NCBI RefSeq assembly: GCF_032118995.1
Contig: NC_092650.1
Coordinates: 3,162,001 to 3,226,000 of the forward strand
Source of the DNA: Asterias amurensis
Lineage: Eukaryota > Echinodermata > Asteroidea > Forcipulatida > Asteriidae
DNA: 64,000 nucleotides
Reading direction: 5' to 3'
Below are positions 1-64,000 of this stretch, piece after piece; position 1 is the stretch's first letter; each line of letters starts with the position of its first letter. The notes below the pieces were generated by a model. It was given only the letters and a program-made list of their open reading frames with translations, was not told the origin of the DNA and searched no databases. The position numbers and the translations under genes are program-made.

Positions 1-193
1 CAAGATTTCCATCGCACAACCATCGCCCGACTGACTATAACTTGGCCTTTACCAGGTAAATTTCCATTGTTGACGTAGTTCTGAGCATGCGAACATAACT
101 AAGAACAAAGGATTTACCTGGCAAGTTTGCTACCACCAAGCATCTTAAAAGTGTCCCATTGAGTTGAACTCATGCCAGCAGCTCAGTATACAA

Positions 194-1343
194 TCTCCTT
201 TATTTGTACTCTCATTACTCACTAACTGACTCCTACACTCGTCTGTATATTCTACCACAGTGAGTAAACATGTGGATGACCCAGCTCCTATCCGAAGACT
301 CAATTTAGTCTCCTTTATTTGTACTCTCATTACTCACTAACTGACTCCTACGCTCCTCTGTATATTTTATCACAGTGAGTAAACATGTAGATGACCCAGC
401 TCCTATCCGAAGACTCAATTTAGTCTCCTTTATTTGTACTCTCATTACTCACTAACTGACTCCTACCCTCGTCTGTATATTCTGCCACAGTGAGTAAACA
501 TGTAGATGACCCAGCTCCTATCCGAAGACTCAATTTAGTCTCCTTTATTTGTACTCTCATTACTCACTAACTGACTCCTACACTCGTCTGTATATTCTAC
601 CACAGTGAGTAAACATGTGGATGATCCAGCTCCTATCCGAAGACTCAATTTAGTCTCCTTTATTTGTACTCTCATTACTCACTAACTGACTCCTACCCTC
701 GTCTGTATATTCTACCACAGTGAGTAAACATGTGGATGACCCAGCTCCTATCCGAAGACTCAATTTAGTCTCCTTTATTTGTACTCTCATTACTCACTAA
801 CTGACTCCTACCCTCGTCTGTATATTCTACCACAGTGAGTAAACATGTGGATGATCCAGCTCCTATCCGAAGACTCAATTTAGTCTCCTTTATTTGTACT
901 CTCATTACTCACTAACTGACTCCTACCCTCGTCTGTATATTCTACCACAGTGAGTAAACATGTGGATGATCCAGCTCCTATCCGAAGACTCAATTTAGTC
1001 TCCTTTATTTGTACTCTCATTACTCACTAACTGACTCCTACCCTCGTCTGTATATTCTACCACAGTGAGTAAACATGTAGATGACCCAGCTCCTATCCGA
1101 AGACTCAATTTAGTCTCCTTTATTTGTACTCTCATTACTCACTAACTGACTCCTACACTCGTCTGTATATTCTACCACAGTGAGTAAACATGTAGATGAC
1201 CCAGCTCCTATCCGAAGACTCAATTTAGTCTCCTTTATTTGTACTCTCATTACTCACTAACTGACTCCTACACTCGTCTGTATATTCTGCCACAGTGAGT
1301 AAACATGTGGATGACCCAGCTCCTATCCGAAGACTCAATTTAG
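194..1343 (+). repeat. 10 x 115-bp tandem array of a NUP93 3' splice site plus exon start
   Basis: Ten head-to-tail units begin at 194, 309, 424, 539, 654, 769, 884, 999, 1114 and 1229, all exactly 115 bp long. They differ at only a few sites (cactc/gctcc/ccctc, taccac/tatcac/tgccac, gtggatga/gtagatga, gaccc/gatcc). Each unit is 67 nt of intron end (branch-point-like CTCACTAAC, pyrimidine-rich stretch, CCACAG) followed by 48 nt that encode the start of the next NUP93 exon (reading ..[12 protein letters not shown]). Only the tenth unit runs on into the complete exon. In units 1-9 the exon piece runs back into intron sequence and meets an in-frame TAA. There are no spacers, so it is not a CRISPR array. 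Confidence 0.95.
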
Positions 1344-1422
1344 CTCGTCTGATCAGCATGTATACCTCTAAGTTTGAGAACACTGACCCTAGAGAAGCTC
1401 TACAGTATTTCTACATTCTAAG
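1296..1422 (+). CDS. NUP93: NUP93 exon (first in window)
   Basis: The exon follows the CCACAG of the tenth array unit and ends at AG|GTTTGT. It has 2 nt, 41 codons and 2 nt. It encodes ..[18 protein letters not shown].. followed by the conserved [14 protein letters not shown] block. Its first 48 nt are the part copied in every repeat unit. The exact acceptor is inferred from homology and phase. Confidence 0.85.
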
Positions 1423-4400
1423 GTTTGTTAGTCAAATGGTTTGATACAAAGCTTTCTTTGTCTCTAAGGGTTCACTGCACTTAAGAACATTTATTATATG
1501 AATGATAACTACTCCTTTTGCTAAATTCTAATTTTAATACAGTTTGGGCTAAGCCTGGGCGACTAGTGGCTAATATTGATTGCTTAGTCATGTCGTGACT
1601 ACCATTTTTTAACCACTCAGTTATTTGTGCTGCTACGACTACTGCAAAAATAGTCACGACTTACTGCTTTGTGAACCAATTGTGTTGCTCCCGACCATTC
1701 TCGACACCATAGTTTACTTAAGAAACACACAATCAGACATCAGTGACACAATCCTTCAATCCGTTCAGCACGAATTTTACTATATTGCACCTGTGGCAAA
1801 CAATATGCTGCAATGCATCTTGGGAATTAAAATTTGTCGCAACTATTTGCAGTGCGACTAGTCTAGTAGTAAATTTCACTAGTCGCCCAGGCTTAGTTTG
1901 GGCTGAGTTTTCCCACAATTTATATTTTGTTGTTGGTGACAAAGCTGAATATTTGGTCCTATTAATTCCTTTTCATGTTTATCTTCCCAGAGGACTGAAG
2001 GATTCTAAGGGTGAGAATCTGTTCATAAAATGCCTGAGTGAGATGGTGATTGAGACCAGAGAGTTTGATGCTCTCCTCGGCCGTCTCGGGGAGGACGGAA
2101 CCAGACGACCAGGAGCTGTGGATAAATTCCAAGTCAACACTCAGCAGATCTTGGAAACGGTCGCCAAAGACACGGAGGCAAAGGGTTTATTCGAAGATGC
2201 TGTGAAGCTGTATGATCTTGCAAGTGTGAGTATTGTTTCATTTTAAAGGGTTTGGGTACTTTTTTTGTATGACACAATGTCAACAGGTTTTTATTAAACT
2301 TATTTGAGGATAATGGTGGTAGAAAGCTTCCCTTAAAATATTACTTGCTGAGGTGCTGTAGTTTTTGATATATCGTTTGATAACAACGACACAAAGAATA
2401 ATGTTCGTCTTGGGAGATGAAAGTTTTCTCTTGCCCCATGATGATAGCAATCCTTGCGCTCGTAGCATGGTGGGACTCTGGGTACCAGACTCGCTATGCA
2501 ATGCTAGACAACACAGGGACCCTTGGCTCAGGGGACCTTTTATTAGGTCACTGAGTCGGGGGGCTGAGGGCAATACAAGACTAGATTTGTAAGCATCAAC
2601 TGTGTATTATTTTGGATGTTTTTCAATTTTCTTTTTTAAAAGAAATCTTCATACATTACACTAGGATTACAAATTGAATAGATGGCTCGAAATAGGTGTC
2701 AACAACCGCCATCTTTGATGTAAGACAATGGAACAGTACGCGCTGCGCGTGACTCTCGGGCAATGGTAGCTCTTCACGCTTGCACAATCCATCAAATATG
2801 GCAGCTGATGACGCCTATTCAGTAATGCAATCCATCTATAGGGACTGTCAACGCTTTTTAAAAAAAGGTTTTAAACATTTGCATCTTAAAGCCATTGGAC
2901 CCTTTCAGTTCAAAAAAAAAAAAAAAGTTCGCAGATTTACAAATAACCTACGGGGTTTACAGAAGGCAATGGTGAAAGACTTCTCTTGAAATATTATTCC
3001 ATGAAATGCTTTACTTTTTGAGAAAACAGCAAAACAATATAAATTCTCGATAGCGAGAATTACGGATTTATTTTAAACACATGTCATGACACGGCGAAAC
3101 GTGCGAAAACAAGGGTGGGTTTTATTTCCGTTATTTTCTCCCGACTCCGATGACCGATTGAGCCTAAATTTTCACAGGTTTGTTATTTTATATATAAGTT
3201 GTGGTACACAAAGTGTGGGCCTTGGACAACACTGTTTACCGAAAGGGTCCAATGGCTTTAAAGACGTGTTCGACACTCATGCGGTGCTCCTGATGCGCCT
3301 TAGAACAAACTTTGATTTTGGCCCTCTACAAATGACCTTTGATTGATTGATTGATTGATTGATGTCTCTGTTTCAGAACGCTGATAAGGTGTTAGAGATC
3401 TTGAATCGTCTGCTGAGTCCGATTGTGTCGATGCCTAAGAGTCCACAGTCATCTAGACACAGACTACATAAACTAGCAGTAGCCATTGCAGAAAGGTAAC
3501 GTTAGGAATTTTCCACTCGTTATAGAAGAAAAAAAACCCAATAAATACGCACCAATGATTTTTTTTTTTTTTTTTTTTTTTCTTTTTTCCTTCCATTCAT
3601 AGTTTCATACATGCAGATAAGTAATGAATAATGGTCAATACTAAATGTATCTTACAAAATGTATCTTACATTAAAGAACAATACAGTGCAGAATAAATGA
3701 GTGACATCCAGAGAAGGCCTTCTGTAACGGAGCACCCAAAACTGCGGTCGGATAAATCAAGTTTGAAAAATACACGTTGAGTTCCCAGATAGGGTTATAA
3801 ATGTAGTGAGAGATATTTTAGTTCTGACATTGAGTTTTGAATAACGTTTTCATTAGTTTATCATCAACAAGTTGAGCCTGTCCAGTGATTTTAGTCCAGA
3901 TGTTTCAATCCAATATGCAGGAGCGTAGTTCCTCAGCGCTGGCCAAATCGGTGTCTTGTTTCAGGGTGTCTATGAAGGAGAGACATCTTCTACCAACGAG
4001 AAGCCTTGCCTTGTGTGGGCTCCAAGAGGATGGTTGGGCATATTGAATAGCGTTTTCATTTGTTTGACTCTCAACAGATTCCAGGCGCAGTCAATCACAG
4101 GCAACCAATCCAACACCAAGTCATTTCATCTTCTCCTGGATTTAATGACGTACTTTGATCAGTATCATAGCAGAGATCTAGATAGAGCACTAGCGGTAAG
4201 ATATCAGGATGAAGGCTGTCAGCTTATCAAGCTTTGATGCTTAATTCAATTAAATTCAAAGTAACTTATATTTCCTTGTTAACACCTGTAGGTACAAGAT
4301 ACAATATGACGTATAGATGTTCCGAAAAAGCAGGGCTTGTTGAGGAACAGCCTTAAGACAGAAAAGACAGATGAAGACACATGTTTTATACTATGGCTAG

Positions 4401-5648
4401 TTTTATTATAACATGCCCGATATGGCGGCAGAGGGTACTCCCAATGTTCCCAAAGCAATACCATCATTTCAATATGCCTCCCTATAATCTGGATCCCAGT
4501 TTCAGACTTTTTTTCTTGGCAGTGACTCTCATCCCTTGATTTGAATCGGAGTGTTTTATCGTTGATTTTGTTTTGATTGTAGACGATTGATACTCTACAG
4601 CTGGTACCTCTTACTCCAGACACAGTGGATGACAAAGTCAATGCCTTCAAACAATACACAGATGAGGTAGGTGGTTTACGGAACAACAAACTTTAACCAG
4701 TAAAATAATTACCAATAAATATATAATCTGAACACTAATCTAAGATGTACCCACTTTTGCTTATCAAATATTGATACATATTGTACGATACTACTTGTAA
4801 CTCATCAAAATGTAAGGTTTTAATAATAATAACATGATTTATATAGCGCTTATTACAGGGTTTTAAGCGCTGAAACATAAAAAGAAATAAAGACCAAGAA
4901 GTGCTTCATCTGTCAACTTTATAAATATGTGATGTCGCTATTAACATGGTCGTTAAATATTTTGAAAAAATCACTGTGTATGAATTGGTCTTACTGTGTA
5001 TACTTGTATTTGTAAATGTAAATTAATGTTGTATTTGTGTATTTCAGGTCAGAAGAAACATGCCAGACATTTTGGTGTCCACAATGAACATCTTACATTC
5101 CAAGTATAGAGCGACACGAAACAGCAGTCTGCAGAATGCTCAGGGTATGCCTACCATCAGATCAGAGGATGGTGGAAAGGAATCAGTGAGTACTCTTTAA
5201 CCTGTATATATTTGTTATATATATGCGTACGTGTTTAGCCAGAGGGATTAGTATTTACTATTCAGATTCTTTGAGCGACAGTTTTTAGGTTAACTTCTTT
5301 TAATTCCGGGCATAATCCCTCTGGGTTTTTTTTTGGGGGGGGGATTTAGTACCATTTTTCTGTGAATGGATATTGTTTGTATGTATTATTTTTAATGCTG
5401 AATAAACAATAATTATTATTATCTTCCCATCTCAAGTGGCATTCCTATATATGCTTTTATGTTAAATTAATGGGATATAATTTGTAGAAACATGTTTAAA
5501 ATATATTTTCTTGTCGTTCTCTTTTCAGTACCTGGCTCACCTGAGAAAACAAGCAAAATCTCTGATCACATTCGCCGGAATGCTTCCATATCGAATGCCA
5601 GGGGATACGAACGCAAGGCTTGTACAGATGGAAGTACTTATGAATTGA
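1296..5648 (+). CDS. NUP93: Nucleoporin NUP93, C-terminal part (7 exons, 5' end outside window)
   Basis: NUP93 is a Nic96-family alpha-solenoid scaffold of the inner ring of the nuclear pore. Exons 1296-1422, 1991-2225, 3377-3495, 4078-4195, 4583-4666, 5048-5185 and 5529-5648 join with consistent phases into about 312 residues ending at TGA 5646-5648. Recognisable family stretches in order are [86 protein letters not shown] and the hallmark C-terminus [14 protein letters not shown]. The human protein is about 819 residues, so roughly the first 500 lie left of the window. The gene is convergent with ARL2BP. Its most 5' intron here ends in a ten-fold repeated acceptor. Confidence 0.95.
1551..1894. 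mobile_element. 344-bp MITE with 10-bp target duplication in NUP93 intron
   Basis: Terminal inverted repeats AAGCCTGGGCGACTAGTG are perfect at both ends. The flanks carry the exact 10-bp direct repeat AGTTTGGGCT (1541-1550 and 1895-1904), a target site duplication. A 9-11 bp duplication is typical of Mutator-like elements. No coding capacity is seen. Confidence 0.88.
1991..2225 (+). CDS. NUP93: NUP93 exon
   Basis: Acceptor CTTCCCAG, donor GTGAGT. One base completes the previous Arg codon, then 78 codons follow ([19 protein letters not shown].. to ..[13 protein letters not shown]). It is the largest NUP93 exon in the window. Confidence 0.93.
2247..2370 (+). mobile_element. Family D MITE fragment (TTAA)
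   Basis: It starts after TTAA (2243-2246) with AGGGTTTGGGTAC and carries the family core AAAATATTACTTGCTGAGGT. The right half is missing. It begins only about 20 bp after a NUP93 donor site. Confidence 0.65.
2371..2885. other. Intron stretch, mostly unassigned
   Basis: No exon is seen. About 2700-2825 (GCGCTGCGCGTG.., ATCAAATATGGC) resembles 44930-45035 and is probably a low-copy repeat shared by the two loci. Confidence 0.4.
2890..3257 (-). mobile_element. Family C MITE, copy 1
   Basis: Flanked by TTAA on both sides. The ends are AGCCATTGGACCC and GGGTCCAATGGCT. An internal short inverted repeat CTCGATAGCGAG is present. It matches copies at 16996, 26484 and 37535. Confidence 0.85.
3339..3363 (+). 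repeat. (GATT)n microsatellite next to NUP93 acceptor
   Basis: About six GATT units lie 13 bp upstream of the exon at 3377, so they occupy the region where a branch point is expected. Confidence 0.9.
3377..3495 (+). CDS. NUP93: NUP93 exon
   Basis: Acceptor TGTTTCAG, donor GTAACG. It has 39 codons plus 2 nt, starting [15 protein letters not shown] and ending AVAIAE. The acceptor lies 13 bp after a (GATT)n microsatellite. Confidence 0.93.
3496..4077. other. NUP93 intron, T-tract and unassigned sequence
   Basis: It contains a run of about 22 T near 3560-3582 and no exon or clear mobile element. Confidence 0.5.
4078..4195 (+). CDS. NUP93: NUP93 exon
   Basis: Acceptor CTCAACAG, donor GTAAGA. 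One base completes Arg, then 39 codons including [20 protein letters not shown] follow, a well conserved helical segment of the family. Confidence 0.93.
4583..4666 (+). CDS. NUP93: NUP93 exon
   Basis: Acceptor ATTGTAG, donor GTAGGT. It has 28 codons in phase 0: [20 protein letters not shown] and on to YTDE. Confidence 0.92.
4826..4890. mobile_element. SINE-tail-like fragment
   Basis: AATAATAATAACA followed by TTTATATAGCGC and AAGCGCT matches the 3' tail signature of the SINE at 54664, so it is probably a short inverted tail fragment in a NUP93 intron. Confidence 0.5.
5048..5185 (+). CDS. NUP93: NUP93 exon
   Basis: Acceptor TATTTCAG, donor GTGAGT. It has 46 codons in phase 0, [20 protein letters not shown] and on to EDGGKES. 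Confidence 0.93.
5529..5648 (+). CDS. NUP93: NUP93 last coding exon
   Basis: Acceptor CTTTTCAG. It has 39 codons and TGA. It encodes [18 protein letters not shown] and then [11 protein letters not shown], the near-invariant NUP93 C-terminus. Confidence 0.95.
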
Positions 5649-5964
5649 TACGACTACTTCTTAGTCACCTTAAGCCAGGTTCATAACTCCTGCGAATTTT
5701 AACAATACATTGCTGTTTTCGCAGCGAATTGGAGTCGTGAATTATTTGTTGCAAGTATGAAACGGAATTTAGTCATTTCTGAACCAGTAGTGCCACGTTC
5801 TAGCAGATACTTAAGTCTCTCCAGACACTGTTGTTGGATTGGTCTTGATGTTATTGCTCTGGAAATACAGGCCTGTATGCCTCATTTTAGAGAGGGCAAG
5901 GGCACCCTTTGAGGGAATGTGCTGTATTTTGGCCTGCGCGAGGGCGCTCTTAATAGTATTTTTA

Positions 5965-6207
5965 TCACTTCTGGGGGTATTTGTGATTCGTCCTGCACAG
6001 TTTTAATAGGCATTCTGTCGCTTTTGTTGCTGTTGTTGCTTTAGAGACGGGTTGTAATGGCTCCTTTAAAGGGTCTGTTTGTCGGTAATGGATATGTCTG
6101 TATAATGTGTTCCAGTCTTTAATAACTGTTTTGGGTATGAATGAATATACCCCCTCAAGTGATACAAATGTTTGAGACAACCTCATACTGTCAAAAACAA
6201 GGCGCAT
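5965..6207 (-). pseudogene. LINE reverse-transcriptase C-terminal fragment (possible)
   Basis: The minus-strand frame contains YSFIPKTVIKDWNTL, which resembles the F-P-R-T-I-x-x-W-N-x-L-P motif at the end of CR1/RTE-type LINE ORF2 proteins. It is short and has no neighbouring reverse-transcriptase domain. It lies in the NUP93 3' region. Confidence 0.45.
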
Positions 6208-6295
6208 TGTACATTTCTACTTAAGCATTTCAAGGGCACCAAGGCAATTACCAGGGGGCAATTAATTGCCTTTGTTGCCTCTGTGAAGTATCAGG

Positions 6296-6413
6296 GGTCG
6301 ATTTCACAAAGAGTTAGGACGAGTAACTCGTCGTAAGGTTTGCATGCTACAGTGCAGGGTTGGGACTCATCCTAAGATTAGTCTTAAGTTAGGAAGAGTT
6401 TTGTGAAATCGAC
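6296..6413. mobile_element. Family F foldback element, copy 1
   Basis: The ends GTCGATTTCACAAAGAGTTA and TTTTGTGAAATCGAC are inverted repeats; the interior repeats CCTAAG/CTTAAG words. It is related to 35857-36020. Confidence 0.65.
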
Positions 6414-6572
6414 GGCAGGACTGGGGGTATACACTATGCCTGTAACAAATATCTATCAAAGTAACTACTTTTTCTAGATATGCATGTGTATTAAACAAAC
6501 AAACTAACAAACAAACAAACAAATTGTATGAAACTCCACATGGTTTATTTCATAAATTTCAAAATATTTACA

Positions 6573-6578
6573 AATAAA
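6573..6578 (+). promoter_or_regulatory. Candidate NUP93 polyadenylation signal
   Basis: AATAAA about 925 bp after the NUP93 stop codon. It is the first plain AATAAA found on the plus strand in the 3' region; use is not shown by the sequence. Confidence 0.35.
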
Positions 6579-6854
6579 TAGTACCATCAACACACTTTGG
6601 TTAAAACCAGTTGGAAAACAAATTACTAGTTGCGTTCATGTTTTGTTCTATCATCAAGAAAATAACTACAGGGTTTTAAACTGGTATGTTTTACCCAATG
6701 CCATTGTGTTTAGAGCACTGTATACTCGGTGCTTTCCGGAGTCCTGCTGAAAAAATTCACTGGTATATAATCTTGTAAATAGCGTGTACCAAACTGGGGT
6801 ACAAATTATAAGTAAATAGCCTTTATTCTAGATGTAATGATTACATCAGTTTAA

Positions 6855-7200
6855 AGACAGTGGACACTATTGGTAATTGTCAAAGACCAGTCTTCTCACT
6901 TGGTGTATCTCAACATATGCATAAAATAACAAACCTGTGAAAATTTGAGCTCAATCGGTTGTAGAAGTTGCGAGATAATAATGAAAGAAGAATAAAAACA
7001 CTTGTCACACGAAGTTGTGTGCTTTCTGATGTTTGATTTCAAATTTGTGGAAAATTACTTCTTTCTCGAAAACTACTTCACTTCAGAGGGAGCTGTTTCT
7101 CACAATGTTTTATACTAACAACCTCTCCCCATTACTGGTAATAAAGAAAGGATTTGTGATGATAATTATTTTGAGTAATTACCAATAGTGTCCACTGCCT
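6855..7200 (+). mobile_element. Family A MITE, copy 1
   Basis: TTAA on both sides (6851-6854, 7201-7204). The ends are AGACAGTGGACACTATTGG and CCAATAGTGTCCACTGCCT. It lies between NUP93 and ARL2BP. Confidence 0.88.
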
Positions 7201-7371
7201 TTAAGTAAAGGGTGTGTTCAGCTTGAAGTAAGAGAGTATTACTGCAGGCATGTATGCTTTGTTTTTGAATGGCAAGGACATTAACTCCTTGTAAAGGGCA
7301 ACTGGAGTACTGTTCAACTGTGTGTTTGATCACAAAAGTTTACATTAATTTGTCTACTCGAGTTCTGGTGG

Positions 7372-7500
7372 TTAAGTCATCGAGTCTCGGTCGTGACACT
7401 TGTGTCCTTGAGCAAGATGCTTTGCGGGGGTAGATAGGTTGATACTGTGTATGAAAACGCCACTGGAGTGCCATGGTAGCTCAGGGCTGTTGTTGTGATT
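7372..7500 (+). mobile_element. SINE fragment (tRNA-derived family)
   Basis: It shares ACACTTGTGTCCTTGAGCAA and the later GCTCAGGGCTG block with the SINEs at 48888 and 54664. The tRNA-like head is degraded. Confidence 0.55.
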
Positions 7501-7896
7501 AATCGTGAATTCGACTGATCAAACCTTGTAGCGTTCGAGTGACATCTATATCGATTATGGTTTAAGTCTAGTCAACTCGGGTACCCAGTCAACCCTGTCA
7601 CCTAGTTAAACTTGCTTCAGGCTGGTTGTTTTTTATGTATTATTGAAATATACTTCTTATTACAGTTCATGCACCTATAAACCTTGCCACTCCTAAATCA
7701 TTCAAACGGTCACCAGTTGGATTGTTTTGCATTAAGAGCTTTAGCTACGAGGGTTTGGGATAAAAGAATCTGGCACCTGTCAAGTGTTTACAAATTATTG
7801 ATATCAATCTAAATGTCACACCAGGTGATGGTAAAAGCAGTTCCCTTATTCATGTGTTCCTGTTCAAAACAAAGTACATCATAAGGTTGATTTTAA

Positions 7897-8252
7897 AGGC
7901 ACTGAACAGGTTTGGTAATTACTCAAAATAATTGTTAGCATAAAAATCTTACTTGGTAATGAACAATCGAGAGCTGTTGATAGTATAAAACATTGTGAGA
8001 AACGGCTCCCTCTGAAGTAACGTAGTTTTTGAGAAAGAAGTTATTTTCCACGAATTTGATTTTGAGACATCAGAATTAGATTTTAAGGTCCCGAAATCAA
8101 GCATCTGAGAGCAAACAACTTTGTGTGACACGGGTGGTTTTTTCCATAATTATCTTGCAACTTCCACAGGTTTGTTATTTTGTGCATAATATGTTGAGAT
8201 ACAACAAGTGAGAAGACTGCCCTTTGACAATTACCTTAGGTGTCCAGTGCCT
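7897..8252 (-). mobile_element. Family A MITE, copy 2
   Basis: TTAA flanks (7893-7896 and 8253-8256). Ends AGGCACTGAACAGG and GTGTCCAGTGCCT. Opposite orientation to copy 1. Confidence 0.83.
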
Positions 8253-8434
8253 TTAAGTGTTTACAAATGATTGGTATCACTTATATTGTCCCACCAGGTG
8301 TGGGTAAAAGCCCTTGTTAATGTGTTGCTGAACAGTGTAACAAAAAGTACATCACAAGGTCACAACTACGTGCTTGAAGGGCATGACATTATGAAGTTTG
8401 GACTGCAGTTTATTTTGTTTGATCTTAACTACCT

Positions 8435-8603
8435 GGGCGCAATTTCATAAAAACTTGCTAAACACAGACAAATATTGCTGTTCAAACAGAAATGGGTTAC
8501 CAGCCAACATTACCTTAAGTTTACATTGTTGTGATTGGTGTCCCACTAAATTTTTGCTTAGCAAAGAACTTTTTCAAGAAGTATTTTCTGCTTAACAGCT
8601 TTA
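8435..8603. mobile_element. Family E element, copy 1
   Basis: GGGCGCAATTTCATAAAAAC at the left and a CTGCTTAACAGCTTTA remnant at the right match the family whose best copy is 40099-40355. Confidence 0.6.
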
Positions 8604-8709
8604 CGATATGTTAACCCTGTAGAGCATTACATTATGAAGTGTGTACTGTAGTTTATTTGGTCCTGCATATGTTCAACCTTCCTCTTTGGTTATTCATAAT
8701 TCTGATTAA

Positions 8710-9111
8710 GGGAGTTGGGTATTTTTTGTAACACAAAACATAATTTACATTTAACTTTACTCAGTTTGAAGATAATTATGGTAGAAAGCTTGCCTTAAAA
8801 TATTACTTGCTGAGGTGCTTCAGTTTTTGAGAAATTAGTAATAATTTTCGTCTCAGTGAGACGAAAATTATTTTAGCATGTGAAAACGTTTTAACCAGTT
8901 ATAGTAAAATACCATAACTGGTTAATACGTTTTTACATACTGAGACTAAATTAATTTTTGTGACATTGCTTTACTCATTTCTCAAAAACTACAGCACCTC
9001 AGCAAGTAATATTATAAGGGAAGCTTTCTACCATCATTATCTTCAAACTGTTAAAGTTGAATTTTAATCTGTGGACATTGTGTTTTGTGTTACAAAAAGT
9101 ACCCAGCCCTT
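8710..9111. mobile_element. Family D foldback MITE, complete copy
   Basis: After TTAA the left end AGGGAGTTGGGTATTTTTTG is mirrored by AAAAAGTACCCAGCCCTT at the right. The inner words AAAATATTACTTGCTGAGG and CCTCAGCAAGTAATATT are also mirrored, and the centre holds further nested palindromes (CCAGTTATAG/CATAACTGG). Almost the whole element can fold. Confidence 0.8.
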
Positions 9112-9916
9112 CAAATGTATAAAGAGAATGAACGTCACAACAAAGAGTTTGTATTCTACACTAACCATCAGGTGGATTATACTATTTTTATGACATTTGA
9201 CCATAAATTGATAGATGTTTAAAGGATGTTTGCTTTTGGGTATGAAACTTTGTACAACTTTTTAAAACATGAATGCTAGAAAAACAAAGATATTAAATAT
9301 CTTCTTTATGCTAGAAACAAACGATATCAAATTATCTGCTCTATGTTGTGTCACACAAAAAAACCAGTATTTAGATTTAGTATGAATATTCATTTTTCTT
9401 CTTTGCATGTTTTTGCATAATCCCCTTTGTGTATGATGTAAATGTAACAGTCTGGCCTATGTGGTTTTTGTTTCACCATCTTTGAAGATGCAACACTACA
9501 TGAATTAATAGAACATGGCTTTTTATAGAACAGACATTGATCAATATCGGAAATTACACACATGGAATACAATTTTATGTTCAAAAACAGACTGTCAAAC
9601 GATTATAACTGTAAATTAAGTAGAACTACACAAATCTCCAACTGAAGACCGATTTATTACAAAAGCATTTAAAAATTATTATTTACAATTACATGTTGGT
9701 TTTAACTTCCAATAGAACAGGGAAATAAAACCAAAAAATCTCATAAGAACTATCTTAGGAATACTTAACTTGAACTAGACAAACGTATAAATTACTTGAA
9801 ACTTGAAGAAGAAAAAAAAATCACAAATGAGATAGAAAGTGTAAATCTATGTTTTGGTACAGAAAGATTGTGGCCAAAATTACATCTTAAATCACCAGCA
9901 GTCCATTTTGAATGTC
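9112..9916. other. AT-rich intergenic spacer and ARL2BP 3' region
   Basis: It lies between the convergent NUP93 and ARL2BP genes. No exon, RNA gene or clear repeat is seen. Confidence 0.4.
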
Positions 9917-9922
9917 TTTATT
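9917..9922 (-). promoter_or_regulatory. Candidate ARL2BP polyadenylation signal
   Basis: TTTATT on the plus strand (AATAAA on the gene strand), about 1 kb beyond the ARL2BP stop codon. It would give a 3' UTR of about 1 kb containing a family G element. Confidence 0.4.
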
Positions 9923-10148
9923 TATAATGAAGTGTTTAACTGACCAAAGCCTTCCAGCCTTATCTGATGATACAGCATTAACAAAGAGATTAATCATTGC
10001 CTTTAAATGTCGATCAAATGCCAAACCCAATTAGCAATTTGAACAAGAAAACTAAAAACTGCAAATATCTACAACTGTCTATAATACATGTACAAGAGCC
10101 TAGATAAATGGGGTACTTGTGGTTGGTGAGACATGAAGGTGTCCCACA

Positions 10149-10303
10149 ATAGACCTTATCGCAAATACCAATGCGCAAGCGCAGACTGTTGAATGAGGTG
10201 CATTGTGGGATAGATATGGATCAAATTTTGCTACCAGCTAGACCACAATGCACCTAATTCCAAGCGTTACGCGCGCGCCCCGGTATTTGCGAAAAGGTCT
10301 ATA
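10149..10303. mobile_element. Family G MITE, copy 1
   Basis: Ends ATAGACCTTATCGCAAATAC and GTATTTGCGAAAAGGTCTAT are inverted repeats. The interior GTGCATTGTGG/CCACAATGCAC is mirrored as well. It is nearly identical to 43588-43740. Confidence 0.82.
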
Positions 10304-10935
10304 GTGGTATACCAGGGGTGAGAGTCGATGCTGACAAAAAAGTTTGAAACTGGGTTCCAGATCTTAGGAGGTATTATTGAAATGACGGCATTTCCACCTT
10401 TTGATAGACCCTGGAGTTATAGATTCCGATGATCTTTTGAAAACAGTATTTTCAGTGCTGAGAGTTGTAGATCAAATAGACTGACTGATTTTTGTTTGGA
10501 GAAAATACAGCAGTTTTAGTTTATCCAGCGAGACTTTAAAAAGTTCAGACGAAGTCTGAACTTTCTCATCATCCCTGGAATTTGTACAGTCTGGAGAATG
10601 ACACAATGCATGCTATTTGTATTGGTCTGTTAGAACAGTATACGTTAAACAGAAACTGATGGTTGATGACACAGTACCGAGTGTATTGGCTTTCTAGCCA
10701 TCACAAATTGAAGGCACATCTGTAATGGAATTCTTGGTTTCTATTGATCTCTGAAATATGAAGATGGTTGACGCTACTGATGAGAAATGTCTACTGGAAC
10801 TCATCAAGTTAAATTGACTCCTCAATCTATTGACATTACTGTAAACTTAGACACAATAATTCTGTCAAAGGAATCAAGATGTCACAAAATATGAACTCAG
10901 CACCTGCTAAAGGTAGATTTGATAATTGCTTCCTG

Positions 10936-11100
10936 CTATTTCTGTGGCGTTGACGGTTGTTGCGACGTCCCTGGGGTTTGCATTGTAGATTGCGTCGTCG
11001 TCGAACCTGGCATTGTGGACTTTGTTTCTGTTGATTCCTCTACTGCAAATGGAGTCACAATGAATCCTGAACTTAAATCTACTGTTCTTCCTTCTTTGTC
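10936..11100 (-). CDS. ARL2BP: ARL2BP exon 7 (long terminal exon)
   Basis: Acceptor GCTTTCACAG. It has 54 codons and TAG (10936-10938), DKEGRTVDLSSGFIVTPFAV followed by a low-complexity Thr/Ser/Gln/Pro tail. The EGR..DLSSG..VT part matches the family; the tail does not. Confidence 0.9.
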   Translation of the reverse strand, partial: DKEGRTVDLSSGFIVTPFAVEESTETKSTMPGSTTTQSTMQTPGTSQQPSTPQK

Positions 11101-14100
11101 CTGTGAAAGCACAGACGGAAAATTTGTCAAAAATATATTGTATTATTGAAATACAAACACATTGAAATTTAAGCTGCAAATGGAGTCCGATAAATCCTAA
11201 ACTTTGATCGGAAAATTTGTGGGAATATATTGTGGGCAATGGCTGCAGGGAATACCATTAGTAAAAAATTGTGCAGCTACCGAATTGCTACATAAAAGCG
11301 CAAACACATTGAAATTTAAGCTGCAAATGGAGTCACAATGAATCGTGAACTTAAATCTACTGTTCTTCCTTCTTTGTCCTGTGAAAGCACAGTTGGAAAA
11401 TTGTGAGAATAATTTGTGTTAATGGCGACAGGGAATACAGCAGTTGTAATTATGCAACTAACAAATTACTACACACAACAGGGACGTGATAATAGGCAGT
11501 TGAAAAAACCTTGAACTGTGGTGAGTGCAAAGCATGAAAGTTTGCGAGCGCAAAGCTTTTAAGTGCGAAGCCGGCTTACATACATTTATATAATTGGTTT
11601 AAAAAGCCCTACTCCACAACATGGGGGAGTCCTTTATGGCTTTATCGTCATGTTTTCATGAACTTGATCTAAATTTATTTTTTTAATAACACACAATTAT
11701 TTTATCTTATTTATTTATTTATTCATTTATTTATTAATTTTATTTATATAAAAAAAATTGGGAAAAAAAAAAATCTGGTTAAAAACAGAAATCATATCCC
11801 TGATACAAGTACATATGCATTGAAATTCAAGAGCATACAGACACATATGGTTAGCTCTTGTGAACTTTTGACCCCCAGACTCAGATGGCTCATATTAAGC
11901 TACGAGGCACACACATAACAGATGCTTTATTTCCTGACTGTATATCATATATCATCTTCCCTTGGGCTTTAAAGCTGTCTAAACCAATGATCTTGTGTTT
12001 TAAATATCCCATGAGATGGATGCTTATTTTACGAGCGCGTTAGGGATCAAGAGGGGGAAGGGGTTGAATTTGGGGACAATTCTTTTATCAAACTGATTCC
12101 TGGTTCTTAACAATTGAATTGACATAACACATGCATCATTTCCATCTCATTGCACAGCATGAGTGATTAATCACATTTATATCTTTAAATCTCCAGCCCT
12201 TAACAGGTGTTAAAACTATCACTAATATACAGTTCAACTTTGCAGCATTAGGCCAAGTAAAAATAAAAAAATGTTTAGTGCCTTTCTTTTTGCAAAAAGA
12301 AAGGTCTTTTGGTTTTTTTTACTTACAAACTGACCCCCCCCCCCCCCGACATATTGAAAAAAAAAAACTGTCCAAGATCGAATATTTAAAAAAAGAAAAA
12401 AAAAGAAAAGGAGGCAGTCCTCTAAAAAGAGAGCAGGCGGGGATCCTAACCATATTTTTATTTTGCCTTATGTCAGGTGCGGAGATGAAATCTAAAACTC
12501 TGCGTAATAATAACCATGGTCTATGACCGTCCCTGACCAGTTCAAATTCACAGACACTTCATGTTAAATTTTCCAGGTCACGTCTAGACACGCGATCCTG
12601 CCTCACTGAACAGGGTTTAAGCCCAGATGACCTACATATATATCCCTCTGCGGGAAAACCATGTGTTCAATCAAATCTAAATTTCTCGACCTACATTTAT
12701 CTTTCGTTACTGCATCTATCCTTCTATACTTTCTGTGACTGCATTTATTGTTAAAGGAACATCATTACAGAATTGGTTGTTGCTATTCAAAAAAGTTGCT
12801 GGCACCAGTGTAAGCACTTTATGTAACCCACCATACATAAAAACTGACAAACCTGTAGAACCTGTTGTCGGCCATCCAGGTCACGAAAAAAATCCAATAA
12901 AATAGGGAAAACTGATCAAACATTTTGCATGATATCTTTTGCCAAAAAAGGGAAAAACAAAAACGGTGAGCGATAAACTCAAAGGGGAAATTAGTTTTTT
13001 TAAAAATTTTTTCTCATTGAATACGACCTTTTCAGACATAAATATTTCAAGGGATGTTTTCAACTATCATCATCATTAGACTGTGTAAGCTTTATGTAGG
13101 CAAGATTTTTCTTAGCAATTCTGTAATGTTCCTTTAAGACTTATAGATTTGGACAAATCTAGCCTTTCATACTTTGAGCAAATTCAATTATACTTTTAGC
13201 TCAAGGCAGTTTTGCACAAACAAACATCTTCTTGTTGACCTCGTGTTTAATTCAAACAAAGACACACAATGCAACAAACTTAACATTGAAATGAATCCAG
13301 GGCTCTGATTTCTAATTAGATTTCCAATTATTTCTATGGCAATTCGTTTATTTTTTATTTTTAGAAAGGTTTTTGTTTTTGTGTGTGTATAAACTCTTTC
13401 AGTGTCCGCTTTTGGGTTTTTTTTTGTTCTGAAAGCTTTTTTAGGTGTTTCAAAATTCGGTATAATTTTTTTTTTTAAATAGGTCTTATTGTGACATTGA
13501 ATTCGTGCCGGCGCTCTACCAACTGAGCTATCTAGCCATATGCTGGTGGTCTCCCTGTTTTGTTGTAGCACCACTTAATGGTTTACAAGGTGCCGTGGCA
13601 CAATAGGCTGCCAATCAATTACCGGGACGATCCCCTTCTCTTTTCGATAAGTGGACTGGATTCTTTTACGTCCATTAAATAAACAAATGCAACAACCATC
13701 ATGTCCTTACACCGCAACACCTCGCTCCGATGGAGGTCTATATATACATATTTATTGGATAATAAGTCCAAGTATTGAATGTCGGTAATGAATACTCACT
13801 GCTCTGAAATCTAAAAACATCTCTTTAAAGGTCACAAAGTCTGTGAATGTCAGAAGAATCTCAAAGATCTCTCCGTCTAGGTTCTTTCTCTTCCTGAAAT
13901 AGTCCAAATAAAAAACAGTTTTACAAATTAGATTTTTTTGTTTTTACTGAACAAGTAATCGTATCGTATCAGTTCATCGCCCTGTTTAACCCTCCTTGGC
14001 ACAATGTCATAAGCCTTTTTGATGTATGGCGGATGTGATTGGAGTGTACTGTTCGGTTTGGGTGTATACACACAAATTTACCCAAACCTTAAAGTGTTGT

Positions 14101-17100
14101 AGCATTGTGTCTGCCATATCTCAAAAAGGATTATTGAGCTACCATTGAGATGAATTAGCACAACAAAACTATGCTTACTAAATACTTTGTGACTGGTATC
14201 CACAGCCCTATTTCATAAGGCTGTTTAGCAGAAAATACTTATTGACACATTTCTCTGCTAAGCACAAAATTAGTGGGGCAACAGTCGCAACAGTGTAAAC
14301 TTAATGGAATGTTGGCTGGTAATCTGTTTTTGCTAAGCAAGACGTAGCAGGTTTTTGTGCTTACAGGCTTTATGCAATTGTGCCCTGCTCATTTCTGCTT
14401 AGCGGATAATTGGTAAGCAATAATTTCTCCTTAAGCAGCTCTATGAAATTGTGCCATGGGCAGAAGTTAGCACTATTGACTATATCAGTGTGCTTTGTAT
14501 GTACAACCTTTGTCACCAAGCAAGGTCACTTCGTAATCCAACTACCCTCAGGCCTAGTATGCTGCAAATGTAGGGTGGTAGTAGATAGGGGTCAAATGTG
14601 ACAAAGTCAATGACTACTAGAACCTTGGGGGGGGGGGGGGGGTATGTGGACAAAGTCTAAAGAAAACCAGTGTCTGGGAATTAAAACAAGTAAATAACAA
14701 TGAAGAAATCATGAGTGTGCGATGTGGTTTACCATGAAGACATTATTTTAGCATGCAAAATGGATTTACAAGACTCTCCTTAAAAAACATTGCTCTAAGA
14801 TTTTCACTTTTTTTTTCTCAAAAACTTGATGACTTATGAAGCTGAAAATTCTATTACTCTCCATTCACAGTGAGTAGGGATTAATGTCATGCCCAAAAAC
14901 TTGATCTACAAAAGGTATCAAAACCTTTTAAACTGCGCCCCCACAACATGATTCTTTAGAAAAGGGAATAATGGAACAACAATAGGAAATCCCTATAACT
15001 CTGTGTGCAAAAGTGTATACGAATTGCTGTAAGCGTAAGCAGGGCCCAATAACATACAGCTGCTTAACGGTGTTCTGCTGAGCAGAAATGAGCAGGATAC
15101 CAGTCACAAATTGTACTTGTGACATGGTAGTTTAGCTGGTAACCTTATTACGGTAAGTGTAATTTTGTTATGCTTAGCTACTTTTTTGTGCTTAAGCAGC
15201 TTCATGAAATTTGGACAAGGACCATTGCATGAGACAGTACTAGAGATGTAGGTTTTAACTTACTGCAGTTGTTTCGAGAACTCCTCCATATCAAATCCAG
15301 GTAGTCTGGCTGCCAGTTGATCCTCAATGTATTTCTCTATCAAATTATTCTGGTGGGTGGAAACAATACATTGATTCGACTTGAAACTTAAAGTTCATAT
15401 GTTTTTTAAAGGCACTGGGCAAATTTTGTTTGTTGGTTGGTTTGTTTGTTTGTTTGTTTGTTTGTTTGTTTGTTTGTTTGTTTGTTTGTTTGGTTTAAAG
15501 ACACTGGACACCTTTGGTAATTGTCAAAGACCAGTATTCTCACTTGGTGTATCCCAACATATGCATAAAATAACAAACCTGTGGAAATTTAGACTCAGTT
15601 GATCATCAAAGTTGCAAGAGAATAATGAACGAAAAACACCCTTGTTGCAAAAATTTGTGTTCTTTCAGATGCCTAACAAAAGGCTTCAGGCCTGAAGTCT
15701 TTTATTATACGAGTGAGAAATTACCTCTTTCTCAAAAATTTCACAAGGCACTGTTTCCGACAATGTTTTTCTTTGTAAGGGGCTACATACAAGAAGAAAA
15801 CAATTTAAGATGAAAATAACTTGGGGAAGCTGAAAGTAGGAATGGAAATTCCTTCCAAAAACAGTCCACATTCTGGGATAGAGGGAAACACTATCACTTG
15901 ATAGAAAATTAGAAAATAGAATTAGCTGTTGCAAACTTAGTACTTACATATTCTTTGAATACAGCTGTATAGATGAACTTGTTCTCCTCCGTGTCTTCAA
16001 AATGAAGATAATTATCCTCCATGAATTTATTTTGCAGACTTTGGAAACCATCCTCTGTTTAACAGATTATAACATTCATATCAAGGTCGTCCATCCGCTA
16101 AGAAATAACTTTCTTTATTTAGTCTAGGGAATCATTTCAGAGAGGCCGCTACTTTCATTTACTATATAAAGGCAAATCAAACAGTAGACCGAACGAGAGA
16201 TAAAATTTGCCAAATTTTATCTCTCGTTACGGGCCTTGACCAGACTTGTGAGACTTAGGCCAGTAAAAAAATAAGTAAAAAAATAAACATGTTTAGCATC
16301 CGGGTTTCTCAAAAAAAGGAAGGAGGAGGGGCTTTTTTTAATTTATTTTACATTTCAAGATGGCCACCGTTCTTTTTAAAATGTCAAATATCCAATGTTT
16401 TTTCTACTGCTCAAACACACAATACATAAATGAAACATGTTGGACAAGACATTCTGACAAAAAATTCAGATTGTTTTAGCTGAGATCGTTTAAAATAACC
16501 TTTTTTTCATTAAAAAAAAAAAAGAAGAAGAAAAAAAGATGGTGGCCTCTAAAAAGGAAGCGGGCGGGGACGCTAAAAATTTTTTTTTATTTACTCAGCC
16601 TTATCAAGGTACTTCTTACTACATTCTAGCCAATGAATAGTACAGATTTTAAACAAATACAGTCAGTGTCATAATATGTATCTTTCAATGGTCGGTAGTG
16701 GTCTCAATCTGTTTAGTGGTCAAATGAAGTTGAAACACAAACTCAAAAAAATAAGTTAACACAATTAAATTTGTGTTATTAATATCGGAAATTAAGAAAT
16801 ACGAGCATTATACACAAGAAGGTAACTCAAATGGGTAAATTGAGAAGACGTGTTTCTAGAGCATAGCACTGTTTTTACTGGAAAACGTATGTCATTCAAG
16901 TATTAAGGGGGTGCCAACTCTAATAAGAATCTACACTTTGCTCCTTAGCTAGAAAAAAAAAGGAAGCAAAGAAAATCCATTTTTTTTCGGCTTAAAGCCA
17001 GTGGACACTTTCGGTAAACAGTATTGTCCAAGGCCCACACTTCGTGTATCATAACTTCTATATCAAATAACAAACCTGTGAAAATTTGGGCTTAATCGGA

Positions 17101-18721
17101 GTCGGGAGAAAATAACGGGAAAACCCACCCTTGTATCCGCGCGTTTCGCCGTGTCGTGACATGTGTTTAAAATAAATCCGGAATTCTCGTTAACGAGAAT
17201 TGATATTGTTTTACTGTTTTCTCAAAAAGTAAAGCATTTCATGGAATAATATTTCAAGAGAAGTATTCCACCACTACCTTCTGTAAACCCTGTAAGTTAT
17301 TTGTAAATCTGTTAATTTTTTTCTTTTTTTCTGAACCGAAAGGGTCCAATGGCTTTAAAGGAACACGTTGCCTTGGATCGGTCGAGTTCGTCCATGAAAA
17401 GCGTTTGTTATAAAATGCACATGGGTAGAAAGATGTTGTAAAAGTAGAATACAATGATCCACACAAACATGCCTCGAAATTGCACGGTTTTCCTTTTACC
17501 TCGTCGACTAACAAGGTCGGCCATTTATGGGAGTCAAACTTTTGACTCCCATAACTGGCCGACCGTGTTAGTTCGCACAGTAAAAGGAAAACCACGCAAT
17601 TTCGAGGCAAATTTGTGTGGATCATTGTATTCTACTTTTACAACATCTTTCCAACCATATGCATTTTATAGAAAACGGTTAAAAACGCTTTTTATAGACC
17701 AACTCGTCCGATCCAAGGCAACGTGTTCCTTTAATACTCACCCATGATAATGTCCTCTATATGGCCGACGACTGTGTCAAACTTTGTATCTGCTATACTG
17801 GAACTGAAAGTATTCAATGCATAACGAAAATCATTGCCTTAACAATTTATCAATTAATAATAAGGATCTATAAACGATGCAATCTCAAAACTCAAAGTTG
17901 GGATTGAATCATTAAAAACAAATTATCTCAAAATCAAATAGTTTTTATATGCAGAAATGAATATTGTCAAATCAATTTGCATTTGCAAAAAGGATTCTTT
18001 GGGGACATCAAAAAACAAAGTAAAGCTTGTCTGTACAAGTCATTTTTGTACATAGCAATATATACAGTATAAATATCTTGGAGTTTTATCACATCGTCCA
18101 TTCCTTAACTTAAATACAAAGCTTTATTATTAATGTTGTTGTTTTATATATTATTAATTGCATGAAATCAGAGATCAATAATAATAGTATTTTATAACAT
18201 ACTGTGATTTGGCAAGCTCTTCTTCTTGGAAATCCATTGGTTCTATCAAGTCACTTGCATCACCTCCTGCTAGGAAAGATAAAACAAATTGATTTTTACA
18301 TTTATTTTAATTTTTTAAATATTTTTTATTTAAAATTTAAGATAAAACCTAAGACTTGTTCAGTGTTTAAATCAGCCTTGCATGTCTGATGAGCTACCAG
18401 TTAAATAAGAAAGAAAACTACAAATTATGTAGACTGGATTTCGCTGTATATACAAAAGGTCGAGTTAGTCAACAGAACATTTTGTTGTGCGGTTTGTGTA
18501 CATTGATAATTTCGGTCGAGTTGACCAAAACGAACAGAGACGTCAAGCGGACCGTTTTCTTCTACTATTTTATCATCCATTTTATAGAACGGCCGTCTTT
18601 TTCCAAGATAAATAACTTGCAAGGAATATGTCATGTCTTAAATCGTCCATGTTTGAGTTTAACGCATTTAAACAGCGCATTATTGACTTGTTGGAATCTT
18701 ACCTGAATTAACAGCCGCCAT
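10936..18721 (-). CDS. ARL2BP: ARL2-binding protein (ARL2BP/BART), 7 exons, complete
   Basis: ARL2BP is a small helical BART-domain protein that binds GTP-loaded ARL2/ARL3 and works at centrosomes and the ciliary base; its human gene is a retinal-disease gene. Exons 18721-18703, 18266-18203, 17803-17742, 16054-15948, 15349-15264, 13893-13800 and 11100-10936 join in frame to 198 codons. Family blocks are FDTVVGHIEDIIM, HFEDTEENKFIYTAVFKEY, IEKYIEDQL, EIFEILLTFTDFVTFKEMF and EGRTVDLSSGFIVT. The human protein is about 163 residues. The extra length here is a Ser/Thr/Gln/Pro-rich tail (residues about 165-198) with no sequence match in the human tail. It is head-to-head with carbonic anhydrase and tail-to-tail with NUP93. 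A second, shorter terminal exon lies within intron 6 (11316-11378). Confidence 0.94.
11166..11310 (-). repeat. Third, degraded copy of the ARL2BP terminal-exon region
   Basis: It shares TTAAGCTGCAAATGGAGTC and CGGAAAATTTGTG.GAATATAT words with the copies on either side but has lost the splice acceptor and the first codons by an internal deletion. It lies between exon 7 and its duplicate. Confidence 0.75.
11316..11378 (-). CDS. ARL2BP: ARL2BP alternative terminal exon (duplicate of exon 7)
   Basis: A second copy of the exon 7 start lies 278 bp upstream in gene direction, with the same acceptor GCTTTCACAG and the same phase. It reads DKEGRTVDLSSRFIVTPFAA and stops at once (TAA 11316-11318). 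Used as the last exon it gives 164 residues, close to the human length. Whether it is used cannot be seen from DNA. Confidence 0.6.
   Translation of the reverse strand, partial: DKEGRTVDLSSRFIVTPFAA
11400..13799. other. ARL2BP intron 6, low-complexity and repeat debris
   Basis: It holds TTTA-rich sequence (11690-11760), a poly-C run with adjoining A-rich sequence (12330-12425), a family I-like purine-rich block and a tRNA-like fragment near 13500-13550. No further exon is seen. Confidence 0.5.
13500..13680 (-). mobile_element. SINE-like fragments with tRNA box A
   Basis: On the minus strand TAGCTCAGTTGGTAGAGCG is a textbook tRNA A-box region, but no intact B box follows. The neighbouring 13560-13680 matches the SINE-like block at 25990-26170 (ACAAGGTGC.GTGGC.CAA). 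Confidence 0.5.
13800..13893 (-). CDS. ARL2BP: ARL2BP exon 6
   Basis: Acceptor CTATTTCAG, donor GTGAG. It encodes GEIFEILLTFTDFVTFKEMF and LDFRA, the conserved C-terminal helices of the BART fold. Confidence 0.94.
14205..14459. mobile_element. Family E element, copy 2
   Basis: Left CCCTATTTCATAAGGCTG, right AAGCAGCTCTATGAAATTG; interior TGCTAAGCA words as in other copies. Intron 5 of ARL2BP. Confidence 0.65.
15042..15214. mobile_element. Family E element, copy 3
   Basis: GGGCCCAATAACATACAGCT at the left and AAGCAGCTTCATGAAATTTG at the right. It ends about 50 bp from ARL2BP exon 5. Confidence 0.65.
15264..15349 (-). CDS. ARL2BP: ARL2BP exon 5
   Basis: Acceptor CCCACCAG, donor GTAAG. It has 28 codons plus 2 nt: NNLIEKYIEDQLAARLPGFD and on to KQL. 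Confidence 0.92.
15440..15492 (+). repeat. (TTTG)n microsatellite
   Basis: About 13 TTTG units inserted in or next to the left end of a family A element. Confidence 0.95.
15499..15775 (+). mobile_element. Family A MITE, copy 3 (3' truncated)
   Basis: TTAA then AGACACTGGACACC and the family left arm; the right end is lost. A truncated second family A start (15410) precedes the microsatellite. Confidence 0.75.
15948..16054 (-). CDS. ARL2BP: ARL2BP exon 4
   Basis: Acceptor TTAAACAG, donor GTAAG. It encodes DGFQSLQNKFMEDNY and HFEDTEENKFIYTAVFKEY, a hallmark of the family. Confidence 0.94.
16258..16605. mobile_element. Family I low-complexity repeat
   Basis: Purine- and T-rich sequence with AAAAAGGAAGCGGGCGGGGA, also seen near 12400, 49300 and 51890. 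A common origin is inferred from the shared words. Confidence 0.4.
16996..17354 (+). mobile_element. Family C MITE, copy 2
   Basis: TTAA flanks; ends AGCCAGTGGACACTTTCGG and GGGTCCAATGGCT; central palindrome TTCTCGTTAACGAGAA. It shares its right TTAA with the family B element that follows. Confidence 0.86.
17359..17730. mobile_element. Family B foldback MITE, copy 1
   Basis: TTAA on both sides; ends AGGAACACGTTGCCTTGG and CCAAGGCAACGTGTTCCT. The two arms of about 185 bp are near-perfect inverted repeats around a centre GGGAGTCAAACTTTTGACTCCC. It ends 11 bp from ARL2BP exon 3. Confidence 0.92.
17742..17803 (-). CDS. ARL2BP: ARL2BP exon 3
   Basis: Acceptor CTTTCAG, donor GTGAG. It encodes SSIADTKFDTVVGHIEDIIM, the first conserved helix of the BART domain. 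Confidence 0.92.
18203..18266 (-). CDS. ARL2BP: ARL2BP exon 2
   Basis: Acceptor CCTAGCAG, donor GTATG. It encodes GGDASDLIEPMDFQEEELAK, an acidic N-terminal segment like the acidic human N-terminus. Confidence 0.8.
18703..18721 (-). CDS. ARL2BP: ARL2BP exon 1 (start codon)
   Basis: ATG GCG GCT GTT AAT TCA G, donor GTAAG. The start context CAAAATGG is acceptable. Phase 1 matches exon 2. The exon is very short, so its assignment rests on position, phase and splice site. Confidence 0.75.
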
Positions 18722-19965
18722 TTTGAACACAGCAACGAGCTTCGAATTATATGCACAACGACTGTTTTATGTACGATTTAAATGGAACAAACTGCTGTTG
18801 CGGTCTGTGTGTTTTTTTTTTTTTTTTTTTTTTTTTTTGGGGGGGGGGGGGGGGGTCCCGAGTTTGTATTGTATCAGAAATTGCAGTCTTTTCGTTTTGT
18901 TTAAAAAACAAATGTTTCCTTAGTTTTAAACTTTGATCGTGGATAATTTCCATATGGCAATGAAATGCTTTTGTGACCTGATTTTGATAAATAATTATAT
19001 TACTAATAACATAATTTGCGGCTCGTACGCACCAATATCATGTCACCTGTTTTCTCCCCAGCATAAAACTTGTGTAAAGTATGAGTCAAGTTAATTAGAA
19101 ATCTCCTCATGAAAGATCCTAAATGAGCAGGGCATTGACCTTTTTGCTTGTTTTTCCTTAAAAAAAGGGGACTTTAGAATTTGACCTTCACGATTCATAA
19201 AGCATCGTGTAAATGCAGGTGTAAATGAATACACTTTATACGTTGTCATGGTTGTTTATAAATTGAAGGCCTGTGTTTTGTGACTGGAAAGTAAGTAATG
19301 ACGTCATACGGTCGTTGTGTTGTGTGAAGTCGTCCGTGGTCAACATGCAATAATATTATGGCACAACACTAGTATAGTATAGCATTTATTGTGCGTGTAT
19401 TATGCATAGGAATTCTTATGCATGCACCTTTGATTTTGTTGGTCAATCTTTTCGCAAACGATTCTCAGCATGAGATAAGTCTAGTTCCCAGAGACCAGTA
19501 GGGCAATTTTATCGTATTGTCAGCCGGTAACTGAACATGTATAGTACATTGGGAATGTACCGGTAATTTCTTGACATGTGGATTTCCATGTTGTGCAATG
19601 GACAATTTATTTGGGTTGCAGCTAACTGCACGTAGCCTATATGGTGGGTGGGCTGAATACTTTTTGTTGACATTTGATTACATCCGTCTTCTGGCTAAGG
19701 TCCGGTTGTGTAGTAGGTCAGAGGTTATAGTGTACAATTGTACAATGCAATGTATGTAAGAAGAGCGTTGCTTACACCTCTATGCTTACACTTACAGGTG
19801 AATTGTGCATGGTACACTAACCGTGTATACTGTTATCGGATCGGCAATTAAGCACTACACAGTATCTGATGAATAATATAGCAGTTTGTGACCAGGACAA
19901 TTGATAAAATGAGACAACTATGAAATGATAACCTTGGTTTTGTAAAGAGGGGAGGCAACTGCAGA
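18722..19965. promoter_or_regulatory. Divergent ARL2BP / carbonic anhydrase intergenic region
   Basis: About 1.2 kb between the ARL2BP start codon and the 5' part of carbonic anhydrase exon 1a. It holds a T22/G18 tract (18811-18856) and one perfect TGACGTCA (19299-19306). No coding exon is seen. A shared promoter role is inferred from layout. Confidence 0.5.
19299..19306. promoter_or_regulatory. CRE-like palindrome TGACGTCA
   Basis: Perfect CREB/ATF consensus about 580 bp upstream of ARL2BP and 760 bp upstream of the carbonic anhydrase exon 1a ATG. Confidence 0.5.
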
Positions 19966-20094
19966 ATGTCGCCGGACCAGCTCAAGTACTTCTCTGTCAT
20001 ACTTGAAGTTCCGGCATCCGACCCAAATAGATTCACCCAGTCATTGGACCATTTCTCTGTTGACGACAATGCCACTGTGGTGGGGATACACTGA
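19966..20094 (+). CDS. Upstream ORF overlapping carbonic anhydrase exon 1a ATG
   Basis: ATG 19966 opens 42 codons (MSPDQLKYFSVILEVPASDP..) and stops at TGA 20092-20094. It covers the exon 1a ATG at 20069 in another frame. If the exon 1a transcript includes it, it should lower initiation at the main ATG. It has no family that I recognise. Confidence 0.4.
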   Translation: MSPDQLKYFSVILEVPASDPNRFTQSLDHFSVDDNATVVGIH

Positions 20095-20102
20095 AGATAC
20101 AG
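20069..20102 (+). CDS. Carbonic anhydrase alternative first exon 1a
   Basis: ATG CCA CTG TGG TGG GGA TAC ... encodes [11 protein letters not shown] plus 1 nt, donor GTAAAT. It resembles exon 1b (W-G-Y-T-x-x-T-G) and has the right phase. The intron to exon 2 would be 16.6 kb. It may instead be the relic of a tandem paralogue. Confidence 0.6.
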
Positions 20103-20534
20103 GTAAATAAACGTTTGATAATTAATTGTATTTTACTCGACAGGTGTTCTTCCACTTTTTCATTTGTGATTTTTCTTGACTTCTTGTGGAACTAATAATT
20201 AAATTAAATAAACAAAATCGTAAATCTTGTTTTAACTGTTAATTTTTTACTTCTCCCGTAGGGTGGGCTTGCTTGGTCATTGATGGGGGCGGGGCAGCTC
20301 GAATTTTTATAATTAGGCCCCAATTGTGTATGGTTTGGGGTTATTTTTTTATTATTTTTGATTTTATATTATTTCACTGTTCCAATTAATTATGATTTTG
20401 TTTTTGTGGCGGTTTGTATTGTTTTTATGATTTACCCTAATGTGATAGCCCCCTCTTCATTCATTGTAGTTACATTTTCCACACTCCAATAACATTTAGG
20501 ATGATCACACTCAAAACAAGCCCCCCCCCCCCGA

Positions 20535-20566
<32 letters not shown>

Positions 20567-21277
20567 AAAAATGTCTTAATTATTCTATTGGTAAAAGTTG
20601 CTGGTTGTGTGCATAGGTCTACCTGCGATCACATGGTTTTTTGTGGGCGTTTGTTGCCATAGCAATTTGCCTATTTTATTGTTTCATTAATAATGGTTAA
20701 ACAAATAAATATTCACAACAATAAAATATCAATACGTAATAATGGATTCCTCAGACTAACTGATGAGACCTTGCACGACGCCGAACACACAGGTCTCCTT
20801 TTTATGCATCTACCATTTCCACCCATTTGTAAGTTAATTAATTCCATGTAGTTGTGTAGATGTTGACTGCCAATGGATTATAGTGGGCATGCCACGCTCG
20901 TTTCTAAAAGTACAGTTACCTTTAAAGTGGTTCTAAGAACTGCTAAATTTATTGTTGAAAATCAAATTTTACACTTTTGGGGGCAAACTTATTTGTTAAA
21001 GTTACATCGTTAATCAGATAGGCACATGACCTGCTATTAATATAAGCTAATCAGATACAGAAAGATCACATAACCATACTAGAAGTTTAGTTAGTCATAG
21101 AGCTCTATCAGTTAGTTTAGGTTATTGCATGTACACAAAAGCATCAAAATACATCGCGGTGCAAAAGGGGCAGTCTGATCAGGCATGCCTGCCAGGTCCA
21201 CTAAATGGGGACCCTTGATCCCACATTAGTATAAAACAAACAGACAGAGACAACAACAACAACAACAACAACAACAA

Positions 21278-21310
<33 letters not shown>

Positions 21311-23862
21311 CTACAGCAACAACAACTACAACAGCAACAACAACAACAACAACAACCACAACGAAAAAACAGCTGTAGAAAAATGGAACTAAATGTAGTA
21401 AAAATTACTTAAAAAACAAACAATTTAAAAGACGATATTGGCTATGTATTGCACGAGACATTCTATTATCTGATTTACATTGTAGCATATACAACTTTCT
21501 CTGATTTTTTTTAGCTTATTTAATATTTGACATAATTATGCTAGAATGTAAATCACATGTTATAGCGGTACAAAACCTATATACTAAAATCAGATGTAGA
21601 ATGAAACATCAATGATTGAATTAAATCAAAACAATCACCTTTATTGAACTTATAAAAAAAGATTATTTGATTAACTAAAACGCAAGGCTGTCGACCCAGT
21701 GCTCTCGTTTACCGAATTATAGAATAATAGAATGTGTCTACTATTCGTGTTCGTCTTCAGGTTTGATTGTGTGGATGTCTAATTTGTCTATTAATAGCAT
21801 TTGCTCAAGATGTATTGAGATTGAGTCATACGATCTTATTTACTGAATACACAAACCAAACATTGAGACCTTTATCCATTAGACACGAATCACATTAGAT
21901 GATGTTTACGTTTGGTCATTACTCAAAACAAATATTAACTTAAAAACTGAGCATTGGAGAGCTGTTGGTAGTATAACACATTGTGTGAAACGACTCCCTC
22001 TAAAGTAACATAGTTTTTGAGGAAGATGTAATTTCTCAATAAAGTATTAAAAGACTTCTAGCTAGAAGTCTTTTATTCCTATCTGAAAGCATACAAATTC
22101 GTCCAACAAGGGTGTTTTTTTCTTTCATCATTTTCTCACAACTGCGATGACCAATTGATGCCAAATTGTCACAGGCTTGTTATTTTATGCTTATATGATG
22201 GGATACACCACGTGTGAACACGTCTTTGACAATTACACAGTGCCTTTAAAGGAACACGTTGCCTTGGATCGGACGAGTTGGTCTATAACAAAGCGTTTTT
22301 AACCGTTTGTTTTAAAATGCATATGGTTGGAAAGATTTTTTAAAAGTAGAATACAATGATCCACACAAGTTTGCCTCGAAATTGCGTGGTTTTCCTTGTA
22401 CCGTGCGAACTAACACGGTCGGCCATTTATGGGAGTCAACAATTTGACTCCCATAAATGGCCGACTGTGTTAGTCGACGAGGTACAAGGAAAACCGTACA
22501 ATTTCGAGGCATGTTTGTGTGGATCATTGTATTCTACTTTTACAGCATCTTTCTACCTATACACATATTATAACAAATGCTTTTCAAAGGCCAACTCGAC
22601 CGATCCAAGGCAACGTGTTCCTTTAAATACCTCAATAACGTCTGGAACGAATCTCAATCATGGTCATGGACATGATTGGCTGGACACGTTTTGGTAAATG
22701 TCAATGACCATTATTCGCATTTGGTGTATCCCCATATTTGCATAAAAATACGAACCTGCGACATTTTTGACTCAATTATTGGTCACCGAAGTTGCATGAG
22801 AATAACTAAAGAAAAAACCACCATAAATGCATTGCATAATACAATGCTTCTGGCCTGAAGTTTATTGAGTGAGAAACTTACCTCTTTCTCAAGAACTACG
22901 TTACTTCAGAGGGAGCCGGTTCGCACAATGTCTTATACTATCAACATCCATTGCTCGTCACCAAGTAAATTTATATGCCAACAATTATTTTGATTAAGTG
23001 TCCAGTGGCCCCCCCCCCTTTTTTTATGAATTACAATATTTTGTGAAGCTCTTTGTCACATTGATCGATTGCGTTCAAGAATAATTATCACTGACCAATT
23101 TTTCTTATTTATAATTACAAAGAGGATTAATTAACGTCGGTAAAGGTGAAGTTTTCCATTGCAAGGTTGACCCCACACTTTCACATCTTGATAACGACAG
23201 CTTAAGCTGCTTCAGGGCCGACTGGGGATGATTAAATTCTACATCGGGACTGAGGGTACATCAAGTATTATAATAAGATGGGAGCAATGTGTAGTGTGAA
23301 ACAGTAATATCAGCACGTAGTCCTACCTACGTTCACATCGGGTACTTGTACTCTATATGCGTTGGCTCAGCATGTATTCAGGCCATGAGGCCATACATAT
23401 TTCATGGCCGCCAAACTATCGGATTTTCAGCTCAATTTCATAGTAATGATGTTTGTTATATATAGATTATCATTGAGTTCTGAAAAGTGTTTTTTAATGT
23501 ATTTTTATATAGAGGACCAAATGAGTTTTTTTTAGTTGTTCATGTTATCCTCAACAATTCTCCAGGTTCCTATGTCTTTTATGCTTCTTGTATTTAACTC
23601 AAGCCATCTCCGGGAGGACGTCTATGATGATGATGATGATGATGTATTTAACTTACTGTTTTATCAACTTGCTGTATTTTAAAGAACCCTGTGGAGATTG
23701 TCTAATAAATAAACAAATTAAAAAACAAACGAACAAACAAACAAACAAACAAACAAACAAACAAACAAACAAACAAACAAACAAATTAACAAACAAACAA
23801 ACAAACAAACACAACAGCAGACAGACAAACAGAAACAAACAAACACACAAACAAACACACTA

Positions 23863-23897
<35 letters not shown>

Positions 23898-26800
23898 CAC
23901 AGACAGACAGACACACAGACAGACAAACACCCCAACACCCCCAACAAACAAACTATATTTTCTCTGGTTGAAATGATTTTGAATATAAATCATTTCATTT
24001 CTATTTATCGATTTTTGATTGAATGGAAATAAGTGTCTGTCACTTTAACAAATATTTGTTGTGTAGGTGTATATAGGTTAAGCCTTTAAACAACATTGCA
24101 GTTTGAAGGTTGCGTGTCCCATGACACTAATTTTGGTGTCACTTTAAAAAAAACTTGCTGTAAAGACACTGGACACTATTGGTAATTGTCAAAGAACAGT
24201 CTGCTCACTTGGTGTATCTCAACATATGCATAAAATAACAAGCCTCTGAAAATTTGAGCTCAATTGGTCGTCGAAGTTGCGAGATAATAATGAAAGAAAA
24301 AACACCCTTGTCACACGAAGTTGTGTGCTTTCAGATGGTTGATTTCGAGACCTCATTCTAAACTGAGGTCTCGAAATCAAATTCGTGGAAAATTACTTCT
24401 TTCTCAAAAACTACTTTTGTCTTCAAAAGGAGCCGTTTCTCACAATGTTTTATACCATCAACCTCTCCCCATTACTCGTTACCAAATAAGGTTTTATGCT
24501 AATAATTATTTTGAGAAATAACCAATAGTGTTCACTGCCTTTAGTGTCCCTAAAAATACTGTTTTCTGTGTCTTGTAACTTTAAAAACACTTGCTGTGAA
24601 TGTGGATATAGGTTAAGTCTATAAACAACATTAAATTTTAAAGGTTACGTGTCCCATAAAATACTAGTTAGACGTAATTAATCTATTATTTTGATATACA
24701 CATTTACCAAATACATTGTCCATGTGTTCGGCTCTATAGCAAGGGATATACACTGTACTAGCCCTATACACACTGTACATACTACTAATAGACCCTGTGT
24801 GGTATTAAAAGCCGTCATAACACCGTCACGCGCTGTTGATTGGCATTTCAAAAATAGTGCAACGACTTTAGCATTATAAGGAAGATTGTTTAATTTTGTT
24901 AAATGTAGATCAATCAATCATAACGTAATAAGAAACATTTATAATGGTCAAGAATTGTTTTAATTTGACCCAAAAACTTGTTAAAAAGTGGTATTTGACA
25001 GAGGATGCACACAAACGCACTCGGGAAAATGTAAAAATCCGTCCGTCTTAAAGGAACACGTTGCCTTGGATCGGACGAGTTGGTCAAAACAAAAGCGTTT
25101 GTAACCGTTTTTATATAATGCATATGGTTGGAAAGATGTTTTAAAAGTAGAATAAAATGATCCACACAAGTTTGCCTCGAAATTGCTTGGTTTTCCTTCT
25201 ACTGTGCGAACTAACACCGTCAGCCATTTATGGGAGTCAAAATTTTGACCCCCATAAATGGCCGGCGTGTTAGTCGACGAGGTAAAAGGAAAACCACGCA
25301 ATTTCAAAGCATGTTTGTGTGGATCATTGTATTCTACGTTTACAACATCTTTCTACCCATATGCATTTTATAAAAAACGGTTACAAACGCTTTTCAAAGG
25401 CCAACTCGACCGATCCAAGGCAACGTGTTCCTTTAAAGGAACACGTTGCCTTGGATCGGACGAGTTGGTCAAAACAAAAGCGTTTGTAACCGTTTTTTAT
25501 AAAATGCATATGGTTGGAAAGATGTTTTAAAAGTAGAATACAATGATCCACACAAGTTTGCCTCGAAATTGCGTGGTTTTCCTTCTACTGTGCGAACTAA
25601 CATGGTCGGCCAATTATGGGAGTCAAAATTTTGACCCCCATAAATGGCCGACGTGTTAGTCGACAAGGTAAAAGGAAAACCACGCAATTTCGAGGCATGT
25701 TTGTGTGGATCATTGTATTCTACTTTTACAACATCTTTCTACCCATATGCATTTTATAAAAAACGGTTACAAACGCTTTTCAAAGGCCAACTCGACCGAT
25801 CCAAGGCAACGTGTTCCTTTAATGTTCTCACTCGGTCGGGAAGACGTCTCCAACCAAGGCTTGTGGCTTCTGATAAAAGCGCATATCCGTCACTCACAGT
25901 GACGCTCAATGCGCTTTAACATGCAGTATTTTCCTGCCTGCAAGGTATGTGGGACTACGTTTGAATTATGAGATCTACTCCTTTTGCATGCGTGGTACCA
26001 TGTAATGATTTACAAGGTGCTGTGGCGCAACGTACTGCCAATCAAACCAGGATCGAACACCGGGGCGAACCCCCTCTTGTCGATAGGCGCACTCACTGCA
26101 CTGGGTTATTTTACGTGCGTTACACAACACACGAGACCAACGCCTTTACGTCCCATCCGTAGGACGAAATGCCCCGATCACTTTTCAACGAAGATCGGCG
26201 CCCTCGCTATAGGTTCTGTTTACTTGCAATAATAGATTTACATTGCTAAATTTCAACTGGACACGTCTAAAAAATAAAATTGTTATTACCTAATACAGAG
26301 AGCTGGATTGGCATCTAAACTAAATGTGTACGAGATTTATATGCTGGTATTAATGATTCAAATTAAGTAGGCACTACCCCATTAATGTTTGTAATCCTTT
26401 CCAGCTCATGCAAATCATCTGTGCAATATTAACTACTCTGAATGTTCATCACAATGCTTACTAGATGGCGCTCGAAGTTTAATAAAGCCATTATACACTT
26501 TTGAAACAGAAAAAAATAATAAAAGTTCACAGATTTACAAATAACTTACAGTGTTTACAGAAGGTCATGGTGAAAGACTTCTCTTGAAATATTATTCCAT
26601 ATAATGCTTTACCTTTTGAGAAAACATTAAAACATTTATCAATTCTCGACAGCGAGAATTACGGATTTATAGTAAATACTTGTCATGATACGGCGAAACG
26701 TGCGGAAACAAGGGTGGGTTTTACTGTTATTTTCTCCCGACTCCGATGACCGATTATTCTCCCGACTCCGATGACCGATTGAGCCTAAACTATGACAGGT

Positions 26801-29800
26801 TTGTTATTTTATATATAAGTTGTGATACACGAAGTGTGGGCCTTCGAAAATACTGTTTACCAAAAGTGTCCGTTGTCTTTAATATAGGCAGGAATTATTA
26901 AAAGAAGGATGCATAACCCAACATGCAAAACAATGTACATTTTTTTTGTAAACCACTTAAACACCAAATTCAAATTTAACTCGGCTGCCATGATGGAATA
27001 TCAGCTATCGGCTGCTTGCCCGATGGTCGAACCATGCCATATCGAACCTGATGGTACTACATTTTCGTGCAGGCGTGTTTTTTGTGGAGGTTTGGGATTG
27101 CACCTCTTTGTGTCAAACGGAAGATGACATTATTCAGCGTGGTTTGAGTAATTGGTAACCAGTCTGAGAATTAGTCAGCCACTTCTGTCACGTGGTTATT
27201 CGACCAGCATCCAGTCGGATACCTCGAAACCACATTAGAAGCTAGACTTGTGGACAAGTCGTTAATGGTATGTCGCGGTGAGACAGTCGAGTCGTAGTGG
27301 CGTAAGGTTTCCCGCGATCGAATACTGCTCTCGCGAGATCACTGTTCTCGCGCGAAGCTGCTGGCTCCCGACTACATGATGTAATATGGCCCTTTTTGAA
27401 TCCACGGTTTCGGATTTGGATATTCGGCTTCAGGCTCCGTTCATAGTATCTGCATGGAGGAAGAAAGGTATCTGAAGCCCTGAGCACGTAAGCAAAGCAC
27501 GCGCAATTGTCAAAACCACCGCGGGGCCAGGCTAGCCTGTGCCGAATGGGGAGCCCATAAGCAAGGCGTGGATTATTCGAAAGGGCCTTGCATAGGGGAG
27601 ACTGCACATCGCTAGAGTCTCACAGGGGCCAACAGTCTCGCGAGAATATCGCCAGTCTCGCTGGAATCGGAGAGATGAGGAGAGGGAGAGAGTCAGAACG
27701 ATCAGGGCGACATTTTAGCGACTTGTCCACAAGTCTACATATAGAAGCCGGATACCCGTAGTAATTTCTGCCAGGTACCCCAATATTACGAGGAGGTATA
27801 AATACTGATGTAGTTTCAGAATCGACTCATCAGTGCTTCGCACCGTGCCATCGAGAAGGTCTCCCAAGTCCCGACATTTCCCCTTGCCGCATAATATCTC
27901 CTCGCAGCAGTTCCTTCTTTCACAAGACTTAGGCTGTCCAGCTCATCGATTTTTTTTCCCGTGGACTGTGAATTTCTTCATCTCTAATTTGATCACGATG
28001 GCACAGTGGGGATACACTGGAGAAACAGGTAGGCTAACGGTTTAAAGAAATTCATGTAACTCGGTCAACTTGCGGTCTTTGTTGGGGATCAGATGGTTTA
28101 AGATTGTTAAAACAAATAATCAAACTTGATTAATGTTTAAAACTTGGTTTTGTGGGGGGAAATATTGCAGTTGGTGACTGCCTGTTTGTTGCAGTGCTTT
28201 TAGAATTGAATGTAATTTCTTGTTGCGCAAAATTACGGTATCCTTATTTTTTTAGTGTGGATGGATCATGATAACTGTTTGCACCCATATATCGCTACAA
28301 CTTGTTATACTATTTTTCAGTGTTGTTAAAATTTTCAAATATTGTTCAGTGCAGGGGAACATTATTCACTAGTAATTTTGTATCCAAAATGTGTTTCTTA
28401 TACGAACCAGTAATAGACCACAGCCATGTTACCTTTTCTCTATAGTGGATGTCAGTGCAATTTATTCATGAAAGAAATTCAAACATAATAGCCTCACAAA
28501 CGCGTACACCATGTGGCAGTATGAAGCCGGTTGTTTAAACAAAAAATCTGCTAAAACTGTATTCCAATAATACACTGTAAAAACAGTGTTTAAAAATTCA
28601 AAACATGTTTAGATTCTTGTGAGTGTTTGACTGCTACAAATCATTTGAGCAGGTGACATTTATGGGAAACATGTTTATCACTTAAACACGTTAAAAAAAG
28701 TGGGTGCAACATTTGTGTTTTAACTCTTAACAGAGTTTGTACAGTGTAGATTGCCCAATAACACTATAATGGTACACCCACCCTATTGCCCGCAATTAGT
28801 ATCAGCATAACTGCACCGCTTGCAAACTTATATACATGAACATGCACACTACAGGCCGTGCACTCACACTGTGCCACTATTTTATCTCAAGCTATAAAAC
28901 GGCAAAATTATTCCGAATTTTCACCATAAAGTTCAAAATATGGTGAAGGGTTTGAACGTGCACACACAATTGATACTTATCAGTAGTTTTTGTTCTGTTT
29001 GTGTACTATGTCCTCGGTTTTTATCATATAAATAATTTGGTTCCCAGATAAAGAATTATTTCATATATTATTTAGTCTTGTATAAAAGGTCAATTCCAAT
29101 CGAGGGAAAAGACTTATTTTTTGGCATTAATTTTTGACTTTGTAAATTAAAAATAAGTATATAATAATTGCATATATTTTATTGAGTGAGAAAAAAACGA
29201 CTTGTGAACGGAGAAAATGAACGTTACAAACACTCTCTCGGACTTTGTAAAAGGAGGTATATCTTTGTATAATATACTGGGAAAAAAGGACAAAACGATT
29301 CGTATATTGCTCACAATATTGCTTGAATTGAGAAATAAATGTTATGGAGGTACATCTTTGTGTAACATACTAAGTAAAATAAGACAAAACGATTCGTAAT
29401 TGATCAAACTATTCGTTGAATTGGGAAAAAGAGTGTTATATACACTGTCTCAGACTTTGTGAAAAAAGGGTATATCTTTGTATAAAATATTAAACATCTG
29501 ATTGATTTGGCGCATTACAAATGTCTATTACTTATTTATTTTGTGATTCTAAAATAAGACAAAACGATTCGTTAATTGATCAAATTATTCGTGGAAATCA
29601 AAACTAAAGGGGTCTTTTTGTACACACTATCTCGTAATCGCAATTATTTTTCCATTTACCATTGTGAGAATAAAAATATCCCGAACTGCGTTAATGAGAC
29701 CTTTGCACACCGTTGTGTAAGGCATTATTTCGTTGCCGTGGTTTCCAATACGTTAACAGCTATAGAAGGGACATTGGTTTCAACTGATGCTGACACCCTA

Positions 29801-32800
29801 ATCAAATTATCCTACATACGCTTTAAACGCCACTCTGTCAGTTGTCCAATTAACTTGTGTACTATGGACTCCACATCAAGGAAGAAACTAAGTAACGAGA
29901 AAACTTATCCAGGGTCCTTCCAGCTTAATTTAATATCTCTTTTGAATGGCAAACAGGATACCCGTGATTGCCGACTGCAATTTGGTTTTTTTCTTGACAT
30001 CAAACGTTCCACTTGCAATTTCGTTTGATGTACATCAAAATTGCCACTGTCGTGGTGATTTTCAATGCGGAAAACCTTATTGTTTTTTTGAATCGATTCC
30101 AAAAAGGGAATCCTTAAAAAAAATTAGGAAATGCTTTTAGGATGGCAACTTTGATGTACAGGAAAAAATTATACCCATATTAAAGACGCCTGAGAGATGC
30201 ATTAAAGACTCTGGACACTATTGGTAATTATCAAAAACCAGTCTTCTCACTTGGTGTATCTCAACATATGCATAAAATAACAAACCTGTGAAAATTTGAG
30301 CTCAATTGGTCATCGAAGTTGTGTGCTTTCAGAAGCAAGTTGATTCAAATCGTGGAAAATTACTTCTTTTTCGAAAACTACGTTACTTCAGAGGGAGCCG
30401 TTTCTCAATGTTTTATACCATCAACCTCTTCCCATTACTCATTACCAAGTAAGGTTTATGCTCATAAATATTTTGAGTAATTACCAATAGTGTCCACAGC
30501 CTTTAAAGCAGGAACACGCAGGTCTCGGTATCATGACGATCAGATCGCACTCGTGAACCTGCCTATGGCCCTCTTCTGGTTATATAGGCCTAATTATTAC
30601 AAGTAGCTACATGATCCATGGTCTGGACAAACATGCATTATAAGTGCTTCAAGTATTCCAGGTGCCAGACCTGACCCGAGACTGTGAATTATTATGTTAC
30701 CTTTAAAGGGATCACAGTTCACACAAAAAACAACTACTGAATGTTGTGTGTTGGAAAAGAAAGCATCGACATTCACAACAGCAATTGGAAGTCATGGGGA
30801 AATGTCACTTTCCCTTACACCCAGTTACATTATTGTTAGTATATGTGAAAGTTTATTTGTTTAAATACGCACCTTGTACAGACTTCATTTATTCTAAATA
30901 TCTCTGTTGACCTGTGAAAGGATGTCGCTGCTTCATCTCGAAATTTCTCCTAAATTTAAAATGTGTCCAAATAATATACAAGGCATATAACTTACTTGGT
31001 AACGAGCATTGGAGAGCTGTTGATAGTACAACATTGTGAGAAACGACTCCCTCGGAAGTAACGAAGTTTTTGGGAAAGAGGTAATTTCTCACTCAAATAT
31101 TGAAAGACTTCCAGGACTGAGCCTTTCATTATGCATCTGAAAGAACACAAATTTGTGCAAAAAGTGAGTTTTTTCATTCTCTGCATGTTTTATTGCAATT
31201 TCGATGGCAGTGGACACTATTTGTAATTACTCAAAATAATTGTTCGCATAAACCCCTACTAAGTGACGAGTAATGGGGAGCTGTGATAAATGGCTCCCTC
31301 AGAAGTAACGTAGTTTTCGAGAAAGAATTAATTTTCCCACGAATTTGATTTCGAGACCTCAGATTTAGAACCTGAAGTCTCGAAATCAAGCATGTGAAAG
31401 CCATAACTTCGTGTGACAGGGGTGTTTTATCTTTCAGTATATCTCGCAACTTCGACGACCAATTGAGCTCAAATTTCCACAGGTTTGTTATTTTGTGCAT
31501 ATGTTGAGATACACCAAGTGAGACGACTGGTCTTTGACAATTACCAATAGTGTCCACTGCCTATAAGTAAAACATTTCACAGATTTGTTATTAACTTACG
31601 CATAAGTTGGAGTACTCAAGATGAGGATACTGGTCTTTGACAATTACAAAAGTTGCCAGTGCCATTAAAGATGCAATGTGTAATGACGCTCTTCGTATCC
31701 TCGTAAAAACTTGACCCTTCGCCGCCCGGGCCGGAGTTTCCTTGAAACATCGACTTTTCAAGACGTACAGTAAATTACTAAAGAATCGCGGTTCAGATTT
31801 CAAAAGGTATCCATTGGCCTTGTTTACGGACAATTTTCGTCCTTTGTGTGGTCAGTGAATGACAGGTTAGTGCAAGTTCAGAAGCGATGCTTAAAAGCTT
31901 CCAGTTAACGGCTACCGGTAATTTGTATGGCGAATATTTCCCATTAGGATGGACACAATGCGGTGGCTCTCACCTGATATGCATTAATGCCCTCTATTAT
32001 TCATTGCCGAGGGATTAGTTGTTGACAGTATCATCTTCATGAAATAAAAATGTGTCAATTTTTGGTTAAACATTTTGGATAGGAGCTACATATCTGGAGT
32101 CAGAATACTGACTCTCTTTAAAGGCAGTGGACACTATTGGTAATTGTCAAAGACCAGTCTTCTCAGTTGGTGTATCTCAACATATGCATAAAACAACAAA
32201 CCTGTGAAAATTTGAGCTCAATCGGTCATCGAGGTTGCGAGATATGAATGAAAGAAAAAACACCCTTGTCACACAAAGTTGTATGCGTTTAGATGTTTGA
32301 GATCGAGACCTCAAGTTCTAAACCTGAGGTCTCGAAATCAAATTCGTGGAAAATTACTTCTTTCTCGGAAACTATGGCACTGCAGAGGGAGCCGTTTCTC
32401 ACAATGTTTGTTCTTTTCATCAACCTCCATCGCCAACAAGAAAGGATTTATGCTAATGATTATTTTGAGTAATTTCCAATAGTGTCCACTGCCTTTAAAG
32501 AGTATTAATGGCAATCATGCATTTTGCAGCCGTGTCATTTTAGAGGCAACTTTACACGCATTGATGCGTATAATGCTCATAACATTTGTTGTGTGATCAT
32601 TTTTACAGGTGAACTGTGATATTTGAAAATCCAACTTCTCGTATATACACGGCTGTTGTTAATTTGTATAGCTATTTACAGTTTTATTTTCAAAGAATGA
32701 ACACAATAATTGTTTGTGCTGGCTTTCGAGTGGCATCAGTTGCTCTCAATGATTCATTGCCAAGCGTTAGTTTTTGACAGTATCGTCATGACAACAACAA

Positions 32801-35800
32801 ATACATGTTTTGGTAAAACATGAGCTTGTTGTTGGTAAGAGCTATCATTATTAATTTCATCATCATTAACTCATCAATATTTTTTAACAAGTAAACTCAG
32901 AAGGTAGAAAATTCAGAAGTTCACAATGTCCTTATGAAATGCTTCCCATTAACGGCTACCGGTCATTTGTATGGCGACCATTTTCCATTATTTTCATTCC
33001 AAGGATGAACATATAATGGTTTTTGAATGATTTCATATATGGCATGCATTAATGCTCTTAGTGATTCATTGCTATATAACGCATTAGTTTTTTGACAGTA
33101 TTATAATCATAAAATAAAATTACATTTCTTTTGGATTTAAAGGGTTTTGGGTATTTTTTTTTGTGCGACACAAAACACATAAGCACACAGATTTGCATAA
33201 AACGTACACAGTTAGATATTGAAAGTAGAAAGCTCACCCTCAAAATATTACTTGCTATAGTTCAAACACTGACAGATGCACCCAACTGTACGCCAATTTT
33301 ATAGATAAGCTGTAATTATGACATGGTACTTATAACGCTTCAATGATGACAAAAGCTATTACTGGTGGCAGTTGTGTTATTGCAGTACACATGTTTACTT
33401 GTGTTTGCGCGCTCATGAAATAACAATGACCCGTAATCACCATTGTGACATGATCATGCATAATACATCCAAAGTTGTTATTTTGTGTTGGTTCTAGGGT
33501 GCTTTGTGGTCAAATTAAAGACACTGGAATTGTCAAGGCCAGTCTTCTCACTTGGTGCATCTCAACATTTGCACACAATAACAAACCTGTGGAAATGTGG
33601 TCGTCGCGAGATAACTATAATGAAAGAAAAAACACCATTGTCGTACGAACTTGTGTGTTTTCAGATGCTTGATTTCGAGACCTCAAAATCACTTCTTTCC
33701 CGAAAACAACGTTACTTCAGAGGGAGCCGTTTCTCACAATGTTTTACACTAACGACCTCTCCCCATTGTTCGTTACCAAGTAAGGTTTTATGCTAAAGAT
33801 TATCGTCCCTGCACCGCTCGAGTTTGCTGTAAAGATAATTCATTTTCAAAATGCTTGCATTAAATTCATAGAATCGTGGTTAAAATTTCAAAGAGATACC
33901 CAAAACTCATGGTTTACGTACAATTTTTGTCCAGTATAATATATTAGTTCAGAAGAAATAAGTCCTTGGGGAAAATGCCTCTCGTTAACGGCTATATCAA
34001 GTAAATTTTAGGGCGACTATTTTTGTCATCGGTTAAAATGAACACAGTAGCTTTTCGAGGCTGGTATCCGCCCCTATGCTCATTCTGATTAATTGCTAAG
34101 GCATTAGTTTTCGCCCAAATCATCATGGTGAAAGACAATTTCATTTTTGTTTTACAAATAAGCGTTTTACTTGGCAAGAGCTCAATTACTTCATCATCAT
34201 TAGCGTTGACATTACAAGTCAACTGTGAAGGGGAAATTAAAAATGATCCATCAAACGATTGTGATGGACTTGACAAGTTTTGTTTTGATGCTTCTATATT
34301 GTTTCGCCGAACATAAACCGGTGAGCGTTTTCTCATACCCCACATAGAATAATACAGTGTTTCTTTAGGTGGCGGTGCATGCGGCCCATAAAAGAGTTAA
34401 CCAAAAAGGTATAGAATTTGTTCCTCCATTTTTTGTTTAAGAAAACAACGGTCTCGCTTTCTGTCAAGATAAAAGAAACGTCATATAATGAGGTTATTCA
34501 CACGCCGTACTAAAGTTGGTCTAACCATATATAGACCGGTTCGGGTTTTAACTTTTTTTTGCGTCTAAACGCAAAAAAGTTAGACTGGATCGGGTCTAAA
34601 CCCCGAAACTTAGACCGTCCAGCGGGCGGTCTAAAAATAAATCATTTGAGGCTACCTTCTTTATCAAACCAACAGTTTGATCGGAATACGTGATACAGAC
34701 CAAACATCAATACTCAATGCATCAAAATATCGACGACTCGTCATTTGTCACAATCAGAAACACAACGAAAGGCCCTTCGCCTTTTTTTCTGTCAGTCACA
34801 TTTCTGTCTGGTGAAGTCTTTGTATAGCTTTCCCGCCCAAGTCCTGGCTAACCAGTCACCTATGGAATAACTTCTCTTTGTAAAAAAAAATGCCCCCAAA
34901 TGAGACGCCAACTGTAGTAATTCATTTTAATCAAAGTGATGTGATTTATTGGACAACGTCAGGCAGAGTTCAAACCATTCACCGAAACTGTTCCACTTGG
35001 ACACCTTTGGTAATATTGTCAAAGACCAGCAGTGAAAATGGTACGCAAAATCGATATAGTTGCTACTCAAAAATCATCACTTGCTTCTCGATTATTATTT
35101 TTAGCATTCACTCTGCACAAAATCTGTTCTGTCAAAATAGTTTGCTATGCCAAATTGCTGGATGAAATCGTTCCCTGCCTGACCAGTATTCTCATTTGGT
35201 GTATATCCCATGAACATAGCATAAAATAACAAATTTGTGAACATTTGGACTCTATTGGTCATCGAAGTTGCAAGAGAATAAAACACCCATAAATGCACAA
35301 ATGTGTGTGCTCTCAGATGCCTTTTAAAAGGCTTCAAGCCTGAAGTCTTTTATTTTGAACTAATTGTTGCAACATTTGTGTAACATTTCACTTGCAATAA
35401 AAAAGTCTATACAACAAATTATAGACAATAGAGGGCGGGAAGGGCTAGACTTTTTTGTCTTAACGAAATGGTGTGTTGTTCTACATCACTAATTTTATAA
35501 TAAAGGCTTATTATTTTACCAAGAAGACAGCCTTCGAATTCCATGTTCACAGAACCAAAACAGGATATTATATTTATCCTAGAGACGATCAGGATATTGA
35601 CTGAAGAGACAAGAGCACACGTGCACCTGTGTCATCTTGGCGTATCTGTGCTTGGGATGGGGTGCTGAGGAGAGGGAGTGGGGGTATGTCATCATCTTGA
35701 GGAAACGCTTCCACAAGACTAAATGAGTTAATAACACAACACAACATTTATTAGGCGCTTTAACAATGTTGTTTTTTCTATAAGCGCACCATAATTGTCT

Positions 35801-38800
35801 GTCTGCAAAATATTCACCAACCAAATCTTATAATGAACATACGAATTATAAATCCTGGGGTCGATTACACAAAGAGCTAGGACTAGTCCTAATTTAGGAC
35901 TAGTCCTAGCGTAGGACTAGTCCTAGGAGATATTCAAATTACATGGATAGTCCTAAGTGAGGACGAGCAACTGGTCCTAACTCGAGATAAGACTAGTCCT
36001 AACTCTTTGTGAAATCCACCCTCCTCTCCTAACTTGTTTTTTAAAACAAGACATTAGGGGCCTGTACAGTGGCGAGGAACAATTTGAACTGTTAACAGTC
36101 TTGTCGCTGACGAGTTACGCCCGCGTAGTCCGAGGGAATTCGTCCGCCGGCCGGGGCTTCTGTACCCCAAGTGAAATAAACATGGTTGGAGGATGATTTA
36201 AAAAGAGGGCGCTATCAGAAGAGAAGTTTGTACACAGTTCGCCATAATTATTCGGACAGGATCTCCGGTTGTTGTTGTTGTTGTTTTGGCAGGGTTTTCC
36301 CCTCATGACATTTACTTATTTCTAAATGTTTTGTTAATTCCTTCGTTGTTTTAGGACCAGCCCATTGGTGTGATAAGTTCCCTGATACTAAAGGGACAAC
36401 GCCAATCACCCATTGATGCCAAGGTGGGCAGATCTAGTGCTATTCACACCACAGCAATGTAACTGGGGTCCCTTGCTTAATTTAAGCATGGTTGTAAAAT
36501 GTAGCAATGTTGGACAGTAGAAAAATTGTTGTCTTTTCATACTACATTGTTGTAAACTTTTACAACCATGCTACAATTTAGCAAGAGACGCTTGCTAAAT
36601 TGCTCTAGTGTGAACGGGGCTTTAGGGTCCCCCAAACTCACCCAGCTCGGTGTTGAGGAAGCGGTACAATGTGTTGGTATTTACTTCTGAATGTTTTCTT
36701 AATTCCTTTGTCTATTTAGGACCAGCTCATTGGTGTGATAATTTCCCTGATGCTAAGGGTCAACGCCAATCACCCATTGACATCGTCACCAAGGATGCCA
36801 AGGTGGATGCCGCGCTGGGTCCCCTCAAACTCACCCCGGCTCGGTGTGCCGATGTCGTGAATAATGGCAAAACCGTGCAGGTCAACATTGATAGCAGCGA
36901 AACGAGTAAGAATTATTTAAATAAAACAAAGAAATCATCCCCTCCTCTCCTAATTTGTATAAAAGTAAGACATTTACATGGACAGGTGATGAGGAATTTA
37001 CAGTCTTGTTACTGACGACGGAACAAATCTTTCTTACTGAAGTGCTGTATGATTGATGCTGTTTTGGCATCAGGTTATATCTCTCAAACTCTGGAATTCG
37101 CTCCCCAATGATATACAAAAGCTCCTCTCTAGAACAGTTCATCTGGATTTTTTAAGACATATTTTTTTTTTATGAAACAGCTTGACATTTTTTAAGCCGG
37201 GCCCTCTTGAAATGTTTTGACACATCAGTTGATGGACATGTTTTAGCAAAGACGTCATACTCGATGTTTATTCAAATCTACTCGTTCAATCTTGCTCAAG
37301 ATGATGAAAGAGACATCAGCTATGGATTATGTTGCTTTTGAGTGTTACTGCTCACCAAGGTTCGATACTAATTTTGACGTCACAGCCCTGTTTTCGCTGG
37401 GAAGGTTTTAGTGGAGCACATTTTTAACTGATGCGAATATTCGTTGCGAATTTGTGGCGTCAACATTCGTAGAGCTTTTCACATTCGCAGGACGTATGAA
37501 CCGGGCTGTAGCCGGATTGCTGGAGATCAATTAAAGCCATTGGACCCCTTCGGTAAACAGTATTGTCCAAGGCCCACACTTCGTGTATCGCAACTTCGAT
37601 ATCAAATAACAAACCTGTGCAAATTTAGGCTCAATCGGTCATCGGAGTCGGGAGAAAATAACGGGAAAACCCACCCTTCTATCCGCGCGTTTCGCCGTCA
37701 CATGACATGTGTTTAAAATAAATCCGCAATTCTCGTTAACGAGAATTGATATTGTTTTACTGTTTTCTCAAAAAGTAAAGCATTTCATGGAATAATATTT
37801 CAAGAGAAGTATTTCACCACTACCTTCTGTAAACCCTGTAAGTTATTTGTGAATCTGTGAACTTTTTTTTTTCTGTACCGAAAGGGTCCAATGGCTTTAA
37901 TTTGTCCTAATCTTGTTTGTTTTTAGATATGTGTGGGGGACCTTTGAAGCACAACTACCGATTTGCTCAGTTCCATTTCCACTGGGGAAGCAAGGATGGC
38001 CAGGGCTCTGAGCATACAGTCGACGGTAAACCCTACGATGCCGAGGTAAATAATAATATACATTCATGTCTGGTTCCGATTCATCAAAGTCAAATCAGTC
38101 TAGCTTGGGGTGGGTTGGTGAATTTGAGTGGGGGAGTACTCTCCATGTAAAAGAGCTTTATTTGTTAGCCTATAATAAAACGCCATAAAGACGTCAATGT
38201 TTTTCAGAGAAAAAAGTCAAAAGTTTCATCCATCAATCTTCTTTATCAATTATTGTTTTGGGCTATGTACCTTTTTCATGAAGTACATGGAAATAAATGT
38301 GTGTTTCTATTTTATTTTCTTGAAGTATGGAAATAAATTTGAATTTGAAATGAGGTTTAAACAGTCTTGTTGTTGACGTAAAACGTTCATATCCAAGTGC
38401 TAGTTGTTTTTAATGTTGTTTTGGGAGTTTTTATATGACATTTTTAAGCCCTCTGAAACCTTTTCAAAATTTGAGTTGATGAGATGTCATACCAATTGGA
38501 CAATAAGATTTTTTCTAGGAGAGGTTAGCATCATAATTAGCCCATTTGACGCTGGATTTGCCTACCCCGTCACAAGAAAAGCTAAATTGCAAAAAGGGGA
38601 ACAATAAAGAAAGAAAGAAAGATAAGAAAATATTTCCCATAAAAAATGGTTCATGATGTTCCTTGGTCACGATCTGCGGATGCCTCAACTGTAGATTAAA
38701 AATCATATGAATTGATCGACTATAATCAAAGTTCAGCCTAGGTATACTAAAAAAAATCTGTTGGCTGGTGACATTACCTTCGCACACGGCCGGCAAAGCA

Positions 38801-41800
38801 AACCACCACGTAGAAAAAACAAACCAGCCTTGCAGACGTATCAACAAACGCAGATGTTTATTGTGGTCAGAAAAAAATGTAGAATATTGATTGTTACAGT
38901 AACGGATGTCTAGATATAGAATGTTCTCAAAGTAATGTGTGGGAGGTGCGCTGAGTGGGTGGCGTTTGTTAAAGGTATCAGACACTTTTGGTAATTACTC
39001 AAAGAAGAGCCTTTACAGTTGGTGTATCTCAACATATGCATAAAATAGCAAACCTGTGCAAATTGGAGCTCAATCGGTCGTCGAAGTTGCGAGATATTAA
39101 CGAAAGAAAAAACACCCTTGTCACACGAAGTTGTGTGTGTTTAGATGGTTGATTTCGAGACCTCAAGTTCTAAATCTGAGGTCTGGAAATCAAACTCGTG
39201 GAAAATTACTTCTTTCTCGAAAACTATGGCACTTCAGAGGGAGCCGTTTCTTACAATGTGTTATACTATTAACAGCTCCCCATTACCTGTTACTAAGTAT
39301 AAGTTTTTATGATAATAACTATTTTTGAGTAATTACCAATAATGTCCAATGCCTTTAAAGGCACTGTACACTATTGGTAACTCAAAATAAGTGTAATATC
39401 ATAACAACTTACAGGTACTTGGAAAGGAGCAGTGGGAGAGCTGTTGAAGGTGTAAAACATTGTGAGAAACGACTCCATCAGCAGTAACGGAGTTTTTGAG
39501 AAAGAGGTTATTTCCCATTCTATTAATAAAATTCTCTAGCTGAAGCCTTTTTGGCATCTGAAAGCACACAAAGTTGTGCATCAAGGGTGTTTTTCCATTC
39601 ATTATTCTCTTGCAACTTAGTTGACCAATTGAGTCTAAATTTTCACAGGTTTGTTATTTTATGCATATTATGTTAAGAGCACAAAATGAGAATACCATGG
39701 TCCTTGACAATTACTAAAGGTGTCCAGAGCCTTTAAATAGATACAGGACAGACTAAACAAAATAATGAATGTTCATATTGGGATTTTGATAAATGGCTCT
39801 TTTTTTCTTGTCCCTTTCATCATAGCTTCATCTAGTTCATTGGAATACTGATGTGTTCAAGGCTGTAGGTGAGGCTTTACCGAAAGACCAAGGGTTAGCC
39901 GTTCTAACAGCATTCATCAAAGTCGGCAAAGAGAATTCCGCTTGGAACAAGTTGGTGGCGCTATTGACCAATGTCAAATGCAAGGTAAGCCTAACGTCAC
40001 TGGATTGTTATTATAATTGTGAAGAATATTCTCTATGTCCCTACTATACTATACTCTGTTCAGTGATGAGATTGTTAAGACTTTTGTCTGAATTCACAGG
40101 GCCCAATTTCATGGCTCTGCTTACCACAAGCACAGAATCGGCGCTTTTGGAAGCAGGGAATTCTGTGCTTACGGCAAGCGTATTTCACGGGTAAGCGGCG
40201 AATTTTGGCTTCTATGCGTGCGTACTCCACGTTACTAGGCATTCTACTCTTACAAGGCTATTTTTATAGCGCAGAAATTCGGCGCTTGCACGTAAGTGGG
40301 AATTGTGATCGTAAGCGCAGAATGCGGCGGTAAGCAGAGCCATGAAATTGGGCCCAGACTTGTTATGTCGGCCTGGTGAAGAAAATCAGACAATAGTTTT
40401 TTCCCCACAAATAAAGAAATCCTGCTCATGGTCTACTTCTCTAGTGCTTTGGATACTGTTCCCAAAAGCTCCTTGGAATCTATAACCATGGGTTACCAAA
40501 AGGTAGAAATGGCATCATTTCACGATACCTTTGAAGTTGTAACCAGACTTTTTCGTTATTAATGACTCTCACCCCTGTCTATTGTTTTGGACGTATTTTT
40601 CTTGTTGCTATAATTTTTTTTTTTATGTTTAGAGATCTCACTTTTTAAAATTGCTAGTTGTATATTTATTCCATGCCCATTGTGCTTTTAGACTTTGATA
40701 CCAGTCGCTTTTCCATTGTTTTATTATAAACATTATTTTATTGTTATTTATTTGGCAATTTCACATATAAATACAAAATTTAAAAAAAGTTATATATGAG
40801 TAGGATAAAACTCTTTAAAAAAAATAAAAACATATTTTTGCGTAGCTTTTTATTGCTATTTTTTCTTTGCCCTGCCCGTTTTGTTTTGGGTTGTTTCTTC
40901 AATGTTTTAAACTGTGTTAACTTAATCCAAAGATTTTCAGCAATTTGTAAGCAATTTTTACTTTGTCATTTTCAACTGTATATAATCCAACCGTTTTTTA
41001 TCGTTAGGTTGCAAATAAAACTGTATTCTATTTCTATTTTATTCAATATAATTTTCCTGAGCGTTGTTTTTTGACCATTTTTCTATCATATAATAATAGT
41101 AATTTTTATGTCAATTGTTTTGTTCTTTTTCTTCCTAGAATGATAAATTCAGTATTCAAGAAGCTTTTGATGCTCTAAGCCTTCTGCCTGGTAAGTTCTG
41201 GGAATTTCAGGATTTGTTTGTAGTTCTCAGTTGTTGCTATTAATGTACAGATAGTTGGATGACCGGGAACAATTATTTTACTTAACACACTTTACACTAT
41301 TGGTAATTACTACACAACAAAAATTGCATAAATACTTACTTGGTAACAAACAATAGCGAGCTGTTGATATTATAAAACATTGTGACATGGTTTTTGAGAA
41401 AAAGGTAATTTCTCACTCAAATAATAAAAGACTTCAGATGAAGCCTTTTATTATGCATCTGAAAGCTCACTGAGTAATACAATAAGGGTGTTTTTTCCTT
41501 CATTATTCTCTTGCAAATGTGATGACCAATTGAGTCCTCATTTTCACAAGTTTTCTATGCATATGTTGGGATACACTAAGTGAAAATACTTGTATTTGTC
41601 AACGACCAAACGTGTCCATCGCCTTTAAGTGAGCACTGAATTTGATATTAGTTTTTGCAAGATCCGAGAAGACTTGTCAAACATGTTTTAATAAATATGA
41701 TAATTTAAATTTAGTGGATGCAATGATTGCATAAAATGTCACTTATAAATCAATATTGACCTGTATTATTCTCTGTTTTATTGCAATTATTCTAGAAAAC

Positions 41801-42885
41801 AAATCTGATTATTGGACGTATGAAGGTTCCCTGACGACCCCACCGTGCTATGAGAGTGCAAGATTCATCATCTACAGGGAACCAGTCGAGGTGTCTGCTG
41901 AACAGGTAGGTCACGCGACCTTTTAACTTTAAAGGAACACGTTGCCTTGGATCGGTCGAGTTGGTCTTTGAAAAGCGTTTGTAACCGTTTTTTATAAAAT
42001 GCATATGGGTAGAAAGATGTTGTAAAAGTAGAATACAATGATCCACACAAACATGCCTCGAAATTGCGTGGTTTTCCTTTTACCTTGTCGACTAACACGT
42101 CTGTCCTTTATGGGGGTCAAAATTTTGACTCCCATAAATGGCCGACCATGTTAGTTCGCACAGTAGAAGGAAAACCACGCAATTTCGAGGCAAACTTGTG
42201 TGGATCATTGTATTCTACTTTTAAAACATCTTTCCAACCATATGCATTTTATAAAAAACGGTTACAAACGCTTTTGTTTTGACCAACTCGTCTGATCCAA
42301 GGCAACGTGTTCCTTTAAATCTATTTAGACCTTTCTTTGCATCGCCCCAGCCCGAGTTATTGCCGACCCGAGTTTTTGCCGACAGAGTTGTTGCCAACCC
42401 AGGTTTGAAAATTATGGAAAGCCATGAATGCAAATTAAGAAAAGATCGCTATACTGTTCGTTTAATTACTTGTGTTGATTTTGTTTAAAACAAAACAACT
42501 AATTGTGAGAGGTACTTTATTTAATTGAAAGCTTGCAGAAAATGTTGAATTTCGTTTAAACATCTGTTTTTAAGATTGAGTGTTTTACTAACATTCGGCC
42601 GACCATGCCAACCAAGGCGGTTGCCCAGGGTTGGGATTGCTAACACACATCAGTGTAAAGGTAAAACCAAAACTCAATACTCGTTATCCCTAATGCAAAT
42701 TTAACGTCTATTAAAAAAAATATTTATGTGTTTTTGATATGGTACAGATGAGTGCTTTGAGGGGTTTGTTGAGTTACTGCAAGGGGGAGACGCCATGCTG
42801 TAACGCATCTGACAATTTGTCTGATAATTACCGTCCAGTTATGCCACTCAACGGACGTGTGGTTACAGCATCTTTCCAGGCCTAG
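20069..42885 (+). CDS. Alpha carbonic anhydrase, cytosolic CA2-like, alternative first exons
   Basis: The enzyme catalyses reversible hydration of CO2. First exon 1a (20069-20102) or 1b (27998-28028) joins exons 36720-36905, 37927-38045, 39826-39984, 41139-41190, 41796-41905 and 42748-42885. All phases agree, giving 264 residues with exon 1b (265 with 1a), the usual alpha-CA length. Numbered on the 1b form, zinc ligands His89, His91 (QFHFHWG) and His114 (LHLVHWN), Glu101 (GSEHTV) and Thr196 (GSLTTPP) are all present. The residue matching the proton shuttle His64 of human CA2 is Lys61 (NNGK). There is no signal peptide or membrane segment, so a cytosolic enzyme is expected. A broken copy of exon 2 lies at 36355. 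Confidence 0.95.
20103..21250. other. Carbonic anhydrase intron 1, unassigned
   Basis: AT-rich, with a poly-C run near 20521 followed by (AAAT)n. Apart from the X-box-like site no feature is seen. Confidence 0.4.
20653..20666. promoter_or_regulatory. RFX X-box-like site
   Basis: GTTGCCATAGCAAT fits the RFX consensus GTTGCCATGGCAAC at 12 of 14 positions. It lies 550 bp after exon 1a and 1.9 kb upstream of ARL2BP, a ciliary gene. Function is inferred. Confidence 0.45.
21251..21358 (+). repeat. (CAA)n microsatellite
   Basis: About 35 CAA units with rare interruptions. Confidence 0.95.
21905..22245 (-). mobile_element. Family A MITE, copy 4
   Basis: The right end GCCT|TTAA is present and abuts a family B element through one shared TTAA. 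The left end is degraded. Confidence 0.75.
22250..22622. mobile_element. Family B foldback MITE, copy 2
   Basis: TTAA flanks (22246-22249, 22623-22626); full arms with centre GGGAGTCAACAATTTGACTCCC. Confidence 0.92.
22679..23009 (+). mobile_element. Family A MITE, copy 5 (diverged)
   Basis: GGACACGTTTTGGTAAATGT at the left and AAGTGTCCAGTGG at the right; the interior matches the family. A poly-C run follows. Confidence 0.65.
23724..23925 (+). repeat. (ACAA)n-(ACAG)n compound microsatellite
   Basis: About 140 bp of AAAC units pass into about 60 bp of ACAG units. A short ATG run (23623-23642) lies nearby. The long reading frames across it are artefacts. Confidence 0.95.
24164..24540 (+). mobile_element. 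Family A MITE, copy 6
   Basis: Ends AGACACTGGACACTATTGG and CCAATAGTGTTCACTGCCT; central mirrored GAGGTCTCGAAATC. The left TTAA is mutated. Confidence 0.84.
25052..25432. mobile_element. Family B foldback MITE, copy 3
   Basis: TTAA at 25048-25051 and 25433-25436; the second TTAA is also the left flank of copy 4, so the two elements stand directly in tandem. Confidence 0.93.
25437..25818. mobile_element. Family B foldback MITE, copy 4
   Basis: Same ends as copy 3; right TTAA 25819-25822. Tandem to copy 3 and slightly diverged from it. Confidence 0.93.
25826..26200 (-). mobile_element. SINE-like repeat (second family)
   Basis: The minus strand contains GGTTCGCCCCGGTGTTCGAT and a later AAGCGCATTGAGCGTCACTG block. 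The same block recurs at 57600-57720 and part of the rest at 13560-13680. A SINE nature is inferred from recurrence and structure. Confidence 0.5.
26484..26878 (-). mobile_element. Family C MITE, copy 3 (with internal duplication)
   Basis: It matches copy 1 along its length. The word TTCTCCCGACTCCGATGACC occurs twice in tandem (about 26740-26785). The left TTAA is altered to AATA. Confidence 0.78.
27243..27737. mobile_element. 495-bp CpG-rich TIR element upstream of carbonic anhydrase exon 1b
   Basis: Perfect inverted ends TAGACTTGTGGACAAGTCG with flanking TA, as in Tc1/mariner-like or other TA-targeting elements. Unlike all surrounding DNA it is GC- and CpG-rich. It contains two perfect TCTCGCGAGA palindromes (27329-27338, 27636-27645). 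One open frame on the minus strand has no recognisable domain. It ends 60 bp before the TATA box of exon 1b. Confidence 0.82.
27797..27804 (+). promoter_or_regulatory. TATA box of carbonic anhydrase exon 1b, with initiator
   Basis: TATAAATA followed by an initiator-like TCAGTG at 27830-27835, with the initiator A 35 bp from the first T. The predicted 5' UTR (27832-27997) has no upstream ATG. Confidence 0.72.
27998..28028 (+). CDS. Carbonic anhydrase first exon 1b
   Basis: ATG GCA CAG TGG GGA TAC ... encodes [10 protein letters not shown] plus 1 nt, donor GTAGGC, phase 1 as exon 2 requires. The W-G-Y-x-x-x-x-G start is typical of cytosolic alpha-CAs. Start context CACGATGG is good. Confidence 0.88.
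28029..29216. other. Carbonic anhydrase intron, unassigned
   Basis: AT-rich sequence with no exon, RNA gene or repeat that I recognise. Confidence 0.4.
29217..29605 (+). repeat. Degenerate direct repeats with AAAACGATTCGT core
   Basis: GACAAAACGATTCGT recurs near 29290, 29384 and 29559, and GTATATCTTTGTATAA or close variants near 29256, 29350 and 29470. Units are unequal and diverged. Confidence 0.6.
30206..30502 (+). mobile_element. Family A MITE, copy 7 (internally deleted)
   Basis: TTAA flanks; normal ends; about 70 bp of the interior are missing compared with other copies. Confidence 0.84.
30985..31202 (-). mobile_element. Family A MITE, copy 8 (truncated)
   Basis: It carries CTTGGTAACGAGCATTGG.. 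and GAAACGACTCCCTC.. of the family; it runs into copy 9 and lacks its own right end. Confidence 0.65.
31205..31562 (-). mobile_element. Family A MITE, copy 9
   Basis: Ends GGCAGTGGACACTATTTG and CCAATAGTGTCCACTGCC, interior complete. Confidence 0.82.
31571..31664 (-). mobile_element. Family A MITE fragment, copy 10
   Basis: Only the part TTTCACAGATTTGTTATT to CAATTACAAAAGTTGCCAGT of the family remains. Confidence 0.6.
32122..32494 (+). mobile_element. Family A MITE, copy 11
   Basis: TTAA flanks; AGGCAGTGGACACTATTGG left end; complete. Confidence 0.88.
33141..33256 (+). mobile_element. Family D MITE fragment
   Basis: TTAA then AGGGTTTTGGGTATTTTTT, then CAAAATATTACTTGCT; truncated on the right. 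Confidence 0.6.
33519..33803 (+). mobile_element. Family A MITE, copy 12 (truncated)
   Basis: TTAA then AGACACTGGAATTGTCAAGG; the right end after TAAGGTTTTATGCTAAAGAT is missing. Confidence 0.72.
34501..34640. repeat. Foldback sequence with AACTTTTTTTTGCGT hairpin
   Basis: AACTTTTTTTTGCGT and ACGCAAAAAAGTT pair around CTAA (about 34550-34582). Outer GGTCTAA/TTAGACC words extend the inverted repeat. Probably a small MITE. Confidence 0.5.
34998..35365 (+). mobile_element. Family A MITE, copy 13 (disrupted)
   Basis: A left-end piece TTGGACACCTTTGGTAAT with TTGTCAAAGACCAG is separated from the rest of the left arm (CAGTATTCTCATTTGGTGTA near 35184) by about 150 bp of foreign sequence. Confidence 0.55.
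35857..36020. mobile_element. Family F foldback element, copy 2
   Basis: Ends GGGTCGATTACACAAAGAG and CTCTTTGTGAAATCCACCC; the interior repeats the palindrome CTAGGACTAGTCCTAG with variants. Confidence 0.72.
36355..36655 (+). pseudogene. Carbonic anhydrase pseudo-exon 2, split by a MITE
   Basis: A tandem copy of exon 2 with about 50 bp of its upstream intron; TTTTAG acceptor kept. It begins as [14 protein letters not shown], then one inserted base shifts the frame to a stop after ..TTPITH. Sequence matching exon 2 resumes at about 36627 (GGGTCCCCCAAACTCACC) beyond a foldback insert at about 36427-36626. The real exon 2 starts 365 bp downstream. Confidence 0.85.
36427..36626. mobile_element. 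MITE inside the carbonic anhydrase pseudo-exon
   Basis: TAGTGCTATTCACACC at the left and TCTAGTGTGAACGGGGC at the right are approximately inverted; the interior pairs (GCATGGTTGTAAAATGTAGC against TTTTACAACCATGCTACA). Confidence 0.65.
36720..36905 (+). CDS. Carbonic anhydrase exon 2
   Basis: Acceptor TCTATTTAG, donor GTAAGA. It has 2 nt, 61 codons and 1 nt. It encodes [20 protein letters not shown], then ..[23 protein letters not shown] is a family signature; Lys stands at the proton-shuttle position. Confidence 0.94.
37060..37190 (+). pseudogene. LINE reverse-transcriptase tail fragment
   Basis: One plus-strand frame reads [20 protein letters not shown], then FLRHI. The W-N-S-L-P motif and spacing match the C-terminus of CR1-type LINE ORF2. 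Carbonic anhydrase intron 2. Confidence 0.55.
37535..37896 (+). mobile_element. Family C MITE, copy 4, next to carbonic anhydrase exon 3
   Basis: TTAA at 37531-37534 and 37897-37900; ends AGCCATTGGACCCC and GGGTCCAATGGCT. Only 26 bp separate its right TTAA from exon 3, so the remaining acceptor region is very short. Confidence 0.9.
37927..38045 (+). CDS. Carbonic anhydrase exon 3
   Basis: Acceptor GTTTTTAG, donor GTAAAT. It encodes [20 protein letters not shown] with two zinc ligands and the conserved Glu. Confidence 0.96.
38230..38355 (+). mobile_element. LINE 3' end fragment
   Basis: TTGAAGTATGGAAATAAATT followed by TGAATTTGAA resembles the end of the unit at 63100-63205 and the AATAAA-plus-short-repeat tails of CR1-like LINEs. 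Confidence 0.5.
38973..39354 (+). mobile_element. Family A MITE, copy 14
   Basis: TTAA flanks; the right TTAA (39355-39358) is shared with copy 15, which is in opposite orientation. Confidence 0.86.
39359..39732 (-). mobile_element. Family A MITE, copy 15
   Basis: AGGCACTGTACACTATTGG to GTGTCCAGAGCCT, TTAA on the right at 39733-39736; it ends 93 bp before carbonic anhydrase exon 4. Confidence 0.85.
39826..39984 (+). CDS. Carbonic anhydrase exon 4
   Basis: Acceptor CATCATAG, donor GTAAGC. It has 53 codons beginning LHLVHWNTD (third zinc ligand) and including [12 protein letters not shown]. Confidence 0.95.
40099..40355. mobile_element. Family E element, copy 4 (best preserved)
   Basis: The outer 27 bp at each end are perfect inverted repeats starting GGGCCCAATTTCATGG. 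The interior repeats GTAAGC/GCTTAC words. Carbonic anhydrase intron 4. Confidence 0.88.
41139..41190 (+). CDS. Carbonic anhydrase exon 5
   Basis: Acceptor CTTCCTAG, donor GTAAGT. It has 17 codons plus 1 nt, [17 protein letters not shown]. Confidence 0.9.
41285..41624 (-). mobile_element. Family A MITE, copy 16
   Basis: ACACTTTACACTATTGG at the left, CGTGTCCATCGCCT|TTAA at the right; carbonic anhydrase intron 5. Confidence 0.75.
41796..41905 (+). CDS. Carbonic anhydrase exon 6
   Basis: Acceptor TATTCTAG, donor GTAGGT. It encodes [20 protein letters not shown] and the rest up to VSAEQ. GSLTTPP carries the gatekeeper Thr. Confidence 0.96.
41933..42314. mobile_element. Family B foldback MITE, copy 5
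   Basis: TTAA at 41929-41932 and 42315-42318; full-length arms; starts 27 bp after the exon 6 boundary. Confidence 0.93.
42748..42885 (+). CDS. Carbonic anhydrase last exon
   Basis: Acceptor GGTACAG. It has 45 codons and [20 protein letters not shown] is the usual alpha-CA C-terminus. A CysCys pair (TPCCN) is unusual but unexplained. Confidence 0.95.
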   Translation: MSALRGLLSYCKGETPCCNASDNLSDNYRPVMPLNGRVVTASFQA

Positions 42886-43587
42886 GCTCGCTCCAGGACG
42901 GGAATAGTCTTAGATCAAGACGCTCTGGTTGTTTATTATCTCACTACCCCTGTGGCAAATTTCCATTACTGATAGAGTCGCCAATAGAGGGCGCTATCAA
43001 CACAAACCCATATCACCACCCCAAGAACCTTTGCATTGATCTCTATTACATGTTAATGTATATTGACGAGAGCTGCTATCACGATAGCGAACTCACATGA
43101 CAGCGGTCAATAGTGAGAGAGCGCCCTCTTGTGGTGATGGATCATGGAATGATATCATGAGAGTCTTGAAGCAAGGCTATGATGGAAGTGACATCACTAA
43201 TCAGTTAGTTTGTCAATGAGTCTTTTTTTAAAGTTTTTTTAAATAAGGGACAAAATTAATGGTAGATTATTTTTAAACTTAGTGAGAACGTGATGGGAAC
43301 TGCGCATGAGAAATAGTTAGTTTGAGCATTAATATCTTCATGATTCTATATCAAACTCTGATTTTGTTTAACCATGTTGAGGATGTTTTTCCCGCAGTTT
43401 TCTCTGTTTATGTTTTGGTCGTTTCCCTATAGACCTTATGCATTGACGTCATCCAGCGGCCATCTTAGTGGAAAAACGGTGACAAAACAATCGCACAGAT
43501 TTGTACGCACGGCGCACAGGATTGGCCAATGAACAACCTCCTTTTGACCTCTAGGTGAGGGCGCCCTACTGAAATGACATCATGTGC

Positions 43588-43740
43588 ATAGACCTTATCG
43601 CAAATACCAATGCGCAAGCGCAAACTGTTGAATGAGGTGCATTGTGGGATATATATGAATCAAATTTGTAATCAGCTAGACCACAATGCACCTAATTCCA
43701 AGCTTTACGCGCGCGCCCCAGTATTTGCGAAAAGGTCTAT
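43588..43740. mobile_element. Family G MITE, copy 2
   Basis: Same ends and interior as 10149-10303. A partial relative, TATAGACCTTATGCATTGAC, begins at about 43429 just before it. Confidence 0.82.
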
Positions 43741-44444
43741 AAGGTCTATAGAGAATCACATCCACAAAGAATGTCTGATTTTTTTTTGTTGCCAAAATGG
43801 GCTTGATCATTTGAGCATCATTGTTTACTTGTTACAATTTGTTTTCTTGAACTTTTCACACTACGTCTTCAAATCATGTATTAAGTGATCAGGTGATAGG
43901 TTTTAGATGTCTATAAAGTGGTGCTAAACTCACACTTTGTTAGATTTTAGCTGTAACATATATAACATTTCAAGCTGTGTAGTATCATGACTTGTATAAT
44001 AGTGTGAAAATATTGCCACCAACAGAAATTTTATATTCATAACAAAAAAGTTGTTTGTGTAGCAAACAATTAAATATATTTTTTATTTATTGAAAACAAA
44101 GTTTATATGTTTGCATTTCGTCCTGGCAAACGTAAATCATGGATTTAAGGAAAATCCTTTCAATTCATAATAATAATGCAGCTAATAATTTTTATGTTAA
44201 TGCAATAATTTTACGTTTTCGTGAAACGTACGAGTTTAAAATGATAGCTTATCACAATAATAGTACGTCTATTTTGTTACATGTATACGTATCATTGTTT
44301 TTGTTACATGTTTTCTATCGCTATGCAGTGATATTCCAAGACCTATAATTTAAATTTCCAGTATGAAGACAAATGAATTCGACTGTATTTTAACATGTTT
44401 TTAAACTTCTTTTCGATTTAAATTGTGTGAGAAGGTAGAGTTAT

Positions 44445-44450
44445 AATAAA
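44445..44450 (+). promoter_or_regulatory. Candidate carbonic anhydrase polyadenylation signal
   Basis: AATAAA 1.56 kb after the stop codon. Its use would put a family G element in the 3' UTR. Confidence 0.35.
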
Positions 44451-45333
44451 CAACGGTGTTGACGAAGACACATCTGAGTCTAACTGGACATTTTTTTCCC
44501 CTGCCGAATCAATTCAGCAAAAAAGGGAAAGTACTAACAAAAATCGATGTACGGGTGAAACCAAAACAAATATTCTCCATCCCCGATGCGAATAAAACAC
44601 CAATGTGAAAAATAATGTTGTTGACTTGGCATAATTATAAAGAGCGAAACACGAATATCGATTTGAAGAGCTGTATCACGTGAAAAACGAAGAGTCTTTT
44701 TCATGTTGTATCTATAGGCCTAGCTTAATACCCCCCCCCCCCCCCAGAACCCAAATAAAATGCGGGCAGATTTCCCTGGGACACCGGTGTCCTAGGAAAA
44801 TCGGTCCCTTTGAGTAACGTAACTTACCTCCTTCTTGGGGAAGTGACGGGATTATATCAACAAATCGGAACAAATCATAGGTAGTAGATTAATTGCAGAT
44901 AGTTAGCGTCATCGACCGCTCATTGATGATAAACAAAGTGCACGTGCTGCGCACAACTATCAGCCAATGATAGCGTGCACGTTTCATCAAATATGGCGGT
45001 CAATGACGTCATGTGCATTCCATCTAATACCATGAACAAACCAAGGCATATGCAGCCAACAAGGTGAATAACTGAACTGGCGTAAATTGGGCTCAAGACC
45101 CACCATCACCTTTACAGTTTGTCTTTGGACTCCGTTGATGAACCAAGTGTGAAATCGAACCTTAGACCAGTGCCTCGTAGTTCAAGTACCCCGGAGATTA
45201 TGTTCACAATCCCAATAATGGAGCATTAACACGGGCTGCTGATGGAGGATGGTTCAAAAGAGGGCGCTATCGGTAAAAGTTGGTACACAGTTCGCCATAT
45301 GTGTGGTAACAAAATCTCCGCCGGGATAGAATC

Positions 45334-45529
45334 CTGCTACAACGGCAAGTTGCTAAAACTAGCTAAAATCAACATAAGTATGCTGACCAGAAAAAGGTTA
45401 CCAGCCAAAATACTATGTCACATGTATAAATGTTGACTCAGTGGTATCCTGCTATGTTTTGCTAAGCACAAAACTGTAAGCAAAATTGTCTACTTATTTT
45501 ATAAGTAGCAGCTCTATGAAATTGGGCCC
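45334..45529. mobile_element. Family E element, copy 5 (left end lost)
   Basis: Interior TTACCAGCCAAAATACTATG as in copy 7 and right end CTATGAAATTGGGCCC. Confidence 0.65.
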
Positions 45530-45654
45530 TGGGAATGGTATTTTGGAAGGAACAGCCAGGGGACCGCCTTCAGGCAGGGGATGCTTAATAATAAATAATC
45601 AAATCATAAGTAAGCCACAAGGAAGGTTTTAGTTTGGGTTTGAACAACAGAAAA

Positions 45655-45715
45655 ATGGACTTGAACCAACGACCTCCGGATTAACGTACCAGCGCTCTAC
45701 CAAATCCAGGCCTTT
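45655..45715 (-). mobile_element. tRNA-like SINE head
   Basis: The minus strand reads GGTAGAGCGCTGGTACG..., then TTGGTTCAAGTCC, an A-box part and a B box. It does not fold as a complete tRNA, so it is called a SINE relic. Confidence 0.5.
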
Positions 45716-46699
45716 GATGGCGCCTAAGTAAAACAAAAAATAGTATTAAGAAACTCATTATCTTTGTTTGGGCACCGTGGTTTGGGGGCACCAGTTATAT
45801 AGAAGCCATAATATCAGTTAGCTGCCGTGTGGCCCCAAAATCTTGTTATTATTCTGATGACGGGGGAAAGGATATATCTGAAAGGTTGAACCGCATGCAT
45901 GTGGAAAATGATCCTCTACGTCTCGGGCAAAAACAGACAGCACAAAAGCGCAGTAGCGCCCTCTTGTTCACAACACTATGACGAACACCCTGTGTGCTAT
46001 GGTAAAACTACTTTGGGGATGAGTGGTTTCAATGTTGATGTTTTTAATTTTTACAGTAAGAGGGACGCTGATGGGCGTAGTATTAAACCACGTAGGGGGG
46101 CCTACCCGTTATATCACCCGAATTAAAAATTAACAGACGAATCAATGCAGATTAATTATTTATTGCACACCCGTCAATGCAAACTTATCTACCTGTTGTT
46201 GGGATTGAGTGGTTAGACTCGTCCATTATATTTCAGATGAAAAGCAGAATTAGTTATTTAAAACAATATATACAAGCACATGATAAAAACCTTCTACATA
46301 GTTTACAACAGGAAAAAAATGATTTGTAATAACTCAGCTCTGATGTGAACAAACAATTATTTATTTCTAATGACATTCACATTGTGCGCAAGTTGTTTCG
46401 GAAACGTTGATCAATGCTCCCCTACTGTAGAAAATGGTATAGCCTTATCTTATGCAAATGACTCTCCGTCTCATAGGTGATTTTGTACACACAATTCAGG
46501 AATTAGCCAAAATGGCCGCTGGATGGGTAACGTACGGAAAACTTCTAGTTAACAAAAATAACTTTACAAACGTCCCGCAAAATGACATTTAGTTCTATAA
46601 AACACTGTAGTTAGCATTGTAGGCAGTCTTAATACCACATATTGTGCTCTGAAAGAGCTGTTACTTTTTTTACGAGAGCGGGATATTTAGGGCCTTGTG

Positions 46700-46858
46700 A
46701 TGGCCGATGTTGAACCGGCAAAGACGGCGGTGAACGGGCCGACTGCTGGGGGACACCGACTGAAGGCAACATCGAAGCGGAACCCGGGCAGTGCAGACCC
46801 CAAGAATAAATCACGTCTTGCGGCATTGGCTCCGGGAGAAAACCTGAAGGAACGACAG
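46700..46858 (+). CDS. Dynein heavy chain exon 1
   Basis: An in-frame TAG lies 9 bp upstream of the ATG. It has 53 codons ([18 protein letters not shown].., ending LKERQ), basic and low in conservation, donor GTATGT, phase 0 as exon 2 needs. The link to exon 2 across 9.3 kb is inferred; another first exon is possible. Confidence 0.7.
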
Positions 46859-49800
46859 GTATGTAGATTATGGATTTATGCATTTGTAATAAAAATTTGG
46901 AAAGGTTGCTGAATTATGTGGTATTTTATTTTACAGTACAGTGTTTACTTCTGTTCTGTCTTATTAAAATGTATTGGTGATTGACTTGTAGAAAATGGTA
47001 AATTGACATTACAAGTTAAATTTAAATTTTATCAATTTTATTGATAATTTATTTTACTCCTAGATGCAAATCAATTACAATAACCCTGCTTGATTGGCCC
47101 TTAATTAATTGATCTATCATAATTAAATTAAATAATGGTTTGTTTTTAAACATTAAAGGCAGTGGACACTATTGGTAATTACTCAAAAAAATTATTAGCA
47201 CAAAACCTTCCTTGGTAACGGGGAGAGGTTGATGGTATAAAACATTGTGAGGATCGGCTCCCTCTAAAGTGCCATAGTTTTCGAGAAAGAAGTAATTTTC
47301 CACGAGTTTGATTTCAAGACCTCAAGTTTAGAACTTGAGGTCTCAAAACCAACCATCTAAACGCACACAACTTCGTGTGACAAGGGTGTTTTTTCTGTCA
47401 TTATTTTCTCGCAAGTTCGACGACCAATTGAGCTCAAATTTTCACAGGTTTGTTATTTTATGCATATGTTGAGATACACTAACTGTGAGGGCTAGTCTTT
47501 GACTATTACCAATAGTGTCCACTGCCTTTAAAAAAAAAAAAGGGTTTGGCTGTGCTTTGCTCTATTGGGGCTGTGTTAAATATTGCTTTCTCTCTCTTAT
47601 AAGTCATATCAATCTTATAATATTTATAGTTGTAATGGCGACTATAATAAATAAGACCGATTGTTAAAAGAGAGCTATAACAGCCGGCCCAAACAGCATG
47701 AAGGTGGGCCAAATGGATGTACCTGGCACCGGCACTGTTTAACTGTAATTAAATTTCAATTTTAAAGTTTTAAAGTCACGTTCTGTGAAACGGATAAAAA
47801 ATTGTGTATTTGCCACTGCCCCCCCCCCCAATTTTTTTCAACATGCATGCAATCGACAACAAATACTCAAACTTTGAAATAATAATGTCTGATGTAACTG
47901 ACTGAGGCTGAAATGCTGAAATATTTAATTTAATTTATGAAAACAAGAACTCGCATTGTAAGAGAGGCACTAAAGCCCATCCTAAGATTTATTTTAACTG
48001 ATAATTCTAGCTAGGGCTAGTGTCAGTGTCACTTTAAATATGTGCCCCAAATATACGGTTTTCCCCAAATAGAACTCCAGTTTGTAAAGCAGTCTTATTC
48101 CTGTAATACGATCTGCAATCCTACAATGACTGTAATTACCCTTTTGGGAGAAGGCTTACAATCGCCACAACTCCAAATATACAATGGTTTTAGCTCATGT
48201 ATCACTGAACTATCATTGGAATAGAAAGGTGAAGAAATAAACAAGTTCAAGTTTCACACTCTATACTACTGCTGCACTAAACACGTACGGAAGAATAAAA
48301 GAATCGCACACATATTGAATGCTGAATTAGTCACCTGATCGTGTGTAGACCTTACTAGCGCTTCCTTCAGGATAATAGATGTTTGTTGAGTATGGAGTGT
48401 GCACTAGCAACCTGGGCCCAATTTCATAGAGCTGCTAAGCACAAAAAATTGCTTAGCATGAAATTTCCTCTTTGATAATAACGGGATTACCAACCAAATT
48501 TCCATTTGTTGGACTTTGTTTGTTACTGGTATTCAGCTGTTCTTTGCTTGTCCTGGAAATCATGTGGAAATTTGGTTGGTAATCCTGTTTTTATCAAGGG
48601 AGAAATTTCTTGCTATTTAAGTTTTCATGCTTAGCAGCGCTATGAAAGTGGGCCCTGTGCAATATAGGTCTACAATTGTACATCAAATAAGAATGGTGAA
48701 GAAGTTCAAGTTTCACACTCAATACTACTTTGCACTAAACACAAGGAAGAATAAATAAAAGAATCGCACACATAATGAATGCTGAATTAGTCATCTGATT
48801 GTATCTGTAGACCTTTCTAGCATTTCCCTCAGGATAGTGTGTTTGTAGTTGATTAGGAATATACAGTAGAGTGTACTAGTACAGTAGGGTGGCCGAGTGA
48901 TTTAAGTCATCAGAGTGTGGGTTCGAATCCCGATAATGACACTTGTATCCTTGAGCAAGATGCTAAACTATAATTGCTTCTCTTCACCCAGGGGATTTAT
49001 GGGTACCTGTGAGGGCGGAGGACGGTTCTTGTGAACTATTTAGCTTAGTGCGCTACATTGGCAGCACAAGCTGTAAGCCCTATTACTTTAAAAATATTGT
49101 TTTTATATTGTTACCCTTCACTGTGTGAGTATGATGTTACAACTGTTGATATTTCAAAGGTGGCCGCCAAGTCACCACTTTCTTTATGTCGTTACAATTT
49201 CTTTAAATATAGTAAAGTTTAATGAGAATATGCGCAGACAAAATTTGTCTTTTAGAAAAAAAAAGAAAAACAAAAGAAAAAAAAGAAGAAGAAGATGCAG
49301 CCTCAAAAAAGGATGAGAGAGGGGACAATCAAGTAAAAAGAAGAAGTTAATCTCATTGAACTGTGTCCTAAGGCTCCATTTTTGTAGCAAAAAAAAAGTA
49401 TGCCAAGAGGTGAGCTCGTATGTAGAAAAACGACGACGGAAGAGTTAGAACAAAAACCAACAGACCATTACCCCAAGCTCGCCCTCAGAAAATGCATTGT
49501 GATCGCCAGCTGCTCTCCAGTGATTTGTATATATGATCGTCGCTGCCTGGTTGATAAAATTTTCACCGCTGTCAAACCATGATTAAACATGGAATCGAAT
49601 GTTCATAAAACGATTTCCTATGGATTTAAGAAAGAAGTTGTATTAAACCAGCAGGATATCTAGTCAAAGAAGAACCATCTCAGATCGATGGCAAGCTGTG
49701 GCCAACAGAGAAATTTGTTCTTGTTTCTCGACAATATTGTTCTTTTCAGAGTTTATTTAGAAAATGGAACATACTTTGAATAAAAGCATGTGAGTGTATA

Positions 49801-52800
49801 AAAAAATTGCTGTTTTTACTGGTGCTGGCACGGGTGATCATTGTTCATTTGATGTTGGGATGCTCAAACACCTTCTGTCGACCTTTCTCTATGCTCTATC
49901 GACCTACACGTACAATGTAAAGTTGTACTCTATGGTTACAATGTACCAGTAGTTTTGGTCCATTGAAGTGAATTCGTGTTTACGTTGTAATATTACAAAG
50001 CCCGTATTTGCTGAAAATTAAATCAGGCATGAAACTTGATTCTCAGCCAGTCCGTAAGTAAAGAAGGTTTTAATTATCCATGCTTTCTTTGCTCACTCTT
50101 GTTAGGTATTGTTTCATTGTCCTTTGCTCTTACTTTACAAACGGGTTGCTGGTGGTGTGAACAAGTTGTTTTTTTCTGTCGCTGTTTTATTTCACATGTG
50201 TGAGAAGTCACAACAGTTGTGCAAGTAGAAGTACATGTAGTTCTTTCATTTTGCTTTGACTGGGAAGTTGGATATTAAGTCTTTCTATTGGGATGAAAAA
50301 TCTGCCAACAAATGAGGGAGATTGTGAGGTAAGTTTTACAGAATAAGTTTTGAATTTCAGAAAGTTGATTTTTGAGTACGGATTGTACTGGGAATCAAGA
50401 AGTGTAACAATTTAGAGTGCAGCAGGATGCAAGAAGATAAAGGCTTAGCTTTTCTCATCAGGCACGATATTCTTCCCACTTTTGTCTGATTTCTGATTTG
50501 TTTTGATTTCAGAAAAATCACATGAGTTTGTTTTAAATCTGCCTGAATAGTTCACTGCGTAGGTCAGCACTTGTACTAAAAAAATTTCCTACCTTTTTCA
50601 AAGGGCCAAATTTCATGCCTGTCTCATTATAAAAGTAAAAAAAAAAAGTAATGACTTTTTTTTTAAAGCGATGTCTTATGAATACAGTAAGTTACTTTTT
50701 TTTCATTTTGAAAAGTGTTGAAACAGCTTTGAACTCAAAACAAATTTAACTTAGGAAAGAAGTTGAAGTGATTTTTGGATGTGATTGATCTGTACAGTGA
50801 TTGTTGTGTTGTGATAGGAGCTGTTTTGATTGAACCTGGCAAGGCAGATTAGAATCTCTGTACTATACTGTGTAAATCTACCAGCTTCATGCCCCTCACT
50901 TTTGTTGTTGGTAACCAAGGTTACCAGTGCTAATCTTGCACAGACTATTTTAACATCAGCTTAAAAAGTTCAATCTGCTGATTTAGGATTACAGTTTTAT
51001 GGTCAATGAGATGAATCTTTTTAGGAACTGGTAGAGCTTGAATGGTTTAAATCTTGACCACTGAATGCTCCATGACTACCCAGTTGAGTGTATTTAGTGC
51101 TTTTGTTGTTGCTGTCACGTAGCTGTGAAGCTGGCGATTGTGTACATTGGAAGATTATATGGTGGATCACATGTCTTCACTGGTGCTAAAATGGTCTTAA
51201 ATTCGCCTGAGGGGCCTTGGTTTTTGTTGCTTGATTATTTACTAATTCAGGCCTGAATGCATCGTTTTTGAAAATGGCTAGGGCAATAAGGCATTTTCTC
51301 CTTGGTTATGATTTTAGAGCACCCTATGCGGAAATTATAAATTTCTACTGGAGCATTTCAAGGGCATTAACTAGGGGGCATCCAGGCAATCACTTTCGTT
51401 TAACTTCATTATTAAGAACTGTTAGAAATAAGTCTTGTGAGTTGATATACATTATGATTTTAGAAAATCTTAAAATGTTTGTAATATTAATAGCAAGACC
51501 CCCACGATGAGAGAAGCCAGGTCCTTGCTCCAAAACCCCCAGTTAACAATTTTTTGATACGCCGCTTGGTTCTGTTAACAATTGGTAAAGTTTAGTAACT
51601 TATTTGCAGGTTGCAATTGCAAACTAACATCTGTGATGCATTGTCACAAATAAGTTTACCATAATGATCTATTTTCACACTGTATCTCTTATCCTTATGG
51701 AACACAGCCCTAGGGAAGCCCGGGATGTTCGTTTACCCAAAGGTTATCCCGGCGCACTTTCACACTACGGCCATAATATTGTTCCATGGGGTTCCAGTTG
51801 CACGTTTCAAGACTACCCCAGGGTTTTACCACTTGCCCCTATTTTTTTAAACAAAAATCGAAAAATAATAAGTAGTAACAAAAAGGATGCAGCCCCCAAA
51901 AAGGATGCGGGCGGGGACGGTCAACTGTTTTTTTTTTTTCGGGGGGGGGGGGGGGGCCTAAAGTGTTGTTGAAACTCTCCTCCAACCTCAACCATACTTC
52001 AACACAGTTTTGCATTTCTTTTAAGACTGACTTCTTGACTACTTCTTTTAAAAAAACCTTACATAGCACTGATGCTTATGTTAATATTTAACTAAGGGCA
52101 CACAACAGCTTGCTGTTTACACAAGTTGATGAAGCGCATCCAAGTGGTGGGATTAGAATATTGAGATGGAGTGAGAAACACCTCATCTTATTGGAGCTTG
52201 CAGTTTCCAAGGGAGGCATTATACATAAACAGCTTGCTGTTCATTTATGCCAACATGCTGTGTAGTATTTATTGAGGAATACGTGGCTTCATGGATGTAA
52301 CTGGGTGAGAGATGGCTTCATTTACGCAGGCTTTATCATTGAACAGCGAGAGAGCCAAGAGAAATGTAATGTTGTATTAAAATGATCTTGTATTTTTTTT
52401 TTAAAGTGAAGGTACACGTTTGGTTATTACTCAAAACAAATATTAGCTTTAAAACTGACTTGGTAACGAGCATTGGAGAGCTGTTGATAGTATAAAACAC
52501 TGTGGGAAACGACTTCCTCTGAAGTAACATAGTTTTTGAGAAAAAAGTAATTTCTCACTAAAATAATAAAAGACTAGCTAGAAGTCTTTTATTCCTATCT
52601 GAAAGCACACAAATTCGTCCAACAAGGGTGTTTTTTCTTTCATCATTTTCTCGCAACTTTGATGACCGATTGAGCCCAAATTTTCACAGGTTTCTTATTT
52701 TATGCTTATGATGGGATACACCAAGTGAGAACACTGGTCTTTTAGAATTACCAAACGTGTACAGTGCCTTTAAATGTATATGTCTGTGATTTGCATTACA

Positions 52801-55800
52801 GACTGTTAATCAAGTTTTCTTCACGTTTGTCAACCTTGGTGATTTATTGTCATGAACAGAACTTTAGGAATCACTTCCAATCCTAACTTATATACTGTGT
52901 TTTTAAACTGTTGGGCATTCTGGACTAAATTTTCGGAAGTTTTAAAAAGCCCCAAAATGCTGATGTGAAACGAGGTCTTTGGAATGCTTTCTACTTGGTG
53001 TTTAAAGACACTGAACACTATTAGCAATTGTCAAAGACCAGTCTTCTCACTTGGAGTACATGTATCTCAACAATGCATAAAATAACAAATCTGTGAAAAT
53101 TTGAGCTCAATTCGTTGTCAAAGTTGTGAGATATCAATGAAAGAAAAAAACCACCTTGTCACACGAAGTCGTTTGCATTTAGATGGTTTGTTTCGAGACC
53201 CCAAATTCTAAATCTGAGGTCTCAAAATCAAATTCGGGGAAAATTACTTTTTTCTCAAAAACTATTTCACTTCAGAGGGAGCTGTTTCTCACAATGTTTT
53301 ATACTATCAACCTCTCCCCATTACTTGAAATCAAGAAAGGTTTTATGGTAATAAATATTTTGATTAATTACCAATAGTGTCCACTGCCTTTGAGGAACTT
53401 TGAAGTTCTTGATTTTCTTGTTATTCACAATGAGCATATGGGCGTAGCCAGAGATGTCACCATTTGTCCAGAGGCAATTTTAGAACTAACTGTACCTTCT
53501 TGTTTATGGTTGCAATCGGACTGGTTGGGCTACAAAACAATATGCACTCTACATTGTCTGTGAAGTCCTTGTTTTGTACACGTGTGCTCGTTTAACTAAA
53601 GCACTTTGAAATGCTTGTTTGTCTAACAGGCTTTGTATGGGAGGATTCCATAGCAACAGTGCTTGCATGTATTTCAGGCTCCTGTGAGGATGCAATGCAG
53701 GAAACAAACACCAGGAGTTTTAAAGGCAGTGGACACTGTTGGTAATTAATCAAAACATGTTAGCATAAAACTTACTTGGTGACGAGCAATGGAGAGCTGT
53801 TGATGGTATAAGACATTGTGAGAAATAGCTCGCTCTGAAGTAACATAGTTTTTGAGTAAGAGGTAATTTCTCACTCAAATATAAAAAAATACCTCAGGTC
53901 CGAAGAATTTTTAAGGCATCTGAAATCATACAAATTTGTGCTTTCATTATTCTCTTGCAACTTCGATGACCAATTGAGCCCAAATTTTTACAGAATTTGT
54001 TACTTTATGCTTATGTTGGGATACACCAAGTGAGAGTACTAGTCTTTCACAATATTATAAAACGTGCCCGGTGCCTTTAAGACAAGGTTTGGGAAATGAA
54101 GTACTATATTATTAATACAAACTTTGCAATGTTTGCAATAATATGGCAAACATGTACATGTACATGTACTATACACATACAGTGTATTATGTATAATACA
54201 CGTAAGCACTAGGAAGTCATAAATTAATTATAATTTTATCCCGCTAAGTTCCACCAATACAAATATCAAAGCAAACATTAACCTGTTCTGCACACACTTG
54301 TGTATTGTAAAGAGCTGCGACAGAGCTCTGCTCCGTCAATTGTCTTTAATTGCATGCTCTATAATTGGCTTCTGGTTGCTAAGCAGCAACTGTTTACTTT
54401 TAGTTGACGAATGAGTGTGATGTTGATGTCATAGATTAATGATTGAAAAGTTGCTTGAAAATGAATGACTGATTGTAGAAGTGAGTTTAGTTTTAGCTAA
54501 TTTCAAACAGACAATATTTGGATAATGGAGTTAAAAATTATGAACTTGTGTACAGATATAATGTGTTCTTGCTGGCTGTATAAATTTTATACCCCATTTT
54601 AAAGGCACTGGACACCTTCAGTAATCTCACTTGGTGTATCTCAACATATACATAAAATAACAATAATAATAATAATAACAAATTCTTATATAGCGCATTT
54701 CACAATAACCGTATCAATGCTCTTTAGTGCCCTGGTCATAGGGCCAATAACATCCCTGTAATGTTTCTCAGCTCCCTGGGGAGTATACAGCCCTGAGCTG
54801 CCTGTAAGGCGCTTGTGGCTTTTTCATACACAATATCAACCTCTACCCTCGCAGGTACCCATTTATTCCCCTAGGTGAAGAGAAGCAATTATAGTAAAGT
54901 ATCTTGCTCTTGTACCTTTGACTGTTGGACTCAATTGGTCATCAAAGTTGCAAGAGAATAATAAAAGAATAATAAAAGAAACAACACCATTGTTGCACAA
55001 ATTTGTGTGCTTTCAGTTGCATTATCAAAGGCCTGAAGTTTTTCAGTGTTTGAGTGAGAACTTTCCTCTTTCTCAAAAAACTACATTACTTCATAGGGAG
55101 CCATTTCTCACATTGTTGTATACTATCAACAGCTCACCATTGCTTGTCACCAAGTAAGATTTTTTATGCTAACAATTATTTTGAGTAATTATCAATAGTT
55201 TCCAGTGCCTTTAATACTGTTTGATAGGTACTCTAAGCTTGGGAAACTGTTTATAATGGAGCCTATTTCAGTAGCAGTTGCCGAGCATCAATGAACAACA
55301 AGCAAGAATCAAACATGTCTTATCGTACAATAAATCTTTTTGTGTTTGCTAATAATGATCACCTTGTGAACTTTCCAGAAGTATTGGTAGCACATAAAAA
55401 GTACATCGCTGATAACAGGTGTCTATTAAATTTACAAATACACCCAAATCCAATAAAATAGTTTACATGTGGGGCCCTGAAACAAAAATGGCAAACTTGA
55501 TGGATTCAAAGCGTGGGTCTTTACGACAGCGTACTTCAAAGTTAATATTGTAACTCATGAACCAGGTGGCAATGTATACACAAGATAAATAATGCATAAT
55601 TTAAGATGCCCTCAATATCATGTGTGTATGATGCTACAGAAAGTGCCCTGGAAATCAATAAATCTTTCCACGTTTGACGGCCATGAACTTATTTAAAAAT
55701 ATCCTCAAAGGTGGAAACTTTTACCCTGTTATGTTGAATTGAGTGTCCGCAATGCAAAATCTCCCCGATTGCAAGACGCAAAATGGCAGCTCCATGTAGT

Positions 55801-58800
55801 AAAATAAAGTAAGATGTGGTTTAGGTCTTTTCGTGCGACACCATTTGGTGCCAAATGTCCACAGAGCTGAGCTGCTGTAGTCTTTGAGAAGTGAGTAAAA
55901 TTCATGTACAATGTTTTATCCAACTCTTCTGGAAACATTGCTCTTTGATTTTCATTTCGTTTTCTCAAAAACTTGACGACTAAAGAAGCTGAAACTTCAA
56001 TGGGTAAATTATATATCTTACATCCTCATTCACATTGAGTAGAGATTCATGTCATGGCCCAAAACCTGATCTACAAAAAAGGACTCAATTAAACGCCTTT
56101 AACAAGTTTCCTCGTTTTGTCTTTATTACAGCAAAAGCTGAAAGAAGAGAAGGAAGCCAAACGAGCTCAGCTCGATGGCCGTCACCAGTTCATTATCGAG
56201 GCTACAGCCGGTTCGCTCTTCCTGGATGTCGCTGAAGTTGAAGATGCCATACTGGAAGGGAATAATGTAAGTAAATATTTATTGAAACCTCACCATACAA
56301 TGCCTCAAATCACATTAAAAATATAAGTTTTTATTATTTGTTTGTATGAAGCAGCACATTTAGTTAGTATCTCAATTTAGACAGAGACCTCAAATGAATA
56401 TTGATTTAATGCCAGTCATTAAGGTTGATTGGTCTAAACACCCAGCAATGATCTTAAAACAATTTCTTATTGGTTCATAGCAAATGATTGACAACATTCG
56501 TCTTATTTATATATACAGAAGATTATTTGGAATTGCTCTTTTTATTTATTTTGTCTCTAAATTTTCCTCTTTCTATTCTTTTTCTAAGTGGACCAGAATT
56601 TGTGTCTAGGGTCAGGCAGGTTGGGTTACTGGAAGCAACATTTCTTTTTTACACTTTAGGATTAATTTCTGCATACCTTCTATATAAAGAAAACAAATAT
56701 TTCAATTAAATTGTTTTCAATTATTTGATTATGGAATGTTGTGCTTAATATTAGATTGAGAAGATGGATAAGTTCTTTGAGTCTGAAGCCTCCACCCACT
56801 TGATGTTCTTCTATCAAGAGGCTGAGATTGGATCAGAATCAGGTAAGCATCTCCCAGTGTTGTTGACCAGGGCCCAATTTCATAAAGCCTGTAAGCACAA
56901 TAACTTGCTAAGCACAGAAAACGCTTGCTAAGTAAAATTAAGTTACCAGCCAAAATACTATACATTTACCATTGCTGTGACTGGTACCCCGCTCAGCAAA
57001 GAAATTTGTAAAGCAGATTTTTCTGCTAAACAGCTTTATGAAATTGGGCCCAGTTGACTTGAGTCGGTGAGTTGGACTCGAGTCAGTCTTGAGTTGTCAA
57101 TTTCACTGACTTGTGACGTGACTTGACTTGGGGGAAAATGACTTGTGACTTGACTAGACTTGAGCAAAAATTACTTGGTTACAACACTGGCATTTCTTAT
57201 GCTATTGGCGTACCTTTTTTTCAGAATTATTACTTGAATTTTACTTGGTGAGCCAGTTGTATAATAATTGACCGTCTCTTTGTGATTTTTGTTTTTGTGG
57301 CGACCAAATTTATACTGAATGGTTTCATTTCATCGTTTGTTTTCATTTTGAAGGTGGAAAGCACGCTTGGATACAAGACGGAGGAACTGGTAAGAAAGCT
57401 TTCACAACATTTTTCAATGCGTACCTAAGTTTCTAATCATGTAATGTAATCAAGTTTTTTAGTCCAGCTTTCCGATTTCCAAATAATCAAAATTTCTCCT
57501 TGTGACGGTATTTTCTGCATCAATGCACTGATGAGCATCCGTTTATTGTACACTATCAGACACAAGCATGAAAACTAATCGTAAATATTTGAAGTTGTTA
57601 TCACCCCAAGAGCTGCCAAAACCACAAGTGGATTTTACTAAGGAGTTGGTCTCATAATTTAAACGTAGTCCCACATACCGTGCAGGAAAATACTGAATGT
57701 TAAAGCGCATTGAGCGTCACTGAGTGCAGATATGCGCGCTATTTAAGAAGCCCCTTTTATTATTGTTATTACTGTTATTAAAGGAACACGCTGCCTTGGA
57801 TCGGTCGAGTTGGTCTAATAAAAGCGTTTGAAACCGTTTGTTATGAAATGCATATGGTTGGAACCATGTGTTAAAAGTAGAATATAATGATCCACACAAG
57901 TATCACTCGAAATTGCACGGTTTTCCTTTTACGTCGCAAACTATCACGGTCGGCCATTTATGGGAGTCAAAATGTTGACTCCCATAAATGGCCGACCGTG
58001 TTAGTCGACAGGGTAAAAAGAAAACCACGCAATTTCGAGGCATATTTGTGTAGATCATTGTATTCTACTTTTACAATATCTTTCTAACCATATACATTTT
58101 ACAACAAACGGTTACAGAACGATTTTCAAAGACCAACTCGACCGATCCAAGGCAACGTGTTCCTTTAAAGTCATGTTAACTTGTTATTTTAGGAGAGCCA
58201 TTGAGATTGGGCCCAGCTAGTGTGAAATCTGGCAAACCAGGCAAACCTAAGCTGTTTGTGACGGATGGAGTAGATGCACCACTCAGTGGGACCTGCGTTT
58301 TCTTCCTACGTGCTAATCCTAGCAAACCTATTGCACCAGAAAATGTCCACAAAGTAAGTCACTCCATCGTTGTCTATTTATTGAGATACTGTATATATAT
58401 AAAGTTTTGTTGTCAGAGGTAACCTTGTTGATGTTTCCATAAGCTGTAGATTAAATGCTGATAAGTCATATTATCTTCAAGCGGGCTTGAATATTCGATT
58501 CTGATTGGTCGATCCATAGCAACAGGAAGTGTGATATAAACTTATATCGCACGGCCCATATCAAACCCTGCGCATTGTGTGTTCTAACTCAGTGTAGTGC
58601 GCTTTTATAAATAAGAAGTTAGTGTAAATTCAAAAGTGGCGCGTTGCTTGAAGATAAATTTGTTATCACACACGCACTCAATTTATAGAGACACATCACA
58701 GTTATTGCAATTGACATTTCAGATAATTTTGTGTGCATGTTCATTTATTCATGTATGTAAAATACTATAATAAGTAATGACAGACAAACGGCTGCAAGTA

Positions 58801-61800
58801 AATCAAAAATATAATAACAAAGTATGTACATTTTTTTACACATTTTTAGAGAGGTGAAAATAAAACGAAACTCTCAATATATGTTTGTAGGTATATTTAA
58901 TTAATGTGGATGTGTTTGCTCTTTTTCATAAGGATGTGATTTTTACAACCCTGGCCAACAATGGAAGTGGACTTTTGCATGCAATAGAGAAATACCTGGC
59001 CGAGATCTTCATTCCATTCCTGAAGGGAAACACAAATGGTTGGGGACAACTGGACTCACAGGTAAGCTATATGTGATTCTTAAATGACGTTTTAACTCTA
59101 ATCTTAACCCATCTCAAAACAGTTGTTAAAGACTGGAACTTATCATATCCATCACGGACAATAAAACCTAAAAGAGGCTTTATAATCCACCTCTAAAGCA
59201 ACTTTAAAACTACGGTGCAACAAAAGTGACAGAATGACGATTAAACTGTGCAAGACAAATCGCGTATACCCAATCCGATTGTTCAGCGTTTCCTCTTGGT
59301 TTTGATTTCATTCACATTTGTGTTATTTTTTTTTGTCATTCTCTGAGCGCTTTGCAACCTCAGGCTGGTGTTATTATTATTACCCCCGGAAGTGATAAAA
59401 AGCTATTGAATGCGGCGCATTTTTTATTTGTTTGAATTTTGTTCTTTAGGAAAACCAAGGTACAAGGAAAGAGTTTGTCCAGTCTCTCGACTCCTTCGTC
59501 ACCATTCTTAACGCTGCTCAAGACTCCTTAGAAGAGAGAGTGGAACTACGACGATGTGAAACTTACGATCTGAGCAAACTGACTACGGCGGGTGATTACA
59601 TTACTGTCGCTAACAGTACGCAGGATCTGGAACTCATTGAGGGGATCATGGGAGTCTGGATCAAACAAATTGAACAAGTAAGATTTGGGCTTGATTTTAA
59701 TAACTGGAAAGAATTAAGTTAATAGTAGGGAAAGTAGACTGTTTTAATACATATTTGGTTTTCGGTAACACCATGTGTGTATCTTCTTGCTGGGTAGATT
59801 ACGTTCTTTTGAGAACTTGTCATGCCGGGGAGTAGATCTTTTGGAATTCGGGAGACTTCTCAGTTTTGAAAAGAACTGTCCTGCTTTTAACGACTACCTG
59901 GGTAGAAGTTAGAAACTCGGCCAGGACTACTACTTTTACTTTAGTGGATCAAGGGGTCTTGTCTTTAAAGACTTCACTGCTAGCTTTTACTAGCTTGCTC
60001 TAGTCATCGCCAGGAGGCTGTTTTACCAACAGCATTTATCATTGTCCTTTTTCTTTGAATAGGTGTTGACTGAAAGTGAACAAATGCGCAAGGAAGCAGA
60101 TAACATAGGTCCTAGAGCTGAGCTGGAACACTGGAAGAAGCGTATGGCACGTTTCAATTATCTCTTGGAACAGTTGAAGAGTCCTAATGTAAAAGCTGTA
60201 CTTGGCGTCCTTCAGGCTGGTAAGAGCCGATCCATCAAGGTTAGTACACTCTTCATTTTCAAGTTAATCTTATCTTTGGATTAGCTTTATTTAAAGACAT
60301 TGGACACCTTTGGTAATTGTCAAAGACCAGAATTATCACTTGGTGTATCTCAGCATTATATGCATATAATAACAAATTTGTGAAAATTTAAACTCAGTTG
60401 GTCATCGAAGTTGCAAGAGAATAATGAAAGAAAAAACATCCTCGATACACAAATGTGTGCGCTTTCAGATGCCTAATAGAAGGCTTCAGGCCTGAAGTAT
60501 TTTTCAAATTCAAATATTAAATTTAGTGCGAAATTAACTCTTCCTCAAAAACTACATTACTTCAGAGGGAGCCATTTCTCACAATGTTTTATACTATCAA
60601 CAGCTATCCAACTGCTCGTTACTAAGTAAGTTTTTAGATACCAATTGTATCCAGTGCCTTTAAATGCATCCCACCTCTCAAGTCACTGTGGATTAGTTGG
60701 AATAATTTTTCTTTGAAATGTTTACCCACCCAAGAAAACTTTTCTTTAAAATCCAATTTGTATTTTTGTCGCTTAAAATAGTTTAGTTCATCGATTAACC
60801 TGTAAGGGATTACTATTTGATTTGATCTCAACAGACATGGATGGATCTTGATAGACGAATCACAGATGCTGCCAACGAAGCTAAGGATAATGTGAAGTTC
60901 TTGTATACGTTGGATAAATTCTGCGACCCATTGTACAACAGTGACCCTGTGAGTATCATTGTTCAGCCATGCAGTTGTGGAGTGCTCTAAAACGTTTAGC
61001 CTTTTTCAGGGCATTGAAATAGAAAGCAAGAGATTCAGAGATCAACGTACTATTTTTCGTACATGTAGATAGTTAGGTCAGGGATGTTCTCTCTCCTGTC
61101 TAAATAAAAAATCCTGTAATTTTTTTTAACCCCCCCCCCCCCCCCCCCGAAAAAAAGAAGAAGATTAAATTCATGGAAATATGAAGATAAAAACCATACA
61201 GGAAGCGACCAGGATTACTGAAAAGGGCTTTTAAAACCAAAGATAAATGTATGTGAGCAGGCCCATGCACCCGCAAGCTGTCACGCTCGCAAGCTTTCAT
61301 GATTTACACTCACAGATCAGCTTTTTTTTTTTTTTTTTTACATCCCCATTTAGGTTGAATAGTTTTTCCTTGTCGATATTATTGCTTTGTGGTCTTGTTT
61401 CGGAAAAATATTATTTTAAATTTATTTTTAATTTAATAATAAAAAAAATTAAAAAATAAATGAAAAATTACAATGTTTTTATTTGAATTACAGATTGGAA
61501 TGATTGAGACTATTCCTGGATTGATCAATGCCATCCGAATGATTCATAGTATCTCAAGATTCTACAATACCTCGGAGAGAATGACATCTCTCTTTGTCAA
61601 GGTAACCTTGCTTCTTGGTTTTGTTCTCCTCTTGATTTAATAAGGTTAATATAATAGTGGATGATACCCATGCCTACATCCTTACAGAATGTTAATAGAT
61701 AAACCCTATATCAGCCCAAGAAGTAGGTTGCAACGTTCCCCACCTCACCTCACCTCACGTTCCCCACCCTCAAAGTGGCCATCTGGCATTGTGAGTGTGG

Positions 61801-61817
61801 CGATATCTCATACAAAA

Positions 61818-61848
<31 letters not shown>

Positions 61849-64000
61849 AATAAATGTATCTGTTATTTGTCATATTTCTTCCAAATCAGTGGTTTGTGCC
61901 AAAGTGTTCTTGATCAGAAACCTGGTTGATTATATTCAAGAAAATCTACTTTTTTTTTGAAATAGTCACGTTGTATTTCATTTCGTAATTGTTAATTTAA
62001 ACTTTGCAGGTTACCAACCAAATGATCACTTCATGCAAGGCTTACATTAGCGAGCGAGGTCTGATGAATGTTTGGGACCAGCCGACTGAAGAGTTGATTC
62101 CGAAACTGAAGTCTTGCATTCATCTGAACCACGAGTACCAACGTCACTTCCAACGTACCAAACAGAAGTTGGAGACGATGCCCAACGAGCGACAATTTGA
62201 GTTTTCTGAGATGTACATCTTCGGCAAGTTCGACACCTTCGAGAGGCGCTTACAGAAGATCATTGACATGTTTGACACAATGGAAATGTTTTCACATTTG
62301 ACTGAGACACGTATTGAAGGTAAGTGTTGGCTGTCTGAGAGAGAGAGAGAGAGACAGACAGACATTATCTGTATCTGTATCTGTTTGGTACTGCACACAA
62401 AACTCCACTGTCGGGATATCAATGGTGCAGGCGCGTGGTGGCTAGTAGTGGATTAGTAGTGGGCCCCCCCCCCCCCCCCCCCCCGGAATAAAGGTAGACA
62501 TATGCATGTCATTTAATCTAGTCTTGAATGTGTTCATAGTAGGGGATTGGCGAATGTTTATTGGGAGAAGGTTCCATTCGGCCGTGGTTCGTGGTAAGAC
62601 TGAGAATTTATAACAGTCTTTCTTTGTTGCGGGGTGAAGAAATGAGGTTGCGGAGGATTTCCTTGTTTGAATTCCTACCATGGCAGGTTGTGATTGATGT
62701 GCTCATATTCAACATTGGTTTGGGTTAAGATTTTTCTTCTCCCATTTTCACAAATTTTCCTTATTTCAAAATTGAGAAAATAGACTTAGCTGTTGCAAAC
62801 TGCTTACCAACCAAAAGGACCTATGGTATACATGTAAAAAATAGTAAATGGCATGCGTTTCGACCCTAGCAGAGTCCTTCTCGAAGGCTTTGATAAAGAC
62901 TCTGCTAAGGTCGAAACGTCAGGCCATTTACTGTTTTTTTTATTTCAAAGTTCTGAACCAAACTGGTGTTGTCTTCATCATGTCTGTCTTTGTTGTAATC
63001 GTCTGTCCGTTCGTTCTTGTCCCCGTTTATTGTCTGTCCCCAGGCATCCCTATATATAAGCCTCGGCTTCCAGATGATGCCTCCATACGCTATTTATGTT
63101 TCTCTCACCCTCATTATATAGCCTTGTTTATTGGTTATTCCTTATAAAACATTGTTTGTACTCTTTTTTTTCCATGAAGTATGGAAATAAAGTTAATTTT
63201 GAATGAATGGTTAACTGTCAAAAATACTTATTCATATAAAAGTAAAAACAGTGTGTCGCTGTGCTAATTCCAGTATGTTATTAAGCAATCTATATCAATT
63301 GGTAGAACTGCTGGCAAGTCTTGACATGTCAAAGTGTGATGATGCATTAGGGAAACTAACGGATAATTCATAATCATTGGGGGGAACTGCATCTGCTAAT
63401 GATGTATTGATTAATTATCCCTCACAATAGCTGATTGATTAGGCACCTGCTGTAAGGAAATACATCGACAAGAACTGTCAGAGATGTGATCAATCTTTTA
63501 GAAATAAATCCACCTGATTTCTTTTGATGAGGATAATAGAAAGTGATCCCCGGGAACGCATGTCATTCATTTAATTACAAATTTCAAGGAAACATAAAAT
63601 CTTGTGACAAGAGTGAAATTTTATTCATCTGTTTCCTTCACGTCGAGAACAATAAAAGTGACAAACCTCTACATGCAAATTACTTTTTCACTCCCACTTC
63701 CAAAAGGAATAAAAGTCTAGGAGAATTTCATTAAATACAAATTCAGTTACTGGAAACACAACAGCTTGCTACAAAACACAAAGTGAAATTTTATTCACCT
63801 GTTTCCTTCTAGTCGTGATCAATAAAAGTTACGAGCCTCTATGATCAAATTACCGTTTCGCTTCCATTTCCCCAAAAATTAATAAATGATGAGAAGTTTT
63901 ATGTTACTGGAAGTCAATTGTAACCCATCTTTAGTAAATCTTTCTCTGTTCAATTACCTAATAAATAACATTTAGATTTAAAAAAATGATCGAATGTCAC
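46700..64000 (+). CDS. Axonemal dynein heavy chain, DNAH5/DNAH8 type, N-terminal part (11 exons)
   Basis: This is the start of an outer-arm dynein heavy chain, the motor of motile cilia. Exons 46700-46858, 56132-56266, 56755-56842, 57354-57389, 58193-58353, 58933-59061, 59450-59677, 60063-60239, 60835-60948, 61494-61601 and 62010-62319 join in frame to about 548 residues. All of it is the N-terminal tail (DHC_N1 region), which binds intermediate chains and neighbouring heavy chains. DNAH5-like blocks include [77 protein letters not shown] and [15 protein letters not shown]. Such proteins have about 4,600 residues, so the motor domain lies off the right edge. DNAH5 and DNAH8 cannot be told apart with confidence here. 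Confidence 0.93.
47157..47527 (-). mobile_element. Family A MITE, copy 17
   Basis: TTAA on both sides; AGGCAGTGGACACTATTGG left end; complete. Dynein intron 1. Confidence 0.88.
48225..48885 (+). repeat. Direct duplication of about 190 bp flanking a family E element
   Basis: 48225-48410 and 48690-48885 share AAGTTCAAGTTTCACACTC, AAAGAATCGCACACATA and TGAATGCTGAATTAGTCA in the same order. The family E element 48414-48655 lies between them. Confidence 0.75.
48414..48655. mobile_element. Family E element, copy 6
   Basis: GGGCCCAATTTCATAGAGCT and CGCTATGAAAGTGGGCCC are inverted ends; a second inner inverted repeat is CCAACCAAATTTCCA/TGGAAATTTGGTTGG. Confidence 0.85.
48888..49084 (+). mobile_element. 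tRNA-derived SINE with A and B boxes
   Basis: GGTGGCCGAGTGATTTAAG is an A-box head of Leu/Ser tRNA type and GGTTCGAATCC (48920-48930) a perfect B box. The body CCTTGAGCAAGATGCTAAAC onward matches the SINEs at 7372 and 54664. Confidence 0.8.
49085..52404. other. Dynein intron 1, mainly unassigned
   Basis: It contains family I-like purine-rich blocks (49235-49330, 51890-51960 with a G15 run), an inverted repeat GGTAACCAAGGTTACC (about 50910-50925) and no exon. Confidence 0.45.
50910..50925. promoter_or_regulatory. Perfect 16-bp inverted repeat, possible RFX-type site
   Basis: GGTAACCAAGGTTACC pairs with itself apart from the central AA. It resembles an X-box in layout but the right half departs from the GGCAAC consensus. 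Confidence 0.3.
52405..52769 (-). mobile_element. Family A MITE, copy 18
   Basis: TTAA flanks; ends AGTGAAGGTACACGTTTGG and CCAAACGTGTACAGTGCCT. Confidence 0.84.
53006..53389 (+). mobile_element. Family A MITE, copy 19
   Basis: TTAA then AGACACTGAACACTATTAG; right end AATAGTGTCCACTGCCT, followed by TTGA. Confidence 0.84.
53724..54076 (-). mobile_element. Family A MITE, copy 20
   Basis: TTAA flanks; AGGCAGTGGACACTGTTGG left end. Confidence 0.84.
54603..55210 (+). mobile_element. Family A MITE, copy 21, interrupted by a SINE
   Basis: TTAA flanks at 54599 and 55211. The left end plus CATAAAATAACAA breaks off at about 54662 and the family resumes at GGACTCAATTGGTCATCAAA (about 54926). Confidence 0.86.
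54664..54923 (-). mobile_element. tRNA-type SINE inserted in family A MITE
   Basis: On the minus strand it runs from TACAAGAGCAAGATAC through AATTGCTTCTCTTCACC and GCTCAGGGCTG to a GCGCTATATAAGAATTTG tail ending in ATT repeats. The 5' tRNA head is missing. Confidence 0.82.
55215..56131. other. End of dynein intron 1, unassigned
   Basis: No repeat family of the window is recognised apart from CTCAAAAACTTGA-type words also seen near 14820. No exon before 56132. Confidence 0.4.
56132..56266 (+). CDS. Dynein heavy chain exon 2
   Basis: Acceptor TTATTACAG, donor GTAAGT. It has 45 codons with [14 protein letters not shown] and [14 protein letters not shown], typical of the DNAH5/8 N-terminus. Confidence 0.94.
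56755..56842 (+). CDS. Dynein heavy chain exon 3
   Basis: Acceptor AATATTAG, donor [26 protein letters not shown] and QEAEIGSES plus 1 nt. Confidence 0.93.
56870..57051. mobile_element. Family E element, copy 7
   Basis: GGGCCCAATTTCATAAAGC and GCTTTATGAAATTGGGCCC ends; it starts 28 bp after dynein exon 3. Confidence 0.86.
57354..57389 (+). CDS. Dynein heavy chain exon 4 (36 nt)
   Basis: Acceptor TTTTGAAG, donor GTAAGA, phase 1 to 1, encoding [12 protein letters not shown]. It is a small symmetric exon, so it could be skipped without a frameshift. Confidence 0.8.
57600..57725 (+). mobile_element. SINE-like fragment (second family)
   Basis: It shares the AAAGCGCATTGAGCGTCACT block with the minus strand of 25826-26200. 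Confidence 0.55.
57782..58164. mobile_element. Family B foldback MITE, copy 6, next to dynein exon 5
   Basis: TTAA at 57778-57781 and 58165-58168. Both arms full length. Its right TTAA ends 24 bp before exon 5. Confidence 0.93.
58193..58353 (+). CDS. Dynein heavy chain exon 5
   Basis: Acceptor GTTATTTTAG, donor [26 protein letters not shown] matches the family. Confidence 0.95.
58471..58657. mobile_element. 187-bp TIR element in dynein intron 5
   Basis: TTATCTTCAAGC at the left and GCTTGAAGATAA at the right. The interior contains TTATATCGCACGG and CCATAGCAAC. No close copy is seen in the window. Confidence 0.6.
58933..59061 (+). CDS. Dynein heavy chain exon 6
   Basis: Acceptor TTCATAAG, donor GTAAGC. 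It has 43 codons including [14 protein letters not shown] and NGWGQLDS. Confidence 0.95.
59450..59677 (+). CDS. Dynein heavy chain exon 7
   Basis: Acceptor TTCTTTAG, donor GTAAGA. It has 76 codons, from [20 protein letters not shown] to GVWIKQIEQ. Confidence 0.95.
60063..60239 (+). CDS. Dynein heavy chain exon 8
   Basis: Acceptor TTTGAATAG, donor GTTAGT. It has 59 codons with [20 protein letters not shown], the most conserved tail block. Confidence 0.95.
60295..60659 (+). mobile_element. Family A MITE, copy 22
   Basis: TTAA flanks; ends AGACATTGGACACCTTTGG and GTATCCAGTGCCT. Dynein intron 8. Confidence 0.84.
60835..60948 (+). CDS. Dynein heavy chain exon 9
   Basis: Acceptor TCAACAG, donor GTGAGT. 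It has 38 codons with [20 protein letters not shown]. Confidence 0.95.
61494..61601 (+). CDS. Dynein heavy chain exon 10
   Basis: Acceptor AATTACAG, donor GTAACC. It has 36 codons, from [20 protein letters not shown] to TSLFVK. Confidence 0.95.
61815..61854 (+). repeat. (AAAT)n microsatellite
   Basis: Ten AAAT units in dynein intron 10. Confidence 0.95.
62010..62319 (+). CDS. Dynein heavy chain exon 11 (last in window)
   Basis: Acceptor CTTTGCAG, donor GTAAGT. It has 103 codons plus 1 nt, with [20 protein letters not shown]. The next exon is not found before the window ends. Confidence 0.95.
62338..62356 (+). repeat. (GA)n microsatellite
   Basis: About nine GA units directly after the exon 11 donor region. 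Confidence 0.9.
62490..62681 (-). pseudogene. LINE ORF2 C-terminal fragment
   Basis: The minus strand reads [20 protein letters not shown], then [14 protein letters not shown]-x-P-R-T-x-x-x-W-N-x-L-P plus SPT..FK is the typical end of CR1/L2-like reverse-transcriptase proteins. It abuts a poly-C run of about 22 (62463-62484). Confidence 0.75.
62843..62937. mobile_element. Penelope-like inverted repeat with hammerhead-like remnants
   Basis: AGTAAATGGC..GTTTCGACC and TAGCAGAGTC are mirrored by GACTCTGCTA and GGTCGAAACG..GGCCATTTACT. The right arm ends GGTCGAAACGTC, the GAAA-C-GTC arrangement of the small hammerhead ribozymes found in Penelope-like elements. The CTGATGA core is changed to TTTGATAA, so activity is not expected. 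Confidence 0.55.
63100..63205 (+). mobile_element. LINE 3' end fragment
   Basis: CATGAAGTATGGAAATAAAG, then TTAATTTTGAATGAATGG, shared with 38230-38355. Confidence 0.5.
63609..63913 (+). repeat. Diverged tandem duplication, about 171-bp period
   Basis: GTGAAATTTTATTCA.CTGTTT recurs at 63619 and 63782, and both copies continue with CAATAAAAGT.AC, CCTCTA and GTTACTGGAA in the same order. Confidence 0.75.

Follow-up and report, generated by a model that had tools for sequence, protein, structure and literature searches.

The window analysed here, 64,000 nt of the Asterias amurensis genome (contig NC_092650.1, positions 3,162,001 to 3,226,000), opens inside NUP93, the gene for a core nucleoporin, which is read in the forward direction. 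This identity, proposed in an earlier note made from the letters alone, is confirmed by matches to Pfam Nic96 (1.1e-57) and to NUP93 in the PDB (5.2e-74), and the public A. amurensis NUP93 (P0079, 828 aa) agrees at every one of the 312 residues compared (100% identity). Chaining of GT-AG exons across the window and the 20 kb upstream of it, matched against P0079, yields 19 coding exons of 60-292 nt that reproduce the 828-aa protein exactly; the host gene is intact. Exons 1 to 12 lie upstream of the window; exon 12 has its last base at window coordinate -469 (in L009), and its 3′ end with the donor reads AAC ATT CAG ACA CAA GTT T|GTAAGT. Within the window follow exon 13 (1296..1422, 127 nt, donor AAG|GTTTGT), exon 14 (1991-2225), exon 15 (3377-3495), exon 16 (4078-4195), exon 17 (4583-4666), exon 18 (5048-5185) and exon 19 (5529-5648, stop TGA). 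The codon split between exons 12 and 13 (T|TG) specifies Leu in both P0079 and its Acanthaster counterpart P0080, which agrees, at the level of the gene model, with the exon 13 start previously placed at CCACAG|TGAGT. Skipping of exon 13 was considered and rejected, its 127 nt not being a multiple of three, with the result that the frame would shift.

The border between intron 12 and exon 13 is occupied by an array of ten 115-bp units on the forward strand (194..1343), beginning at 194, 309, 424, 539, 654, 769, 884, 999, 1114 and 1229. Each head-to-tail unit consists of the last 67 nt of intron 12 and the first 48 nt of exon 13, and the array is bounded by whole units at both ends: on the left, the flanking sequence runs ..GTATACAA|TCTCC, and on the right the array closes with ..TTTAG|CTCG, as against ..TTTAG|TCTCC at unit-unit borders. 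Both the TRF result (period 115, 10.0 copies, 97% matches, 0% indels, score 2181) and our unit table bear out the border-spanning decacopy repeat first described in the earlier note. Only seven of the 115 columns vary, five in the intronic part (44, 48, 59, 61 and 62) and two in the coding part (81 and 87); the latter are both third codon positions, and both are silent. Units 6 and 7 are identical, and unit 2 departs furthest from the consensus, at five positions.

A genome search with the unit, which skips very common words and scores the best candidates only, returned ten matches, every one of them inside the array. On this evidence the unit does not look like a dispersed repeat, nor did the search report the exon 13 start anywhere else. 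A scan of the window with Rfam at gathering scores gave no matches. An antisense gene was also rejected, since the reverse-strand frames touching the array (frames of at least 40 codons were considered) reach at most 62 codons and are merely repetitive. Tandem arrays as such are common on this chromosome: 190 kb of random stretches (19 of 20 drawn, one being left out for overlapping the window) contain four arrays with a period of at least 50, at least three copies and at least 90% match, or roughly 20 per Mb, so that chance alone should bring some of them into contact with splice borders.

The intronic part of the tenth unit (1229..1295) carries the branch-site-like motif CACTAAC and the CACAG acceptor that fits the public protein. 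Nine decoy acceptors precede it in units 1-9 (194..1180, forward strand), their first exon bases being 261, 376, 491, 606, 721, 836, 951, 1066 and 1181, and, as had been claimed, all ten acceptors face the one donor of exon 13. Intron 12 would measure 729 nt to acceptor 1 and 1764 nt to acceptor 10. At the chaining step the ten acceptors were tied and the tenth was chosen by tie-break; this is the right choice because only the tenth runs on into the remaining protein. Joining exon 12 to acceptors 1-9 with the donor at 1422 would give exons of 1162, 1047, 932, 817, 702, 587, 472, 357 and 242 nt, respectively. The in-frame TAA predicted after the nine decoys is present in nine of nine cases, ending at exon offset 80, and the protein would stop after 541 aa, compared with the 127-nt exon and 828 aa from acceptor 10.

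This TAA sits within the CACTAAC of the following unit. From its motif, CACTAAC (columns 27-33) is likely to be the branch site of the unit; its A lies 35 nt before the G of the AG, with an AG-free interval between, and CTGAC, four bases beyond CACTAAC, is a second candidate. Neither CACTAAC nor CACAG (columns 63-67) contains a variable column, and both are intact in all ten units. The exonic 48 nt fall into three types, GC (units 1, 5 and 10), AC (units 2, 3, 8 and 9) and GT (units 4, 6 and 7), and with only these three the unit-specific variants cannot label individual acceptors in mRNA as had been suggested.

A feature absent from the earlier note, and new here, is a GTGAGT donor motif overlapping each acceptor. 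Ten such donor-like sites (ACA|GTGAGT; 260..1295, forward strand) have their first bases at 260, 375, 490, 605, 720, 835, 950, 1065, 1180 and 1295, and in each unit a single G is shared by the acceptor CACAG|TGAGT and the donor-like CACA|GTGAGT. Scored with a matrix built from the 18 donors of NUP93, the site reaches 6.31 bits, and 12 of the 18 real donors, each left out in turn (range 1.01-11.21 bits), score lower; this result leans on the look-alike TCA|GTGAGT of exon 18, without which the site scores 3.91 bits and only three of the 18 are lower. The predicted U1 pairing is -5.4 kcal/mol, compared with -4.3 to -10.1 for the real donors and -5.7 for the donor of exon 13 itself. Since 11 of the 610 GTs in the other 17 NUP93 introns also reach 6.31 bits, the overlapping motif is credible as a cryptic donor but unremarkable, its score falling inside the span of the real ones.

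Pairing acceptor k with the donor-like site that overlaps the acceptor of unit k+1 would define nine possible pseudo-exons of 114 nt (261..1294, forward strand), all nine of in-frame length and all nine with an in-frame TAA. Neighbouring pseudo-exons would be mutually exclusive because the site between them is common to both. Use of a donor inside the array leaves CCACA|TGAGT and destroys that acceptor; shortening the array by unit-donor-to-unit-acceptor splicing would therefore give no normal mRNA. Recursive splicing was rejected on similar grounds of sequence, since exon 12 ends in T and the ligated GTTT|TGAGT forms no new donor. Two further sites occur in intron 12 outside the array. Another AGTGAGT (GTAGTGAGT; donor 4.49 bits) lies at window coordinate -318 (L009), and at 50-61, about 140 nt before the array, ACCAG|GTAAAT combines a donor of 7.28 bits with an acceptor of 4.31 bits at one cut, making it a candidate dual-specific site of the classical kind.

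What distinguishes the tenth acceptor from the rest is not apparent in its strength. Units 3 and 10 score 3.50 bits, seven units 2.55 and unit 2 -0.10 on a small matrix, on which the real NUP93 acceptors range from -1.17 to 10.96 bits; several unused AGs elsewhere in intron 12 exceed 3.50 (e.g., 4.94 at -173 and 4.31 at 56). Local sequence, as judged by this small matrix, would leave the selectivity for acceptor 10 unexplained, and it is likely that position decides. The portion of PMC5389562 drawn on here reports that duplicated 3′ splice sites in vitro can bind two U2AF or two U2 snRNPs at once, that splicing is inhibited when two such sites are occupied concurrently, and that duplicates of the beta-globin 3′ splice site are spliced exclusively to the distal site, very inefficiently. 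The distal-site result supports choice of the last site and, at the same time, counts against easy splicing of a transcript with ten.

Mean pairwise divergence of the units is 2.3% (intronic part 2.4%, exonic part 2.1%). All four combinations of letters occur between units in four of the six informative column pairs, a test that used the two commonest letters per column and dropped the third letter of unit 2 at column 44. Exchange between units, as had been proposed, is indicated by this signature, recurrent mutation being an alternative source of the combinations. Given so few changes, the intact branch motifs and AGs of all ten units are expected without selection. Of the single changes possible in the exonic 48 nt, 32 of 144 are silent, as are 17 of the 48 transitions, and two silent variants out of two are consequently weak evidence for selection.

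This architecture has a name, missing from the earlier note: the array belongs to the minisatellites called "mirages" in amphioxus, which are described in the consulted parts of PMC3087553 and PMC3902484 as tandem duplications of intron/exon borders. The amphioxus hosts named there are Adh3 (Canestro 2002), the globins BflGb6 and BflGb9, TnC and PGBD5; copy number varies between haplotypes, and the Adh3 repeat is somatically unstable. The repeats of Adh3, TnC and one globin gene are reported to leave regular splicing undisturbed, and the same is argued by analogy for PGBD5. The NUP93 array likewise has a unit spanning the exon/intron border, an intact host gene and signs of exchange between units, and most closely recalls the BflGb6 mirage, in which the 3′ end of an intron and the 5′ part of an exon are duplicated. 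The BflGb6 haplotypes carry six and three units of 150-160 bp that are 81-100% alike, whereas NUP93, represented by one haplotype, has ten units of a constant 115 nt; each of the latter contains an AG and an overlapping GTGAGT, while AG/GT signals are described in many, but not all, of the amphioxus repeats. The present mirage, from a starfish, is also known here from sequence alone, in contrast to amphioxus mirages with reported splicing. Exact-word matching in open-licence papers found no echinoderm mirage among reports of border-spanning repeats, and the NUP93 array suggests that these minisatellites are not confined to amphioxus.

We therefore favour, with a probability of about 0.8, a passively tolerated mirage minisatellite in which most transcripts use acceptor 10. 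A tandem duplication that by chance took in the border between intron 12 and exon 13 would have been amplified, the units being partly homogenised by exchange. In the RNA, units 1-9 would behave as intron and exon 12 would mostly be joined to the tenth acceptor, which would win by exon definition as the nearest (127 nt) upstream of the donor at 1422. Errors at units 1-9 would meet the in-frame TAA and lead to nonsense-mediated decay, and the array would be tolerated rather than selected. The exact 828-aa protein, which only acceptor 10 allows, argues for the mirage reading. Against this reading, the public sequence is presumably a computer prediction that would pick this acceptor for its open frame alone. 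Also against it, the 242-nt exon of acceptor 9 falls inside the range of NUP93 coding exons, so that length alone would not exclude this acceptor.

Four other explanations were weighed. The one that survives best, though we consider it improbable, is that all ten acceptors are appreciably used in a stochastic manner, that mRNA falls in proportion to array length, and that this length is a quantitative variant under purifying selection. The near-equal acceptor scores of nine of the ten units are in keeping with such leakage, as are the joint binding of two 3′ splice sites and the resulting inhibition in vitro (PMC5389562, in the part cited); against it, the reference animal carries a ten-unit array in a core nucleoporin gene.

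Somewhat less probable still is the regulated poison-exon switch raised in the earlier note, whereby decoys or 114-nt pseudo-exons would be used on purpose and lower NUP93 according to tissue or state. All nine decoys bear stops, the nine pseudo-exons combine frame length with a TAA, and the overlapping donors lie within the range of real ones. The stop, however, is simply the CTAAC letters read in frame, and 114 nt follows from a 115-nt unit; neither needs selection, and many GTs score as high as these donors (the 11 of 610 intronic GTs outside intron 12). The dual sites of human UBC, too, are described as showing no tissue or feedback regulation in the part of PMC10809524 drawn on here, and the amphioxus accounts consulted are silent on regulation. 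We find nothing behind the claim of a switch beyond the stops themselves.

Slightly further down the scale, and quite doubtful, is an array that sets NUP93 output as a ladder of decoys tunable by its length, with U1 and U2 competing on every unit and the decoy products being destroyed; were this true, the gain or loss of units, whether inherited or somatic, would alter nuclear-pore supply. Least credible of all is an assembly artefact, with fewer real units and assembler stutter, for although the ten units are known here from one assembly, and the cited parts of PMC3087553 and PMC3902484 relate that an amphioxus mirage looked aberrantly assembled in the draft genome and that PGBD5 repeat numbers differ between two amphioxus genome records, HiFi reads (mean 12.5 kb, 22.7x; PMC10625585, in part) span the 1.15 kb and its unique flanks, and the units, with seven variable columns, differ by more (2.3%) than the 0.96% heterozygosity given for another A. 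amurensis sample in the part of PMC11090083 consulted.

The NUP93 array may be set beside two other systems. Like the dual-specific arrays of UBC and VCX3A (PMC10809524), it has, once per tandem unit, a motif that could in principle act as donor and as acceptor. In UBC the units are coding, a multiple of three in length, and an AG|GT core is cut at one point for both uses; in NUP93 the sequence is CACAGTGAGT, the acceptor being cut after the G and the donor before it, so that the cuts are one base apart (A|G|T), and the units are partly noncoding and stop-bearing, with dual use putative. As in intron gain by tandem genomic duplication (the Rogers model; potato RdRp, PMC4974935), duplicated splice signals would be absorbed by splicing, but in NUP93 an existing intron has been lengthened and no new intron formed. 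The array may represent an intermediate for intron lengthening or origin through tandem duplication.

Choice of the 3′ splice site has previously been probed with two-copy constructs (e.g., PMC5389562, in the part seen), and NUP93 offers a natural locus with ten sites. The profile of rare decoy use would separate exon definition, with a peak near unit 9, from first-come selection, with a peak near unit 1, and from stochastic choice, which would be flat.

Other tandem repeats were encountered along the chromosome. TRF finds two tandem 386-bp copies, 96% alike, at 25048-25822 of the window, the start of which we take to resemble a dispersed starfish repeat. Elsewhere on the chromosome, a tandem repeat with a 238-bp unit, at least 13.5 copies and 92% match occupies L018:6729-10000, reaching the end of that stretch.
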